From assembly GCF_964019385.1 (NCBI RefSeq), contig NC_088643.1, positions 1,319,355-1,383,354 on the forward strand: a stretch of 64,000 nucleotides of DNA. Direction: 5' to 3'. Below, one piece after another: positions 1-64,000 of this stretch. The translations under genes and the position numbers were made by a program. The number at the start of each line of letters is the position of its first letter. Position 1 is the first letter of the stretch. The notes beneath the pieces were generated by a model, which was not told the origin of the DNA, made no database searches, and worked only from the letters and a program-made list of their open reading frames with translations. Source of the stretch: Sycon ciliatum. Taxonomy: Eukaryota > Porifera > Calcarea > Leucosolenida > Sycettidae.

Positions 1-1
1 C

Positions 2-352
2 CAACTGGATGGCCGAGATTTGCATGCTGTAATTGATGAGTGGCTACTCGCATATCGCGCCATTCCCCACCCCGCCACAGGCCTGCCGCCAGCTACCATC
101 ATGTTCATCCGCAGCATCCGGGACACTCTCCCCAGCCTGTGCACGGCCCCAGCACCAGATGCGACCGTCACGGCGAACAAGGAGCATGCGTTCCGCGCCC
201 GCCAATGCGAGGCGGCGAACCACCATCGCAGTGCGCAACCGGCTTCGACCATCACCCTCAAGCCGGGTCAACAAGTTCTGCACAAGAACGAACGGCAGCA
301 CAACAAGCTCGACTTAATCTGGGATCCAAACCCATGGACTGTGGACGAGATG
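2..352 (+). pseudogene. Ty3/gypsy integrase C-terminal remnant
   Basis: The frame open from base 2 reads the typical end of a gypsy integrase: WLLAYRAIPHPATGLPP, then a basic linker, then GQQVLHKN and KLDLIWDPNPWTVDEMTG, the usual C-terminal box. The catalytic core lies outside the window. At about 352 the frame runs straight into sequence found upstream of exon E in the HAT array, so the element was cut by a rearrangement. No LTR is seen here. Confidence 0.75.
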
Positions 353-396
353 ACGGGTCTGTTGTTGTGTGCCTGTATTACTATGATGTCAAGCAG

Positions 397-499
397 AAGA
401 ATTGCAAGAAGGGATGCTCCCAGCCGCAAGCCGGCACCGGCACGGTAGAGAAAGGATTTCGCTGCGCGTGTCCTCACAAAGCTGGAGAAGGCTAAAAAT
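397..499 (+). pseudogene. p300/CBP-like HAT exon E, copy 0 (degenerate)
   Basis: Matches exon E of the other copies (126 bp where intact) but is 103 bp, through a deletion in the K-rich middle that shifts the frame. The donor after AAAAAT (gtaggt) is kept. It is the only exon of copy 0 left; the following 460 bp is the usual E-F intron, cut at the start of the 199-bp MITE near 966. Confidence 0.7.
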
Positions 500-985
500 G
501 TAGGTCCATGGTCTCACTCTTTCTTTGCACTGCGTATACCTGTGTCTCGTGGAGTGCGACGACTGGTTTGATTGCAAATGCATTTTTTAGATTTGTTTCC
601 AACTTGATTGTTTCTTCGGAGTTGAATATCATGAGCAAGAAAATCAGTTTTAGTGCAGCCCTTCACAATCAAAATCAAGCTATGAAATTCTTCTCAAAAG
701 CCTTATTTAGCCATTTTACCCACAATGGCCCTCATGGGAAATTTTGAAATCAATAATTTGGTCGAAATACGCATTTGTGGGAGAATCATGCACCATTGGG
801 AAGGGAAAGCCGTGCATGAAACATGCTTTAGGATAGGGCTGAAACGAGTATCTCGACTATTCAAATATTCATTAATTTAGCTTTGCAGAATGAACATTTG
901 TGAGGTAACGAATATTAGAACTGAATTTTTTTCCCAATATGCTCGACACAAATTTTTACTACAATCAGTTGGTTGCTCCAACGAA
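500..985 (+). other. E-F intron sequence of copy 0, cut inside a MITE end
   Basis: Non-coding sequence shared with 11458-11950, 22903-23390, 57948-58430 and 62966-63440. It ends at about 966-985 with the first bases of the MITE seen complete at 12705-12903 (gttggttgctccaacga), then jumps into a GA repeat that elsewhere precedes exon A. This marks a breakpoint between array units. Confidence 0.65.
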
Positions 986-1003
986 AAGCACACGCGAGAG
1001 AGA

Positions 1004-1092
<89 letters not shown>

Positions 1093-1099
1093 AGGGAGG

Positions 1100-1176
<77 letters not shown>

Positions 1177-1270
1177 TGAGAGTGAGTGAGGGAGAGTGAG
1201 TGAGGGAGGGAGTGAGAGTGAGAGTGAGAGAGAGAGAAAAATACAGAGAAATACGGAGAGATGCAGGGAA

Positions 1271-1301
<31 letters not shown>

Positions 1302-1500
1302 TAGATAGAGATAGATAGAGATAGATAGAGAGAAAGAAAGAAAGACGGAGAGAGTGAGAGTGAGTGAGTGAAAGAGTGAGTGAGAGAAAGAGAGTGAGAG
1401 TGAGTGAGAGATAGTGAGAGAGAAAGTGAGAGTGACAGAGAGAGAGAGTGAGTGAGAGAGAAGGTGAGAGAGAGTGAGAGAGAGAGAGCGGAGAGGGAGT
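986..1500 (+). repeat. (GA)n microsatellite upstream of exon A, copy 1
   Basis: About 500 bp of GA-rich simple repeat with GGGA, GATA and GAGT variants. The same tract lies upstream of exon A in copy 2 (14941-15275), so it was part of the duplicated unit. It makes long spurious open frames and codes for nothing. Confidence 0.9.
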
Positions 1501-1622
1501 ACGACTGGGTTGGTTATTGGGTTATCTGGAATGTGCGAAATCTGGGCATTGATACTGGTCTTATTGTTCACCTGAAGAAAACCTAAATATTTGTTCATGA
1601 CTTTTTCTCTTGTTGTTTGTAG

Positions 1623-1776
1623 CACTGCCGCGCAATGCTCTGGCTACATACCTTGAGGAGAGAATCAACGCTTACCTTACAACTGCTGACACTAACCGTG
1701 AAGCTGGCCACGTTCACATCCGTGTGCTCTCCAGCAGCAAGCAGACAGTGAAGGTCAAAGATGCCACCAAAGAAAA
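1623..1776 (+). pseudogene. p300/CBP-like HAT exon A, copy 1
   Basis: Acceptor tgtttgtag and donor gtaagt bound an open 154-bp exon reading LPRNALATYLEERINAYL and then HVHIRVLSSSKQTVKVKD. This matches the N-terminal KAT11 strand/helix of p300 (YLENRVNEFL; EVFVRVVHAS). It ends in phase with exon B to give KEKFEE. This exon has no lesion of its own, but copy 1 as a whole cannot be intact. Confidence 0.85.
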
Positions 1777-2314
1777 GTAAGTAATGTCTGTTGTTGGTGG
1801 CAGTGGTGATCTGGTGCTGTTGTTGGGTTTTTTTCCCATATATTCCACGCATATTTAGACATAATTATATTGTCGTAAGAGCCCTCTCCAAATCAATCTA
1901 GGGTGTGGCTTTTGTTTATTCACTTTGCTGTATATGACATTCTACCTATCAAGGTTCTGTGCCGTCATAAGGTTTGATCAGCAAATAGTGCACCAAAGAA
2001 TGTGCCAACCATAGTATACCTACTGTATTCTCAAGCCAGAAAAAAAGATCTAAGGGTACTTCAAGAAAACGGGCAGGAATCTCTGGTATGTTTTTCAGTG
2101 TTTTCCTTGTGGCTAGAAGCAATATACTGGGTACCACCTGTCTATCGCTGTGTCCTAGTATTGCTCATTCATATGGACCTCTGTTAGTGCGGAGAGTTTT
2201 CACAAATCATCATACATCTGTCATACAAGCCAGCCTTTTTCATTATACTCAACTCTGTGTGTGTGTTTCTGTGTACATGTGCGTGTATGTGTATGTTTCT
2301 TCCATTAATGCCAG
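1777..2314 (+). other. A-B intron, copy 1
   Basis: About 540 bp of intron, repeated at 15554-16123 and 18925-19497. It contains a TG-rich stretch (tgtgtgtg...gtatgtgtatg) just before the acceptor. No other feature seen. Confidence 0.6.
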
Positions 2315-2467
2315 GTTTGAGGAGCTAAGTGCTACATCTTTCCCAGAGGAGTTTCCTTATGTAGCAAAGTCTGTCTTTGCTTTTGTGGAAATTGATGGCA
2401 AGGACGTGTGCTTCTTTGGCATGATCGTGCATGAGTTTGATTCTGACTGTCCCGAGCCTAATAGGTG
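2315..2467 (+). pseudogene. p300/CBP-like HAT exon B, copy 1
   Basis: Acceptor taatgccag, donor gtaaga. Encodes FEELSATSFPEEFPYVAKSV and FAFVEIDGKDVCFFGMIVHE, matching p300 FAFEEIDGVDLCFFGMHVQE, the substrate/CoA-binding core of KAT11. The B/C joint reads R-W-C-V-Y instead of the R-R-R-V-Y predicted from copy 2, from C-to-T changes on both sides of the intron. That suggests relaxed constraint. Confidence 0.88.
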
Positions 2468-2502
2468 GTAAGATCTATATCCATCTTGTGCTTCTGCTCT
2501 CA

Positions 2503-2750
<248 letters not shown>

Positions 2751-3104
2751 ACTTTGACTTTGTTTAGTTTGCTGTACAAGTGCATGGACTACATGTAACA
2801 CCGTTGACTGCTGAGTGAAATCTCTTCAAGACTTGCTCTCTGTTCTCTGCGTATTTATATTGTAGGTGTGTATACCTTTCGTATCTGGACAGTGTCCATT
2901 TCTTCCGGCCAAAGCAGTTGCGTACTCAAGTGTATTATGAGCTGCTTATTGCCTATAAGAACTATGTAGCTATGCGAGGCTTTGTCGCTGTTAACCTTTG
3001 GGCCTGCCCTCCTGGGAAAAACGAAAACTATATTTTCCACTGTCATCCACCTGGGCAAAGGATGCTCACACATAAGCTTCTACAACTGTGGTACAAGACA
3101 ATGC

Positions 3105-4040
3105 TGTTGTGTAATCGTAGGTGACATTTACGTTTTGTTGTTCTTTCATATTATTAGTAGTTATTATCAGAGTCTAATCAATTCGTTCGTCGTTGTCAGC
3201 GTGTACACGAGGTACTGCTTGCCTTGAGTCAACAACACGGAATTCACGAGTTACGATTGTGCTTACTACGACGTTGCATGTTGTTTGTACATTTACAGTC
3301 ACGTACATGCAGCTTGGCAAGTTGTGTCACGATGCAATGCACACCAATTTATTTCACTACACGTATTTCTCGTAACACATCAATTCTTACTTCGTAGGTG
3401 TTTAGGTCCGGTCTTGCGTGACAGAGGTAGTTACTCTTAGTTAGCTTTCTCCATGATTGATTCTAAGAAACACGGACATTGATTCTAGCTTCGAACTGTT
3501 TCTTCTTTGTCTGCCTGTGCATTTTGTTCTCAAACAAATCCTTCGTTCGATGTGTTTATATTTTCGCGCTCTGCAGATTTGTTTGCCTCGCGCTCAGCTT
3601 TGTTTCCTTTTCTTTGTCAACTGCATTATTATGACGTATGACTTGTGTACGCACTTATCACGTGACCGTTTGACTGCATGCGCTATGCACGCTCTAGGCT
3701 AGTGCATTTGAGCGATCGTAGCGATCCGCTTTCCTTGCCGTTTCGTCTTCTCCGCTTCTTTACTCATTCGAGTCAGTGTCGCTGCACTAGTTTGTTTTGC
3801 AGTTTATCCACGTCGCAGTCGTTCATGGTCGCCATCTTTACATTTGATTTTGATGCGCAGCTGCATGCTGATGCAGCTGCCTTTTTCATTCTTTCGATGA
3901 TCTTCTTTTCCAAGTTTATACTGAATCTACTGTATGTATTCTCTCACCCAAGTTTGCAACGGTTGTCGGTTGTAGCATGCCAAGGGTTGGATGCAGGGGT
4001 GGTTAATTAAGCTAGTAGTAGTAGAAACAATTCAGTAACA
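3105..4040 (+). repeat. 5' LTR of gypsy-like element 1
   Basis: 936 bp, TGTTGTGTAATC...AGTAACA, one mismatch to 8435-9370. It carries short open frames identical in both LTRs, not thought to be genes. An LTR normally supplies promoter and poly(A) signal. Confidence 0.92.
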
Positions 4041-4041
4041 A

Positions 4042-4062
4042 GTGGTACCGAAACCCGATCGA
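4042..4062 (+). promoter_or_regulatory. Primer binding site, gypsy-like element 1
   Basis: tggtaccgaaacccg starts three bases past the LTR end. TGG at this place pairs with the CCA end of a priming tRNA. The tRNA species was not identified. Confidence 0.6.
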
Positions 4063-4183
4063 ACAGAGCCTCAGGACCGGTCGAGTGCTCGTGTAGAACT
4101 GCAGGAGGCAGTCGAGTGAATTTGAGTATTTGTAGTGTTTGTGGTGTTGGTTTGAGCTACACCAGTGCAGTGGCAGTGTAACC

Positions 4184-7100
4184 ATGGCATCCATCAAAAT
4201 GGATGGTTACTTGAGGGCGTTCAAAGGAAAAGGCGAAGACTTCCAGTTGTTTTGGAGGAAGTTTTTGGTTCTGTGCCGATTACAGAAACTGTCGACGGAA
4301 ACCGACCGCATGGCATCGTTGCCATTGTTTTTGGATGGTGATGCCTTCCACCTGTTTGAGCAGTTGTCTGATACTGACAAGGCCAGTGAATCAGCAGTAA
4401 AGAAGGCCCTGGAGTCTGCTTACACCATGACCCCGGCGGATGCGTTCCGCCAATTTAAAGCGCGGACGCTCCGTGACGATGAGCCCGTGGATACCTACGT
4501 CACCGACCTGAAGCGCTTATTGGCGCTGTCCGGCCACACATGTGCCGACGACAAGGATATGGTGTTGCTCGAGCAATTGTTGGATGGCCTGTCCTTGGAC
4601 TATGGACGGCAGGTGCGCATGGCGAGCATGGAGTCAGACCTGACTGTCACTAAGTGCGTCGCCAAAGTCCGTGCTCTGCGATCTACGGACGACTCCTGCC
4701 GCAAGCGTGCCAGTGTATCGGGAGCTGTTGCCGCTGCTGCTCCGGAACTTCGCCAGTCCAGTGTGTTGTGCTTCAACTGCAATGAGGTTGGGCACGTCCA
4801 GCGCAACTGTCCACATCGCCGGTACCAGAAGGGCGGACGGCAGCAGAGGGGCAATGAGAAGCCACGCCCTCCGCCCAAGGAGCAGAGACCGCTTATGTGC
4901 TTCTTTTGCGATCAAGAGGGCCACATGAAGAGGGACTGTCGGTTGCGCCGCAAGTTCCTCGCCTCTTTGGCACAGTCCTCGGCAGCAGCTGCAGAGCCAG
5001 TGCAGTCTGACAGGTGCCTGTGCATGGCGAATTTGGCACGGCCGGGATTGCCAAAGGTCTTTGTTGATGTGTCCTGTGACACTGCATCGGGAGTCCGTGT
5101 GCGGTCCGTCATAGACACTGGTTCTACCCGGACGTTGGTGACGTCAGCACTTGTCGACCAGCTCGGGACTCCTGTGACGGCCCACACGGGCCAACCAGTG
5201 GTGGCGCTGGATGGCCAACCCTTGCGTATCCTGGGCAGTGCGCTGTTGAAGTTCGTCCGGGAAGATGATTGTGTCAGTATCCCCGCTGTCGCCATGGAGG
5301 TTCTCGTCGTTCCAAGTCTGTCTGTGGTCGGCACTGATGTTCTGCTCGGGTCTGACACTATTGCGCAGTGTGGGGGTCTGCACCTGCGCTACGATGACGA
5401 TGGCAGCTTGTGCTGCGTGACGCTCGGCCAGCATGCCGACGTGACAGCTGGTGTGGCCGACGTTCCACTGCGGCATGTCAGCTGTCAGACCGACGGGGAC
5501 GACATCATCCTGACGTCCGACGATGGGTCAGTACGTTGGGACGCCACGCAGCGTTGCTGGACCCTCAACTGGCAATGGCGAGATGGCAAGCCACCGCATG
5601 CACCAGTCGGCCACGGGATCGGTGAGTATTCCCGCTCCAAACTGACAGACGAAGAAGAGCGCAAGTTTGGTGCAGAGATCCAGGGCTGGATCGATGCTGG
5701 GTGGATGGTGCCTCACGATGAGGCTGTTCATGGTGCTCCGGAATGCGTCTTGCCGTTGTTGGCAGTCAGCCAGCCGCACAAGGCCAGCACACCTGTCCGT
5801 CCTTGTCTGGACTACCGGCTACTGAACGAACGACTGATCTCAAGTCCTGGTCTAGACGCCCCAGCATGTGCCGAGACGCTGCGGTCGTGGCGCGTCAAGG
5901 GCCCTGATGGTTATGTCCTGGTTGATCTGAAGAAGGCATACCTTCAAGTTCGTGTTCACCCTGATCTGCTGCGCTACCAGGTCGTGGTATGGCGAGGTCG
6001 CTCTTACGTCATGACGCGGATGGGATTCGGGCTGAACATTGCGCCGAAATTTATGGACATCATTGTGCGCTGGGTGACTCGAGAGTTTGATGACGTCGAC
6101 AACTATATTGACGACGTTCGTGTACCTGTTGCCCTGACAGAGACGGTGACTGCGCGCCTGGCTAGCTATGGGCTGGAGACCAAGCCGGCGGAACCAATGC
6201 CTACTTCTCGTGTTCTCGGCTTGCAGTTGTCAACGCCGCCAGATGGCCGTACTGAGTGGCGCCGCCGTGACGGAGTCAAGACAGCGTTTGATGAGCCACT
6301 CACCAAGCGCAAGGTGTTTCAGTGGTGTGGGCGTCTCACCAGCCATTACCCCGTCGTTGGTTGGCTGCGGCCCGCGTGCAGTATGGCGAAGCGTTTGGCA
6401 TGCCTAGAGAGTCGCGGCTGGGACGACACGGTGTCACCTGAGTTGCTGCAGATATGTGTTGACCTGCAGCAAAGGCTCCACAATCATGATCCGGTGCGTG
6501 GTGTATGGCATGCGGATCTGACCAGTTCTGCTACTGTGTGGTGCGATGCTTCGGACCTTGCCCTCGGTGCGTCGTTGGAGATCGGGGGTGACGGGGTTGA
6601 AGATGGCACGTGGATGCGCCAAGTCAGCGATCGTCGCCACATCAACGTGGCTGAGTTGGACGCGGCCATCAAGGGCGTCAAGCTTGCAGTGTCATGGAAT
6701 GTGCGGGATTTGCTGGTCAAAACCGACTCCAAGACAGTCGCTGCCTGGTTGGACCAAGTGTTCACCAATGCCCAGCGAGTGCGGACTAAGGGATTGAATG
6801 ATGTTCTCATTCAACGGCGTCTCCAGGTCCTTGCTGATCTACTCGATGTAACTGGTTTACGTGCACGAATCGAGTGGGTGCCCAGTGCAGAGAACCGCGC
6901 CGACGTTCTCACCCGTGTTCCGGACCTGTGGAATCAGCGTGCCAAGTCGTTGTTGCAGCGTGCTGAGCAGCCGCCTGATGTTCCTGAGCCGCCGCCTGCT
7001 GCTGATCCGGATGAGTGTGTCGCCGCTGCGCCAAGTGTCCACCTGCCGTGTGCACTTCGTTTGACCGACATTACCGCAGCTCAGGCCGATGACGCTACGC

Positions 7101-8416
7101 TACAGTCCGTCATCAGTGGCCTTCAACATGATCAGCCACTACCCAGTGAGTACCGTAATGTTCGTACGCAGTTGTTGCTTGATGATGGTGTATTGTATCG
7201 GTCTGTCAAATCGCCTGTTGATGGCATTGTGATAGTTCCTGTTGTGCCTGCTGCGTTAGTCTCTGCTGTGGTTTCTAATGCTCATGAAGTGTCTGGTCAT
7301 GGCTCTTGGGAGAAGATGTACTATATGTTGCGTCAGTGCTGCTTCTTTCCTGGTCTTGCGTCTGTGTGTCAGAGTTTTGTGTCTCAGTGTTTGCAATGCA
7401 GTGCTGCTAACCCTCGTCGTGGTCCGTCTGTTGCTGCTTCGCGTCATGCTATTTCTGGTCGCCCATGGGGTGAGGTGGTGTTAGATGTTCTAGAGCTTGG
7501 CTCGAGTAATGGTTCCCCCTTTCATTGTGTCTTGGTGTGTGTTGACACTTTCACCAAGTGGGTTGAAATTGCTCCGCTACAGCGCCATGATGCTGCTTCT
7601 GTTGCTGCTGCTTTTGTGCGGATGTGTCAGGTCTGGGGTGCACCAGATAGTGTTCGTACGGATAATGGTACGGAATTTTGCAATGCCATTGTGTCTTCCC
7701 TGTTTTCGGTTATGGGTGTTACTGTTCGTACTGGTGCTGTGCGTCACCCGCAATCACAAGGGTCTGCGGAGCGCATGAATCGCACTGTGCTCGGGCTGAT
7801 GCGCAAGGTTTTAGATTCGTCCACTGGTGATTGGCTGTTGGACCTTGATATGCTCTTGTACTGCTACCGTAATCGCCCCCATAGTGCAACTGGTCTGTCG
7901 CCCATGCAAGCTATGGTTGGTTGGCAGCCACCTCATCTGTTAATTGCATCCGAGCCATTGCTGTACTCGGCGAGTCATTGGGTGGATACCCTGTCTGCTC
8001 GTTCAGCACGCATTCGAGATTTGGTGGATGATGCTTTGTCCCGAACAGACTTTATCGAGCCCGTCCAACCGTGCCCTTACCAGGTTGGTGATTGTGTCCT
8101 GTTGTTGCGTCCTGACCGTCACCAGAAACGTCAGTCTGCTTTCGAGGACGGTTGGGTTGTACAGTCTGTTGTTTCACCCTCCACTGTTAGTATTTCGAAG
8201 CCTGGTCGTCGCGACAAGACTGTCAATGTCGCCCTGTTGAAGTCTGTTCCCGTTCGTGAGCCTGCTGTTCTTAATGTTCCAGCTCCTGTTGTTGCTGAGT
8301 TGCCCGAGGAGGAGGAATCGCTAGTCAGTCTAGATTGGCCTATTCCTGTCGTTCAGCATGGTTATGGGTTGCGCGATCGTGCTTCGATTCGCCCCCCTGT
8401 TCGCCTCTCCTTGTAA
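4184..8416 (+). CDS. Gag-Pol polyprotein of gypsy-like element 1
   Basis: Single intact frame of about 1410 residues, starting at an ATG in good context (accATGg); the frame is open further upstream. In order: gag; two CCHC knuckles (about 195 and 238); aspartic protease VIDTGST (about 310); RT with VLVDLKKAYLQV (about 580) and a YIDD box (about 639); RNase H (WCDASD about 784, TDSK, ENRADVLTR); integrase with an HHCC finger (about 1033-1070) and D-D-E at about 1116 (CVDTFTKW), 1159 (DNGTEF) and 1194 (SAERMN). The RT is unlike the common YLDD/YVDD gypsy type, so its clade is uncertain. All catalytic motifs checked are present. Confidence 0.92.
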   Translation: MASIKMDGYLRAFKGKGEDFQLFWRKFLVLCRLQKLSTETDRMASLPLFLDGDAFHLFEQLSDTDKASESAVKKALESAYTMTPADAFRQFKARTLRDDEPVDTYVTDLKRLLALSGHTCADDKDMVLLEQLLDGLSLDYGRQVRMASMESDLTVTKCVAKVRALRSTDDSCRKRASVSGAVAAAAPELRQSSVLCFNCNEVGHVQRNCPHRRYQKGGRQQRGNEKPRPPPKEQRPLMCFFCDQEGHMKRDCRLRRKFLASLAQSSAAAAEPVQSDRCLCMANLARPGLPKVFVDVSCDTASGVRVRSVIDTGSTRTLVTSALVDQLGTPVTAHTGQPVVALDGQPLRILGSALLKFVREDDCVSIPAVAMEVLVVPSLSVVGTDVLLGSDTIAQCGGLHLRYDDDGSLCCVTLGQHADVTAGVADVPLRHVSCQTDGDDIILTSDDGSVRWDATQRCWTLNWQWRDGKPPHAPVGHGIGEYSRSKLTDEEERKFGAEIQGWIDAGWMVPHDEAVHGAPECVLPLLAVSQPHKASTPVRPCLDYRLLNERLISSPGLDAPACAETLRSWRVKGPDGYVLVDLKKAYLQVRVHPDLLRYQVVVWRGRSYVMTRMGFGLNIAPKFMDIIVRWVTREFDDVDNYIDDVRVPVALTETVTARLASYGLETKPAEPMPTSRVLGLQLSTPPDGRTEWRRRDGVKTAFDEPLTKRKVFQWCGRLTSHYPVVGWLRPACSMAKRLACLESRGWDDTVSPELLQICVDLQQRLHNHDPVRGVWHADLTSSATVWCDASDLALGASLEIGGDGVEDGTWMRQVSDRRHINVAELDAAIKGVKLAVSWNVRDLLVKTDSKTVAAWLDQVFTNAQRVRTKGLNDVLIQRRLQVLADLLDVTGLRARIEWVPSAENRADVLTRVPDLWNQRAKSLLQRAEQPPDVPEPPPAADPDECVAAAPSVHLPCALRLTDITAAQADDATLQSVISGLQHDQPLPSEYRNVRTQLLLDDGVLYRSVKSPVDGIVIVPVVPAALVSAVVSNAHEVSGHGSWEKMYYMLRQCCFFPGLASVCQSFVSQCLQCSAANPRRGPSVAASRHAISGRPWGEVVLDVLELGSSNGSPFHCVLVCVDTFTKWVEIAPLQRHDAASVAAAFVRMCQVWGAPDSVRTDNGTEFCNAIVSSLFSVMGVTVRTGAVRHPQSQGSAERMNRTVLGLMRKVLDSSTGDWLLDLDMLLYCYRNRPHSATGLSPMQAMVGWQPPHLLIASEPLLYSASHWVDTLSARSARIRDLVDDALSRTDFIEPVQPCPYQVGDCVLLLRPDRHQKRQSAFEDGWVVQSVVSPSTVSISKPGRRDKTVNVALLKSVPVREPAVLNVPAPVVAELPEEEESLVSLDWPIPVVQHGYGLRDRASIRPPVRLSL

Positions 8417-8434
8417 ATTCACCTGGGGGAGAGG

Positions 8435-9370
8435 TGTTGTGTAATCGTAGGTGACATTTACGTTTTGTTGTTCTTTCATATTATTAGTATTTATTATCAG
8501 AGTCTAATCAATTCGTTCGTCGTTGTCAGCGTGTACACGAGGTACTGCTTGCCTTGAGTCAACAACACGGAATTCACGAGTTACGATTGTGCTTACTACG
8601 ACGTTGCATGTTGTTTGTACATTTACAGTCACGTACATGCAGCTTGGCAAGTTGTGTCACGATGCAATGCACACCAATTTATTTCACTACACGTATTTCT
8701 CGTAACACATCAATTCTTACTTCGTAGGTGTTTAGGTCCGGTCTTGCGTGACAGAGGTAGTTACTCTTAGTTAGCTTTCTCCATGATTGATTCTAAGAAA
8801 CACGGACATTGATTCTAGCTTCGAACTGTTTCTTCTTTGTCTGCCTGTGCATTTTGTTCTCAAACAAATCCTTCGTTCGATGTGTTTATATTTTCGCGCT
8901 CTGCAGATTTGTTTGCCTCGCGCTCAGCTTTGTTTCCTTTTCTTTGTCAACTGCATTATTATGACGTATGACTTGTGTACGCACTTATCACGTGACCGTT
9001 TGACTGCATGCGCTATGCACGCTCTAGGCTAGTGCATTTGAGCGATCGTAGCGATCCGCTTTCCTTGCCGTTTCGTCTTCTCCGCTTCTTTACTCATTCG
9101 AGTCAGTGTCGCTGCACTAGTTTGTTTTGCAGTTTATCCACGTCGCAGTCGTTCATGGTCGCCATCTTTACATTTGATTTTGATGCGCAGCTGCATGCTG
9201 ATGCAGCTGCCTTTTTCATTCTTTCGATGATCTTCTTTTCCAAGTTTATACTGAATCTACTGTATGTATTCTCTCACCCAAGTTTGCAACGGTTGTCGGT
9301 TGTAGCATGCCAAGGGTTGGATGCAGGGGTGGTTAATTAAGCTAGTAGTAGTAGAAACAATTCAGTAACA
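8435..9370 (+). repeat. 3' LTR of gypsy-like element 1
   Basis: 936 bp, one visible mismatch to the 5' LTR. It follows a purine tract (acctgggggagagg) 18 bp after the gag-pol stop. Confidence 0.92.
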
Positions 9371-9407
9371 ATGCTGGACAGTGCAGTAAATTGTTATCGA
9401 GTTTCGC

Positions 9408-10138
9408 GTAAGTGCTCTAAATCAACTCATTTTCGTTGGCGATTTAATTTCGCTGATTCCGCCGCTTGGTGCCAATTGGCCAAAATTAACCGCAGGCCAA
9501 AATTTGTCATCGAGGCAAATGATGCATAATTCAGCCATGGCTGCACGTGAGGGCAACAACTATTGAACGATCTTTTCTAAATCTGCCAAAGTTTCTCACC
9601 GGCGAAAATTTGTTGATTTCCAGAGTAGCAAGAGTAGCTATGTGCCACCGATACCTCATCCAAAGGTTATCCAACACCATGGAAGTTTATACAGATGATC
9701 CCAGTGCACCGAAAGGGTATCGTTAGTGTAGCGTTAGTGATCTACGTATTGAATTTATGACAGTTGCGCACCGAAAGGGTATCCAACGCACACATGCATC
9801 AATGTACACTACATAGTACCTTCCGTTACAATTTGAAATAACTTCATGACAATTTGAATCAACTTCATGACATCTTTCTAGTGCTTCTGATCTGTGAATC
9901 TATGTGAATGAGCAAGCAGACATTTGTATGTATTAGTAGTAATTTCGCACGTTACATTTCAAACAAGGATATTGTACTATACTGTTCAAACTAGCTACAC
10001 GCCGTACTGCTCTAGCTTATAGGTTGTACTCCGATAAATCGACTGTAAGCGTAGCAGTTAACCATTAAGGTGAAAACCGTAGCCGTTTGATCCCTATTGT
10101 TATACTGGCAATCTAATGTCACTTTTTTGATCTTTCAG
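9408..10138 (+). other. C-D intron, copy 1
   Basis: About 730 bp of intron matching 17371-18212, 20743-21603 and 60978-61657, with internal deletions relative to them. No separate gene seen. Confidence 0.55.
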
Positions 10139-10275
10139 GATATTCACCAGTCTAAACTTCAAGATCAAGTCAGCGTACCAACCGATATACCATAATTTGA
10201 GGGTGATCACTGGCCTTACGTGTTTGAGCAGATGGTCCAGGAGGAAAAGGGGAGAAAATCGCAGCTGAGGCCGAG
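10139..10275 (+). pseudogene. p300/CBP-like HAT exon D, copy 1 (stop and frameshift)
   Basis: Acceptor gatctttcag, donor gtatgc. In other copies the exon reads MPYFEGDYWPNV, matching p300 LPYFEGDFWPNVLEE. Here the Tyr codon is TAA (ccataattt), and one base is missing in the EEKAEK segment. Confidence 0.88.
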
Positions 10276-10473
10276 GTATGCATTATCTTCTGTGTAGAGC
10301 AGGACTGATGGTTTACACCTCTCTCTCTCTCCCGAATTCAACTACATCTCAAACATTTTACCATTGGTTGGTATGCATTTTGGGCGCCGGCCGCTGTTCG
10401 TTTTATGGTTGTTGGTAATTTGTCTTTTTTCAATGCCGCTGAGATGATGGAGTGCATGGGATGAAGGTGACAC

Positions 10474-10633
10474 ATTCGGCAATAATTATAAGAAAGTTCG
10501 TTGCTCTCAATTTTCGAACTTGCACCTTTCCCACTTTTCTGTTCAGTGGACTCGTTATGTTATTACGGAAAAGTGGGAGAGGTGCAAGCTCGAACATTGA
10601 CAGCAACGAACTTTCTTATAATTATCGCCGAAT
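10474..10633. repeat. 160-bp foldback/hairpin element (array copy 1)
   Basis: Two arms of about 65 bp are inverted (attcggcaataattataag ... cttataattatcgccgaat), with a short centre, giving a near-perfect hairpin. Same element at 18542-18705, 21933-22092 and 61986-62145. Probably a MITE carried in the D-E intron since before duplication. Confidence 0.8.
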
Positions 10634-11054
10634 TTGTTACTAAAAAATCCGTTTCTTATGTTATGCAAAACAACGATGTATTGACAGCCATTCCTCAAAT
10701 TGTACTGCTCTGCACTCCAACTTCTTTGTACTATTACTCAACGTTCTTTCATCTTGATCAGATCTTAAAAGTTAGCACTAGATTAGGAGGAGGCTGCCTG
10801 AGGGTCAATACTTACATTAAGGATACAGTAGTGATTCTAAAATACTGGCCATTGAAATATTACCTCGTAAATAACATAGCAAGAGGCGCTACGCTGCTCT
10901 GGAACTGGGAAGATACGTTAGATAGGTGTTCTCAGTGTGGGAACAAGACAAACCATACACTAGCTTAAAGCTTGGCGTGTGCCAATCTTCCATCAAGTAG
11001 GGGTAGCTTTATTTCATTAGCCAATGCCTTCCTGAAGCCGTAGAGCCGTCACTT

Positions 11055-11170
11055 GTCAACGACTAGTATTAGTATTTATTTTCCTTACCATCGGATGCCT
11101 CAAAAGTGATATACTGAACTCTTAAGAGGGCTGATAACGGGATAATTGAAAATGAAAAGAAAAGAAAAGT
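11055..11170 (-). repeat. LINE 3' tail, antisense, in D-E intron (copy 1)
   Basis: The segment from agtatttattttcc through gggctgataacggg is the reverse complement of the end of the LINE at 50165-50280, including its (TAC)n end. It recurs at 22520-22640, 57590-57690 and 62573-62680. A truncated LINE therefore entered this intron before the array expanded. Confidence 0.75.
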
Positions 11171-11331
11171 AGACAATATTTGATTGAGAATGCAGTGATC
11201 CATGTGGATGATTTTTTTTATTGGCTAGGTGTGTGAGGGGTATGATGACCGTGGTCTGTTGTTGTGTGCCTGTATTGCTATGACGACCGTGGTCTGTTGT
11301 TGTGTGCCTGTATTGCTATGATGTCAAGCAG

Positions 11332-11457
11332 AAGAATGGCAAGAAGGGATGCTCACAGCCGCAGAACAGCCAAAAGAAGAAGAGCAAGCCGGCACCGGCG
11401 CGGAAGAGGAAAGATTTCGCTGCGCGTGTCCTGACCCGGCTGGAGAAGGATAAAAAT
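11332..11457 (+). pseudogene. p300/CBP-like HAT exon E, copy 1
   Basis: 126 bp, open, reading KNGKKGCSQPQ, then a K/R-rich linker, then DFAARVLTRLEKDKN. This matches the p300 linker and its following helix (DLSQKLYATMEKHKE). It is in phase 0 with exons D and F. The left boundary (acceptor tcaagcag) is my choice, because stops lie upstream in this frame. A tandem copy of about 33 bp precedes it here and in copies 3 and 5. Confidence 0.7.
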
Positions 11458-12704
11458 GTAGGTCCATGGTTTCATTCTTTCTTTGCGTTGTGTATACCCG
11501 TGTCTCGTGGATTGCGACGACTGGTTTGATTGCAAACGCATGTTTTAGATTTGTTTCTAACTTGATTGTTTCTTCGGAGTTGAATGTCATGAGCAAGAAA
11601 GCAGTTTTAGTGCAGCCCTTCACTATCAAAATCAAGATGACAAATTATGATATTCTTCTCAAAAGCCTTTTTTAGCCATTTTACCCACAATAGCCCGCAT
11701 GGGAAATTTTGTAATCAATAATTTGGTCCAAAAACGCAATTGTGGGAGAATCATGCACCATTGGGAAGGGAAAGCCGTGCATGAGACATGCTTTAGGATA
11801 GGGCTGAAATGAGTATCTCGACTATTCAAATATTCGTTAATTTAGCTTTGCAGAATGAACATTTGCGAGGTAACAAATATTAGAACTGAAATTTTTTTCC
11901 CAACATGCTCGACACAAATGTTTTATTACAATCAGCAAAGTGCGAGACCAACAATCCCGATATGCTACTCCTGTTGGTATGTGAGTATAAGTGCGATGGA
12001 CACACAGTGTTTATGCCAGTTATGGTTTAGAAGATGCGGAGAGCAATCCCCGTGTAAATAGTCCCACAGAGACAAATATTTTTACCATCGGCTTTCTATT
12101 TACCCGAGTGAGGGGCAGCACAGCGCGGCATGCGTGCAACCTTACGGAGCCATCTGACAGCGTTTCTGGGGCGATGTTGCTCTCAACGGAGAGCGAAGCA
12201 AGGTCGCTTAAGGTTTTTATGTCAATGGCGTTGGTTTCCTCTCTGAAGTATACTTTTTTGCCTGTATCATGTGGCGGGGTATTCATGCCCTTGTCAGACA
12301 CCTGACGATTTGCATGAATTATCAATCAAGAACATTTGTTTGTTCATTCGTTCGTTCGTTAGAGTCAAGAACGTTCGATTGCTGAGAAATTGTGTTCGTT
12401 TCAGTCCTGCAGTTGAGGTTGACGCAATACTTTCTCTACTTACAGTGCAAGCCTGGCATTGGGTGAGGCAAGTTTGCGACGCACACACTGTAAGCCTATC
12501 AGCGCATACAGCTTCATCTGTGGGACACAGGTGATTGCAAATTACGACACGCTCTCTGTTAAAAAGTCCAAGGATTATGCGAGGTGGATATCGAAAACGT
12601 ATGCCCTTGTATCTGAATATTAAAATGAGTTTCCGCACGTAAAGTTCGATGTTTGAAAGTGACTTATTTTTTGTAGAGTATATTGGTGTGTCATAATGGT
12701 ACTA
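11458..12704 (+). other. E-F intron, copy 1
   Basis: About 1.25 kb of intron. It contains an antisense frame (12020-12325, minus, about 100 residues) that recurs at 23481-23786 and 63341-63631. I recognise no domain in that frame. Confidence 0.5.
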
Positions 12705-12903
12705 AAGTTGGTTGCTCCAACGAGGAGCACACGCTTCTTGCCGAACTTGACACTTGACTGACTCACGATTGCCATCCGGAGCACACGAGGAGCACGTAGC
12801 ACCTTCCGCTCGGCAAACCTGAAAGAAAGCACCACTGCCTGCTAAATACAAATTGTATCAAGTTCGGCAAGACGTTTGTGCTCCTGGTTGGAGCAACCAA
12901 CTT
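12705..12903. mobile_element. 199-bp MITE with about 45-bp terminal inverted repeats (copy 1)
   Basis: The left end aagttggttgctccaacgag and the right end are inverted copies over about 45 bp, with some mismatches. Same element at 24161-24358 and 58983-59181, and as a cut end at 966. No transposase; non-autonomous. The target duplication was not clear. Confidence 0.8.
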
Positions 12904-12991
12904 CATGACTAATACCGCCTACGCTGATTTGTTGTATTCGTTGCTGCCAATATTTCCTTACATTAGCTTTATTTTTGTTCCCTTTGGCCAG

Positions 12992-13281
12992 GCGTTCTTC
13001 ACCATCACGCTGATTTCTTCGGAAAAGGTTGCGTACCTTGAGCCCATGCAGGAAGTTGTGGACGAGCTGCAAAGCGGCAATATGATGAAGAGTCGGGATT
13101 CATTTCTTGCCTACTGTCGTAAGAACCATCTTGAGTTTTCAACTTTGCGTCACGCGCAGTACGCTACACTGTGCATGCTCATTGAGCTGCAAAGCCAGTG
13201 CAATGAAAATGTAATCGGCTACCGCTGCAATACATGCATGGCTGAAATTATTGGAAGTCATTTCCATTGCCCAGTGTGAAG
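12992..13281 (+). pseudogene. p300/CBP-like HAT exon F, copy 1 (stop at end)
   Basis: The acceptor tttggccag follows a pyrimidine tract. Reads AFFTITLISSEKVAYLEPMQ, then NHLEFSTLRHAQYATLCMLI and YRCNTCMAE...FHCPV. These match p300 VFFVIRLIAG, KHLEFSSLRRAQWSTMCMLV and the first ZZ-finger cysteines. The last ZZ Cys codon is lost: TGTGTGAC in copies 3/4 is TGTGAAG here, creating a TGA just before the gtgagt donor. Confidence 0.87.
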
Positions 13282-13284
13282 GTG

Positions 13285-13554
13285 AGTTTGCATATTCCTA
13301 TTGGCCACTGTGTGTTTCCAGATTTTTGTTCGTATTTCTTGCCTCAAGTTCTCTTAGTTCTTTTAGAGTAGACTGTAAATAGAGGCAAACGATAGAATTT
13401 TTAATTCACATGACTGTAGCTTCTTCTGTACAACATGCAACACTTGCAGATTGCAGGTTCTTTCTCGCCAGTAGCGTCCAGATCTGCCTCTATTCTGTAT
13501 CTGATTGTTGTTTTGTACGTGTTTGTGTCTTGTACGTGTTTGTGCCTCCTTATG
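13285..13554 (+). other. Post-F intron, copy 1
   Basis: Matches 25233-25508 and 60053-60320. A short CTTCTTCTGTACAACATGC stretch could be the continuation of the ZZ finger (C-T-T-C-N-T), but I could not fit the splice phase. Confidence 0.4.
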
Positions 13555-14407
13555 CCCCGGTCACACCGAAACAAGCCACTTTGGGCTTGTTATCGCTGGC
13601 GCTCAGCTGGCTTGCGTGGTCCCTGTGACGCGGTCACACCAGACCTTGAGTGCAAAGCTTGAATGGCTTGTTTTTCTTACCCGCCAAATTTCGAATATCT
13701 CGAAACACACCAATGTTTGCAAGAATCCGGAAAGCAGAACGTTCGCGATCTAAAACTGTACTAAGTCTTGTTGTAGTGTTCAGTTTTGATGAAGAAGCAA
13801 AGGAAGCCCGGATTCTAAATTGCGAAGTCGTGCTCTTTTTATTTGTTCGGTGTGCATGGACGCGATGGTTCGGGTGGTGTTTCATGAGTGTAGAGCTTTC
13901 TGCCCCGCCAGTTGCCGTTCTTCAACTCAGTTGCAATCCACTCTCTTCTTCGTACCCGGCTTTCTTCATGAATTCGGTCGTGAGTGTGGTGCCTTGTCTT
14001 GGCCTCAAACCACGGCTCCAACAATCTACGCAGCAGTCTAGAGGCACAGCGGCAGAAATCCATGGTCGTCGGACAAAATCCAAATCAAACTGAATACAGT
14101 TTAGTTGGATAGACAGACTCACGGTCAAAACCAAAGGCACAGGGATAGCACGGTTCCCCGGACACAAGAAAGAACATCAATATCAGTTCATCATGTCAAC
14201 TAGCTACATGGTGTGCTCCAAGCGCACTCAAATTATTTTTTGAATTTCGGCTTTCAGCCGCTTGTAAAAGCTGTGTCTGAAACAAGCCGGAAAAAAAACG
14301 GCTGAGAGTCGCTTGTAGGACATTTGTCAGCCATTTCCATGGTAATAGTGACGTAAACAAGCGCCTTTTTCGGCGGGACGGCTGAATCGAGCTCAGTGTG
14401 ACCGCGG
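13555..14407. mobile_element. 853-bp non-autonomous DNA transposon (GGTCACAC TIR)
   Basis: Ends CCCCGGTCACACCGA and the inverse of TCAGTGTGACCGCGG match at 13 of 15 positions. The target duplication ccttatg (13548-13554, 14408-14414) is supported by the empty site in copy 3 (cctccttatgctagg near 25500). An extra GGTCACACC lies inside near 13638. No transposase frame found. The 7-bp duplication may suggest a P-like or hAT-related family. Confidence 0.85.
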
Positions 14408-14414
14408 CCTTATG

Positions 14415-14940
14415 CTAGGATTTTAACCTGAGTGTTAAGTGCCATCAGGAACGCGGCCATGATCACCCGATAGTGCAACATGGTCGGCGGTGATTAAAAC
14501 TTTGAAGCCAATGAAACAATAATATCAATGTTGTGTTGCTTTTGTGTACAATTATCTATTTTGATTTGATTTCCCCAATCACTTTAGTTTGATGACATGC
14601 ACGTTGACTAGCGAGTACGTTGTCGTGCCTCCAGGTGTAACGTCCCTGTTCCAGCGCTACGCGACAAGCGCCAAGCACGTGACGCATAGTACAGGCCCAG
14701 GCACGGCACAAACTACAGTACGGATCCACTACCGTGTTTCACAAACTACAGTACGGATCAACTACCGTGTTTCCCAAACTGCGTAGGTTCGTCGGGGAAG
14801 GTAGCACGTCGAGGGTTGACGCAAGAAGAAATTACAAATCCTACCAGTACCACCATACAAAAGGGATTTCCACTAGAGGTGCTGCCACATCACTCCAACC
14901 ACTTGCCTTGCACCTGAAGAGTCTTCAGCCTCAAAATCTG
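14415..14940 (+). other. Spacer between copy 1 and copy 2
   Basis: Array-derived non-coding sequence. Positions 14585-14596 (tagtttgatga) are the empty site of the retrozyme inserted at 26065. It includes a short direct repeat (acaaactacagtacggatc, about 14708 and 14741). Confidence 0.55.
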
Positions 14941-14971
14941 AGAGTGAGTGAGTGAGTGAGTGAGTGGGAGT

Positions 14972-15004
<33 letters not shown>

Positions 15005-15275
15005 CAAGAGAGAAAGACTGAGTGAGTGAGTGAGTGAGAGAGAGAGAGAAATACAGAGAGATACAGAGAGGTAAAGAGAGATAAAGAGAGATAGAGAGAG
15101 ATAGGAAGAGATAGAGAGATAAATAGAGATAGAGAGAGAGATAGACGGAGAGAGTGAGTGAGAGAGTGAGTGAGTGAGAGTGAGAGTGAGAGTGAGTGAG
15201 AGATAGTGAGGAGAGAGAGAGAGAGAATGAAAGTGAGAGAGAGAGTGAGTGAGAGAGAGAGAGAGCGGAGACGGA
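14941..15275 (+). repeat. (GA)n microsatellite upstream of exon A, copy 2
   Basis: About 330 bp of GA-rich repeat with GAGT and GATA variants, the shorter counterpart of 986-1500. Confidence 0.9.
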
Positions 15276-15399
15276 GGACGACTGGGTTGGTTATTGGGTT
15301 ACCTGGCATTGGCGAAATCTGGGCATTGATACTTGTCTTATTGTTCACCTGGAGAAAACCTAAATATTAGTTCATGACTTTTTCTATTGTTGTTTGTAG

Positions 15400-15553
15400 C
15401 ACTGCCGCGCAATGCTCTGGCTACAAACCTTGAGGAGAGAATCAACGCTAACCTTACAACTGCTGACACTAACCGTGAAGCTGGCCACGTTCACATCCGT
15501 GTGCTTTCCAGCAGCAAGCAGAAAGTGAAGGTCTAGGATGCCACCAAAGAAAA
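15400..15553 (+). pseudogene. p300/CBP-like HAT exon A, copy 2 (TAG stop)
   Basis: Same boundaries as copy 1, but the codon after KV is TAG (15534-15536) where copies 1 and 3 have AAG/AAA. Near-identical to exon A of copy 3 otherwise. Confidence 0.88.
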
Positions 15554-16123
15554 GTAAGAGTAATGTCTATTGTTGGTGGCAGTGGTGGTGCTGTTGCTGT
15601 TGTTGTTTTTTTTCAATTTATTCCACGCATATTTAGACATAATTATTTTGTCGTAAGAGCCCTCTCCTAATCAATCTAGTGTGTGGCTTTTGTTTATTCA
15701 ATTTGCTGTATATGGCATTCTACCTATTAAGGTTCTGTGCCGCCATAAGGTTTGATCAGCAAATAGTGCACCAAAGAATGTGCCAACCATAGTATACCTA
15801 CTGTATTCTCAAGCAAGAAAAAAAGATCTAAGGGTACTTCAAGAAAACGGGCAGGAATCTCTGGTATGTTTTCCGGTGTTTTACTTGTGGCTAGTAGGAA
15901 TATACTGGGTACCACCTGTCTATCGCTGTGTACTAGAGTGTTTTGCAAGATCTCTGCCTACTACTAGTATTGATTATTCACATGGACCTCTGTTAGTGTG
16001 GAGAGTTTTCACAGATCATCATACATCTGTCATACAAACCAGCGTTTTTCATTATACTCAACTCTGTGTGTGTGTTTCTGTGTACATGTGCGTGTATGTG
16101 TATGTTTCTTCCATTAATGCCAG

Positions 16124-16279
16124 GTTTGAGGAGCTAAGTGGTACATCTTTCCCGGAGAAGTTTCCTTATGTAGCAAAGTCTGTCTTTGCTTTTGTGGAAA
16201 TTGATGGCAAGGACGTGTGCTCAGTCTTTGGCATGATCGTGCATGAGTTTGATTCTGACTGTCCCGAGCCTAATAGGCG
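16124..16279 (+). pseudogene. p300/CBP-like HAT exon B, copy 2
   Basis: 156 bp, open. Differs from the other copies by an in-frame 3-bp gain (DVCSVFGM for DVCFFGM) in the normally invariant CFFGM box. With the donor at CG/gtaaga it joins exon C as R-R-R-V-Y, matching p300 QRRVY. Confidence 0.86.
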
Positions 16280-16304
16280 GTAAGATCTATATCCATCTTG
16301 TGCT

Positions 16305-16989
<685 letters not shown>

Positions 16990-17103
16990 CTTTGACTTTG
17001 TTTAGTTTGCTGTACCAGTGCATGTACTACATGTAACACCGTTGTCTGCTGAGTGAAATCTCTTCAAGACTTGCTCTCTGTTCTCTGCGTATTTATATTG
17101 TAG

Positions 17104-17370
17104 GCGTGTATACCTTTCGTATCTGGACAGTGTCCATTTCTTCCGGCCAAAGCAGTTGCGTACTCAAGTGTATTATGAGCTGCTTATCGCTTATCAGGAC
17201 GAGGCTTTTTCGCTGTTAACCTTTGGGCATACCCTCCTGGGAAAAACGAAGACTATATTTTCAACTGTCATCCACCTGGGCAAAGGATACTCACACAAGA
17301 ACGTCTAATACCGTGGTACAAGACAATGCTGGACAGTGCAGTTGCTCGAAAAGTTGTTATCGAGTTTCGC
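17104..17370 (+). pseudogene. p300/CBP-like HAT exon C, copy 2 (13-bp deletion)
   Basis: Starts RVYLSYLDSVHFFRP but loses 13 bp at the AYKDYVAKRG codons relative to copies 1 and 5. The WACPP and WYK catalytic segment is read out of frame and hits a stop. The donor gtaagt is kept. Copy 3 has the same deletion, so copies 2 and 3 share a dead ancestor. Confidence 0.88.
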
Positions 17371-18212
17371 GTAAGTGCTCAAAATCAACTCATTTTCGCT
17401 GGCCATTTAATTTCGCTGATTCCGCCGCTTGGTGTCAATTGGCCAAAGTTAACCGCAGGCCAAAGTTTGTCATCGAGGCAAATGATGCATAATTCAGCCA
17501 TGGCTGCACGTGAGGGCAACAACTATTAAACGATCTTTTCAAAATCGGCCAAAGTTTCTCACCGGCCAAAATTTGTTGATATACAAAGTAGCAAGAGTAG
17601 CTATGTGCCACCGATACCTCATCCAAAGGGTATCCAACAACATGGGAGTACATACAGAAGATCCCAGTGTAGCGTCAGTGATCTACGCATTGAATTTATG
17701 ACAGTTGTGCACGTTCTTTGTGAGGATATACTTTAGTTCGATTAACCCGTTTAGAACCGGTTTTGAAAAGATATCAGTTAACAGTTTGTGTAACGGTTAC
17801 GCTGGTACTTTTCCAGTTTTCTAAGTACGCATTTTTACCAAATTTGGCAGTTTCCAACCTATGGTGTACGCACACATGTATAAATGTACACTACATAGTA
17901 CCATCCGTTACAATTTTAATCAACTTCATGACACTTTCTAGTGTTTCTGATCTGTGAATCTATGTGAATGAGCATGCAGACATTTGCATGTATTAGTAGT
18001 AATTTCGCACGGTACATTTCAAACAAGGATATTGTACTATACTGTTCAAACTAGCTACACGCCGTACTGCTCTAGCTTATAGGTTGTACTCCCATAAATC
18101 GACTGTTAGCGTAGCAGTTAACCGTTAAGGTGAAAACCGTAGCCGTTTGATCCCTATTGTTATACTGGCAATCTAATGTTGTTTATCCTTTCTCACTTTT
18201 TTGATCTTTCAG
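17371..18212 (+). other. C-D intron, copy 2
   Basis: About 840 bp of intron, near-identical to 20743-21603. No coding region seen. Confidence 0.55.
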
Positions 18213-18350
18213 GATATTCACCAGTCTACACTTCAAGATCAAGTCAGCGTACCGACCGGTATGCCATACTTTGAGGGTGATTACTGGCCTAACGTGTTTC
18301 AGCAGATGGTCCAGGAGGAAAAAGCGGAGAAGATCGCAGCTGAGGCCGAG
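18213..18350 (+). pseudogene. p300/CBP-like HAT exon D, copy 2
   Basis: 138 bp, open, phase 0: DIHQSTLQDQVSV, MPYFEGDYWPNVFQQMVQEE, AEKIAAEAE. No lesion in this exon. Copy 2 ends about 400 bp later at the join to copy 3. Confidence 0.87.
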
Positions 18351-18541
18351 GTATGCATTATCTTCTGTGTAGAGCAGGACTGATGGTTTACATCTCTCTC
18401 TCGAATTCAACACCATCTCAAACATTTTACCACTGGTTGGATGGCATTTGGGCACCAGCCGCTGTTCGTCTTATGGTTGTTGGCAATTTGTCATTTTTCA
18501 ATGCCGCTAATATGATGGAGTGCATGGGATGAAGGTGACAA

Positions 18542-18705
18542 ATTCGGCAATAACTATAAGAAAGTTCGTTGCTCTCAATGTTCGAATTTCCACCTTTCCC
18601 ACTTTTCCGTTCAGCGGACTCATTATGTTATTACGGAAAAGTGAGAAAGGTGCAAGCTCGAACATTGAGAGCAACGAACTTTCATAATTATAAGTATCGC
18701 CGAAT
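18542..18705. repeat. Foldback/hairpin element, copy 2
   Basis: Same hairpin as 10474-10633. The copy 2/copy 3 breakpoint lies only about 45 bp to its right. Confidence 0.8.
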
Positions 18706-18734
18706 TTGTTACTAAAAAATCCGTTTCTTATGTT

Positions 18735-18770
18735 ATGCAAAACAACAATGTTTTCTATTGTTGTTTGTAG
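18735..18770 (+). other. Array breakpoint: copy 2 D-E intron joined to copy 3 exon A acceptor
   Basis: Up to aaaacaacaatg the sequence follows the D-E intron (compare 22125-22137). From ttttctattgttg it follows the intron end before exon A (compare 15380-15399). Only a few shared bases lie at the join, so it looks like end-joining rather than recombination in a long homology. Confidence 0.75.
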
Positions 18771-18924
18771 CACTGCCGCGCAATGCTCTGGCTACAAACC
18801 TTGAGGAGAGAATCAACGCTAACCTTACAACTGCTGACACTAACCGTAAAGCTGGCCACATTCACATCCGTGTGCTTTCCAGCAGCAAGCAGAAAGTGAA
18901 GGTCAAGGATTCCACCAAAGAAAA
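18771..18924 (+). pseudogene. p300/CBP-like HAT exon A, copy 3
   Basis: Open 154-bp exon, very close to copy 2 but without its TAG. Donor is gtgaga. In phase with exon B. Confidence 0.87.
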
Positions 18925-19497
18925 GTGAGAGTCATGTCTATTGTTGGTGGCAGTGGTGGTGCTGTTGCTGTTGTTGTTTTTTTCAATTTATTCCACGCAT
19001 ATTTAGACATAATTATTTTGTCGTAAGAGCCCTCTCCTGATCAATCTAGGATGTGGCTTTTCTTTATTCAGTTTGCTATATAATTATGACATTCCACCTA
19101 TTAAGGTTCTGTGCCGCCATAGGGTTTGATCAGCAAATAGTGCACCAAAGAATGTGCCAACCATAGTATACCTACTGTATTCTCAAGTAGGAAAAAAAGA
19201 TCTAAGGGTACTTCAAGAAAACGGGAAGGTACCTCTGGTATTTTTTCCGGTGTTTTCCTTGTGGCTAGTAGGAATATACTGGGTACCACCTGTCTATCGC
19301 TGTGTACTAGAGTGTTTTGCAAGTTCTCTGCCTGCTACTAGTATTGATTATTCACATGGACCTCTGTTAGTGTGGAGAGTTTTCACAGATCATCATACAT
19401 CTGTCATACAAACCAGCGTTTTTCATTATACTCAACTCTGTGTGTGTGTTTCTGTGTACATGTGCGTGTATGTGTATGTTTCTTCCATTAATGCCAG

Positions 19498-19650
19498 GTT
19501 TGAGGAGCTAAGTGGTTCATCTTTCCCGGAGGAGTTTCCTTATGTAGCAAAGTCTGTCTTTGCTTTTGTGGAAATTGATGGCAAGGACGTGTGCTTCTTT
19601 GGCATGATCGTGCATGAGTTTGATTCTGACTGTCCCGAGCCTGATAGGCG
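19498..19650 (+). pseudogene. p300/CBP-like HAT exon B, copy 3
   Basis: 153 bp, open, FAFVEIDGKDVCFFGM intact; reads PEPDRR at the end where copies 1 and 2 have PEPNR. Confidence 0.87.
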
Positions 19651-19674
19651 GTAAGATATATATCTATCTTGTGC

Positions 19675-19701
19675 TCTGGCTCTCTTTCTCTCTCTCTTTC
19701 T

Positions 19702-19791
<90 letters not shown>

Positions 19792-19807
19792 ATCGCACGC
19801 GGGCTTA

Positions 19808-19903
<96 letters not shown>

Positions 19904-20086
19904 GTCTCCTGTCTGTCTGTTAGTCTGTCTGTCTGTCTGTCTCACTCTGACTCTCACTCTCTCTCTCCCCCCCCCTCTCTCTCTATCCCTGTCTCTCTCG
20001 CTCTCTATCGCTCTCTCTCTCTCTCTCTCTCCCTCTGTCTGTCTGTCTGTCTCTCTCACTCTCACTCTTTATTTCTCCCTCCCTCC

Positions 20087-20148
<62 letters not shown>

Positions 20149-20291
20149 CTCTTTCTCTCTGTCTCTGTGTCTCTCTGTCTGTCTCTGTCTCTGTCTCTCT
20201 GTCTTTCTGTCTCTCTCTCTGTCTCTCTCTCTCACACTCTCTCTCTCTTCCTCACTCTCTCTTCCTCACTCTCTCTGTCTCTCTCTCTCTG

Positions 20292-20365
<74 letters not shown>
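19675..20365 (+). repeat. (CT)n microsatellite, copy 3
   Basis: About 690 bp of CT/CTGT repeats, closely aligned with 16305-16985, including the same interruptions (for example atcgcacgcgggcttactct). Confidence 0.92.
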
Positions 20366-20366
<1 letters not shown>

Positions 20367-20475
20367 ACTTTGTTTAGTTTGCTGTTCAAGTGCATGTACT
20401 ACATGTAACACCGTTGACTGCTGAGTGAAATCTCTTCAAGACTTGCTCTCTGTTCTCTGCGTATTTATATTGTAG

Positions 20476-20742
20476 GCGTGTATACCTTTCGTATCTGGAC
20501 AGTGTCCATTTCTTCCGGCCAAAGCAGTTGCGTACTCAAGTGTATTATGAGCTGCTTATCGCTTATCAGGACGAGGCTTTGTCCCTGTTAACCTTTGGGC
20601 ATACCCTCCTTGGAAAAACGAAGACTATATTTTCAACTGTCATCCACCTGGGCAAAGAATACTCACACAAGAGCATCTAATACCGTGGTACAAGACAATG
20701 CTGGCCAGTGCAGTTGCTCAAAAAGTTGTTATCGAGTTTCGC
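20476..20742 (+). pseudogene. p300/CBP-like HAT exon C, copy 3 (frameshift, lost donor)
   Basis: Has the same 13-bp deletion as copy 2, and its donor is changed from cgcGTaagt to cgcATaagt (20743-20744). A GT-AG intron could not be removed normally here. Confidence 0.87.
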
Positions 20743-21603
20743 ATAAGTGCTCAAAATCAACTCATTTTTGCTGGCCATTTAATTTCGCTGATTCCGCCGC
20801 TTGGTGCCAATTGGCCAAAGTTAACCGCAGGCCAAAGTTAACCGCAGGCCAAAGTTTGTCATCGAGGCAAATGATGCATAATTCACCCATGGCTGCACGT
20901 GAGGCCAACAACTATTAAACGATCTTTTCAAAATCGGCCAAAGTTTCTCACCGGCCAAAATTTGTTGATATACAAAGTAGCAAGAGTAGCTATCTGCCAC
21001 CGGTACCCCATCCAAAGGGTATCCAACAACATGGGAGTACATACAGAAGATCCCAGTGTAGCGTCAGTGATCTACGTATTGAATTTATGACAGTTGTGCA
21101 CGTTCTTTGTGAGGATATACTTTAGTTCGATTAACCCGTTTAGAACCGGTTTTGAAAAGATATCAGTTAACAGTTTGTGTAGCGGTTACGCTGGTACTTT
21201 TCCAGTTTTCGAAGTACGCATTTTTACCAAATTTGGCAGTTTTCCAAACTATGGTGTACGCACACATGTATAAATGTACACTACATAGTACCATCCGTTA
21301 CAATTTGAATCAACTTCATGACACTTTCTAGTGTTTCTGGTCTGTGAATCTATGTGAATGAGCATGCAGACATTTGTATGTATTAGTAGTAATTCCGCAC
21401 GGTACATTTCCAACAAGGATATTGTACTATACTGTTCAAACTAGCTACACGCCGTACTGCTCTAGCTTATAGGTTGTACTCCGATAAATCGACTGTTAGC
21501 GTAGCAGTCAACCATTAAGGTGAAAACCGTAGCCGTTTGATCCCTATTATTATACTGGCAATCTAATGTTGTTTATCCTTTCTCACTTTTTTTGATCTTT
21601 CAG
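20743..21603 (+). other. C-D intron, copy 3
   Basis: About 860 bp of intron near-identical to copy 2, with a tandem gain of the phrase ttaaccgcaggccaaag at 20821-20853. Confidence 0.55.
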
Positions 21604-21741
21604 GATATTCACCAGTCTACACTTCAAGATCAAGTCAGCGTACCGACCGGTATGCCATACTTTGAGGGTGATTACTGGCCTAACGTGTTTGAGAAGATCG
21701 CCCAGGAGGAAAAAGCAGAGAAGAACGCAGCTGAGGCCGAG
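21604..21741 (+). pseudogene. p300/CBP-like HAT exon D, copy 3
   Basis: 138 bp, open: MPYFEGDYWPNVFEKIAQEE, AEKNAAEAE. No lesion in this exon itself. Confidence 0.87.
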
Positions 21742-21932
21742 GTATGCATTATCTTCTGTGTAGAGCAGGACTGATGGTTTACATCTCTCTCTCGAATTCA
21801 ACACCATCTCAAACATTTTACCACTGGTTGGATGGCATTTGGGCACCAGCCGCTGTTGGTCTTATGGTTTTTGGCAATTTGTCATTTTTCAGTGCCGCTG
21901 AGATGATGGAGTGCATGGGATGAAGGTGACAA

Positions 21933-22092
21933 ATTCGGCAATAATTATAAGAAAGTTCGTTGCTCTCAATGTTCGAACTTGCACCTTTCCCACTTTTCCG
22001 TTCAGCGGACTCATTATGCTATTACAGAAAAGTGGGAAAGGTGCAAGCTCGAACATTGAGAGCAACGAACTTTCATATAATTATCGCCGAAT
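21933..22092. repeat. Foldback/hairpin element, copy 3
   Basis: Same hairpin as 10474-10633, arms about 65 bp. Confidence 0.8.
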
Positions 22093-22519
22093 TTGTTACT
22101 AAAAAAATCCGTTTCTTATGTTATGCAAAACAACAATGTGATGACAGCCATTCCGCAAAATGCACTGTTCTGCACTCCAACTTCTTTGTATTATTACTCA
22201 ACGTTCTTTCATCTTGATCGAATCTTAAAGGTTAGGACTAGATTAGGAGGAGGCTGTCTGAGGGTCAATACTTACATTAAGGATACAGTAGTGATTCTGA
22301 AATACTGGCCATTGAAATATTACCTCATAAATAACATAGCAAGGGGCGCTACGCTGCTCTGGCACTGGGAAGATACCTTAGGTGTTCTCAGTGTGGGAAC
22401 AAGACAAACCATACACTAGCTTTAAAGCTTGGCGTCTGCCAATCCTGCGCCAAGTAGTGAGAGCTATATTTCATTAGCCAATGCCTTCCTAAAGCCGTAG
22501 GCCCGTCACTTGTCTACGA

Positions 22520-22640
22520 CTAGTAGTAGTATTTATTTTTCTTACCATCGGATGCCTCAACAGTGATATACACAACTCTTAAGAGGGCTGATAACGGGAT
22601 AAGTGAAAAGGAAAAGGGAAGAAAACTAGACAATATTTGA
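22520..22640 (-). repeat. LINE 3' tail, antisense, copy 3
   Basis: Reverse complement of the LINE end at 50165-50280; see 11055-11170. Confidence 0.73.
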
Positions 22641-22786
22641 TTGAGAATGCAGTGATCCATGTGGATGGATTTTTTTATTGGCTAGGTGTGAGGGGTATGA
22701 TGACCGCGGTCTGTTGCTGTGTGCCTGTATTGCTATGATGACCGTGGTCTGTTGTTGTGTGCCTGTATTGCTATGATGTCAAGCAG

Positions 22787-22902
22787 AAGATGGCAAGAAG
22801 GGATGCTCACAACCGCAGTACGGTCGAAAGAAGAAGAGTAAGCCACGGAAGAGAAAAGATTTTGCTGCGCGTGTCCTGACCCGGCTGGAGAAGGATAAAA
22901 AT
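22787..22902 (+). pseudogene. p300/CBP-like HAT exon E, copy 3 (frameshifted)
   Basis: 116 bp instead of 126. One A is missing at the start (gaagATGG for gaagaATGG) and a further stretch is lost in the K-rich part. Donor gtaggt kept. Confidence 0.72.
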
Positions 22903-24160
22903 GTAGGTCCATGGTTTCATTCTTTCTTTGTGTTGCGTATACCTGTGTCTCGTGGATTGCGACGACTGATTTGATTGCAAATGCATTTTTTATATTTGTT
23001 TCCAACTTGATTGCTTCTTCGGAGTTGGATATCATGAGCAACAAATCAGTTTTAGTGCAGCCCTTCACAATCAAAATCAAGATGACAAAATATGATATTC
23101 TTCTCAAAAGCCTTATTTAGCCATTTTACCCACAATGGCCCACAGGGGAAATTTCGCAATCAATAATTTTGTCCAAATACGCAATTGTGGGAGAATCATG
23201 CACCATTGGGAAGGGAAAGCCGTGCATGAGACATGCTTTAGGATAGGGCTGAAACGAGTATCTCGACTATTCAAATATTCGTTAATTTAGCTTTGCAGAA
23301 TGAACATTTGTGAGGTAACGAATATTAGAACTGACATTTTTTTCCCAATATGCTCGACACAAATGTTTTATTACAATCAGCAAAATGCGAGAACAACAAT
23401 CCCGATATGCTACACCTGTTGGTACAGGGAGTGTGTGAGTATAAACTCAGTTCGATGGCCAGACACAGTGTTTATGCCAGTTATGGTGGGGAAGATGCGG
23501 AGAGCAATCCCCGTGTCAATAGTCTCCCAGAGACAAATATTTGGACCATCGACTTTGTACGTACCCGAGTGAGGGGCAGCACAGGTCGGCACGCGTGCAA
23601 CCTTACGGAGCCATCCGACAGCGTTTCTGGGGCGATGTTGCTCTCAACGGAGAGCATAGCAAGGTCGCTGAAGGTTTTTATGTCAATGGCGTTGGTTTCC
23701 TCCCTGAAGTATACTTTTTTGCCTGTATCATGTGGCGAGTCATTCATGCCCTTGTCAGAACTCTGACGATTTGCATGAGTTATCAATCAAGAACATTTGT
23801 TCGTTCATTTGTTCGTTCGTTAGAGTCAAGAACGTTCGATTGCTGCGAAATTGTGTTCGTTTCAGCCCCCCAGTTGAGGTTGTCGCAATACTCTCTCTAC
23901 TTACAGTGCAAGCCTGGCATTGGGTGAGGCAAGTTTGCAACGTACACACTGTAAGCCTATAAGCACATACAGCTTCATCTGTGGGACACAGGTGATTGCC
24001 AATTATGACACGCTCTCTGTCGTCCTTTGATTATGCGAGGTGGCTATCCAAAACGTATGCCCTTGTATCTGAATATTAAAATGAGTTTCCGCACGTAACA
24101 TTCGATGTTTGAAAGTGACTTATTTTTTGTAGAGTATATTGGTGTGTCATAATGGTACTA
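22903..24160 (+). other. E-F intron (left part), copy 3
   Basis: About 1.26 kb matching copy 1. It includes the antisense open frame at 23481-23786 (minus). Confidence 0.5.
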
Positions 24161-24358
24161 AAGTTGGTTGCTCCAACGAGGAGCACACGCTTCTTGCCGA
24201 ACTTAACACTTGACTGACTCACGATTGCCATCCGGAGCACACGAGGAGCACGTAGCACCTTCCGTTCGGCAAACCTGAAAGAAAGCACCACTGCCTGCTG
24301 AATACACAGTGTGTCAGTTCGGAAAGAAGTTTGTGCTCCTCGTTGGAGCAACCAACTT
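24161..24358. mobile_element. 199-bp-family MITE, copy 3
   Basis: 198 bp, the same TIR element as 12705-12903. Confidence 0.8.
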
Positions 24359-24644
24359 CATCACTAGTACCGACGAAGTCGCAACTTCTAAGTTCATAAT
24401 GGTACTAGTTTGTAAAATTATTGCCTTTGGGTGTTACTCTTTCAGTGAAACCATTTCTTGTTGAACCTTCTACTAGTATCTTAGTTTATGCCCCAGCTGT
24501 TACGCTGTCATCACACTACGGTACAAAGCGCTGTGTCTACATCCACATAAGGTTTTGGTCGGTTGTCATGATGATCCATGTATGAAGTGAAAGCGGGAGC
24601 AGAAGAAACGGGAAACGTAGACGTGGTAGGGAATGGGCCACTTT

Positions 24645-24947
24645 TTTGTATAAAAGGGTGTATTTCCCACAGTCTGTTTCCAAGCGACCTTGTACGTGCG
24701 AATCTTCAAATTTCTCCTAAACATGACCGCGTGTACTGGTCAAGAACTGTGCCTATTTGATGACACGACTACCGGTTTTGGATTTTTCACTGTGGACGCA
24801 GACGTAAGGGGAAACCAGAGAATGAAGTATGATGACGGCCTTACTAGCTCCTTGGATGTTGCTGGTATTATCGCCAAGCATGATTTCTTGTATTCGTTGC
24901 TGGCAAAATTTCCTTACATTACCTTTATTCTTGTTCCTTTTGGCCAG
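24645..24947 (+). promoter_or_regulatory. TATA-like box and short open frame before exon F, copy 3
   Basis: gtataaaaggg (about 24650) lies about 70 bp before an ATG at 24723. The frame that follows (MTACTGQELCLFDDTTTGFG...) stays open straight into exon F. Copy 4 has the same TATA box (about 59470) but GTG in place of the ATG. Copy 1 has lost the segment by deletion. It may be a fortuitous or transposon-borne promoter; I know no family for the peptide. Confidence 0.35.
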
Positions 24948-25232
24948 GCATTCTTCACCATCACGCTGATTTCTTCAGAAAAGGTTGCCAACCTTTAACC
25001 CATGCAGGAGGATGTGGCCGAGCAGCAAAGCGGCAATGTGATGGAGAGTCGGGATTCAATTCTTGCGTACTTTAGTAAGAATCATCTCGAGTTTACAACT
25101 TTGCGGCACGCGCAGTACGCTACACTGTGCATGCTCATCGAGCTGCAAAGCCAGTGCAATGTAATCGGCTACCGCTGCAATACCTGCATGACTAAAATTA
25201 TTGGAAGTCGTTTCCATTGCCCAGTGTGTGAC
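24948..25232 (+). pseudogene. p300/CBP-like HAT exon F, copy 3 (TAA stop)
   Basis: Acceptor ttggccag, donor gtaagt after HCPVCD. Reads AFFTITLISSEKVANL and then TAA (24996-24998), where copy 1 has GAG. After the stop the frame continues NHLEFTTLRHAQYATLCMLI and the ZZ cysteines YRCNTC and HCPVCD, uninterrupted. Confidence 0.87.
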
Positions 25233-25599
25233 GTAAGTTTGCATATTCATATTGGCCACTGCGTGTTTCCAGATGTTTGTTTGTATTTCTTTACTCAAGG
25301 TCTCTTAGTTCTTCTAGAGAAGATTGTACATAGAGGTACACGATAGAATTTTAAATCCACATGACTGTAGCTTCTTCTGTACAACATGCAACACCAGCAG
25401 ATTGCAGGTACTTTACTCACCCGTAGTGTCCAGATCTGCCTCTATTCTGCATCTGATAGCTGTGTTGTACGTGTTTGTGTTTTGTACGTGTTTGTGCCTC
25501 CTTATGCTAGGATTACGACCTGTGTGCTAAGTCACAGTAAGTGCCATCAGGAACGCGGCTATTATCACCCGATGGAGCAACATGGTCGGCGGTGATTAA

Positions 25600-25830
25600 A
25601 CTCTTTGAAGCCAATGAAGGTACCGGTTTTACTAAAATCCTTAGCCTCGCTGTTCGTGGAGTGGAACAGCAGTCTGTACTACTCAGTGGAGATGGGCTTG
25701 TTGAGGACAAGGTTATCATTTTGTTTGCTTAGATGGGCCGTCGCGTGTTTCAGAGGATGCCATGCATCATACAGTGACAGGCGGCGGTTGAACTCGTTTG
25801 TTGCCCAGTGTCGCCAGGCTGAGTAGGCAC
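25600..25830 (+). pseudogene. Non-LTR RT tail fragment in array copy 3
   Basis: In one frame it reads LKSLASLFVEWNSSLYYS, then MGLLRTRLSFCLLRWAVACF. This aligns with the end of the RT protein at 39890-40080 (LKRIAALSAEK..MALLRCRLGFGLLRASVACL). It is repeated at 60404-60630 and absent from copy 1, so it entered after copy 1 split from the ancestor of copies 3 and 4. Confidence 0.7.
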
Positions 25831-26083
25831 ATGCCCATGGCGGTAAATTATGTACTGGGTGTTTTTCCCATTAATTTTTTATTCTAGTCCAATACAACAT
25901 AATATCATCAATGTTTTGTTCCTTTTGTATTGAAACATTGACATTGACAAACTCGTTTTGAGTTGAGTTTGAGTTGATTTCTCTGATCACCACCTGTTCA
26001 GAACAATACCAATGTTGTATTGCTTTCGTGTTCAATTATCTATTTTGAGTTTCCGGAATCACTTTAGTTTGATGATACCCAAT

Positions 26084-26131
26084 GCTGTAGACAGCAATCT
26101 GTTTCGGCCATAAAGGCCTCATCAGTACAGC
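26084..26131 (-). ncRNA. Hammerhead ribozyme, type I (retrozyme unit 1)
   Basis: Read on the minus strand: stem I GCUGUA/UACAGC (6 bp); core CUGAUGA; stem II GGCC/GGCC with loop UUUAU; core GAAA; stem III ACAG/CUGU with loop AUUG; cleavage site GUC just before UACAGC. Every core position expected of the family is present, and all three helices pair perfectly. Confidence 0.95.
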
Positions 26132-26320
26132 TACGAGCTAAATAGGCCGAGTTACCAGCCATGGTGCAAAGGAGGCACCACAGACATTAAGGTAGCTCGT
26201 CGCTCTAGCGCCAGAGTGCTCAAACTACAAAAAGTAGCGGGCATTGCGCGATGCAGCAGCACTAGAGCAGCCTACTGAGAGTGCTCAACAAGGCGAAAGC
26301 CGAGGAGCGTGATACCCAAT

Positions 26321-26368
26321 GCTGTAGACAGCAAGCTGTTTCGGCCATAACGGCCTCATCAGTACAGC
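26321..26368 (-). ncRNA. Hammerhead ribozyme, type I (retrozyme unit 2)
   Basis: Same fold as unit 1. The differences fall only in loops: stem II loop GUUAU for UUUAU, stem III loop CUUG for AUUG. This fits selection for, or recent inheritance of, the folded core. Confidence 0.95.
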
Positions 26369-26439
26369 TACGGGCTAAATAGGCCGAGTTACCAGCCATG
26401 GTGCAAAGGAGGCACCACAGACATTATAGTTTGATGATA

Positions 26440-26837
26440 TGCATGTTGACTTGCCCGTACAAGTGTCTTTTTATACATGATGCTTATACACTATGATTTT
26501 TTATGATGATGATGATTTGGATAAAAACGATTCAAAGCCACTGCACTCAATGATTTTGTAATACTTGAAGTATAAATATAAGGATAATAGCTCTAACAGA
26601 GCGAAACAGTTGCTGTCCACAGACTTGAGTAATAATAATAATAATAATATACTTTCATACAAAACAAGCTCGATGATGATTCGATGATGATGATGATGAT
26701 GCACTTTGTGTTCACTTTCCTCTCTTTTTATTCTAATTGAATTTTGATGAATTGCATTTTTGCTTGCCCGTACAAGAGGCTGTTCCAAATGATATGATGA
26801 TAGGGAGCCTGGGACATGAGCAGCAATTCCTGATCGA
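26440..26837 (+). other. AT-rich, GAT/ATA-rich spacer
   Basis: Contains the phrase cttgcccgtacaag twice (about 26452 and 26762), a (TAA)n stretch and a (GAT)n stretch. The phrase also sits right of the BEL element (about 45926), so it belongs to a dispersed element of unknown type. Confidence 0.45.
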
Positions 26838-27391
26838 AGTAGCTGCTGAAAAAGGGCCTATCGTCCTGGCTAACCGTAGCTCCTACGTGGCAAGATGGCA
26901 CAATACTGAAAAAATCAGATTTCCGGGATGCTCTGTGCATCCAGTATGGTCGGAGACTGAGTGGATTACCAGATAATTGCGTGTGTGGTGCTTCCCTCAG
27001 TCCGAGCCATGCGCTCACGTGTGCCACTGGCGGGTACACAATCGCCCGGCACAATGAGGTACGGGACCTTGTGGCAAGCTTGCTGCGGGAGGCTGGCATA
27101 GTGGATGTGGAGACGAAGCCGAGGCTACTTCCCTGCAGCAACGAGGATTTGCCGGGAGGGCGATCCCTTAAGAATGCGGAGGCTCGTCTGGATGTGCGAG
27201 CTCTGGGTTTTTGGTCCCGGCAACAAGACGCTTTTTTTGATGTGCGGATTATTCACCCCGCAGCGTTCGTGTTGTCTCGATCACAAGCCCTGAGCCAGCT
27301 CAAATCCCATGAGCATGCAAAGAAAAATCAATATGCCAGTCGGGTTGTGAACGTTGAGCGTGGCTCATTCCCACCACTGGTGTTTTCAACA
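26838..27391 (+). pseudogene. Non-LTR RT element, C-terminal CCHC plus endonuclease-like region, left half
   Basis: Read with frame changes: SSWLTVAPTWQDG, then FRDALCIQYGRR, CVCG...HALTC, RHNEVRDLVA, then an E/D-rich stretch with EARLDVRALGFWS and FFDVRIIHP, ending PPLVFST. The order CX2C...HX4C, RHN, D...D resembles the zinc knuckle and restriction-like endonuclease of R2/R4/NeSL-type elements; that assignment is inference. Interrupted at 27392 by the Penelope-derived element; continues at 29433. Confidence 0.7.
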
Positions 27392-27434
27392 TAATAATAA
27401 TTAAACACACGGCGAGGAGACAACAATTTTATAA

Positions 27435-27702
27435 CCGCAATCAATAAAACTAGCTGAACCGACATTTGTGTACTTTATTCATGCAATGTAAAAAACGGTG
27501 GAGACGATGTGCAATAAAACGATGAAAACATGAAGAAATGGTGTACGGAAAAAATATGGATTCAAACAAGTTTTCGTACAACACTCATCAGGAATCGTCG
27601 TTGTACTAAAGGACACTGAAACAAAAATTGAACTATTAAGTATTATAGAAAATCTAAGTTAGAGAAATAACACTAAGAGCAACAACAGTGAAATTTACAA
27701 GT
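27435..27702. repeat. Left inverted repeat of the Penelope-derived element
   Basis: From ccgcaatcaataaaac to gtgaaatttacaag; reverse complement of 28993-29253 with few changes and one short indel. Confidence 0.88.
27559..27596 (-). ncRNA. Compact hammerhead motif in left inverted repeat
   Basis: Minus strand: stem I GAUUC/GAAUC (5 bp), core CUGAUGA, stem II GUG-UUG-UAC (3 bp with one G-U), core GAAA, stem III AAC-UU-GUU, cleavage-site U. Very short stem III is known from Penelope-like hammerheads, which work best as dimers. Core intact. Confidence 0.72.
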
Positions 27703-27823
27703 GTGATCAAAGCGAGAGCTGAACAAAGGAGAAAGGAAGGAAAGACAACGTGATAACACATAACAGCAGTACATTACACCTAGAACATTAACGGCCAAGC
27801 TTGGCCGCACTAAACACGACACG

Positions 27824-28990
27824 TTACTTGAACAATTTCAACCCAATTATACTATCTTTCTGTACACACAAATTAGGCTTGTACAGACGCTGATAGATAG
27901 CTTCCAACACTTTTAACTGTAGTCCATAACCATGACGACCACGGCACAATACAGTGAACGAAGAGTCGGAATACGCACCGCAACAATCAGGACTAGCCAG
28001 CAGATGATTGTACACTGAAGACTTGCTACCACGAAACCTAAGCACAACACTAACACTCTCACCGGCACTCTCACCATCACTCCCATCACTGCTCTCCGAC
28101 GCACTGCTCCCTCCGTCGTCCGTTCCATCCTCCGCTTCCTCTGTACTCTCTCTGTCTCGTCCATCCCGCCTGACCAGGTCCATTGAACTCAACTCGGCCG
28201 TCCCCCTGCTATCACGTCCCTCCTTTCGCCCTCGTCCGCTGAGTGCGTAGCTTCTGTTGTAGTTGGCTGTTGATCGTCTTGTTCTTTCAATTATGGGCTT
28301 GGATGGTGAATTAGTTGTGGTTGCTGTAGATTGCGTTGTTGGTGTTGGTGTGGGAGTTACTGATATGCAAGGTGGGTCTTTTTGAGTCGGCATTTGTAGT
28401 GTTAATGCAGCTGTCAGTGTTGCTCGCGGTCTGCCACTGGCAAGCTCCACCGCCGCAAGAACCGATGGCGGAGAATCAGGAGGAGGCAGTGGGACCGGGA
28501 TCGCAAGCGGCACCGCCTCAGCCAAAGCCGCCGGGGGCACTGACGAGGGAGCCACCGACGGCCGGAGCAAAGGCGACGACACACGCCGACCCGATGAGCC
28601 ACCACGCCCATTCTCCTCCACCACCGCCACCAACGACGGCGGAGCAAGCACAGTCTGTGAGCCAGGATCCGCGGGTTGTGTAGGCAACGGCTGTGTGGTT
28701 AATGGTTGTTTTCTAGGTCGCCCTCGCTTCGGTCTTTGTTGTTGTGCGCAAGGTGGAAGTATGTGACGTGGTGCGTGTTGTTTGATGCGTGCGTTCAGGT
28801 GCTGAACAGTCCTACGAACATACCGACTAGCGCATTGTCGGCATTCAAAGTTGTAAATAAGATGACTTAGGTGATGGGCTGGTAGGACATCCTTCCGCAC
28901 CGTAAACGCACGCATCGTCGTAAAGACTGGCACAAAGTGTACTGCGTAGTATGTTCGACGAACAACTGACTTGACTGCACTACAAACTTT
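27824..28990 (-). CDS. GIY-YIG endonuclease ORF with inserted disordered region
   Basis: From 28933 the frame gives 369 residues, and it stays open upstream to about 28990 (VRRTYYAVHFVP). Residues about 20-55 read SHLIYNFECRQC...RYVRRT...LNARIKQH, the first half of a Penelope GIY-YIG domain; YIG is Y-V-R here. The end reads YNHLLASPDCC...VLEAIYQRLYKPNLCVQK...LKLF, the second half. Between them lie some 240 residues rich in P, S, T, then acidic S/E/D. Near residue 70 there is an AT-hook-like KRGRPRK. No RT domain. Possibly a non-autonomous or captured endonuclease. Confidence 0.75.
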   Translation of the reverse strand, partial: KVCSAVKSVVRRTYYAVHFVPVFTTMRAFTVRKDVLPAHHLSHLIYNFECRQCASRYVRRTVQHLNARIKQHAPRHILPPCAQQQRPKRGRPRKQPLTTQPLPTQPADPGSQTVLAPPSLVAVVEENGRGGSSGRRVSSPLLRPSVAPSSVPPAALAEAVPLAIPVPLPPPDSPPSVLAAVELASGRPRATLTAALTLQMPTQKDPPCISVTPTPTPTTQSTATTTNSPSKPIIERTRRSTANYNRSYALSGRGRKEGRDSRGTAELSSMDLVRRDGRDRESTEEAEDGTDDGGSSASESSDGSDGESAGESVSVVLRFRGSKSSVYNHLLASPDCCGAYSDSSFTVLCRGRHGYGLQLKVLEAIYQRLYKPNLCVQKDSIIGLKLFK

Positions 28991-28992
28991 AG

Positions 28993-29253
28993 TCTTGTAA
29001 ATTTCACTGTTGTTGCTCTTAGTGTTATTTCTCTAACTTAGATTTTCTATAATAGTTCAATTTTTGTTTCAGTGTCCTTTAGTACAACGACGATTCCTGA
29101 TGAGTGTTGTACGGAAACTTGTTTGAATCCATATTTTTTCCCTACACCATTTCTTCATATTTTCATCGTTTTATTGCACATCGTCTCCACCATTTTTTAC
29201 ATTGCATGAATAAAGTACACAAATGTCGGTTCAGCTAGTTTTATTGATTGCGG
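28993..29253. repeat. Right inverted repeat of the Penelope-derived element
   Basis: Inverted counterpart of 27435-27702, ending ttattgattgcgg. Its hammerhead (29092-29129, plus strand) has GGAA in place of core GAAA. Confidence 0.88.
29092..29129 (+). ncRNA. Degenerate hammerhead in right inverted repeat
   Basis: Same stems as 27559-27596, but the second core segment reads GGAA instead of GAAA, a change at an invariant adenine expected to abolish cleavage. Confidence 0.6.
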
Positions 29254-29255
29254 AT

Positions 29256-29432
29256 ATAATAATAATACTCATAAAAAGTATTTGTATTTCACCTGATGAG
29301 AAGGCTTGAAAGTATACTTGTGAAGACAAAAACTTTCAAGATGTTTGTAATGAGCCTGAAGTGTGTCCTTTTTATGAGTATTATCGCATTTTTGTCTCAG
29401 AGGAAACTGATATAATAATAATTGTTATTATT
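29256..29432 (+). repeat. Second Penelope-like scrap with hairpin ends
   Basis: Between aatactcataaaaag (about 29267) and its inverse ctttttatgagtatt (about 29370) lies a 100-bp stretch with a hammerhead motif. ATA/ATT triplet runs flank it. Probably a pseudo-LTR fragment of another Penelope-like element. Confidence 0.55.
29288..29324 (+). ncRNA. Compact hammerhead motif in Penelope-like scrap
   Basis: Stem I UUCAC/GUGAA (5 bp), core CUGAUGA, a short stem II (GA/UU, loop AGGC), core GAAA, stem III AGU-AU-ACU, cleavage-site U. Core and stems I and III are sound; stem II is weak. Confidence 0.62.
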
Positions 29433-29721
29433 ATGGATTCAGTGGACCTGAGACCAATCAGTTTTTGAAGGCTTTGGCCTCACTTTTCGTAGAGCGCCAT
29501 AATGATCTCGATTCTCGAATACCCCGTTGTCATGGGTATGCTGCGTACCCGATTATCATTTTGCCTTTTGCGGTGGGCAATTTCTTGCTTCCGTGGATGC
29601 CGTGGCTCGTATAAAAAACACGTTTGAATTCATTTGTTGCTCAGTGCCGTCAGGCTCGTTAGGCTCCTGCTTACCGGAACCTATGAGGGCCCTCCGGATC
29701 TGCATCGAGGGCTGGTGGACG
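29433..29721 (+). pseudogene. Non-LTR RT element, C-terminal end, right half
   Basis: Continuation of 26838-27391: GFSGPETNQFLKALASLFVE, then, after a frameshift, MGMLRTRLSFCLLRWAISCF, homologous to 25600-25830 and 39890-40080. It is followed by short non-coding sequence into which the 392-bp MITE is inserted at 29721. Confidence 0.7.
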
Positions 29722-30113
29722 CAGTGTCTGCTCCAGCGCCGGGTGAGCCGGGTAATCCACCCGGTTGGGCGGCGCTTGGACTCGGTTGAAAATAGAATAC
29801 GTTGGTACTGTCGAACTTTGAAAGGACTGACTACATGGCTTGTATGTGTCAGATACTTCTTCTTCTTTCGTAATTTTTTTAGTCCTGTCCTCTCTTTTCT
29901 AAATGCGGCTTATCCATTCGCCTTTATATCATTGGGCCTAGTTCCCGTTTATTGTCCCAATTTTAAAATAAACTAACCAACCAGTTAAAGCATGTGACTC
30001 GGCTGGTGAGACAGCGCCAGGTATGTACATGTGTACCCGGCTCCAACCCGGTTGAAATGGTTGCGCCAGGTACACGTGTACCCGGCTGTCCCACAATCCT
30101 AGAGCAGACACTG
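29722..30113. mobile_element. 392-bp MITE, CAGTGTCTGCTC ends, 5-bp duplication
   Basis: Ends CAGTGTCTGCTC and GAGCAGACACTG are perfect inverse copies. Target duplication ggacg (29717-29721, 30114-30118). A second copy is at 51009-51422. It contains repeated CCGGGTNACCCGGTT-like words. CAGTG ends recall hAT, but with a 5-bp rather than 8-bp duplication. Confidence 0.88.
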
Positions 30114-30535
30114 GGACGGTGTGCATGCTGCGGGGGACCTGGCGAATGGCACTCGAGCCGCGTTTTCCCCTGGTTACGTGTACTACGTGTAGGCTGTGGT
30201 GGCACTGCCACTGGTGGGGACGTGAGTCACTTGACAGATGGCACTCGTGCAGCGTTGTGCTTTCACTCCTTGTTTTCGCTGCGTTCCTGTATACATGTAC
30301 ATGTACGTGTGTTGTCTTGTGGATTTTTTTATTTTTTTTATTACAATATCTCAAGACTCGGTGGAAACACCGGCCAATGTTAAGAGAGTGGGTGATTGCC
30401 AACCACATCGATAATTAAAAATAAGGGGAGGGAAAAAGAAAGAGTAGCAAAATGAACAGCAACAACTCCGTAAAGAAAGATAATGTCAAATAAAAACAGT
30501 GAAAACAGAGACGCAAAGGACATGTGGATAATGAG
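30114..30535 (+). other. No feature recognised
   Basis: About 420 bp after the MITE, including short palindromic acatgtacatgtacgt and T-rich stretches. Positions from about 30415 leftward of the LINE fragment may be its 3' UTR. Confidence 0.4.
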
Positions 30536-31108
30536 CTATTTATGTCGTAGTAAATAAGGGGCGGCACGGATCTTAGACAGGCGGAGTGAGGTCAGGTCCT
30601 TAACTTCTCTGGGTAGAGTGAGCCAAACAGAAAAAGCAATAAAGAGAGGGGAGCGCAAAAGAGTGGATGAGTTACACTTAGGGAATAAGAGCGAGTTTCT
30701 AGTTCTTAGAGAAGAGAACCAATTAAAACACATGAGATGAGGTGGGCACAACTCAAACTTAATAGAATGGACAAGAGAAACCAGGTGTGCACTGCGTCCA
30801 TGTGATAACGGGGTTGTGTGAGCGATTTTATAAAGGGCGGATGATGAGAGCATGCGGGGTTGACGGAGGAGAATTTTAAGGATTTTCTTGTGGGGTATTT
30901 CAAGCTTTGCAGCAGCGGAAGAGAATAATCCAACCCAAGACGTATCGGCATAATCAAATATTGGCCGAAGGTAGGCTAAACAATTTTCCGAACTTTGAGG
31001 CTCCATAAGTACAACAAAGTGGATATGTATCCCCGCATGCCGAAGGGGGCGAAGCATAATGAGGATTTTGCGAGCATAATGCGAGAATCCATGAAAGCAT
31101 AATTCCAT
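30536..31108 (-). pseudogene. CR1/L2-like LINE ORF2 C-terminal fragment
   Basis: 190-residue open frame: LAYLRPIFDYADTSWVG, then LEIPHKKILKILL, and later LLRSPLFIAFSVWLTLPREV. This is the post-RT tail of CR1/L2-type ORF2 (FDYAD..W, QN..LR.IL, FS...WN.LP). The RT domain is missing; 5' truncated. Confidence 0.75.
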
Positions 31109-31183
31109 GTTTTCGCGAGCATAATCCGCCGGAGCCTAGTCTTTATTCTACCTGAGACGTTTTGATTTTGTGCAATGCCTCTA

Positions 31184-31809
31184 GGACTCGACCAAATATG
31201 CTTAAAAAAAGAGCATAATATTATGCTCGTCGCATATCAGAGAAAACGTCCATAATATGCGAAAGGCTTAGCAAGATATGCAAAAAGATATGCCAAAATA
31301 TGCCAAAATATGCTCGACATAAGCAGAAAGTGTAGATCATCAGTAAAATTACAACCTTGGAATATTCACTGGATTCACGGCTATCATGCTTATGGTGCAA
31401 ATCAAAACACATGCGGAATAGTATGGCTGGGGTGTGTCCCCAGCAACCGTAGCGATCGTGTTCATCCATGGGGAAATGTAGCAATTTACTAGCAAACGCC
31501 TCAACCATTCCAAATTCATCCATAAAAGGCATTTCTGAACGAATTTTGCCCATTTGTATTTATATCATTATCTCATGGCACATCATGATGACGGCCAATA
31601 AAACTGAGACAAGGGTGAAAGCCAACCACAGCAGTAAAACAGATAAAAGAACCATAATTATGAATGTTTTGTCCTCGTGTTCTTCAGAATATTTGAATTA
31701 CATGTAAATGCTGGCTTCATTCCACTATTCCCTTTGTCGCTCAATATGCCATAATGAACTGTCTCACAAAAATATGCGGAATTATGCGCAAGCATATTTG
31801 GTCGAGTCC
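31184..31809. mobile_element. 626-bp TA-flanked MITE
   Basis: Inverse ends GGACTCGACCAAATATGCTT and its complement, flanked by TA (31182-31183, 31810-31811). AT-rich interior with repeated ATGC/CATAAT words. TA duplication suggests a Tc1/mariner-driven family. Confidence 0.85.
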
Positions 31810-31811
31810 TA

Positions 31812-32463
31812 ATTATGCCTCCGCCGTTCAATATAGGGAGGGTCCGAATATGCTTGCGCATATTTTCGCAAATTTTGGTCGTTTTGACACAAGGTCGCAC
31901 AAAGTGAGCAAATCTAGCATATTGTACCAAATGTAGCATATTTTGCTACAAGGATCAAAGAATTCGCATAATTATAGGGCAGATTGCGGAAATGGACAAG
32001 GAAACTTACCACGGCACGCTCGGTCAGGGAACATTTCCAAGTTACTTAGCCCGGAAGGAAAAATGCTCATCCAAACACGGGTCGAAAATTTGACCCAAGA
32101 AGAGAGTGTCCGCGACTCAAGGTTAGGCCTTTCCCAAATCGGCCGGCCGAAAAATTCGCCGAAAAGTAGCCTTTTCAGAAAATCGCCGATCTTATGGCCG
32201 AATTCTGAGATTTTACCAAGAAAACGCCGAATATACATGTTTTTCCGGGTCGTGGGCAACTGGGCATGGCCGCGCCTGCGTCACGGCCCGTGGGCATTTC
32301 CCAAAATCGGCCAAAAATAGTGGTTTTGAAGAAATCACCGATCTTTTAGCCGAATACGTAATTTTCGCACTGAATTGGCCGAAAATTGCTGTTTTAGTGC
32401 CTCAATAGCAAGCAAATATATTTCTGTAGCCATAGGGCTTGAAAGTGCTACGTCACAGCATAG
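31812..32463 (+). other. MITE debris and GGCCGAAAA-rich repeat
   Basis: Contains gcatatt/gcataat words like the neighbouring MITE and, from about 32140, repeated aaatcggcc / gccgaaaa / cgccgatctt words at about 32160-32190 and 32300-32390. No open frame of note. Confidence 0.4.
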
Positions 32464-32663
32464 CAACAATTTCAAAAATTCAAAAATTGGATCCACTTGG
32501 ATCCAGTTTTTGTATGGATGTTGTTGATTTTTATTTTACTTCGCAAGGCGTACAAAAAAACCTGTCAGGGGTGGATGCAGATTTGCGAGCTCCTGAACTT
32601 TACTCCTTTTTTCGGTTTCCCGGGGGACTAGGCCCTTGGAACACCAGTAAAATTAGTGATATA

Positions 32664-33088
32664 ATGGCCGGGAAACTCGACCCCAATACGGACATCGCCG
32701 TGCTTACTGACGACGAGCTCAAGGAGCTCATCCAGCGACTGGGACTGGAGTTCCCCAGAAAGGCGAACAGGCCAATGCTGATTGCCCTACTGAGAGGATC
32801 CAAGGACTCGGCTCCCGTAAGTCATGCTAACCCTGATGTAGCTAGCCTTTGCGCCGCACTCTCCGAACTTACTGTGGTAGTAAGGGAACTGAAATCAGAG
32901 CTAAAGAAGATGAAAGACGTGAATGTACAGCTGAGAGATTCCGAGAGGGAAATTCAGGCGTTGAAGGACGACGTGCAAAAGCTCCGCCGTGAAATGCATG
33001 CTGAACAAGATCACCAATCCCGTTTGACCCACGCCCACGCTGACCCTGGGGATACAACTTATCTCAGAACTAGAACAAGTACAGTGCA
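32664..33088 (+). pseudogene. Retroelement N-terminal ORF with coiled coil
   Basis: From an ATG at 32664: MAGKLDPNTDIAVL, a SAP-like helix (DDELKELIQRLGLEFPRK), then a coiled coil (VRELKSELKKMKDV...LRDSEREIQALKDDVQKLRR). Such a start is usual for ORF1 or the N-terminus of non-LTR elements. The frame is broken by the MITE at 33089. It may be the start of the RT element that resumes at 33332. Confidence 0.55.
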
Positions 33089-33331
33089 TTTCAAAACTAT
33101 AGACGCGTAGGGGTTTTGAAATATTTCAAATTTGGCTGGAACTTTTTGAGAATAGTTTTCGGAATATTGCTCAGGATCGCTCCACAATTACTCTCATAAT
33201 TATAGTTTCTAAAGCATTGGATAACAGACGCCCAATTTGGAAAAATTTATGCACAAAGTGATCACAGATTTTATGTGGTATAGATGCTGGCATAACGGTT
33301 TTTGCCTAGGTACGCGTCTATAGTTTTGAAA
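33089..33331. mobile_element. 243-bp MITE with CAAAACTATAGACGCGTA ends
   Basis: Perfect inverse ends of about 21 bp (TTTCAAAACTATAGACGCGTA). The flanking frame on each side belongs to the same retroelement-like ORF, so this is an insertion. The duplication at the target is not clear. Confidence 0.82.
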
Positions 33332-34425
33332 TGGACTGTAGTACCCTCCCCATGCACTTTAGTACGAGTACCGACGCTACCCCAGACCTGTCACTCACAT
33401 CACCACGTGCACCGGTACAAACACGAGGCCCAGCTGCACAGCACATTGCAGAAAAATCGTACGCAGACTCCGCAAGGCAGCCACCAAGGGCGACCCCATT
33501 GCGATGCCGTTATATGCGATCGGCGTAGTCCCTCTCATCCGGGAGATCGTAACACAACTGGGCCTGCCAGCTATGGTATGCGGACGATTCGTCCGCAGGT
33601 GGCCGACTCGTTCCTCTCCGAACCTGGTGGGACAAACTGCACGACAGAGGGCCTGATTTCGGATACTTCCTCAACCCAGCAAAGTCCGTGCTCGTGGTGA
33701 AGCCTGACGACTACGATGAAGCTGTCCAGCTGTTCGACGGCACAGGCATCCACATCACCGCCACAGGCAACCGCTACCTGGGTTCAGCCATAGGCACACC
33801 TGCGTTTGTCGAAGACTACGTACACGAGAAAGCCCGGGACTGGTGTGGGCAGGTCGAATCACTGATATCAACCGCCCTGCCTCAGCCACAAGCAGCCTAT
33901 TCTGCTTTCACCCGAGGCCTCTCCAGCCGCTGGTCTTTCCTCTGCCGGGTACTCGAAAGTGCGTCTGCTGGCCTTGCTTCACTGGAGCGGGTCATTGCCA
34001 CGAAGCTCCTCCCAGCTCTCACAGGCCAGGAAATCAGCTCTGAGCTCCGCACCCTTTTCTCCTTCCCCTGCCGGAACGGTGGTCTAGGAATATTGGATCC
34101 CACCTCTCTGTCGGCCCAGTACCAATCCTCACGTGCCATCACTGCTCCTATGGTTGCCAACATCCTCACCCAGAGTTTCAACCTGGGCGACTCTTTGGCA
34201 GAGGTCGCCAGCCTGAAGGCCTCTAACCGCAAGGATGTGAAGGCAGCTGCCACGGAAGCCCTTCGCCAATTCACCGCCCGAGCCTCCTCTGCCCTCCAGC
34301 ACTCCATCAACCTTGGCAGTGAGGCGGGTGCGTCCAGCTGGCTCACGTGTCGCCCCCTCAGTCGGCATGGGTTCAGCTTGTCAAAATGTGAATTTCGCGA
34401 TGGTCTGGCATTGCGGTATGGCTGG
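33332..34425 (+). pseudogene. Non-LTR RT element, RT thumb and tail, left part
   Basis: After about 150 bp of P/A/T-rich linker an RT fragment begins abruptly: KGDPIAMPLYAIGVVPLIRE, then in another frame QLWYADDSSAGG, then NPAKSVLVVKPDDYDEAVQL, YLGSAIGT and a long thumb-like region ending KCEFRDGLALRYGW. The palm up to KGDP is deleted, and one base change of frame lies before YADD. Cut at 34426 by gypsy element 2; continues at 39418. Confidence 0.78.
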
Positions 34426-34658
34426 TGTTGTATTATTATGTACGCTATCCTATATGCAACCACCCGCGTGCATCTGTCTTATTGTACGCAGTTTACGTTA
34501 GCTTACGTCATGCATTGGTATTTGGCATGCACGCATGACTACACATTGAGCATGCTGATTCCGGTGTGCTGTTCTTTGTTTTGTTGTTCTTTTCCACTCG
34601 CTCCTCGATGGAGACTACTACAAAGTATTTATTAGAATACACCAATACGTTTATCACA
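34426..34658 (+). repeat. 5' LTR of gypsy element 2
   Basis: 233 bp, TGTTGTATTATTATG...TATCACA. The primer site tggcgcagtgaac follows with no gap at 34659. Confidence 0.93.
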
Positions 34659-34800
34659 TGGCGCAGTGAACTATTTTCTTACCTGTCGTAGTAGTATTGT
34701 AGGCGGTAGGTCAGATCACCCGTTGTGACCTGACAATCCCGGCCCGTCGTTTCAGTGGTGTGAACCTCGTGCGAGTGCTGTAAATTTGTTTCGATTCGTA

Positions 34801-37800
34801 ATGTCCGACTCTGGTAGTGATGCTGTCCCTGGCGCAGCAGCCACGCCAAACTTACCTGTCAGCCCTGATGTTCAGGCTCTGTTGACCTTCATGCAGGCAC
34901 AGATGACAGCCGCAGCGGACCGCGAGGCACGCCTGACTGCCCTGTTGAGTAGCTCCAATAGTGGCAATACATCCACATCGCAGCCCACGACGAAACAAAT
35001 CTCGGTGGAACGGCCCATCCTGCTTTCCTCTGCCACGCTCGCGGACCTCAACGCATGGGAGGAGGCTTGGGAGGATTACGCGAGATGCCAGAAACTGTCC
35101 GTTCAGGACCGACCCACACGAGTGAGTGCTCTACGCCAGGCACTAGATGAAGACATAAAGCGTTATTTGCGCGAGGGGATCATCGCCGTGGCCACTAATG
35201 CCGATGTCTCGGACATAATCTGTGCTGTCAAAAAATATATCCGTCGGCAACGTAACCCGTTGCTGGATCGGATAGACTTCTATAACCGACGCCAGCAACG
35301 TGGTGAAACCTTTGATGCTTTTTACACCGGCTTAAAGGAGTCCTTTGCTGCCTGCGACTTCGCCGACTTGCAAGTCTGTTCCGCATGCTCTGCCCGCATG
35401 TGCAGCAGTTGCCCCAAGATGCTGGTGCAAGCACACGAGGAGATCCTCCGTGACCGGATTGTTGTGGTTGTGCACGATGACGACACTCGGCACAAATTGT
35501 TAGCCGAACAATCCCTGACACTAGCTAACGCCGCAAAGATTTGCCGTGCTGAGGAAGCAGCAAAGCAAACTGGGGATGGTATTCTGCCGTCAGCATCGAT
35601 CAACGCCGCCCGTAGGTCACAGTACCAGCGTCAGAAACGCTTTGGTGACAAGCCGGCGCCGGACGCCACCTCTAAGGCAGCACCCCAGTCTGCTTATTCA
35701 TCACCCAAGAAATGTCCCCAGTGTGGCCGCTCTACGCATACCAAGTCTGCCTGCCCCGCTGCTGGCAAAACTTGTAACGGCTGCAAAGCCACTGGACATT
35801 TTGAAAAAATGTGCCCGAAGAAATCCAAGCAGCCACGTGGTTCCAAGATTGGCCAGCTGAAGCTCCAGCAAGCATCATCCGGGCAACAAGGCACCGTGTC
35901 TGTGACGACTACGCTCAACACGGAGGAGACAGGTGCAGCCATTAACTGGATACCGGACACCGGCAGTGATGTCGACGCCATTGGTCTTCGTCATCTTGAC
36001 CTTCTGGGTGGATTCCCAGAAAACCTGGCGGAGGACCAAGACGTTGTCACCGGTGTGAACGGTCAGCCTCTCGTATCCGTTGGCCAGATCAGTTCCAGTC
36101 TTGGGCTAGGCTCCAAGACTCACCGCACCACCATACACGTGTACTCCGAGCTGTCGGATGCCTTGCTCTCCCGGACATCCCTGTGTGCGCTCGGATTGCT
36201 GCCGCCCAACTGGCCTTCTGTTTGCCGAGTTGAGCGCAAACCAGCACCTGAGCTCACCGCCGACCAGATTCGCACTGAGCTGCTGGAGGAGTTTTCTGAC
36301 GTGTTCGACTCTGACAGTCTGAAGCCCATGTCTGGTCCGTCAATGGACATTCAGCTCGAACCAGACGCTACACCTTCCTGTGTTCATCACGCTAGACCAG
36401 TGCCCTATGCGTTTCGGGACCAGATTAAGGAACAGCTTGACAACATGGTGAAGGATGGCATCATTGAGCCTGTCTCTGAACCCCGCGACTGGTGCCACCC
36501 TATTGTTATAGTCGACAAGAAGGGCACCACTGAGAAGCGTCTAACGGTGGACTTCAAGAAGTTGAACGATCAGATCCAACGACCCACGCATCCGACACAG
36601 CCACCTCGTGATGTCGTCACCAGTGTCAGCGGTCGCTTCTTTACGAAGCTCGATGCTCGCCATGGCTACTGGCAAGTGCCACTCAGCGAAGCAGCGCGGC
36701 CATTGACAACGTTTATCACTCCATGGGGCCGGTATCAGTACTTGCGCAATCCGCAGGGCCTCATCTCGGCCGGAGACGAGTATAACCGCCGTATGAGCAC
36801 GGCATTCGACAACATCACCAATTTCAAAAAGGTCGTCGACGACTGTCTCGTCTATGATGATGACCTTGGTGACCATGTGGCACGCGTCCGGCGCGTATTG
36901 TTGTGTGCGCGCGAGCACGGCGTAACCCTTAGCGCGAAGAAGTTTGTGTTCGCTGCTACCGAGATCGAGTTCTGCGGCTACATCCTGAATGCTGACGGTT
37001 GGACTGTCGATGACGCTAAGCTCTCCGCTATCCGCGACTTCTCCACCCCGACGAATCGGACCGACCTCCGATCGTTCATGGGCCTCGTAAATCAGCTTGC
37101 TGAGTTTACACCTGCTATCGCCGAGCTGGCGACACCGCTTCGTGGTCTGCTGAAGACGTCTGCTGTTTTCCAGTGGGAAACGCCACACACCGATGCGTTC
37201 AACCGTGTGAAGAATGCTCTGGTCGAACCCCCCATTCTGGCGTATTACCAACCTGGTCTGGAAACACGTCTGGAAACAGATGCATCCCGCACGAAAGGTC
37301 TCGGCTATGCACTGTTCCAACTGCACCCGTCTGGCTGGCGCCTCGTCCAGTGTGGTAGCCGCTTTATCACCGACACTGAAAGCCGCTACGCTATGATTGA
37401 GCTTGAATGTCTTGCTGTGGTCTGGGCTGTGCGCAAGTGCCACCTGTACCTTGCCGGCAGCAGATTCGACCTCATCGTAGACCACCAGCCCCTGATTCCG
37501 ATCTTCAACACGTATAGCCTGGATCAGGTCGAGAATCCTCGTTTGCAGCGTCTCCTGCTGAAGCTTCGGCCGTACCAATTTCATGCCTCCTGGAGACAAG
37601 GAAAGCTGCATTATGCCGCCGACGCTCTGTCTCGAGCACCCGTCTCCGACCCACAAGCATCTGACCTGCTTGGAGAAGACGACCTGCCATCTGGTTCTGC
37701 TATTCGTGCGTGCCTCCGTGCTGATGACTCTGGTTCGATGTCAGCATTACGCTATGCGAAGCTCCAAGATGCGTGCGCCTCGGACTCTGAGTATCAAGAT

Positions 37801-39033
37801 CTCCTGCAGATGGTACTCACCGGCTTCCCGCGCTCCTGTTCCGACCTTCCACGGCATCTGCAGCCCTATTGGAATGGACGCGAACACCTATCTGTCGACT
37901 CCGCCGTCGTACTGAAGGGCAATCGCATCGTAGTACCTGCTGCTCTACGTGCATCTGTGCTGCACGATCTACACGCTGCACACCAAGGAATTGACCGCAC
38001 CAAGCGCCGCGCGCGTCAACTAGTGTACTGGCCTGGTTTGAACTCTGAGCTTGACCGCCTTGTCCGTGCATGTCAGCCCTGTCGTGAGTTCCAGCCATCT
38101 TTGCCGAGAGAACCGCTGCAGAGTGACCGTCAACCGTCAATGCCGTTCGAGAGTGTCAGCTCTGACCTCTTCCATTGCCAAGGTTGGGAATACCTTGTGT
38201 TGGTCGATCGACTCACCGGTTGGCCGTGTGTTGCAAAGATAGGCCGCACAGCCACATCTTCTGACGTGGTTCGTCAACTTCGTCGCTGGTTTACAGATGT
38301 TGGCGTTCCCAGTGCAATCTCAACCGACGGTGGTCCCCAGTATGCGTCGCGACGCTTCACTGAGTTCTGCGACCGTTGGCAGATGAAGCACATCACATCA
38401 ACCCCGCACTTCCCGCAATCAAATGGCCATGCCGAGTCCGCGGTGAAGTCCATGAAGTACCTGATTGCGAAAACCACTCGTAATGGCGACCTGGACACCG
38501 ATGCCTTCCAGCGTGGTCTGTTGGAATGGCGTAATACCCCACATCCGTCTGGACCCAGTCCTGCCCAGCTGCTATTCGGTCGTTCGCTCTCATCATTCGT
38601 GCTGGCGCATCACTCGTCGTTTGCCCAGGAGTGGAAACAGCGTGCTACCAGTATAGAGAGTTCTGATTCTCCACCTGTCCCGGATCCAGATTCGTCTCAG
38701 CCGCGCACGTTGTCTAAGCTCACTATTGGCATGCACGTAGATCTGCAAGATCCGCGCACCAAACGGTGGACAGGTCGAGGCATCGTTGTCGCCATTGGTA
38801 CCCATCGAGACTATTACGTCAAGCTACGTAGTGGTCGTGTGTTTTGGCGAAATCGTCGCTTCCTACGGCCTTATGTCCCATTGCTGCCTGATTGCGTTTC
38901 TACTGATAGTGCGTCTGAACCTGCTGTTCCCGCACCTACTGAGCCTGTTGTTGCACCCCGTCGCAGCACCCGTAACCGCCGTCAACCTGACCGTTTGAAC
39001 ATTTCTGCACACCAAGGACAGTCATATGTTTGA
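34801..39033 (+). CDS. Gag-Pol polyprotein of gypsy element 2
   Basis: Intact frame of about 1410 residues from an ATG (MSDSGSDA); the frame is open a few codons upstream. Gag; two CX2CX4HX4C knuckles (about 303-335); protease PDTGSD (about 385); RT with FTKLDARHGYWQV (about 615), NPQGL and VYDDD (about 683); RNase H (ETDAS about 823, DHQPL); integrase HHCC (about 1057-1100) and D-D-E at about 1133 (LVDRLTGW), 1174 (STDGGPQ) and 1210 (GHAESAVK). The RT box is Y-D-D-D (standard Y-x-D-D). All motifs for retrotransposition appear present. Confidence 0.94.
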   Translation: MSDSGSDAVPGAAATPNLPVSPDVQALLTFMQAQMTAAADREARLTALLSSSNSGNTSTSQPTTKQISVERPILLSSATLADLNAWEEAWEDYARCQKLSVQDRPTRVSALRQALDEDIKRYLREGIIAVATNADVSDIICAVKKYIRRQRNPLLDRIDFYNRRQQRGETFDAFYTGLKESFAACDFADLQVCSACSARMCSSCPKMLVQAHEEILRDRIVVVVHDDDTRHKLLAEQSLTLANAAKICRAEEAAKQTGDGILPSASINAARRSQYQRQKRFGDKPAPDATSKAAPQSAYSSPKKCPQCGRSTHTKSACPAAGKTCNGCKATGHFEKMCPKKSKQPRGSKIGQLKLQQASSGQQGTVSVTTTLNTEETGAAINWIPDTGSDVDAIGLRHLDLLGGFPENLAEDQDVVTGVNGQPLVSVGQISSSLGLGSKTHRTTIHVYSELSDALLSRTSLCALGLLPPNWPSVCRVERKPAPELTADQIRTELLEEFSDVFDSDSLKPMSGPSMDIQLEPDATPSCVHHARPVPYAFRDQIKEQLDNMVKDGIIEPVSEPRDWCHPIVIVDKKGTTEKRLTVDFKKLNDQIQRPTHPTQPPRDVVTSVSGRFFTKLDARHGYWQVPLSEAARPLTTFITPWGRYQYLRNPQGLISAGDEYNRRMSTAFDNITNFKKVVDDCLVYDDDLGDHVARVRRVLLCAREHGVTLSAKKFVFAATEIEFCGYILNADGWTVDDAKLSAIRDFSTPTNRTDLRSFMGLVNQLAEFTPAIAELATPLRGLLKTSAVFQWETPHTDAFNRVKNALVEPPILAYYQPGLETRLETDASRTKGLGYALFQLHPSGWRLVQCGSRFITDTESRYAMIELECLAVVWAVRKCHLYLAGSRFDLIVDHQPLIPIFNTYSLDQVENPRLQRLLLKLRPYQFHASWRQGKLHYAADALSRAPVSDPQASDLLGEDDLPSGSAIRACLRADDSGSMSALRYAKLQDACASDSEYQDLLQMVLTGFPRSCSDLPRHLQPYWNGREHLSVDSAVVLKGNRIVVPAALRASVLHDLHAAHQGIDRTKRRARQLVYWPGLNSELDRLVRACQPCREFQPSLPREPLQSDRQPSMPFESVSSDLFHCQGWEYLVLVDRLTGWPCVAKIGRTATSSDVVRQLRRWFTDVGVPSAISTDGGPQYASRRFTEFCDRWQMKHITSTPHFPQSNGHAESAVKSMKYLIAKTTRNGDLDTDAFQRGLLEWRNTPHPSGPSPAQLLFGRSLSSFVLAHHSSFAQEWKQRATSIESSDSPPVPDPDSSQPRTLSKLTIGMHVDLQDPRTKRWTGRGIVVAIGTHRDYYVKLRSGRVFWRNRRFLRPYVPLLPDCVSTDSASEPAVPAPTEPVVAPRRSTRNRRQPDRLNISAHQGQSYV

Positions 39034-39179
39034 TTAGTTTTTCTTCTTCTGTAGTCTGTGCTACACTGTGACTGTTCTCGTTGCTTTGCCTCTTGTTCAT
39101 GTTTTTTTTTTGTATCTTCATAGTTATTATGTTTAGATCATAGTCTGGCTTGTTCACCCATTATGATCTCGGAAGGGCG

Positions 39180-39412
39180 TGTTGTATTATTATGTACGCT
39201 ATCCTATATGCAACCACCCGCGTGCATCTGTCTTATTGTACGCAGTTTACGTTAGCTTACGTCATGCATTGGTATTTGGCATGCACGCATGACTACACAT
39301 TGAGCATGCTGATTCCGGTGTGCTGTTCTTTGTTTTGTTGTTCTTTTCCACTCGCTCCTCGATGGAGACTACTACAAAGTATTTATTAGAATAAACCAAT
39401 ACGTTTATCACA
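39180..39412 (+). repeat. 3' LTR of gypsy element 2
   Basis: 233 bp, one mismatch to the 5' LTR; preceded by ggaagggcg, a short purine tract. Confidence 0.93.
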
Positions 39413-39417
39413 GCTGG

Positions 39418-40080
39418 CACCCTGCACGGCTCCCTTCTACTTGTGTCTGTGGTGCCACCTTCTCTGTTGAGCATGCTCTCTCTTGCCCCACTGGTGGTTT
39501 CCCGACGCTTCGCCACAATGAGGTACGGGACATCATCGCTGGCCAACTGAAGAAGGTGGCACACAGCGTAGAAGTAGAGCCTCATCTCCAACCCCTCACC
39601 GGCGAGCTTTTCCGCTACCGGACGGCGTCCACCGAGGATCAAGCCCGTCTGGATGTGGCGGCGAGTGGCGTGTGGGGAGGACGGTTTGAACGCGTTTATC
39701 TTGATGTACGGGTGTTTAACCCTTTCGCTCCTTCAAACCGTTCCTCTTCTCTCGCTGCTCGCTACCAGAGCCATGAGCAAGAGAAGCGTCGCAGGTATGG
39801 TCAGAGGGTGCAAGAAGTTGAGCGAGCCTCCTTCGTACCTGTCGTATTCTCAGCCACAGGTGGAGCCGGTCGAGCTGCTTCCGCTCTTCTCAAGCGAATT
39901 GCTGCTCTGTCTGCTGAGAAATCCGGAGAGCCATACGCAATGGTGATGGCGTTGCTGCGTTGTCGTCTTGGTTTTGGTCTCCTGCGTGCCAGTGTTGCCT
40001 GCCTTCGTGGTGCCCGGCGGATGCGCCGCGTCAATGATCAGTCTGCTGTCCTCGCAAACGCGGAGGCTGCATTGATTTAA
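39418..40080 (+). pseudogene. Non-LTR RT element, CCHC/endonuclease-like tail, right part
   Basis: Continuation of 33332-34425. Open to its natural stop: CVCG...HALSC (zinc motif), RHNEVRDIIA, then EDQARLDVAASGVWGG and YLDVRVFNPFAPSN, VPVVFSATGGAG, and CLRGARRMRRV near the end. It gives the best-preserved version of the family seen three other times in this window. I read it as an R2/R4-like zinc knuckle plus restriction-like endonuclease; the family name is not certain. Confidence 0.78.
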
Positions 40081-40234
40081 CTTTCTTTGCAACTCCTGCA
40101 GTCTAGGTACTGAGTATCATTGTTATCTTGTGTGTGTGTGTGTGTGTGTGTATGTGTGTATGCATGAGTCAACAGCGTTGATAAAGTTATTGTGTTTACC
40201 CCTCTTGTTTTCTCATCATTGTGTTGCTTTTAAT
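40081..40234 (+). other. 3' flank of the RT element with (TG)n
   Basis: Holds a TG repeat (about 40128-40160) and aataaag-like words. The BEL/Pao element entered at its end (taat, 40231-40234). Confidence 0.5.
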
Positions 40235-40576
40235 TGTTATGAACCCTCTAAGATTCTCTAAATTGTCAGGATCGTACGACCACACGGCACGAGGACGACT
40301 GTTTTCCTTTACACAGTATATTTCACTTCATCTGATAATTAAACAATGAACACTAATAACACCAGCTATTTATAGCATGCAAAAAACAGCGTACATGCAA
40401 AACATAAGCAGATAAAACTGGACATAACAGCGTATACAGCAAAATGCACACAACGCATATAGCGTATGCCATGCAGCAACATCAGCGGTACGGCGGAGTC
40501 GAAATACAACATTTCAACGAATACAATGCCATAAGCGCGAAGGCCTTTCCCAATTGAGAACTGGTGGTTTACAACA
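40235..40576 (-). repeat. 3' LTR of BEL/Pao element
   Basis: 342 bp; adjoins purine tract at 40577-40590 (read on minus). Confidence 0.93.
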
Positions 40577-40624
40577 TTCTCCCCACCAAAGGGCTTCTCA
40601 CCGCCGTACAACAATGCACACAAG

Positions 40625-42793
40625 TCAAAAACGATCCGGGGCTCTGACTACGCGCCCAGAACGCGTTATCTCCTGCTGCCGTGGTGGTGGTAACGGTGCT
40701 GACGGTTCATACGCTGGCTGCTGAGGGACGATAGCAGGTTGAGCGGTATCTGCAAGCCCAGGAGCCACGTCCTGTGACGATACTTCTAACGGCACTAACC
40801 TTTGGATCGGCCTCAACAGGGTACTGGTACTCAACTTAACCTTGGCAACACGACGCTTACCATCTCGACCAGGGAACAACTCGATGATCCGTCCCAAACG
40901 CCAGAACTGTTTGCGCTTGGTATCATCGAGAACAAAGACAACATCACCCACAGCTAAAGGGCGCGACATGGTCTGTTGGTGTTTGTTCAGCTGACTTAGG
41001 TACTCCACCTCCCAACGATTCTTGACATGCTCCAGTGTCCGACTGAGGTAACGCAATCTCGATGACATCTGCGCAGCGTCCAGGGTACCTGCTGGCTTCT
41101 CTGACGACATCCAGATGTCACCCATCATCATTGCAGGGGTTACTGGTGGCTCATCCAGGCTATCAGACACATAAGTTAGCGGACGGCTATTCACCACTGC
41201 TTCAACCTCATACAAGAGGGTCTCAAGCTCCTGGACCTTCAGAAACGCTGTTCCCATTACCTTTTTCAAGGCACTCTTTACTGTACCAACCATTCGCTCA
41301 TAGAAGCCTCCATGCCATGGTGCAGCTGGAGGATTGAACATCCATGGCACACCCAGTTTGTCAGATGCCGCCTTGAACGTTGTAGCGTTGTCAGACCTGA
41401 TCCGAGACGGCAAACTACGTCTCGCGACAAACTTCCGAAATGCCATCAAGAATGACTCGGTACTTAAACTATCGACCACCTCCAAGTGAACTGCTCTGGT
41501 GGTGGCACACACAAACAATGCTATCCATACCTTCGGAGATGACTCACCACGGCGCACGTACAACGGACCAGCATAGTCGATGCCGGTAGTTGCGAAAGGC
41601 CTCTCGTGAACAACTCGGTCTTCCGGCAACGGCGGGCAGACTTCTGAGGCAGCCTTAGCCTTGTAGCGGCGGCATGTAACACATCGCTGAGTAATGTTGC
41701 GTAGCGCCCGTCGACCACCGATAATCCAGAATTTCTGACGGATGAACGACAAGACTCCTTCTACACCTTGGTGCATCCTTTCAACATGCATTTTCTCCAA
41801 CAGCAACTCGGTCAGATGATGTTTGCCTAACAGGACTGGGTGCTTGGCTCCATACGCCAACTCGCTGTGCTGAAGTCGTCCCCCGGCTCTGAGCACTCCA
41901 TGCTCATCCAGAAACGGTGCAAGCTGATACACCTTCGACCCAGGCTTCACTGGTTGACCTTGCTTGATCAGCTCAAGATCCTCAGCGAAACATGCGGCTT
42001 GAACGATGCGGTACAATACGTTGTCTGCTGCAAAATAGAGTTCAGCACGAGGCTCAGTGTGCTTCCACTGCAACATCCGAGTCACCATGCCCTGTGCCCT
42101 CGACCATTTACTGAATCGGAGCCACCATTCCTTATCAGATTCTCGACTACAGGTGGTGGCTGACACTCGTACCTCTACACTGGACTCATCTGTAGCTGCG
42201 GTTGAGGATGCGGTGGGCCAGTCATTGGGCTCCGTGATCCAGGTTGGTCCGCCCCTCCAGAACGGACTACGGATCTGCTGTGCACTACTCCCACGCGACG
42301 GTAAATCTGCTGGGTTGTGAAGGCCCGGGCAATGGTTCCACACAATGCCGACCTTCTTCGATATCTCTTGGACTTGACTGACGCGGTTAGCCACAAATGT
42401 TTTCCATTTGTACGATGGATTACTGATCCAATGAACGGTAGTGAGACTGTCAGTCCAGCCATAGACTTGCGTGACGGTCACACGCAGCTCCTTCACCACA
42501 AACTCAGCGTAGCGAGCCGCTAGACATACTGCTTGTAACTCAAGGCGGGCTAACGTGGGCGGAGACACAGGTGCCACTTTGGCCTTGGCAAATACCAAGT
42601 GCGACTGTCCATTGACGACGGCATACAAACAACATCCAAACGCTTTCTCACTGGCATCGGCGAAGGCATGAAGCGCAATCGGCGTGTCAAGATTGCAGCA
42701 AATCCAACGTGGTATGTCAATGCTCACCACTTCGGCCAACTCTCCCCACCATTGCGCACATGCGGCTGCGATGCCATCAGGCAACATATCATC
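40625..42793 (-). CDS. BEL/Pao Pol, C-terminal part (RNase H, integrase) after in-frame TAG
   Basis: Same frame as the upstream part, reopening at DDMLPDGIAAAC. RNase H (HAFADASEKAFG; WTDSLTTVHWI), integrase with HHCC-like KFWIIGGRRALR...CVTCRRY, and D-D-E at GIDYAGPLY, RSDNATTFK and GGFYERMVG. The C-terminal DUF5641-type region follows (VGDVVFVLDD, RWEVEYLSQL). Intact to its stop. Alone it would not be made without readthrough. Confidence 0.92.
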   Translation of the reverse strand, partial: DDMLPDGIAAACAQWWGELAEVVSIDIPRWICCNLDTPIALHAFADASEKAFGCCLYAVVNGQSHLVFAKAKVAPVSPPTLARLELQAVCLAARYAEFVVKELRVTVTQVYGWTDSLTTVHWISNPSYKWKTFVANRVSQVQEISKKVGIVWNHCPGLHNPADLPSRGSSAQQIRSPFWRGGPTWITEPNDWPTASSTAATDESSVEVRVSATTCSRESDKEWWLRFSKWSRAQGMVTRMLQWKHTEPRAELYFAADNVLYRIVQAACFAEDLELIKQGQPVKPGSKVYQLAPFLDEHGVLRAGGRLQHSELAYGAKHPVLLGKHHLTELLLEKMHVERMHQGVEGVLSFIRQKFWIIGGRRALRNITQRCVTCRRYKAKAASEVCPPLPEDRVVHERPFATTGIDYAGPLYVRRGESSPKVWIALFVCATTRAVHLEVVDSLSTESFLMAFRKFVARRSLPSRIRSDNATTFKAASDKLGVPWMFNPPAAPWHGGFYERMVGTVKSALKKVMGTAFLKVQELETLLYEVEAVVNSRPLTYVSDSLDEPPVTPAMMMGDIWMSSEKPAGTLDAAQMSSRLRYLSRTLEHVKNRWEVEYLSQLNKHQQTMSRPLAVGDVVFVLDDTKRKQFWRLGRIIELFPGRDGKRRVAKVKLSTSTLLRPIQRLVPLEVSSQDVAPGLADTAQPAIVPQQPAYEPSAPLPPPRQQEITRSGRVVRAPDRF

Positions 42794-45541
42794 CTAGTCG
42801 CCTCCGACTTTCCAGGCTTGCTGTAGCAGTATCTTTCCCGGCACAACTGCCGGTGCTGCTAGACCTAGCGGATCAAACACTGACGCAACACACTTGAGGA
42901 GGGATCGCCGGGTCCAAACAGACGGCCTATCGGACTCGCCTAGCGCTGCTATGCTGAGCAAGTCATCACTGGTTTTCCATTTCAGACCGAGAACTTTATC
43001 TCCGGCCTCTGGATCGCACGGGATTTCGTTGCCTCGCCACTTGCGTAACTCCATGCCAGCATCCGTAAGCACACGCACGCTGAACTCTTGCATCTCCTTA
43101 GCTTCCGAGGCATTTGAGACACTAGAGACCAAATCGTCAACGTAGAAACTCGTGAGCAAGAGATCAATACGATCTCGCTCTTTGGGTGCAGACAACGCCC
43201 GTAGCTCCTTCAAGTGATGCTGAATCACCGCAGTAAGCATGTATGGCGAGCAGTTTACGCCAAATGGCAGTTTCGTTAGCCTCCAGGTTAACAGTTCATC
43301 GCTGTCGCTTCGACCGGGCCACAAGAAACGCAGGTACGGACGGTCTTCGGGATTAACCGCGACCATGAAGAAAGCCTTGCGGATGTCCGCTTGCAGCGCG
43401 CTCTTATATTCACGGAACCGTAATAGCATACCTGCGAGACTCGGCAATAGCGACGGTCCAGGGTCAACCATGTCGTTCAACGACTTGCCATCTGGAGCCG
43501 TCGCCGAGGCATTGAACACCACTCTTAACTTCGTGGTTGCAGCGTGCTCGCGGAATACACCATGATGCGGTACATAGTACCCGGCATCGCTCTCACATGG
43601 CTCCAGCTCAATTGCTCCAAGCTCACGGTACTCCCTGATCAGCACATCATCATAGAGCGCACGCTTCCCACTCCTCTTCAGCTTTTCAAGAAGCCGCGTT
43701 GCGATGACTCTAGCTTGAGTAAAGTTATCCGTTGGGCGACGCTCATTTCGCCACAAGAGACCCACTTGGTACCCGCTGCCCTGGCGACATAGCGGGAACG
43801 ATGGCAGGTGCTGATGTTGTTCTGGAGGTTCATCCAACTGCCATAGTTGTTCAATGTGGGCTGTGACACATGACACGGTCACCGGCTGACTGTTTCGACT
43901 TGGTGCAGACGCTGGACCAGATAATACATTACCGATCTCTGTGTTCCACACCGTCTCACCATTAACTTCCTTCTTGCTGTGCAGTACCGCGTTGATATAG
44001 TCTGCACCAATCAGCATATGTATTTCGTCTGATGTCCCTTGTTGAGGCTTGTCACTCAGCTCTACTCCCCAACTGTGCCACTGCGCAATGGTCTGCGGAC
44101 TGGCGCACTTCAGGTCCAGCTCAAGCGTTGGTTTCACGAACGCGCGTACCCGAATGCTAGCGGAGCTACCCTGGATCGTGATGGCGTACTTATCCATGCG
44201 CTGTTGGGTTGGTTCCGCGCCGAACGGCTTCACCTCTACATTTTCAACCCCAACGTGTTCTGCATCGATTGCTGACACCAACGCTGCAGTCACGAATGAC
44301 GCCTCAGCACCCGAGTCCAGGAACACTCGAACCTTCGCGTTTCGAGTTCTTCCCTCAACTCGTGCCACTCCGGTCATCAGCCGCACACTTGGCGAGTGTA
44401 GACAGCACGACCCAACATTCTTCTCCGTAACTATCTCAGTCGGTTTCTCCCGGCTGTAACCTGCTCTATCCAACACATCATGTATTAGCAGGTGGTGTTT
44501 CCTCTGGCATTTCGTGCATCTCGAGCCTGACCGACATTCTCTGGCCATATGGCCATACTTAAGGCAGTTCCAGCAGAGTCTCTCTCGCTGCAGAAAACCC
44601 TTTCTCTCTTCCTGTGGCAGCGACTTTAGCTGCTTCTCTGCATCTGCGACCGATATCGCCATGCACTGTGCCGACGCCGTGGGCCTTGGCACGGATCGTT
44701 CTACTGGCTTCCTGGCAGTATCACCCTGTCGTCCGTGCGCGACCTGGTAAGACGCGCCGTGCTCCTGTACCTGGCGCAGTGACATCCCGTAGCACTGCCG
44801 TTCGACCAGGTACGTCTTCATCTCAGGTCCGCATTGCTCCAAGATTACCTGCTTTGCCATTGCTTGCAGCACCGGGGCCATTTTACCTATATCGGCGCTA
44901 TACTTGGTGCCCACCTCGCCATCTTCTGTCATAGCGAGTGTGGCCCACACCTCTACCTCTCGGCAAACACGGACAACGTATTGATGAAACGACTCATCTG
45001 ACCGCTGCTTGCCTGTCAGCAATGTCTTCCACGCTTTATCCGGAGTCTTTCCGAGCGAGGCAAGCAACTCTCGCTTTGCTTCCTCGTAATTGTTGCATCC
45101 AATACATATCCTCTCCGCTTTGCTACCCGCTAGCGCGATGCGCAGTCGCAGCAGCCATTCGCTTTCTTCGAACTCGTTCTTGGAACAGATGTCCTCGAAC
45201 AGGTCAAGATAACGCTCCAATGGCTGCGTTCCATCATATGAGGGGATTTTCATCACCGGTTGACGCCCACCGCTGTGACTGGGAGATTCCTCTGTACCTC
45301 CCATCGCGGCTTTACCCTCACCCTCCTGCGCATTGGCGATGCGCTCGTTAATCTCCTTTAGTGTTTTGGCAAACTCGGTGCGGAGCGCCTCCTCTCGCCG
45401 TCTGGCACTGCGCTCCTCACGCTCCGCGTACTGTTGGAGCCTCTGCTCCACATGTACCTTCAACAACTCGCCTTCTAATCCTAACCGCTCTCCATTGTCG
45501 ATAAAGCTGGCTTCCAAATTGTTCCATAGTTCCTCTGCCAT
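42794..45541 (-). CDS. BEL/Pao Gag-Pol, N-terminal part (gag, protease, RT)
   Basis: Starts at MAEELWNNLEAS; the frame is open into the LTR. A gag region with coiled coil (about 30-75), CCHC knuckle CWNCLKYGHMAREC (about 323), a second cysteine/histidine motif, protease VFLDSGAEAS (about 404), RT with ALQADIRKAFFMV, KLPFGVNCSP and FYVDDLVSS (about 797). It ends QQAWKVGGD and then TAG (42794-42796). BEL relatives have Trp at this place (DWDD), so TGG-to-TAG is the likely change; the next codons continue in the same frame. Confidence 0.92.
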   Translation of the reverse strand: MAEELWNNLEASFIDNGERLGLEGELLKVHVEQRLQQYAEREERSARRREEALRTEFAKTLKEINERIANAQEGEGKAAMGGTEESPSHSGGRQPVMKIPSYDGTQPLERYLDLFEDICSKNEFEESEWLLRLRIALAGSKAERICIGCNNYEEAKRELLASLGKTPDKAWKTLLTGKQRSDESFHQYVVRVCREVEVWATLAMTEDGEVGTKYSADIGKMAPVLQAMAKQVILEQCGPEMKTYLVERQCYGMSLRQVQEHGASYQVAHGRQGDTARKPVERSVPRPTASAQCMAISVADAEKQLKSLPQEERKGFLQRERLCWNCLKYGHMARECRSGSRCTKCQRKHHLLIHDVLDRAGYSREKPTEIVTEKNVGSCCLHSPSVRLMTGVARVEGRTRNAKVRVFLDSGAEASFVTAALVSAIDAEHVGVENVEVKPFGAEPTQQRMDKYAITIQGSSASIRVRAFVKPTLELDLKCASPQTIAQWHSWGVELSDKPQQGTSDEIHMLIGADYINAVLHSKKEVNGETVWNTEIGNVLSGPASAPSRNSQPVTVSCVTAHIEQLWQLDEPPEQHQHLPSFPLCRQGSGYQVGLLWRNERRPTDNFTQARVIATRLLEKLKRSGKRALYDDVLIREYRELGAIELEPCESDAGYYVPHHGVFREHAATTKLRVVFNASATAPDGKSLNDMVDPGPSLLPSLAGMLLRFREYKSALQADIRKAFFMVAVNPEDRPYLRFLWPGRSDSDELLTWRLTKLPFGVNCSPYMLTAVIQHHLKELRALSAPKERDRIDLLLTSFYVDDLVSSVSNASEAKEMQEFSVRVLTDAGMELRKWRGNEIPCDPEAGDKVLGLKWKTSDDLLSIAALGESDRPSVWTRRSLLKCVASVFDPLGLAAPAVVPGKILLQQAWKVGGD

Positions 45542-45571
45542 GCTCGCTCCTATCCTGGCGTGGTCGCCAAA

Positions 45572-45913
45572 TGTTATGAACCCTCTAAGATTCTCTAAAT
45601 TGTCAGGATCGTACGACCACACGGCACGAGGACGACTGTTTTCCTTTACACAGTATATTTCACTTCATCTGATAATTAAACAATGAACACTAATAACACC
45701 AGCTATTTATAGCATGCAAAAAACAGCGTACATGCAAAACATAAGCAGATAAAACTGGACATAACAGCGTATACAGCAAAATGCACACAACGCATATAGC
45801 GTATGCCATGCAGCAACATCAGCGGTACGGCGGAGTCGAAATACAACATTTCAACGAATACAATGCCATAAGCGCGAAGGCCTTTCCCAATTGAGAACTG
45901 GTGGTTTACAACA
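45572..45913 (-). repeat. 5' LTR of BEL/Pao element
   Basis: 342 bp, identical by eye to 40235-40576. Confidence 0.93.
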
Positions 45914-45956
45914 TAATGTTTAATCTTGCCCGTAAAAGAGGCTGTTTTTGATGTAA

Positions 45957-46362
45957 AAAAAAAAAGCCACCAAGGCCGCATGCACCTGGCCACGACAAAC
46001 GTACGCAAAAGCCAAATCACCGTAGAGAGGAGACATCGCGGTACACAGCACCGAAAACACCCAAGAGTGCACCTGGACTCGTAGGACGACCCCGCGTGAC
46101 GGTGTACTACATTGGAAATGTTGACCCGGACTGCGATGCGGATTCAATAGCTGAACACTGCAAGGCACAATGCGTATCTGTAGTACAAAGCGTCGTGTAC
46201 ACCTCCGTCCACTTTAAAACAGCCTCTGCTCGTATTACAGTCTTGGTCACGGACGCCAAGAAGGTCGCGGAAGAATCGTTCTGCCCTGATGAAGTTGGCC
46301 GTACTGTAAGAGAGTGGCGATTTGGTACAGAGGCCTGGGCTCTCAAACCCGTTAAAGCATAA
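45957..46362 (+). pseudogene. LINE ORF1 (5'-truncated)
   Basis: Read in the frame of VTVYYIGNVDPDCDADSIAE, which is open back to the A-run at 45956-45966 (KKPPRPHAPGHDKR). The end (AITEHCKAQ-like helix, REWRFGTEAWALKPVKA) fits the RNA-binding C-terminus of CR1/L2-type ORF1 proteins. The N-terminus is missing. Its TAA overlaps the ORF2 ATG. Confidence 0.65.
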
Positions 46363-46364
46363 TG
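46360..46364 (+). promoter_or_regulatory. UAAUG stop-start overlap between LINE ORF1 and ORF2
   Basis: The ORF1 stop TAA and the ORF2 ATG share one base. UAAUG coupling by termination-reinitiation is known for non-LTR elements (SART1), so ORF2 is probably made this way. Confidence 0.75.
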
Positions 46365-49091
46365 GCTCAAACCACTGACCCACTCCCCTTGAACCCGCAT
46401 GCTCCAGCCTTTACACCATCGTCTCCTCTTCAACCGTCGGCCCCCGTAAGCTGTTCATATACCCACATAAAGGTTGGCCACATAAATATTTGCAGCCTTA
46501 GACACAAAACACACATTATTGCTAAGTTAATAGACCAACATGCCCTGGATCTTCTGGCAGTTACTGAAACGTGGCTTGACTCCAGCATCTCGGACAACGA
46601 GGTCTCGGTGCCGGGAGCAATTCTTTTCCGTCGTGATCGGCCGTGCGCTGAGGGCTGCTCATGCTTGTCCTCCTGCAGCCCCTGCAGGAAAGGAGGGGGA
46701 ATTTGCATGTACGTGAACGACCAAGTTAATGTGACTCCTGTCTTGACCCACTCGCATGCCAGTCTAGAATTGATGTGGCTCAGAACCGGCACAGTCAATG
46801 ATGGTGTTTTGTTCGGTTGCATATATCGGCCCCCATCCGAGCCAGTGGAGTACTGGACTCGCCTTGCCACAACCACAGAACAACTGGACAGCGAACATGT
46901 TGTATTATTAGGCGACGTCAATGTAGACTTCCTGCATCAGGCATCCAGCGTTTTCCAACACCTCAAGAACACACTTTTACTCCCGTGCGGGATGGCCAAC
47001 AAAGTCCAGGACGCAACCAGAATCACTGCCTCGACACGCACGTCGATTGACTGCATACTGACGAACATAGACCTCGTCACGTCAGCATCCGTTATAGACT
47101 GTGAGTTCTCAGACCATCGCCTGGTCCTCAGTACTGTCCCATTGCCCACAGCGGGCACACGGAACTCCGACACCGATGGTCAGCAACCAAGCAGACAACG
47201 AAGAGACTACTACCGAGGCTTCGACGCAGACCGCTTCTGCGGTATGTTGTTGTCTTCCAATCTTCATCACTTTGCAACCACTGACACTGACCTGATGTTA
47301 GACGAATGGGCCGAGAAATTTAATACTGCACTTGATATTGCAGCGCCTTATGTGCCCAGGAAGCGACCGAAGCGGAATCGGAAGACTTGCCCTTTCATGA
47401 CCAAGGCTCTTCTTGACTTGATCAGGGAACGCAAATCAGCCTTCAAGAAGTTAAAAGCAGCCAACTTTCGTGACATGGTCATAATGGCGCAGTTCAAGAG
47501 ATTACGTAGTCAGTCCAACAAATTGTACCGTCATCTTCAGAATCGTTACTTTGCGGATCGGTGCAGGACGTATGAACGGGAACCTCGACAGTTCTGGAAA
47601 ATATTGAACACGATCACAAAGCGTACGCCACAGAGGCAAACAGTTACTATCCCAACTGAGAGACTAAACGATTACTTCCACGCTATTGTCACCAATAATC
47701 ATGCTACCTATGATCTGCCAATGGGTCCGGCTAACTCTACGGACCTCAGCACGTTCGAGGCGGTAACTGTCTCAGAAGTGAAAAGGCTAATCAGTGCCCT
47801 CCAGAGCCGCAAAGATCCTGGCCCGGACGGAATTATGCCTTTTTTGCTAAAGGTATCGAAAGACGTAGTCGCCCTTTCACTTACCATTTTGTACAACACT
47901 TCCCTCTCTTCTGGACACTTTCCATCCCGGTTCAAAATTGCCCACATCACCCCGATATTGAAGTCAAAACAAGGCCCCCGTAATTGCCCTTCCAATCACC
48001 GCACGGTGTCTCTAACATCTATTCTCGCCAAACTCCTTGAGCAGCTCGTGTTCTCTCGTCTCCAGGTGTTTTTCCAAGAACGTTGCCCATTCCATGAAGA
48101 TCAATTTGGTTTCCGGAAGCACCGGTCGACCGAGCAACTCCCCACGAAGGTAACGAATGATTGGCTGCTAGCCCGCGAAGCGGGTCTGCATACAGCTGTT
48201 GTTTGCGTTGACCTGAAGAAGGCGTTTGATACCGTGCAACACCAGCAACTTCTCATCGCAATCGCGGCCGTGGGTATTTCTGGCAGAGCGCTGGATCGGT
48301 TGCAGTCATACCTCCGTGGACGGCAGCAGCGCGTGGTTACCTGCATCGGAACGTCTCCTCTGGTACCAGTTACTAGTGGCGTACCTCAAGGCACCATTCT
48401 GGGCCCTGTGCTCTTCAATTTATATGTGCGGAAGCTGCCGCTCACAGCTGATGCTCTTTCCTGCAAGCTGCCGATGTTCGCGGATGACATGACGCTGTAT
48501 GCCAGTAGAAGGTCGCCAAATGAAGCTGTCGGTGCCATCAACAAGGTACTTTCAGTGCTTGCTCTAGATCTTGCGGACCTAGGGTTGTCAGTCAACTCTG
48601 CCAAAACTGTCGCCATGTTCATTTCCAAACTCCCCCTGCACCTGTCTGTTCCTGTGATACTCAACGATCAGGTATTGACCCGCGTTACCAGCACCCGAAT
48701 CCTGGGGGTCATCATTGATGACCGCCTAACGTGGTCGCCTCACATTGACTTTGTAATTCGCAAGACATGTGCTAAGATTGGCGCTCTTCGTCGGTCCTTT
48801 CGGCAATTGAGCAGGAAGGCCAGGAGGCAATTTATTGTATCAGTCATTCTACCTGATCTTTTGTACTGTTGTTCGTGTTTTGTAACGAAGCTGTCCGCTA
48901 AGGACCGCCAAAGGCTCTCTACTGTGTTCCGCCGTGCTGTGCGAGCTGCCTGTGGTGCTAAGTCACAGGACGACATCACGCCATTATTGACCACATTGGC
49001 GATTTATCCATTTGAACACTATAATTACTCAATCTGCGGACAGAACTGTTTCGTCCTTTGTGGACTCGTCAGCGCAGCACAGAGGAAATGA
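46362..49091 (+). pseudogene. CR1/L2-like LINE ORF2 (endonuclease-RT), interrupted near its end
   Basis: About 884 native residues. An APE-type endonuclease comes first: GHINICSLRHK, LLAVTETWLD, CIYRPPS, LLGDVNVDF, SDHRLV. RT follows: AHITPILKSK, SNHRTVSLTSILAKLLEQLV, DQFGFRKHRST, VCVDLKKAFDTV, GVPQGTILGPVLF, FADDMTLYAS. Then the RT thumb. At 49014 a retrozyme insertion replaces the tail; the last 25 or so residues to the stop at 49091 are retrozyme-encoded. Endonuclease and RT motifs themselves look intact. Confidence 0.92.
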
Positions 49092-49261
49092 GGCCGAACC
49101 TGATAGCATTGGAAATAAAAATTTCCAATCAGGCCCGAACGTACCTTGCCAGAGTGCTCAAACTGACAAGTCAGTGAGCTCTGCATAACGCAAACAGCAA
49201 AGGCACTACCCCACGCAAGAGTGCTCAACTGCTACAAGAGCAGGAGCGAACACTATAATTA
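49014..49261 (-). mobile_element. Hammerhead retrozyme, single unit, in LINE ORF2
   Basis: Insertion 49028-49247 (220 bp) between 14-bp duplications gaacactataatta (49014-49027, 49248-49261). It holds one canonical hammerhead on the minus strand, and agagtgctcaa boxes at about 49151 and 49219, as in the retrozyme at 26065. Sequence otherwise differs, so it is a second family. Confidence 0.9.
49034..49078 (-). ncRNA. Hammerhead ribozyme, type I (retrozyme 2)
   Basis: Minus strand: stem I CUGCG/CGCAG, core CUGACGA, stem II GUCC/GGAC with loop ACAAA, core GAAA, stem III ACAG-UU-CUGU, cleavage site GUC. Compared with 26084-26131 the stem I and II bases have changed on both sides with pairing kept (GGCC/GGCC to GUCC/GGAC). 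Confidence 0.94.
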
Positions 49262-49378
49262 TGATTCTCAACTTTGCCCAGTTTATTCATAGAAATCATG
49301 TCATCATCTCACTGCCTACCCTAACGAAATTGTTTCCACCGATCACAACAGGCCTTAGAACTAGAAGCCACTCTAATA
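49262..49378 (+). pseudogene. LINE ORF2 tail piece between insertions
   Basis: In one frame reads ILNFAQFIHRNHVIISLPTL and LRTRSHSN, the usual tail of CR1/L2 ORF2, one frame off the main ORF2, so a frameshift lies near 49010. Confidence 0.6.
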
Positions 49379-49856
49379 GGCCTTGACAGATTATGCTAGC
49401 ATAATGTTTCGCATAATTCCTACCAAAACCGAATAATCGCATAATTCGAGGCAAATTGCATACGAATCGCATAAAATTGGAATAATCCGCCTGTTCACAT
49501 CAAATTCCATACAGTTGTACATGTTCTACAAGTACAAGTACATGTAGATGCACCAGGAAGGTGTAGGTTTACGACTCCCTTGATAACATGTCCAGTCCAC
49601 TACAATCAGTGACGGTCGTAGCTAGGTCGGACGGTGCGTTGACCCCGTTGAACTTTCGCTACTACAGTACAACGCCCTCTACAAAAAAATAACCTGTTAT
49701 TTTGAACAGAACCATCATACATTAGCAGCATATGTGAGAATAATGCGGCATAATAATTATGATAACTTTTAGCATAAAAATAGCATAATTCTGCAATTTT
49801 TTCAGCAATGCGAAAAGCATAATTTCACGAAAATATTAGCATAATCTGTCAAGGCC
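49379..49856. mobile_element. 478-bp TA-flanked MITE
   Basis: Inverse ends GGCCTTGACAGATTATGCTA, flanked by TA (49377-49378, 49857-49858). Interior rich in gcataat words, similar in style to 31184-31809 but with different ends. Confidence 0.86.
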
Positions 49857-49858
49857 TA

Positions 49859-50280
49859 CAATCTAATGCTTCCATTGCCATATCTAAGCACCGGACAACT
49901 GATGGAGTAAATTCTTTTTCTAATCGTGCCGCAATTTTCTTTAATACACTACCTGCCGAGTGGCGCAGACACCACCGTACCTCTACATTTGCAAACCAAC
50001 TCAGGGATCTTTTTAAAGACCCAGTGGCGTTTAAGAAGTATTTTGACCTTCTTTTTGGAATCTGTTGAGTTTCTCGATGATCTTGATAGTTCTTGTACTA
50101 AGATTGAAGTTGACTTGGTGTTTGATTACTTTACTGCTTGATGTCTGAATTCCAATTTTTTCTATTTTTTTCTTTTCTTTTCCTTTCCTTTCCACTTATC
50201 CCGTTATCGGCCCTCTTAAGAGTTGTGTGTATCACTGTTGAGGCATCCGATGGTAAATAAAATAAATACTACTACTACTA
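49859..50280 (+). pseudogene. LINE ORF2 C-terminal end and 3' UTR
   Basis: Reads KHRTTDGVNSFSNRAAIFF, NTLPAEWRRHHRT and a stop near 50068; then a pyrimidine-rich UTR ending tccgatggtaaataaaataa and (TAC)n at about 50263-50280. The last 110 bp is the sequence found antisense in the D-E introns of the HAT array. Confidence 0.75.
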
Positions 50281-50344
50281 AGGCCAAACGGGCAATGGTG
50301 CCCAATTCTATGGAAGCGAATTTCAAATGGGAGAGAGCAACGGG

Positions 50345-50388
<44 letters not shown>

Positions 50389-51008
50389 AGGGAGGGAGGG
50401 AGATGATAAGCAATTTTGCAGCGTCAACAGAGCGATTTTGCAGTATCAATAGAGCGATCCAAGCACATTTCAAGCCGTCTTACTCACAGCAAGGTGATGT
50501 AACCAGTGAAACTGACTGATTTGGCTACTGGGGGCGGGGTTACAACTGGTGGCGAAGTAAAAGTCACCCCTGCATACGACAAGAGTGGGTTGCTATGCAC
50601 CCACATACTGAGGCAATAGCAAAGTCACACCTTAGTGGATCCAAAATAGAAATCTGATGTCAACTTAGTACTCCCTGGCCGTTTTGACGTCATCACTTTC
50701 AAGCCCTATTATCTGCGAAAGGTGGCTGCGACTTTAGGGCTGAATTTCCACCTTTTACAGAAATTTTCAGCCGATTCTGCCCGCGGAACCTCGCGTGGCG
50801 ATTGTAGTGTGGAACAGAGGGGCTTCGCGTCAGCATGCGTTTCTGACTCACGCAACGCGGACGCGAGCCGCAGTGGAACCCGGCCCTTAGTTAGTGCCCA
50901 GGTGTACAGCGAAAGACTTGCTGCTCCCTAAGCTGGCTGGGTGAGGGCCCTGGTGCGGATGAGGTTGTGAATCCATGGCCGCCAGACTTGTACTAAGTTG
51001 TAGGTAAC
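50281..51008 (+). repeat. Spacer with (GA)n tract
   Basis: A GA repeat lies at 50347-50402. The phrase catcactttcaagccctatta (about 50692) is the inverse of cttgaaagtg at about 32440, suggesting ends of an unrecognised dispersed element. No gene seen. Confidence 0.5.
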
Positions 51009-51422
51009 CAGTGCCTGCTCCAGCGCCGGGTGAGCCGGGTAATCCACCGGGTTGGGTGGCGCTTGGACCCGGTTGAAAATATTATAGTACCGGGTCACCT
51101 GTAACCCGGTTGGTACTTTACACTTTAGAACTTTGAAAGGACTGACCACATGGCTTGTATGTGTCAGATACTTCTTCTTCTTTCGTAATTTTCTAATTCC
51201 TGCCCTCTCTTTTCTAAATGCGGCTTATCCATTCGCCTTTATGTCATTGGACCTAGTTCCCGTTTATTGTCCGAATTAAAATAAACCAACCGACCAGTTA
51301 AAGCATGTGCCTCGGCTGGTGAGACAGCGCCAGGTACATGTGTACCCGGTTACGACCCGGTTGAAATGGTTGCGCCAGGTACACGTGTACCCGGCTGTCC
51401 TACAATCCTAGAGCAGACACTG
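51009..51422. mobile_element. 414-bp MITE, second copy of the CAGTG family
   Basis: Ends CAGTGCCTGCTC and GAGCAGACACTG; target duplication gtaac (51004-51008, 51423-51427). Shares most of its length with 29722-30113, with a short gain near 51075. Confidence 0.88.
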
Positions 51423-51580
51423 GTAACGTCTCTGAAACCATCGAAGCAATCGTGGAGCGCAAGGTCTCCGGAGTTATAGCTGACGTTGGTGACGCAGATG
51501 TCGCCAATGACTCGCGTTCTCTGCTTCCTGCTCCGCTCGCCGCGCTCGGGGTAGAATGGCAGGATTCAGCGTGGTGAAGT

Positions 51581-51829
51581 ACACTGAAACAGGCGATCGG
51601 CGAGGGCAGCTTTCCTGCCCGAATTATTCAAACTGAAGAGCGAGAGTTCGCTGCGGAGACGCAGAACCGTCATGGCGCGAATTTCACTGACAGTAAAGGC
51701 AGCCATGGCTCCCGACAACAAGGATGAGAACGAGGCAAAGCACAAGGATGAGAACGAGCAAAATACAAACTGTGAAACACTGAAACAGGCGATCGGCGAG
51801 GGCAGCTTTCCTGCCCGAATTATTCAAAC
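51581..51829 (+). repeat. 52-bp direct repeat pair
   Basis: 51581-51632 is repeated exactly at 51778-51829 (acactgaaacaggcgatcgg...). A shorter repeat caaggatgagaacgag lies between (51719, 51742). The repeat also contains ggcagctttcctgcc, a small inverted repeat. Confidence 0.8.
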
Positions 51830-51961
51830 CCAAGAGAACTGTGAAACACAATGATCTGACAAGAGTGATCCACACACAGAACGGATCGAAATTATAATGA
51901 CTAAAACACTACGAGCAAGCAAGAATGATCGTGGCACAGAACGGATCGAAAATTAATAATA

Positions 51962-52553
51962 GTGAGGTTTTGCATTCCGAATTTCGGTACAGCCTTCTTC
52001 GGTCATTTGTCGAACATCAAAATGTCGAATTTTCGCACCAACGTTTGTTTTGCAAGTCGAAAATGATGTGTTTTCATTTCGTGAGCCCCAGCATCAGCAA
52101 CGTCCTGTCCCGTGCTCCTTTTCTTGCTGATTCCAACGAACTTTGATCGCCCAAAGAGTCGAGGGCCAAACCTGCCTCCTCAGTCGCCTCAGAAAAACCA
52201 ACTGGCAACTCCATGGCCAAGTCAAATTTTATGCGTGTCGCCATAGTCTTTTCAGCCACACAGATGACGGTGAGGACACTCCCGGCGAAAGAGAGTCGAC
52301 AGGCAGTGGAGAGGAGCAATCAGAGGTAGCTGACGATGCTATGTCGCCAAAGACGCCTGCCAAGCGAGGCCGAGATAAGAAACCTCTTTGAATAAATCAC
52401 GCGCTAGCGCTCTTCTACAAGAAAATGCATCCGAAAAATATTTTCGGCAAAGTGAGCTTTTTCCGAACAAACACGCCGAATCTTCGTGTGCATTTTCGAC
52501 CTCGCTCCCACGTGCCGAATCTTTTTGCCGAATTTCGGAATGCAAAACCTCTC
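51962..52553. mobile_element. 592-bp TA-flanked MITE with an internal ORF
   Basis: Inverse ends GAGGTTTTGCATTCCGAA, flanked by TA (51960-51961, 52554-52555). Inside, 52143-52391 (+) is open and reads DDGEDTPGERESTGSGEEQS and then SPKTPAKRGRDKK before a stop, with an acidic-then-basic bias like a nuclear protein exon. It may be captured host sequence; no family recognised. Confidence 0.75.
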
Positions 52554-52628
52554 TATTCTAGCAGAGCAAACTCTAGCAAGACATGCAACGATGCATCCCA
52601 CCCACGTTGAGCTACAAGCAAACGTCAT

Positions 52629-52738
52629 CATAACGCCGCCACACGCTTTCCACATCGGAGGCGAGCGACACGCATGAACTCCACACGCCGCGCGCCGCCG
52701 CACGCTTTCCACATCGGAGGCGAGCGACACACATGAAC
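52629..52738 (+). repeat. Two-copy tandem repeat (about 58 bp)
   Basis: cacgctttccacatcggagg and the following gcgagcgacac...catgaac occur twice, about 58 bp apart. Confidence 0.75.
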
Positions 52739-53260
52739 GCCGGTTACTTTAGCATGACACGTTGAGTGCCCACGACCAATGCCGCCTACGTTGAGCGTCG
52801 CGCATGAATGAATGATTATGTCCCGTTGAGTGCCACGCGCGTTGAATGACACAGTCATGCCACGACGCATAGAGTACCATGTGAGCATGCACCAAGGCGT
52901 GTGACCGACATGGATACCGTGGTGTCCAGCGCACGTGACTGTTGCCAGCAGCAAAGCATGAGCATGCATGTGCAGTAAAGCGCAGGCAATCATAGCATGC
53001 AGCATAGTTTGAGTGGTAGCACGAAGCAGCCGCGTGCACCTATTAATGTGCATTATTACTATATAAATGCTACAGTAATACATGTCAAACAAGTAACGTA
53101 GTTGCGTGATGTCTGTGGCCTTCATCCTATTCATATCACAACTTGGTGCTCTTACTAGTACAGTTTATTGGACATTTGAAACCCTTTCACTGCGGCGGTT
53201 ATTACGAGTTTTCAGGCAGCTTGATGACGTAGGAACGAGGTTGCGTACATCTACTGTATA
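52739..53260 (+). other. No feature recognised
   Basis: About 520 bp with repeated cgttgagtgcc / gcatgc words (52760-52990) but no clear repeat unit and no supported frame. Confidence 0.4.
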
Positions 53261-53610
53261 ACACCTTTATTTCGGTGTAATTTAAATTTCGGTAACTTCG
53301 GTACTGGTCCTGGATCACCTAATTTAACATTACACCTAAATTTTCCGAAATACCAAAAATATGTAAAAATCATGAAAATCAGTGTCAAATTAAAAAAAAT
53401 CAACTTGTATATGTACTGGTATACCGGTAGTACATTGTACATACATAACATGTACCGGTATTATGTGGAGCCTTTTGGCCTTGGCGGAGATATTAGTGCA
53501 AGAGCGTTTTTTTTTTTTTTTTTTGGTGCCATGCATACTGAATTTATCCTTACACCGAAAGGTCAGGGGTTGGCTTTTACCGAAATTTTACAACACCGAA
53601 AATAAGGTGA
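53261..53610. mobile_element. About 350-bp MITE (CACCTTATTTCGGTG ends)
   Basis: The left end caccttTATTTCGGTG...aaatttcggtaa and the right end are imperfect inverse copies over about 35 bp. Flanks tata/tata suggest a TA target. It includes a T17 run at about 53508. Confidence 0.7.
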
Positions 53611-53687
53611 TATACAGTACTCTCTGCTATGTAGTCACTTGAGTGAGTGAAGACTACTTTAAGATAATTAAAATTATTAAATAATTT

Positions 53688-54164
53688 ACAATAAAAATAG
53701 AACTGTTCTTCTAGCGCTCACAACATGTACAACAATAACAAGCAGATAGCTGTACGTGTGTGTTTAGAAGATCAGCGAGAATCAGTAAAAACAGGAGACT
53801 GCAACTGTCATCGCGCGTAGGTAGGTCTACGCGGCATGGCGCCTACGTTATTACGGCTACATCATACATGCGGCTGACACAAGCAATTAATTATTTAGCA
53901 AACCATGCATGCTGATTGCATGCCAAGTGTGCAGCGCGCGCACAGCATGCCACGTCTCGACCGCTCTTGCTTATTGTGCAAAGGGTCTATTAACGAGTTA
54001 CGTAGGCGCCATGCCGCGTAGACCTACCTACGCGCGATCACCGTTGCAGTCTCCTGTTTTTACTGATTCTCGCTGATCTTCAAAACACACACGTACAGCT
54101 ATCTGCTTGTTATTGTTGTTTATGTTGTGAGAGCTAGAGGAACAGTTCTATTTTATTGTATTCT
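53688..54164. repeat. Foldback element with about 170-bp arms
   Basis: Arms 53688-53860 and 53994-54164 are near-perfect inverse copies, including the words cgcgtaggtaggtctacgcg and aggcgccatgc. About 130 bp of centre. It could form a 170-bp hairpin. It lies about 190 bp before the OTUD3-like ATG. Confidence 0.85.
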
Positions 54165-54353
54165 TTTCAAGTTGAGCATTCGTCTTCCACTCTATCGTGA
54201 TAACTGGCATACTGATTAGGCAGTGCTAGTAATAGCAACATCCACTGTCTGTTTCGAGTAGTACTGTAGTCTCAGTCTGTGTCATCCGAAGAGCAGGATT
54301 GCCTTGTCGTCGTGCATACCGCAGTAGCTGCTGTCCGACACATTTTGATCAGA

Positions 54354-54556
54354 ATGGCAAAGAAAAAACAATCCTAAAGTAAGCGTCACAAGGAGGTGGG
54401 ACGTAAGCGAGAGGAGCGCTCGGCAAAGCCAGCTTTGAAACATGAGAGACAAAGCAAGAGAGAAAACTACCTGGAAGAGGACGATGTTGAATTCATCAGC
54501 TTTGCTAACCAGCTGCAGGCAAAAGGCTTGAAAATCAAGGATGTCCCGGGAGATGG
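54354..54556 (+). pseudogene. OTUD3-like deubiquitinase exon 1
   Basis: ATG at 54354 begins MAKKKQS, then TAA (codon 8), then, in the same frame, a K/R-rich N-terminus ([18 protein letters not shown]) and [26 protein letters not shown] up to donor gtaagt. This matches OTUD3 [22 protein letters not shown]. The Gly codon is split by the intron. The stop near the start, with no later ATG in the exon, argues for a dead copy. Confidence 0.85.
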
Positions 54557-54721
54557 GTAAGTACGCAGTGCAAATTGTGCACAATCAATGTACTACAGTG
54601 TATAGTGTGCATGGTATCCGGTACGCTGAAGCAAAACCAAGAGTAGATTTTTGTCATGGTGCAAATAATCCCTGGAAATAGCGCTGGTCTCTGTTATAAT
54701 ATCAGCCTATTCAATATCACC

Positions 54722-54761
54722 TTCTCTGATGAGCCTTATGAAGGCGAAACAGCTGTCAGGA
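54722..54761 (+). ncRNA. Hammerhead motif in OTUD3-like intron 1
   Basis: Core CUGAUGA, stem II GCCUU/AAGGC (5 bp, loop AUG), core GAAA, stem III ACA-GC-UGU, cleavage site C at 54757. Stem I is weaker (UUCU/AGGA, 4 bp with one G-U). The short stem III is like Penelope-type hammerheads; the flanks show no other Penelope trace. Confidence 0.7.
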
Positions 54762-55228
54762 AGAATTTCAGTATCTACCTTCCTTGTATTGCTGTTGGTG
54801 TGTGTATTGGCTACCGAGGTAGCAGTGAGTCAGCTGTGAGAGCGCATGGAGGAGAGGGGAGGAAGAGTTCTTTACATTTTATTGGCCGAATAGTACCGTT
54901 CACCATTTGAAATTGAGTAGAGTGGTTGTTGGAAAAAGAAAGGAGAGTAGATGATAGTTTCCGAACGCAGATCTACCAGTTTCGGTAGAACGTCGATTTT
55001 ACTGTACGATAATATTATGATATTTTGTGGGAAACAGCTCTCATGGTCCCACAAGGACAGAAATGCCGTACCTCTACCGACTTCTACCAGCCTCAAACCT
55101 GGTAGAGCCGGTAGAGGAAAGCAGAATCTACCATTTGGTGTAGAAAAAAACCCAACACATCTACCGAATATCCATCAGTTCGAGGGAAAGTTGCAAACGG
55201 GAAAGGTCTGAAGAAAAAAGTTGACTGT
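54762..55228 (+). other. OTUD3-like intron 1, left part
   Basis: Repeated ctaccag/tctaccg words (about 54970-55175) suggest an unclassified element. No coding region recognised. Confidence 0.4.
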
Positions 55229-55284
55229 CACCACCAGGACTCGAACCATGGACCCTGGCTTAAGAACATCTACCATGCTGGATA
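55229..55284 (-). repeat. Possible tRNA-derived SINE head
   Basis: On the minus strand 55247-55237 reads GGTTCGAGTCC, a perfect B-box of a pol III promoter, preceded by cttaagccagggtcc, like an anticodon arm. The left part is cut by the MITE end at 55285. A decayed tRNA is the alternative. Confidence 0.4.
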
Positions 55285-56794
55285 GGCCCGGGCGGACAAT
55301 GCTAGTTATTTTGCGTGATAATGCCAATGGCAATGCCAGAAAAACTGTATCATAATGCTACTTATAATGCTGCTGTTCCTCTGTAATGCCAGCAATTCAC
55401 CAGCAGTAAGTATGAAAAATGGCTTGGTTTGGGCAGTATTGTGCACGTTTCGTAGTTCTACGTAGACAGCATGGAAAATACTAATCATGATCATAATGCT
55501 TATTGTATGCTGCTATTGCTTCATACAATCCCTTGCACCTAGCTGTCCAGCGAGGAAAGTCTCGAGTGGAGGTCTCTCGATCTGCTCGCTCATTCGCCTG
55601 GCATTCAGTAGCACTTCATCGCCAAGGACTTCAATGCAAAACAGTTTTCACACTGCGCTTCAAGGCTTTTTCCTCGTGAACTTGCTGCAAACGTATGAGC
55701 TCTGCTGCGCGTGTTCCCTTTGTGTGAGGCCCAGAAACAGCTAGTATCTCCGTACTTCGATTGGCTGGATCGATGTCGTCCAGGTTCTCCTCACTATCGC
55801 CATCACGACTCTAACTGGACACGATTTCTTCACCATTTTCCGCAAGCAGCAGCTAGGGCAGAAATTTCGCCATCCCTGAGTGTAGCAGATGGAATCCGTT
55901 TGATCAGCTCAAAAACTCTTCGTTGTGACTAGAGGAGTAGCAGGGAATATTCTACCGGAAGCCCTTTGATTTCCTTGACTGCTGAAACCCTTCCGGCCAT
56001 GACTGCTACTTGTTCAAACAAGCTAGGTTCTCTTTGGTTCCACTTCACTGCACTCGACCGTCCACGCGACACAACCTTTTTACAAAACATCATTTTTCTC
56101 AAAAAAATGATTTTCACCCTAACTATAAGTAACTAAGCCTGGTTTTCGCAGAAGTAAGGGCCATTTGAGTATAATGCCACTTTTGTGGAAATGTAGTCGG
56201 TCTTTGCTAATTCGTTTCAAATTCAATGTATCTCTTAGTTGTCGTCACCCGTCCTCTATAGTTTTACCTCGTTCTGGCGCCCATTTCCTTAAATCCCCTC
56301 TCTTCAGTTTATCTGTGCAATGGAACAAACTTCCAGAACGCATCCGCTGCGTTCAGTCCTCTGTCAATTTTCGCATTGCTCTAAAGGCTCATTACTCTCA
56401 GCATAGATATTCTCTGACTGGAATTCCGAACTTTTCCGTTTGAGAAATTTTTTTCCTTGAAATTAATCCTTGCTGGGTTTTTTTCATCTAAATGTCCCGC
56501 TATTATCTGCAGAGGTGATTTCTTCCCTCGTCGATTTCTTTCCTGCTTTTATACCTCGATATTTAGGTACTTGTTTCTTTCTTCCCATGCTTCATCTTCC
56601 ACTCTCCTCTCCCCCATTTCCCCATTTTTCTTGCGATATTTATGTGGGAGACTTCCGTGATAAGCATCCATTTGCTTTTGGAGAATCCTTTTAAATAAAT
56701 ACAATACAAAATAGTGTTATAATGCTAGCATAGTGCCCGTTGCAAATCGCACACTATAATGCTACTTATTATGCTAGCAGTATCCGCCCAGGCC
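55285..56794. mobile_element. 1.5-kb TA-flanked MITE carrying nested insertions
   Basis: Ends GGCCCGGGCGGACAATGCTAG and the inverse of CTAGCAGTATCCGCCCAGGCC match with few differences, flanked by TA (55283-55284, 56795-56796). Interior edges have the usual ataatgc words; the middle (about 55500-56720) is foreign sequence including a LINE tail. The 55520-56130 part has no recognised feature. Confidence 0.78.
56190..56720 (+). pseudogene. CR1/L2-like LINE C-terminal fragment nested in MITE
   Basis: Reads LLIRFKFNVSLSC, then LFSLSVQWNKLPERIRCVQS, SSVNFRIALKAHY and a stop near 56443: the FS...WN.LP..IR tail of CR1/L2 ORF2. A pyrimidine-rich UTR follows, ending ttttaaataaatacaataca at about 56710. 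Confidence 0.75.
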
Positions 56795-56872
56795 TAATGC
56801 TGGATGACATAAATGTGCCAGCATTTGAAAAAAATTGGGCCCTCTATTGTAGTATTGAATAGTGTCTTCATG

Positions 56873-57398
56873 TATACCCTGGTGTTGATGTGTCATCCTT
56901 GTTGTCAATACCGCTACCCGCATCAGTATACCCTGGTGTTGATGTGTCATCCTTGTTGTCAATACCGCTACCTGCATCAGTATACCCTGGTGTTGATGTT
57001 TCATCCTTGTTATCAATACCGCTACCTGCATCAGTATACCCTGGTGTTGATGTGTCATCCTTGTTGTCAATACCGCTACCTGCATCAGTATACGCTGGTG
57101 TTGATGTGTCATCCTTGTTGTCTATACCGCTACCTGCATCAGTATACTCTGGTGTTGATGTGTCATCCTTGTTGTCAATACCGCTACCTGCATCAGTATA
57201 CCCTGGTGTGGATGTGTCATCCTTGTTGTCAATACCGCTACCTGCATCAGTATACGCTGGTGTTGATGTGTCATCCTTCGTATCAATACCGCTACCTGCA
57301 TCAGTATACCCTGGTGTTGAAGTGTCATCCTTGTTGTCAATACCGCTACCTGCATCAGTATACCCTGGTGTTGATGTGTAATCCTTGTTGTCGATTCA
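56873..57398. repeat. 54-bp minisatellite, about 9.7 units
   Basis: Units of 54 bp (tataccctggtgttgatgtg...gctacctgcatcag) in near-perfect tandem. As 54 is divisible by 3, all units keep frame and give false open frames of 18-residue repeats in several frames on both strands. It lies in intron 1 of the OTUD3-like gene, about 25 bp before exon 2. Confidence 0.92.
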
Positions 57399-57422
57399 CA
57401 TTGTTGTCACTGGTACCTTCAG

Positions 57423-57521
57423 GAATTGTCTGTTCCGCGCGCTGGCAGATCAATTGGACGGCGACAGGGCAAGGCACGACCAACACAGGCAAGAAACTGT
57501 CCACAACATGATTGACCACCG
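57423..57521 (+). pseudogene. OTUD3-like deubiquitinase exon 2 (truncated)
   Basis: The acceptor taccttcag is followed by G completing the split Gly codon, then NCLFRALADQLDGDRARHDQ, HRQETVHNMIDHR. With exon 1 this gives the OTU catalytic box D-G-N-C-L-F, matching OTUD3 (DGNCLFRALGDQLEG, HRQETVDYMI). At about 57521 it joins HAT-array sequence (cgccaagtagtgag), so the catalytic His and the rest of the domain are missing. Confidence 0.88.
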
Positions 57522-57589
57522 CCAAGTAGTGAGAGCTTTATTTCATTAGCCAATGCCTTCCTGAAGCCGTAGAGCCGTCACTTGTCAAT

Positions 57590-57690
57590 GACCAGTAGTG
57601 GTATTAATTTTCTTACCATCGGATGCCTCAACAGTGATATACACAACTCTTAAGAGGGCTGATAACGGGATAAGTGAAAAGGAAAAGAAA
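57590..57690 (-). repeat. LINE 3' tail, antisense, copy 4
   Basis: As 11055-11170; reverse complement of the LINE end at 50165-50280. Confidence 0.73.
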
Positions 57691-57821
57691 AGAAAACTAG
57701 ACAATATTTGATTGAGAATGCAGTGATCCATGTGGATGGTTTTTGTTATTTGCCAGGTGTGTGAGGGGTATGATGACCGTGGTCTGTTGTTGTGTGCCTG
57801 TATTGCTATGATGTCAAGCAG

Positions 57822-57947
57822 AAGAATGGCAAGAAGAGATGCTCCCATCCGCAGTACGGCCGAAAGAAGAAGAGCAAGCCGGCACCGGCACGGAAGAGAA
57901 AAGATTTCGCTGCGCGTGTCCTGACCCGGCTGGAGAAGGATAAAAGT
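57822..57947 (+). pseudogene. p300/CBP-like HAT exon E, copy 4
   Basis: 126 bp, open: KNGKKRCSHPQYGRKKKSKP, then DFAARVLTRLEKDKS; donor gtaggt. No lesion in this exon, and without the 33-bp upstream duplication of copies 1, 3 and 5. Confidence 0.72.
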
Positions 57948-58982
57948 GTAGGTCCATGGTTTCATTCTTTCTTTGCATTGCGTTAACCTGTGTCTCGTGG
58001 AGTGCGACGACTGGTTTGATTGCAAATGCATGTTTTAGATTTGTTTCTAACTTGATTGTTTCTTCGGAGTTGAATATCATGAGCAAGAAATCAGCTTTAG
58101 TGCAGCCCTTCACAATCAAAATCTAGATGAACAGTTATGATATTCTTCTCAAAAGCCATATTTAGCCATTTTACCCACAAAATGGCCCACATGGGAAATT
58201 TCGTAATCAATAATTTGGTCGAAATTCGCAATTGTGGGAGAATCATGCACCGTTGGGAAGGGAAAGCCGTGCATGAGACATGCTTTAGTATAGGGCTGAA
58301 ATCTCGACTATTCAAATATTCGTTAATTTAGCTTTGCAGAATGAACATTTGTGAGGTAACGAATGTTAGAACTGAAATTTTTTTCCCAATATGCTCGACA
58401 CAAATGTTTTATTACAATCAGCGTACAACCGTACTGAGCCATCTGACAGCGTTTCTGGGGCGATGTTGCTCTCAACGGAGAGCGAAGCAAGGTCGCTGAA
58501 GGTTGTCATGTCAATGGCGTTGGTTTCCTCCTTGAAGTATACTTTTTGCCTGTATCATGTGGCGGGTATTCATGCCCTTGTCAGAACTCTGACGATTTGC
58601 GTGAATTATCAATCAAGAACATTTGTTCGTTGGTTCGTTCGTTAGAGTCAAGAACGTTCGATTGCTGAGAAATTGTGTTCGTTTCAGTCCTACAGTTTAG
58701 GTTATCGCAATACTCTCTCTATTTACAGTGCAAGCCTGGCATTGGGTGAGGCAAGTTTGCGACGTACACACTATAAGGCTATCAGAACATACAGCTTCAT
58801 CTGTGGACCACAGGTGATTGCAAATTACGACACGCTCTCTGTCGTCCTTTGATTATGAAAGGTGGCTATCGAAAACGTATGCCCTTGTATCTGAATATTA
58901 AAATGAATTTCCGCACGTAACATTCGATGTTTGAAAATGGCTTATTTTTTGTAGAGTATATTGGTGTGTCATCATGGTACTG
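57948..58982 (+). other. E-F intron (left part), copy 4
   Basis: Intron as in copies 1 and 3, but with a deletion near 58425 (shared with copy 5 at about 63437) that removes about 170 bp of the antisense-frame region. Confidence 0.5.
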
Positions 58983-59181
58983 AAGTTGGCTGCTCCAACG
59001 AGGAGCACACGCTTCTTGCCGAACTTGACACTTGACTGACTCACGATTGCCATCCGGAGCACACGTGGAGCACGTTGCACCTTCCGCTCGGCAAACCTGA
59101 AAGAAAGCACCACTGCCTGCTCAATACACAGTGTGTCAAGTTCGACAAGAAGTTTGTGCTCCTCGTTGGAGCAACCAACTT
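58983..59181. mobile_element. 199-bp MITE, copy 4
   Basis: Same TIR element as 12705-12903. Confidence 0.8.
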
Positions 59182-59769
59182 CATGACTAGTACCGCCAAA
59201 GTCGCAACTTCTAAGTTCATAATGGGATTAGTTTGTAAAATTATTGCCTTTGGGTGTTACTCTTTTATTGAAACCATTTCTTGTTGAACCTTCTACTAGT
59301 GCCTTAGTTTATGCCCCAGCTGTTACGCTGTCATCACACTACGGTACAAAGCGCTGTGTCTACATCCACATAAGGTTTTGGTCGGTTGTCATGATGATCC
59401 ATGTATGAAGTGAAAGCGGGAGCAGAAGAAACGGGAAACGTAGACGTGGTGGGGAGTGGGCCACTTTTTGTATAAAAGGGTGTATCTCCCACAGTCTGTT
59501 TCCAAGCGACCTTGTACGTGCGAATCTTCAAATTTCTCCAAAACGTGACCGCGTGTACTGGTCAAGAACTGTGCCTGTTTGATGACACGACTAGCGGTTT
59601 TGGATTTTTCACTGTGGACGCAGACGTAAGGGGAAGCCAGAGAACGAAGTGTGATGGCGGCCTTACTAGCTCCTTGGGTGTTGCTGGTATTATCGCCTAC
59701 GCTGATTTCTTGTATTCGTTGCTGCCAAAATTTCCTTACATTAGCTTTATTCTTGTTCCTTTTGGCCAG

Positions 59770-60052
59770 GCATTCTTCACCATCACGCTGATTTCTTCAT
59801 AAAAGATTGCCAACCTTAAACCCATGCAGGAGGATGTGGCCGAGCAGCAAAGCAGCAATGTGATGGAGAGTCGGGATTCAATTCTTGCGTACTTTCGTAA
59901 GAATCATCTCGAGTTTACAACTTTGCTGCACGCGCAGTACGCTACACTGTGCATGCTCATCGAGCTGCAAAGCCAGTGCAATAATCGGCTACCGCTGCAA
60001 TACCTGCATGGCTGAAATTATTGGAAGTCGTTTCCATTGCCCAGTGTGTGAC
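59770..60052 (+). pseudogene. p300/CBP-like HAT exon F, copy 4 (stop and frameshift)
   Basis: Reads AFFTITLISS then TAA (59800-59802). A further 2-bp loss at SQCN-(V)-IG (about 59981) shifts the ZZ part. Donor gtaagt kept. Confidence 0.87.
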
Positions 60053-60403
60053 GTAAGTTTGCATATTCCTATTGGCCACTGTATGTTTTCCAGATTTTTG
60101 TTCGTATTTTTTGTCTCAAGTTCTCTTAGTTCTTCTAGAGAAGACTGGACGTACACGATAGAATTTTTAATCCACATGACTGTAGTTTCTTCTGTACAAC
60201 ATGCAACACCTGCAGATTGCAGGTTCTTTACTCACCAGTAGTGTCCAGATCTGCCTCCATTCTGCATCTGATTGCTGTTTTGTACGTGTTTGTGTTTTGT
60301 ACGTGTTTGTCCCTCCATATGCTAGGATTATGACCTGTGTGCTAAGTGCCATCAGGAACGCGGCCATTATCACCCGATGGAGCAACATGGTCGGCGGTGA
60401 TTA

Positions 60404-60635
60404 AAGCTTTGAAGCCAATGAAGGTAACGGTTTTACTAAAATCCTTAGCCTCGCTGTTCGTGGAGCGGAACAGCAGTCTGTACTATTCAGTGGAGATGGG
60501 CTTGTTGAGGACAAGGTTATCATTTTGTTTGCTTAGATGGGCCGTCGCGTGTTTCAGAGGATGCCGTGCATCATACAGTGACAGGCGGCGGTTGAACTCG
60601 TTTGTTGCCCAGTGTCGCCAGACTGAGTAGGCCCA
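60404..60635 (+). pseudogene. Non-LTR RT tail fragment in array copy 4
   Basis: Near-identical to 25600-25830 (LKSLASLFVERNSSLYYS; MGLLRTRLSFCLLRWAVACF). Ends close to the breakpoint with copy 5. Confidence 0.7.
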
Positions 60636-60649
60636 TGGCGGTAAATTGT

Positions 60650-60697
60650 GTACTGGGTGTTTTCTTGCTCTCTGTTCTTTGCGTATTTTCATTGTAG
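60650..60697 (+). other. Array breakpoint: copy 4 post-F sequence joined to copy 5 B-C intron end
   Basis: Up to gtactgggtgtttt it follows the post-F region (compare 25850-25866). From cttgctctctgttct it follows the intron end before exon C (compare 17071-17103). Exons A and B and the CT tract are skipped. Confidence 0.75.
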
Positions 60698-60977
60698 GCG
60701 TTTATACCTTTCGTATCTGGACAGTGTCCATTTCTTCCGGCCAAAGCAGTTGCGTACTCAAGTGTATTATGAGCTGCTTATCGCCTATAAGGACTATGTA
60801 GCAAAGCGAGGCTTTGTCGCTGTTAACCTTTGGGCATGCCCTCCTGGGAAAAACCAAGACTATATTTTCAACTGTCATCCACCTGGGCAAAGGATACTCA
60901 CACAACAGCTTCTAAAACCGTGGTACAAGACAAAGCTGGACAGTGCAGTTGCTCGAAAAGTTGTTATCAAGTTTCGC
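60698..60977 (+). pseudogene. p300/CBP-like HAT exon C, copy 5 (intact exon)
   Basis: 280 bp, fully open: LYLSYLDSVHFFRPKQLRTQ, AYKDYVAKRGFVAVNLWACP, IFNCHPPGQRILTQ, LKPWYKTKLDSAVARKVVIK, FR; donor gtaagt. The best-preserved exon C, keeping the Trp and Tyr that correspond to p300 W1436 and Y1467. It shows the ancestral reading frame damaged in copies 1-3. Confidence 0.9.
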
Positions 60978-61657
60978 GTAAGTGCTCTAAATCAACTCAT
61001 TTTCGCTGGCAATTTTATTTCGCTGATTCCGCCGCTTGGTGCCAATTGGCCAAAGTTAACCGCAGGCCAAAATTTGTCATCGAGGCAAATGATGCATAAT
61101 TCAGCCATGGCTGCACGTGAGGGCAACAACTATTAAACGATCTTTTCTAAATCGGCCAAAGTTTCTCACCGGCCAAAATTTGTTGATTTCCAGAGTAGCA
61201 AGAGTAGTTACCTGCCACCGATACCTCATCCAAAGGGTATCAAACAACATGGGAGTACATACAGATTATCCAAGTGTAACGAAAGGGTATCCAACGCACA
61301 CATGTATAAATGTACACTACATAGTACCTTCCGTTACAATTTGAAACTTCATGACAATTTGAATCAACTTCATGACATCTTTCTAATGCTTCTGATCTGT
61401 GAATCTATGTGAATGAGCATGCAGACATTTGTATGGATAAGTAGTAATTCCGCACGGTACATTTCAAACAAGGATATTGTACTATACTGTTCAAACTAGC
61501 TACACGCCGTACTGCTCTAGCTTATAGGTTGTTCTCCGATAAATCGACTGTTAGCGTAGCAGTTAACCGTTAAGGTGAAAACCGTAGCCGTTTGATCCCT
61601 ATTGTTATACTGGCAATCTAATGTTGTTTATCCTTTCTCACTTTTTTGATCTTTCAG
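60978..61657 (+). other. C-D intron, copy 5
   Basis: About 680 bp; resembles copy 1 more than copies 2/3 (shares the shortened segment around acgaaagggtatccaacgc). Confidence 0.55.
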
Positions 61658-61794
61658 GATATTCACCAGTCTACACTTCAAGATCAAGTCAGCGTACCGA
61701 CCGGTATGCATACTTTGAGGGTGATTCCTGGCCTAAAGTGTGTGAGAAGATCGCCAAGGAGGAAAAAGCGGAGAAGATCGCAGCTGAGGCCGAG
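61658..61794 (+). pseudogene. p300/CBP-like HAT exon D, copy 5 (1-bp deletion)
   Basis: 137 bp; one C is missing in the MPYFEGD codons (atgcatac for atgccatac), so the PYFEGDYWPNV motif is out of frame. Donor gtatgt. Confidence 0.87.
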
Positions 61795-61985
61795 GTATGT
61801 ATTATCTTCTGTGTAGAGCAGGACTGATGGTTTACATCTCTCTCTCGAATTCAACTCCATCTCAAACATTTTACCACTGGTTGGATGGCATTTGGGTACC
61901 AGCCGCTGTTCGTCTTATGGTTGTTGGCAATTTGTCTTTTTTCAATGCCGCTGAGGTGATGGAGTGCATGGGATGAAGGTGACAA

Positions 61986-62145
61986 ATTCGGCGATAGTTA
62001 TAAGAAAGTTCGTTGCTCTCAATTTTCGAACTTGCACCTTTCCCACTTTTCCATTCAGCGGACTCATTATGTTTTTACAGAAAAGTGGGAAAGATGCAAG
62101 CTCGAACATTGAGAGCAACGAACTTTCATATAATTATCGCCGAAT
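61986..62145. repeat. Foldback/hairpin element, copy 5
   Basis: Same hairpin as 10474-10633. Confidence 0.8.
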
Positions 62146-62572
62146 TTGTTACTAAAAAATCCGTTTCTTAAGTTATGCAAAACAACAATGTGATGACAGC
62201 CATTCCTCAACTTGCACTGCTCTGCACTCCAACTTCTTTGTATTATTACTCAACGTTCTTTCATCTTGATCAAATCTTAAAGGTTCGGACTAGATTAGGA
62301 GGAGGCTGCCTGAGGGTCAATACTTACATTAAGGATACAGTAGTGATTCTGAAATACTTGCCATTGAAATATTACCTCATCAATACCATAGCAAGGGGCT
62401 CTAAGCTGCTCTGGAACTGGGAAGATACCTTAGGTGTCCTCGGTGTGGGAATAAGACAAACCATACGCTAGCTTAAGGCTTGGCGTCTGCCAATCCCCCG
62501 CCAAGTAGTGAGAGCTTTATTTCATTAGCCAATGCCTTCCTGAAGCCGTAGACCCGTCACTTGTCAACGACT

Positions 62573-62680
62573 AGTAGTAGTATTTATTTTTCTTACCATC
62601 GGATGCCTCAACAGTGATATACACAACTCTTAAGAGGGCTGATAACGGGATAAGTGAAAAGGAAAAGAAAAGAAAACTAG
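62573..62680 (-). repeat. LINE 3' tail, antisense, copy 5
   Basis: Reverse complement of the LINE end at 50165-50280. Confidence 0.73.
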
Positions 62681-62839
62681 ACAATATTTGATTGAGAATG
62701 CAGTGATCCATGTGGATGATTTTTTTTATTGGCTAGGTGTGTGAGGGGTATGATGACCGTGGTATGTTGTTGTGTGCCTGTATTGCTATGATGACCGTGG
62801 TCTGTTGTTGTCTGCCTGTATTGCTATGGTGTCAAGCAG

Positions 62840-62965
62840 AAGAATGGCAAGAAGGGATGCTCCCAGCCGCAGTACGGCCGAAAGAAGAAGAGCAAGCCGG
62901 CACCGGCACGGAAGAGAAAAGATTTCGCTGCGCGTGTCCTGACCCGGCTTGAGAAGGATAAAAGT
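62840..62965 (+). pseudogene. p300/CBP-like HAT exon E, copy 5
   Basis: 126 bp, open, near-identical to copy 4; donor gtaggt. The following E-F intron runs to the window edge, cut just where the 199-bp MITE should begin (tggtacta). Confidence 0.72.
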
Positions 62966-64000
62966 GTAGGTCCATGGTTTCATTCTTTCTTTGCATTGCG
63001 TATACCTGTGTCTCGTGGAGTGCGACAACTGGTTTGATTGCAAATGCATGTTTTAGATTTGTTTCTAACTTGATTGTTTCTTCGGAGTTGAATATCATGA
63101 GCAAGAAATCAGTTTTAGTGCAGCCCTTCACAATCAAAATCAAGATGACAAGTTATGATATTCTTCTCAAAAGCCTTATTTAGCCATTTTACCCACAAAA
63201 TGGCCCACATGGGAAATTTTGTAATCAATAATTTGGTCGAAATTCGCAATTGTGGGAGAATCATGCACCGTTGGGAAGGGAAAGCCGTGCATGAGACATG
63301 CTTTAGTATAGGGCTGAAATCTCGACTATTCAAATATTCGTTAATTTAGCTTTGCAGAATGAACATTTGTGAGGTAACGAATGTTAGAACTGAAATTTTT
63401 TCCCAATATTCTCGACACAAATGTTTTATTACAATCAGCGTGCAACCTTACGGAGCCATCCGACAGCGTTTCTGGGGCGATGTTGCTCTCAACGGAGAGC
63501 GAAGCAAGGTCGCTGAAGGTTTTTATGTCAATGGCGTTGGTTTCCTCCCTGAAGCATACTTTTTTGCCTGTATCATGTGGCGGGGTATTCATGCCCTTGT
63601 CAGAACTCTGACGATTTGCATGAATTATCAATCAAGAACATTTGTTCGTTGGTTCTTTCGTTAGAGTCAAGAACGTTCGATTGCTGAGAAATTGTGTTCG
63701 TTTCAGTCCTACAGTTTAGGTTGTCGCAATACTCTCTCTATTTACAGTGCAAGCCTGGCATTGGGTGAGGAAAGTTTGCGACGTACACACTGTAAGCATA
63801 TCAGAATATACAGCCCCATTTGTGGGACACAGGTGATTGCAAATTATGACACTCTCTCTGTCGTCCTTTGATTATGCGAGGTGGCTATCGAAAACGTATG
63901 CCCTTGTATCTGAATATTAAAATGAATTTCCGCTCGTAACATTCGATGTTTAAAAGTGACTTATTTTTGTAGAGTATAATGGTGTGTCATAATGGTACTA
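62966..64000 (+). other. E-F intron, copy 5, to window end
   Basis: Intron sequence as in copy 4, with the antisense frame remnant at 63341-63631. Exon F of copy 5 should lie beyond the window. Confidence 0.55.

Follow-up and report, generated by a model that had tools for sequence, protein, structure and literature searches.

A 349-bp segment lying between two copies of a short sequence in the calcareous sponge Sycon ciliatum raises the question of whether an element that encodes no protein has moved there by retroposition and, if so, from which template and by which enzyme. We analysed this segment within the window, by which we mean the whole 64,000-nucleotide stretch of contig NC_088643.1, and against the rest of the genome. 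The segment is very probably a copy of a non-autonomous, protein-less metazoan non-LTR retrozyme that would move by the cycle proposed below, a reading built on hammerhead anatomy, dispersion, target duplications, a fixed start, spread ends and star-like arrays, each of which was seen in the sequence. Feature coordinates are collected in Table 1.

Table 1. Positions in the window of the retrozyme insertions, their target sites and their hammerheads (a slash marks the junction).
Feature	Position	Strand	Remarks
Paralogous unoccupied site	14518..14618	+	sequence alignment
Family 1, left target duplication TAGTTTGATGATA	26065..26077	+	last 5 bases TGATA also match unit
Family 1, fixed RNA 3' end	26076-26078	minus	..GGG/TA
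Family 1 retrozyme insertion	26078..26426	minus (RNA sense)	349 bp = 1.47 units of 237 bp
Type I hammerhead, copy 1	26084..26131	minus	predicted cut between 26090 and 26089
Type I hammerhead, copy 2	26321..26368	minus	predicted cut between 26327 and 26326
Family 1, right target duplication	26427..26439	+	13/13 identical to left
Third hammerhead family, 5'-truncated piece	26590..26631	+	42 bp; ends ACTTGAGTA before (ATA)n tract
Family 2, left target duplication GAACACTATAATTA	49014..49027	+	14 bp
Family 2 retrozyme insertion	49028..49247	minus	220 bp, about one 226-bp unit
Family 2 type I hammerhead	49033..49078	minus	RF00163 30.1 bits, E 0.0021 for window, below gathering 34
Family 2, right target duplication	49248..49261	+	14/14 identical to left

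A preliminary description of the window had reported an insertion of this length between 13-bp duplications, which is what we find, the two duplications being identical throughout. It had also reported tandem units, which is accurate for one full unit of 237 bp but not for the second, only about half of which is present (unit starts at 26076 and 26313). The empty paralogous site that it had placed near 14585 is real, and both of its flanks align: on the left, 26002-26075 matches 14518-14595 at 84.6% identity over 78 columns; the paralogue then holds a single copy of the target, and to the right of the duplication the match picks up again and runs as far as 14618 (34 bp at 14585-14618, 85.3%, E 1.75e-4). 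Of the copies of a duplicated block, one contains the insertion and another, at 10-14.6 kb, has the site empty; the match to the third copy in the window ends at 60663, short of the insertion site. These blocks (10-14.6 kb, 21.5-26 kb and 58-64 kb) share ~89-94% identity, and a KAT11-type acetyltransferase exon (60645-61136) lies approximately at the point where similarity to the other blocks is lost. This exon and a Pao peptidase A17 support an animal host from within the window; to our knowledge, Pao elements are animal-specific. The same family 1 insertion, with matching flanks, occurs at two more loci of the contig, ~75 kb and ~314 kb off, and is therefore older than the segmental duplications that produced these copies of the locus (99.1% identity over 3237 bp and 95.9% over 2198 bp). 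To call the locus direct evidence of a retroposed circular-RNA-type element, as had been done, is fair for the insertion here, but for circular RNA the evidence is indirect.

The two minus-strand type I hammerheads, spaced 237 bp apart as previously described, were recovered by a scan for the conserved core and three helices. Both have the core CTGATGA..GAAAC, with GUC at the predicted cut site and helices I, II and III of 6, 4-5 and 4 bp. The scan returned three matches in the window, with summed stem lengths of 12, 14 and 15, compared with a single match (sum 10) in 60 simulated windows generated under a first-order Markov model; it places hammerheads on one strand only of each unit. The stretch common to both units (26073-26189 and 26310-26426, 117 bp) contains 3 differences, all of which had been assigned to loops. 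That assignment stands for 26114, in loop II, but not for 26136, which is in outer helix I as folded, nor as a statement about every difference, given that 26098 alters the C of the helix III CUUG cap that is usual in the 103 intact copies. Checking the hammerheads against Rfam (RF00163, RF00008) gave a divided result. No hammerhead match reached the gathering score anywhere in the window, whereas a permissive RF00008 search found both family 1 units, with E-values that vary with the length searched (0.0032 and 0.041 in 701 bases; 0.29 and 3.8 in the whole window). Taken alone, Rfam support for the family 1 hammerheads is weak; our calls are based on anatomy, on copies and on paired changes. 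Nine hammerheads of the genome, three of them from Penelope-like elements, were compared, and most positions in helices I and II vary by paired changes, as do two in helix III; in one of the nine, the Penelope copy in L035, helix II did not form as parsed. Across the loci examined, 103/113 family 1 copies and 85/107 family 2 copies retain an intact core by a strict pattern, which for family 2 required CTGACGA and so scored CTGATGA copies as not intact. Units fold more stably than their shuffles (z = -2.0 for family 1 and -3.6 for family 2), a modelled stability that agrees with published descriptions of retrozyme circles as highly self-paired. In the lowest-energy fold of the whole family 1 unit the hammerhead is partly paired elsewhere, and the helix III loop of family 2 has only 2 nt, so that its hammerhead may need a dimer to work. 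The minus-strand RNA is predicted to cleave itself.

The preliminary description had set against its own reading an internal duplication without mobile copies elsewhere, and a search of the genome finds such copies in abundance. A 354-bp query gave at least 90 matches in ~40 clusters on many contigs (among the best 40 of 1302 first-look candidates), the copies having flanks of their own, and a 19-base signature of the 3' end has 673 exact sites (348 + 325) in the 538-Mb genome, in which the reversed control pattern has 0. The ORF list, at its cut-off of 150 aa, contains no ORF within 26078-26426, and no ORF with reverse transcriptase (RT) and GIY-YIG domains was found there; the insertion is at most a passenger of a Penelope-like element. 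Family 2, with at least 71 genome matches among the best 40 of 538 candidates, is alignable with family 1 throughout, and the two families have in common the boxes GTTGAGCACTCT and AGTTTGAGCACTCTGG as well as the end ATTGRGTA; in the window the family 2 insertion sits inside an endonuclease-RT ORF beginning at 46356. The piece of a third family matches L025, where that family's hammerhead stands whole, at 95.3% over 43 bp. Two more type I hammerhead-like cores (L022 and L051), with helix III ACGUACGU and a different 3' sequence, appear from their sequence to be further families of this genome. We also observed that GAGCACTCT occurs twice per unit in families 1 and 2 and is conserved despite their divergence, perhaps through recognition by an enzyme. 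A small, highly paired unit with a ribozyme could also suggest captured copies of a viroid-like RNA that is copied RNA from RNA. Such an RNA is poorly matched by hundreds of dispersed copies, by related families with target duplications and by hammerheads on a single strand of each unit, and we give this origin very little credence.

By its sequence characteristics the element fits among the known metazoan non-LTR retrozymes, as described in PMC7229834 (in part). As in those, each unit has a type I hammerhead, no coding region and a stable self-paired structure, and mobile copies are dispersed. Reported units span 170-400 nt, with 220-240 in corals, compared with 237 and 226 bp here; reported arrays are tandem from dimers upward, and ours reach ~6 units; and reported duplications exceed 4 bp, those in the window being 13 and 14 bp. 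Family 1, at 52.7% GC, departs from the reported tendency towards less than 50% (PMC7229834, in part). Plant LTR retrozymes are likewise non-coding, with paired hammerheads and a circular RNA model, but have type III hammerheads, a span of ~700 bp, LTRs and 4-bp duplications (PMC7229834 and PMC7761336, both in part). Penelope-like elements share a hammerhead near the site where reverse transcription starts, AT-rich targets, tandem or partial-tandem copies and internal initiation, but encode an RT, usually with GIY-YIG, where the retrozyme unit codes for nothing (PMC7761336 and PMC11167929, both in part); their hammerheads are minimal, and that of the retrozyme has a fuller helix III (PMC7761336, in part). 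Schistosoma W elements and SM-alpha are similar by description: they are repeated sequences that contain type I hammerheads and show indications of mobility, and one possible target duplication is described (PMC8490949, in part).

For the comparison of junctions, family 1 was represented by L001-L047 (39 clusters retrieved by position, the cluster of the window itself and eight overlapping loci) and family 2 by L048-L077 (30 of 40 scored places). Arrays with a 25-base flank in common with an earlier one, including a few in simple repeats, were dropped, which left 41 and 30 arrays. The RNA 3' junction falls at one unit phase (-4 to +3), 13-14 nt past the ribozyme cut, in 38/41 family 1 arrays and 30/30 family 2 arrays, with L017 supplying two exceptional pieces and L039 the third. 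The opposite junction is scattered across the unit, compatibly with a uniform distribution (KS test, p = 0.16 for family 1 and 0.45 for family 2). Array lengths range from 0.4 to 6.3 units in family 1 and from 0.12 to 6.45 in family 2, a distribution biased by the choice of loci for similarity to the query. Exact duplications of at least 9 bp flank 20 of 38 family 1 arrays and 15 of 30 family 2 arrays, compared with 39/739 and 20/578 mismatched flank pairs used as controls; at 12 bp or more, the corresponding counts are 16/38 and 8/30 arrays against 13/739 and 14/578 pairs. By the flank method, no duplication was detected in 6/38 and 7/30 arrays, respectively. Every target ends in A (68/68) and 64 of the 68 end in TA, and the last 20 target bases are 84% AT compared with 54% in the flanks. 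The TA is preceded by T in 26/30 family 2 targets, where the circle would template A; pairing with RNA beyond the TA is thus not the rule in this family, and microhomology as the sole rule for the start was rejected.

Variation among units bears on how arrays grew. We sorted variant sites, relative to the family consensus, by the number of units carrying them in arrays with at least two full units. In family 1 (24 arrays), 35 variants are present in all units, 65 in one unit and 2 in between; the same classes hold 8, 40 and 1 variants in family 2 (11 arrays). When units were shuffled among arrays 300 times, all-unit sites numbered 5.0 on average (maximum 10) in family 1 and 0.56 (maximum 3) in family 2. 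Several all-unit variants are found in two or more arrays and hence mark subfamilies. In family 1, units are closer within arrays than between them (distances of 0.0098 and 0.0168, respectively); this does not hold for family 2 (0.0135 and 0.0124), where one diverged array, L061, weighs heavily. Star-like arrays of this kind would be predicted if one unit were copied several times and the copies then decayed privately, and together with the fixed RNA 3' junction and the spread 5' junction they support the retroposition reading of the preliminary description. Satellite DNA that grew and spread at the DNA level, by unequal exchange or extrachromosomal circles, would account for tandem units and dispersed copies, but it sits badly with one fixed and one spread junction, with target duplications and with the few variants of intermediate frequency. 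We regard it as highly improbable, and array growth at the DNA level was rejected on the junction phases and the unit-variant pattern.

The retrozyme cycle that we propose would begin with read-through transcription of a genomic copy. Cleavage after GUC by the hammerheads would divide the RNA into units of 237 nt, and a host RNA ligase would close a unit into a circle. An AT-rich target would then be nicked, leaving a 3' end in TA, and a reverse transcriptase would begin at one internal RNA site, 13-14 nt past the cut-and-joined junction (..CATTGGG/TA in family 1, ..GATTGAG/TA in family 2, the slash marking the start). Target-primed copying would continue from there and make as many as about six circuits of the RNA, and the other end would be joined wherever synthesis stops, leaving a duplication of ~13-16 bp. 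Self-cleavage, circularisation of the RNA and the identity of the enzyme are the steps that we infer. Of the fixed start past the cut and the star-like arrays, both measured here, PMC7229834 (in part) has only a model of target-primed circle copying; there, priming of the circular RNA by the DNA target or by a small RNA, with a LINE or Penelope enzyme, was proposed, and the template and enzyme of animal retrozyme reverse transcription were left as a hypothesis. From hundreds of similar copies in one genome we now have a fixed site of initiation, a rule for the target and arrays of star-like form, and with these the hypothesis becomes a defined assay, with one RNA circle, one nicked AT-rich target and one expected start base. 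In the literature searched, mostly without subscription papers, we found no survey of junctions or unit variation like the present one, and we do not claim priority.

The same element could keep its fixed start and use no circle at all if the template were the uncleaved linear multimeric transcript of a genomic array. Arrays are present in the genome and could be read through, and copies of young, near-identical arrays would look homogeneous too. For Penelope of Anolis in vitro, moreover, the dominant substrate was RNA that had not been cleaved, and insertion still took place with hammerhead mutants (PMC11167929, in part), so cutting and circles need not be required. Mixed arrays, however, should pass on mixed patterns, and in the 16 arrays with at least three full units, the only ones in which an in-between class can exist, 21 variants are in all units, 74 in one and 3 in between. 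We judge a linear template improbable.

For the enzyme step alone, our best candidate is a Penelope-like element, which we favour slightly. In Anolis, the Poseidon enzyme nicks AT-rich DNA, and its reverse transcription begins at internal sites that lie 3' of its own hammerhead and have no homology to the cut DNA (PMC11167929, in part); by analogy the retrozyme junctions appear to obey the same logic. A bolder and more tentative idea, to which we give somewhat less than an even chance, is that animal retrozymes parasitise internal initiation of the Penelope type: the RT of a Penelope-like element would recognise a short site past the joined hammerhead junction of a unit-length circle, prime at an AT-rich nick and roll round. 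If true, one step would account for the fixed start, the multi-round arrays and the TTGRG/TA end common to otherwise diverging families.

Several retrozyme loci do have Penelope-like neighbours. The flanks of L004/L011, L013, L033, L035, L047 and L074 encode peptides resembling the C-terminal part of a Penelope-like endonuclease, an assignment that we presume partly on familiar motifs, and some of these loci have a minimal hammerhead core. Against Pfam GIY-YIG, the intact ORF in L080 matches, and no match was found for the L074 piece, the L035 piece or the window ORF at 27824-29032. The two intact Penelope-like ORFs, in L079 and L080, have no hammerhead in the 4.2-4.3 kb examined. One Penelope 3' end occurs at 199 places in the genome, 77 of them directly before TATATA; in the genome listing it is often found in inverted pairs, many ~130-160 bp apart, suggesting inverted terminal copies. 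A retrozyme 3' end in common with the L035 Penelope was considered and dropped, as 27/40 matches start only from query base 13 onwards, outside the common string; L074, one of the 13 matches beginning at base 1-4, proved on reading to be without the retrozyme 3' string. The Penelope elements examined thus do not clearly have an end in common with the retrozyme.

A LINE-type endonuclease-RT enzyme could instead move the same element in the manner of a SINE. LINE insertions commonly have duplications of 13-16 bp and AT-rich targets, a habit that the retrozyme targets fit, and all 150 of the scored RVT_1 candidates of the genome matched, many with long open frames. Yet the retrozyme end is absent from the 3' ends downstream of eight RT groups, each represented by one copy, and an internal RNA start is reported as peculiar to Penelope elements (PMC11167929, in part). 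We consider a LINE-type enzyme rather unlikely. A single ATTGAGTA was found in L083, ~900 bases past the ORF stop and beyond an AAATAAA-like tail.

Some further observations concern neighbouring sequences. At 27429-29259 of the window, the minus-strand ORF at 27824-29032, which resembles by its motif the endonuclease part of a Penelope-type element, lies between inverted 273-bp repeats (95.6% identity), each holding, by eye, a minimal hammerhead-like core (27591, minus; 29097, plus). L078, on the small contig C291, has a GIY-YIG match but was rejected, as its resemblance is to a bacterial UvrC-like gene; that contig of the assembly would be from a symbiont or a contaminant. A tandem array of a 54-bp unit (9.6 copies, 95%) occupies 56872-57392 of the window and is open in three listed frames. 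Strings like ACTCAATCT, which resemble the first cDNA bases of family 2, stand alone beside AT-rich tracts in L015, L034, L035, L036 and L043 and are possibly aborted copies.
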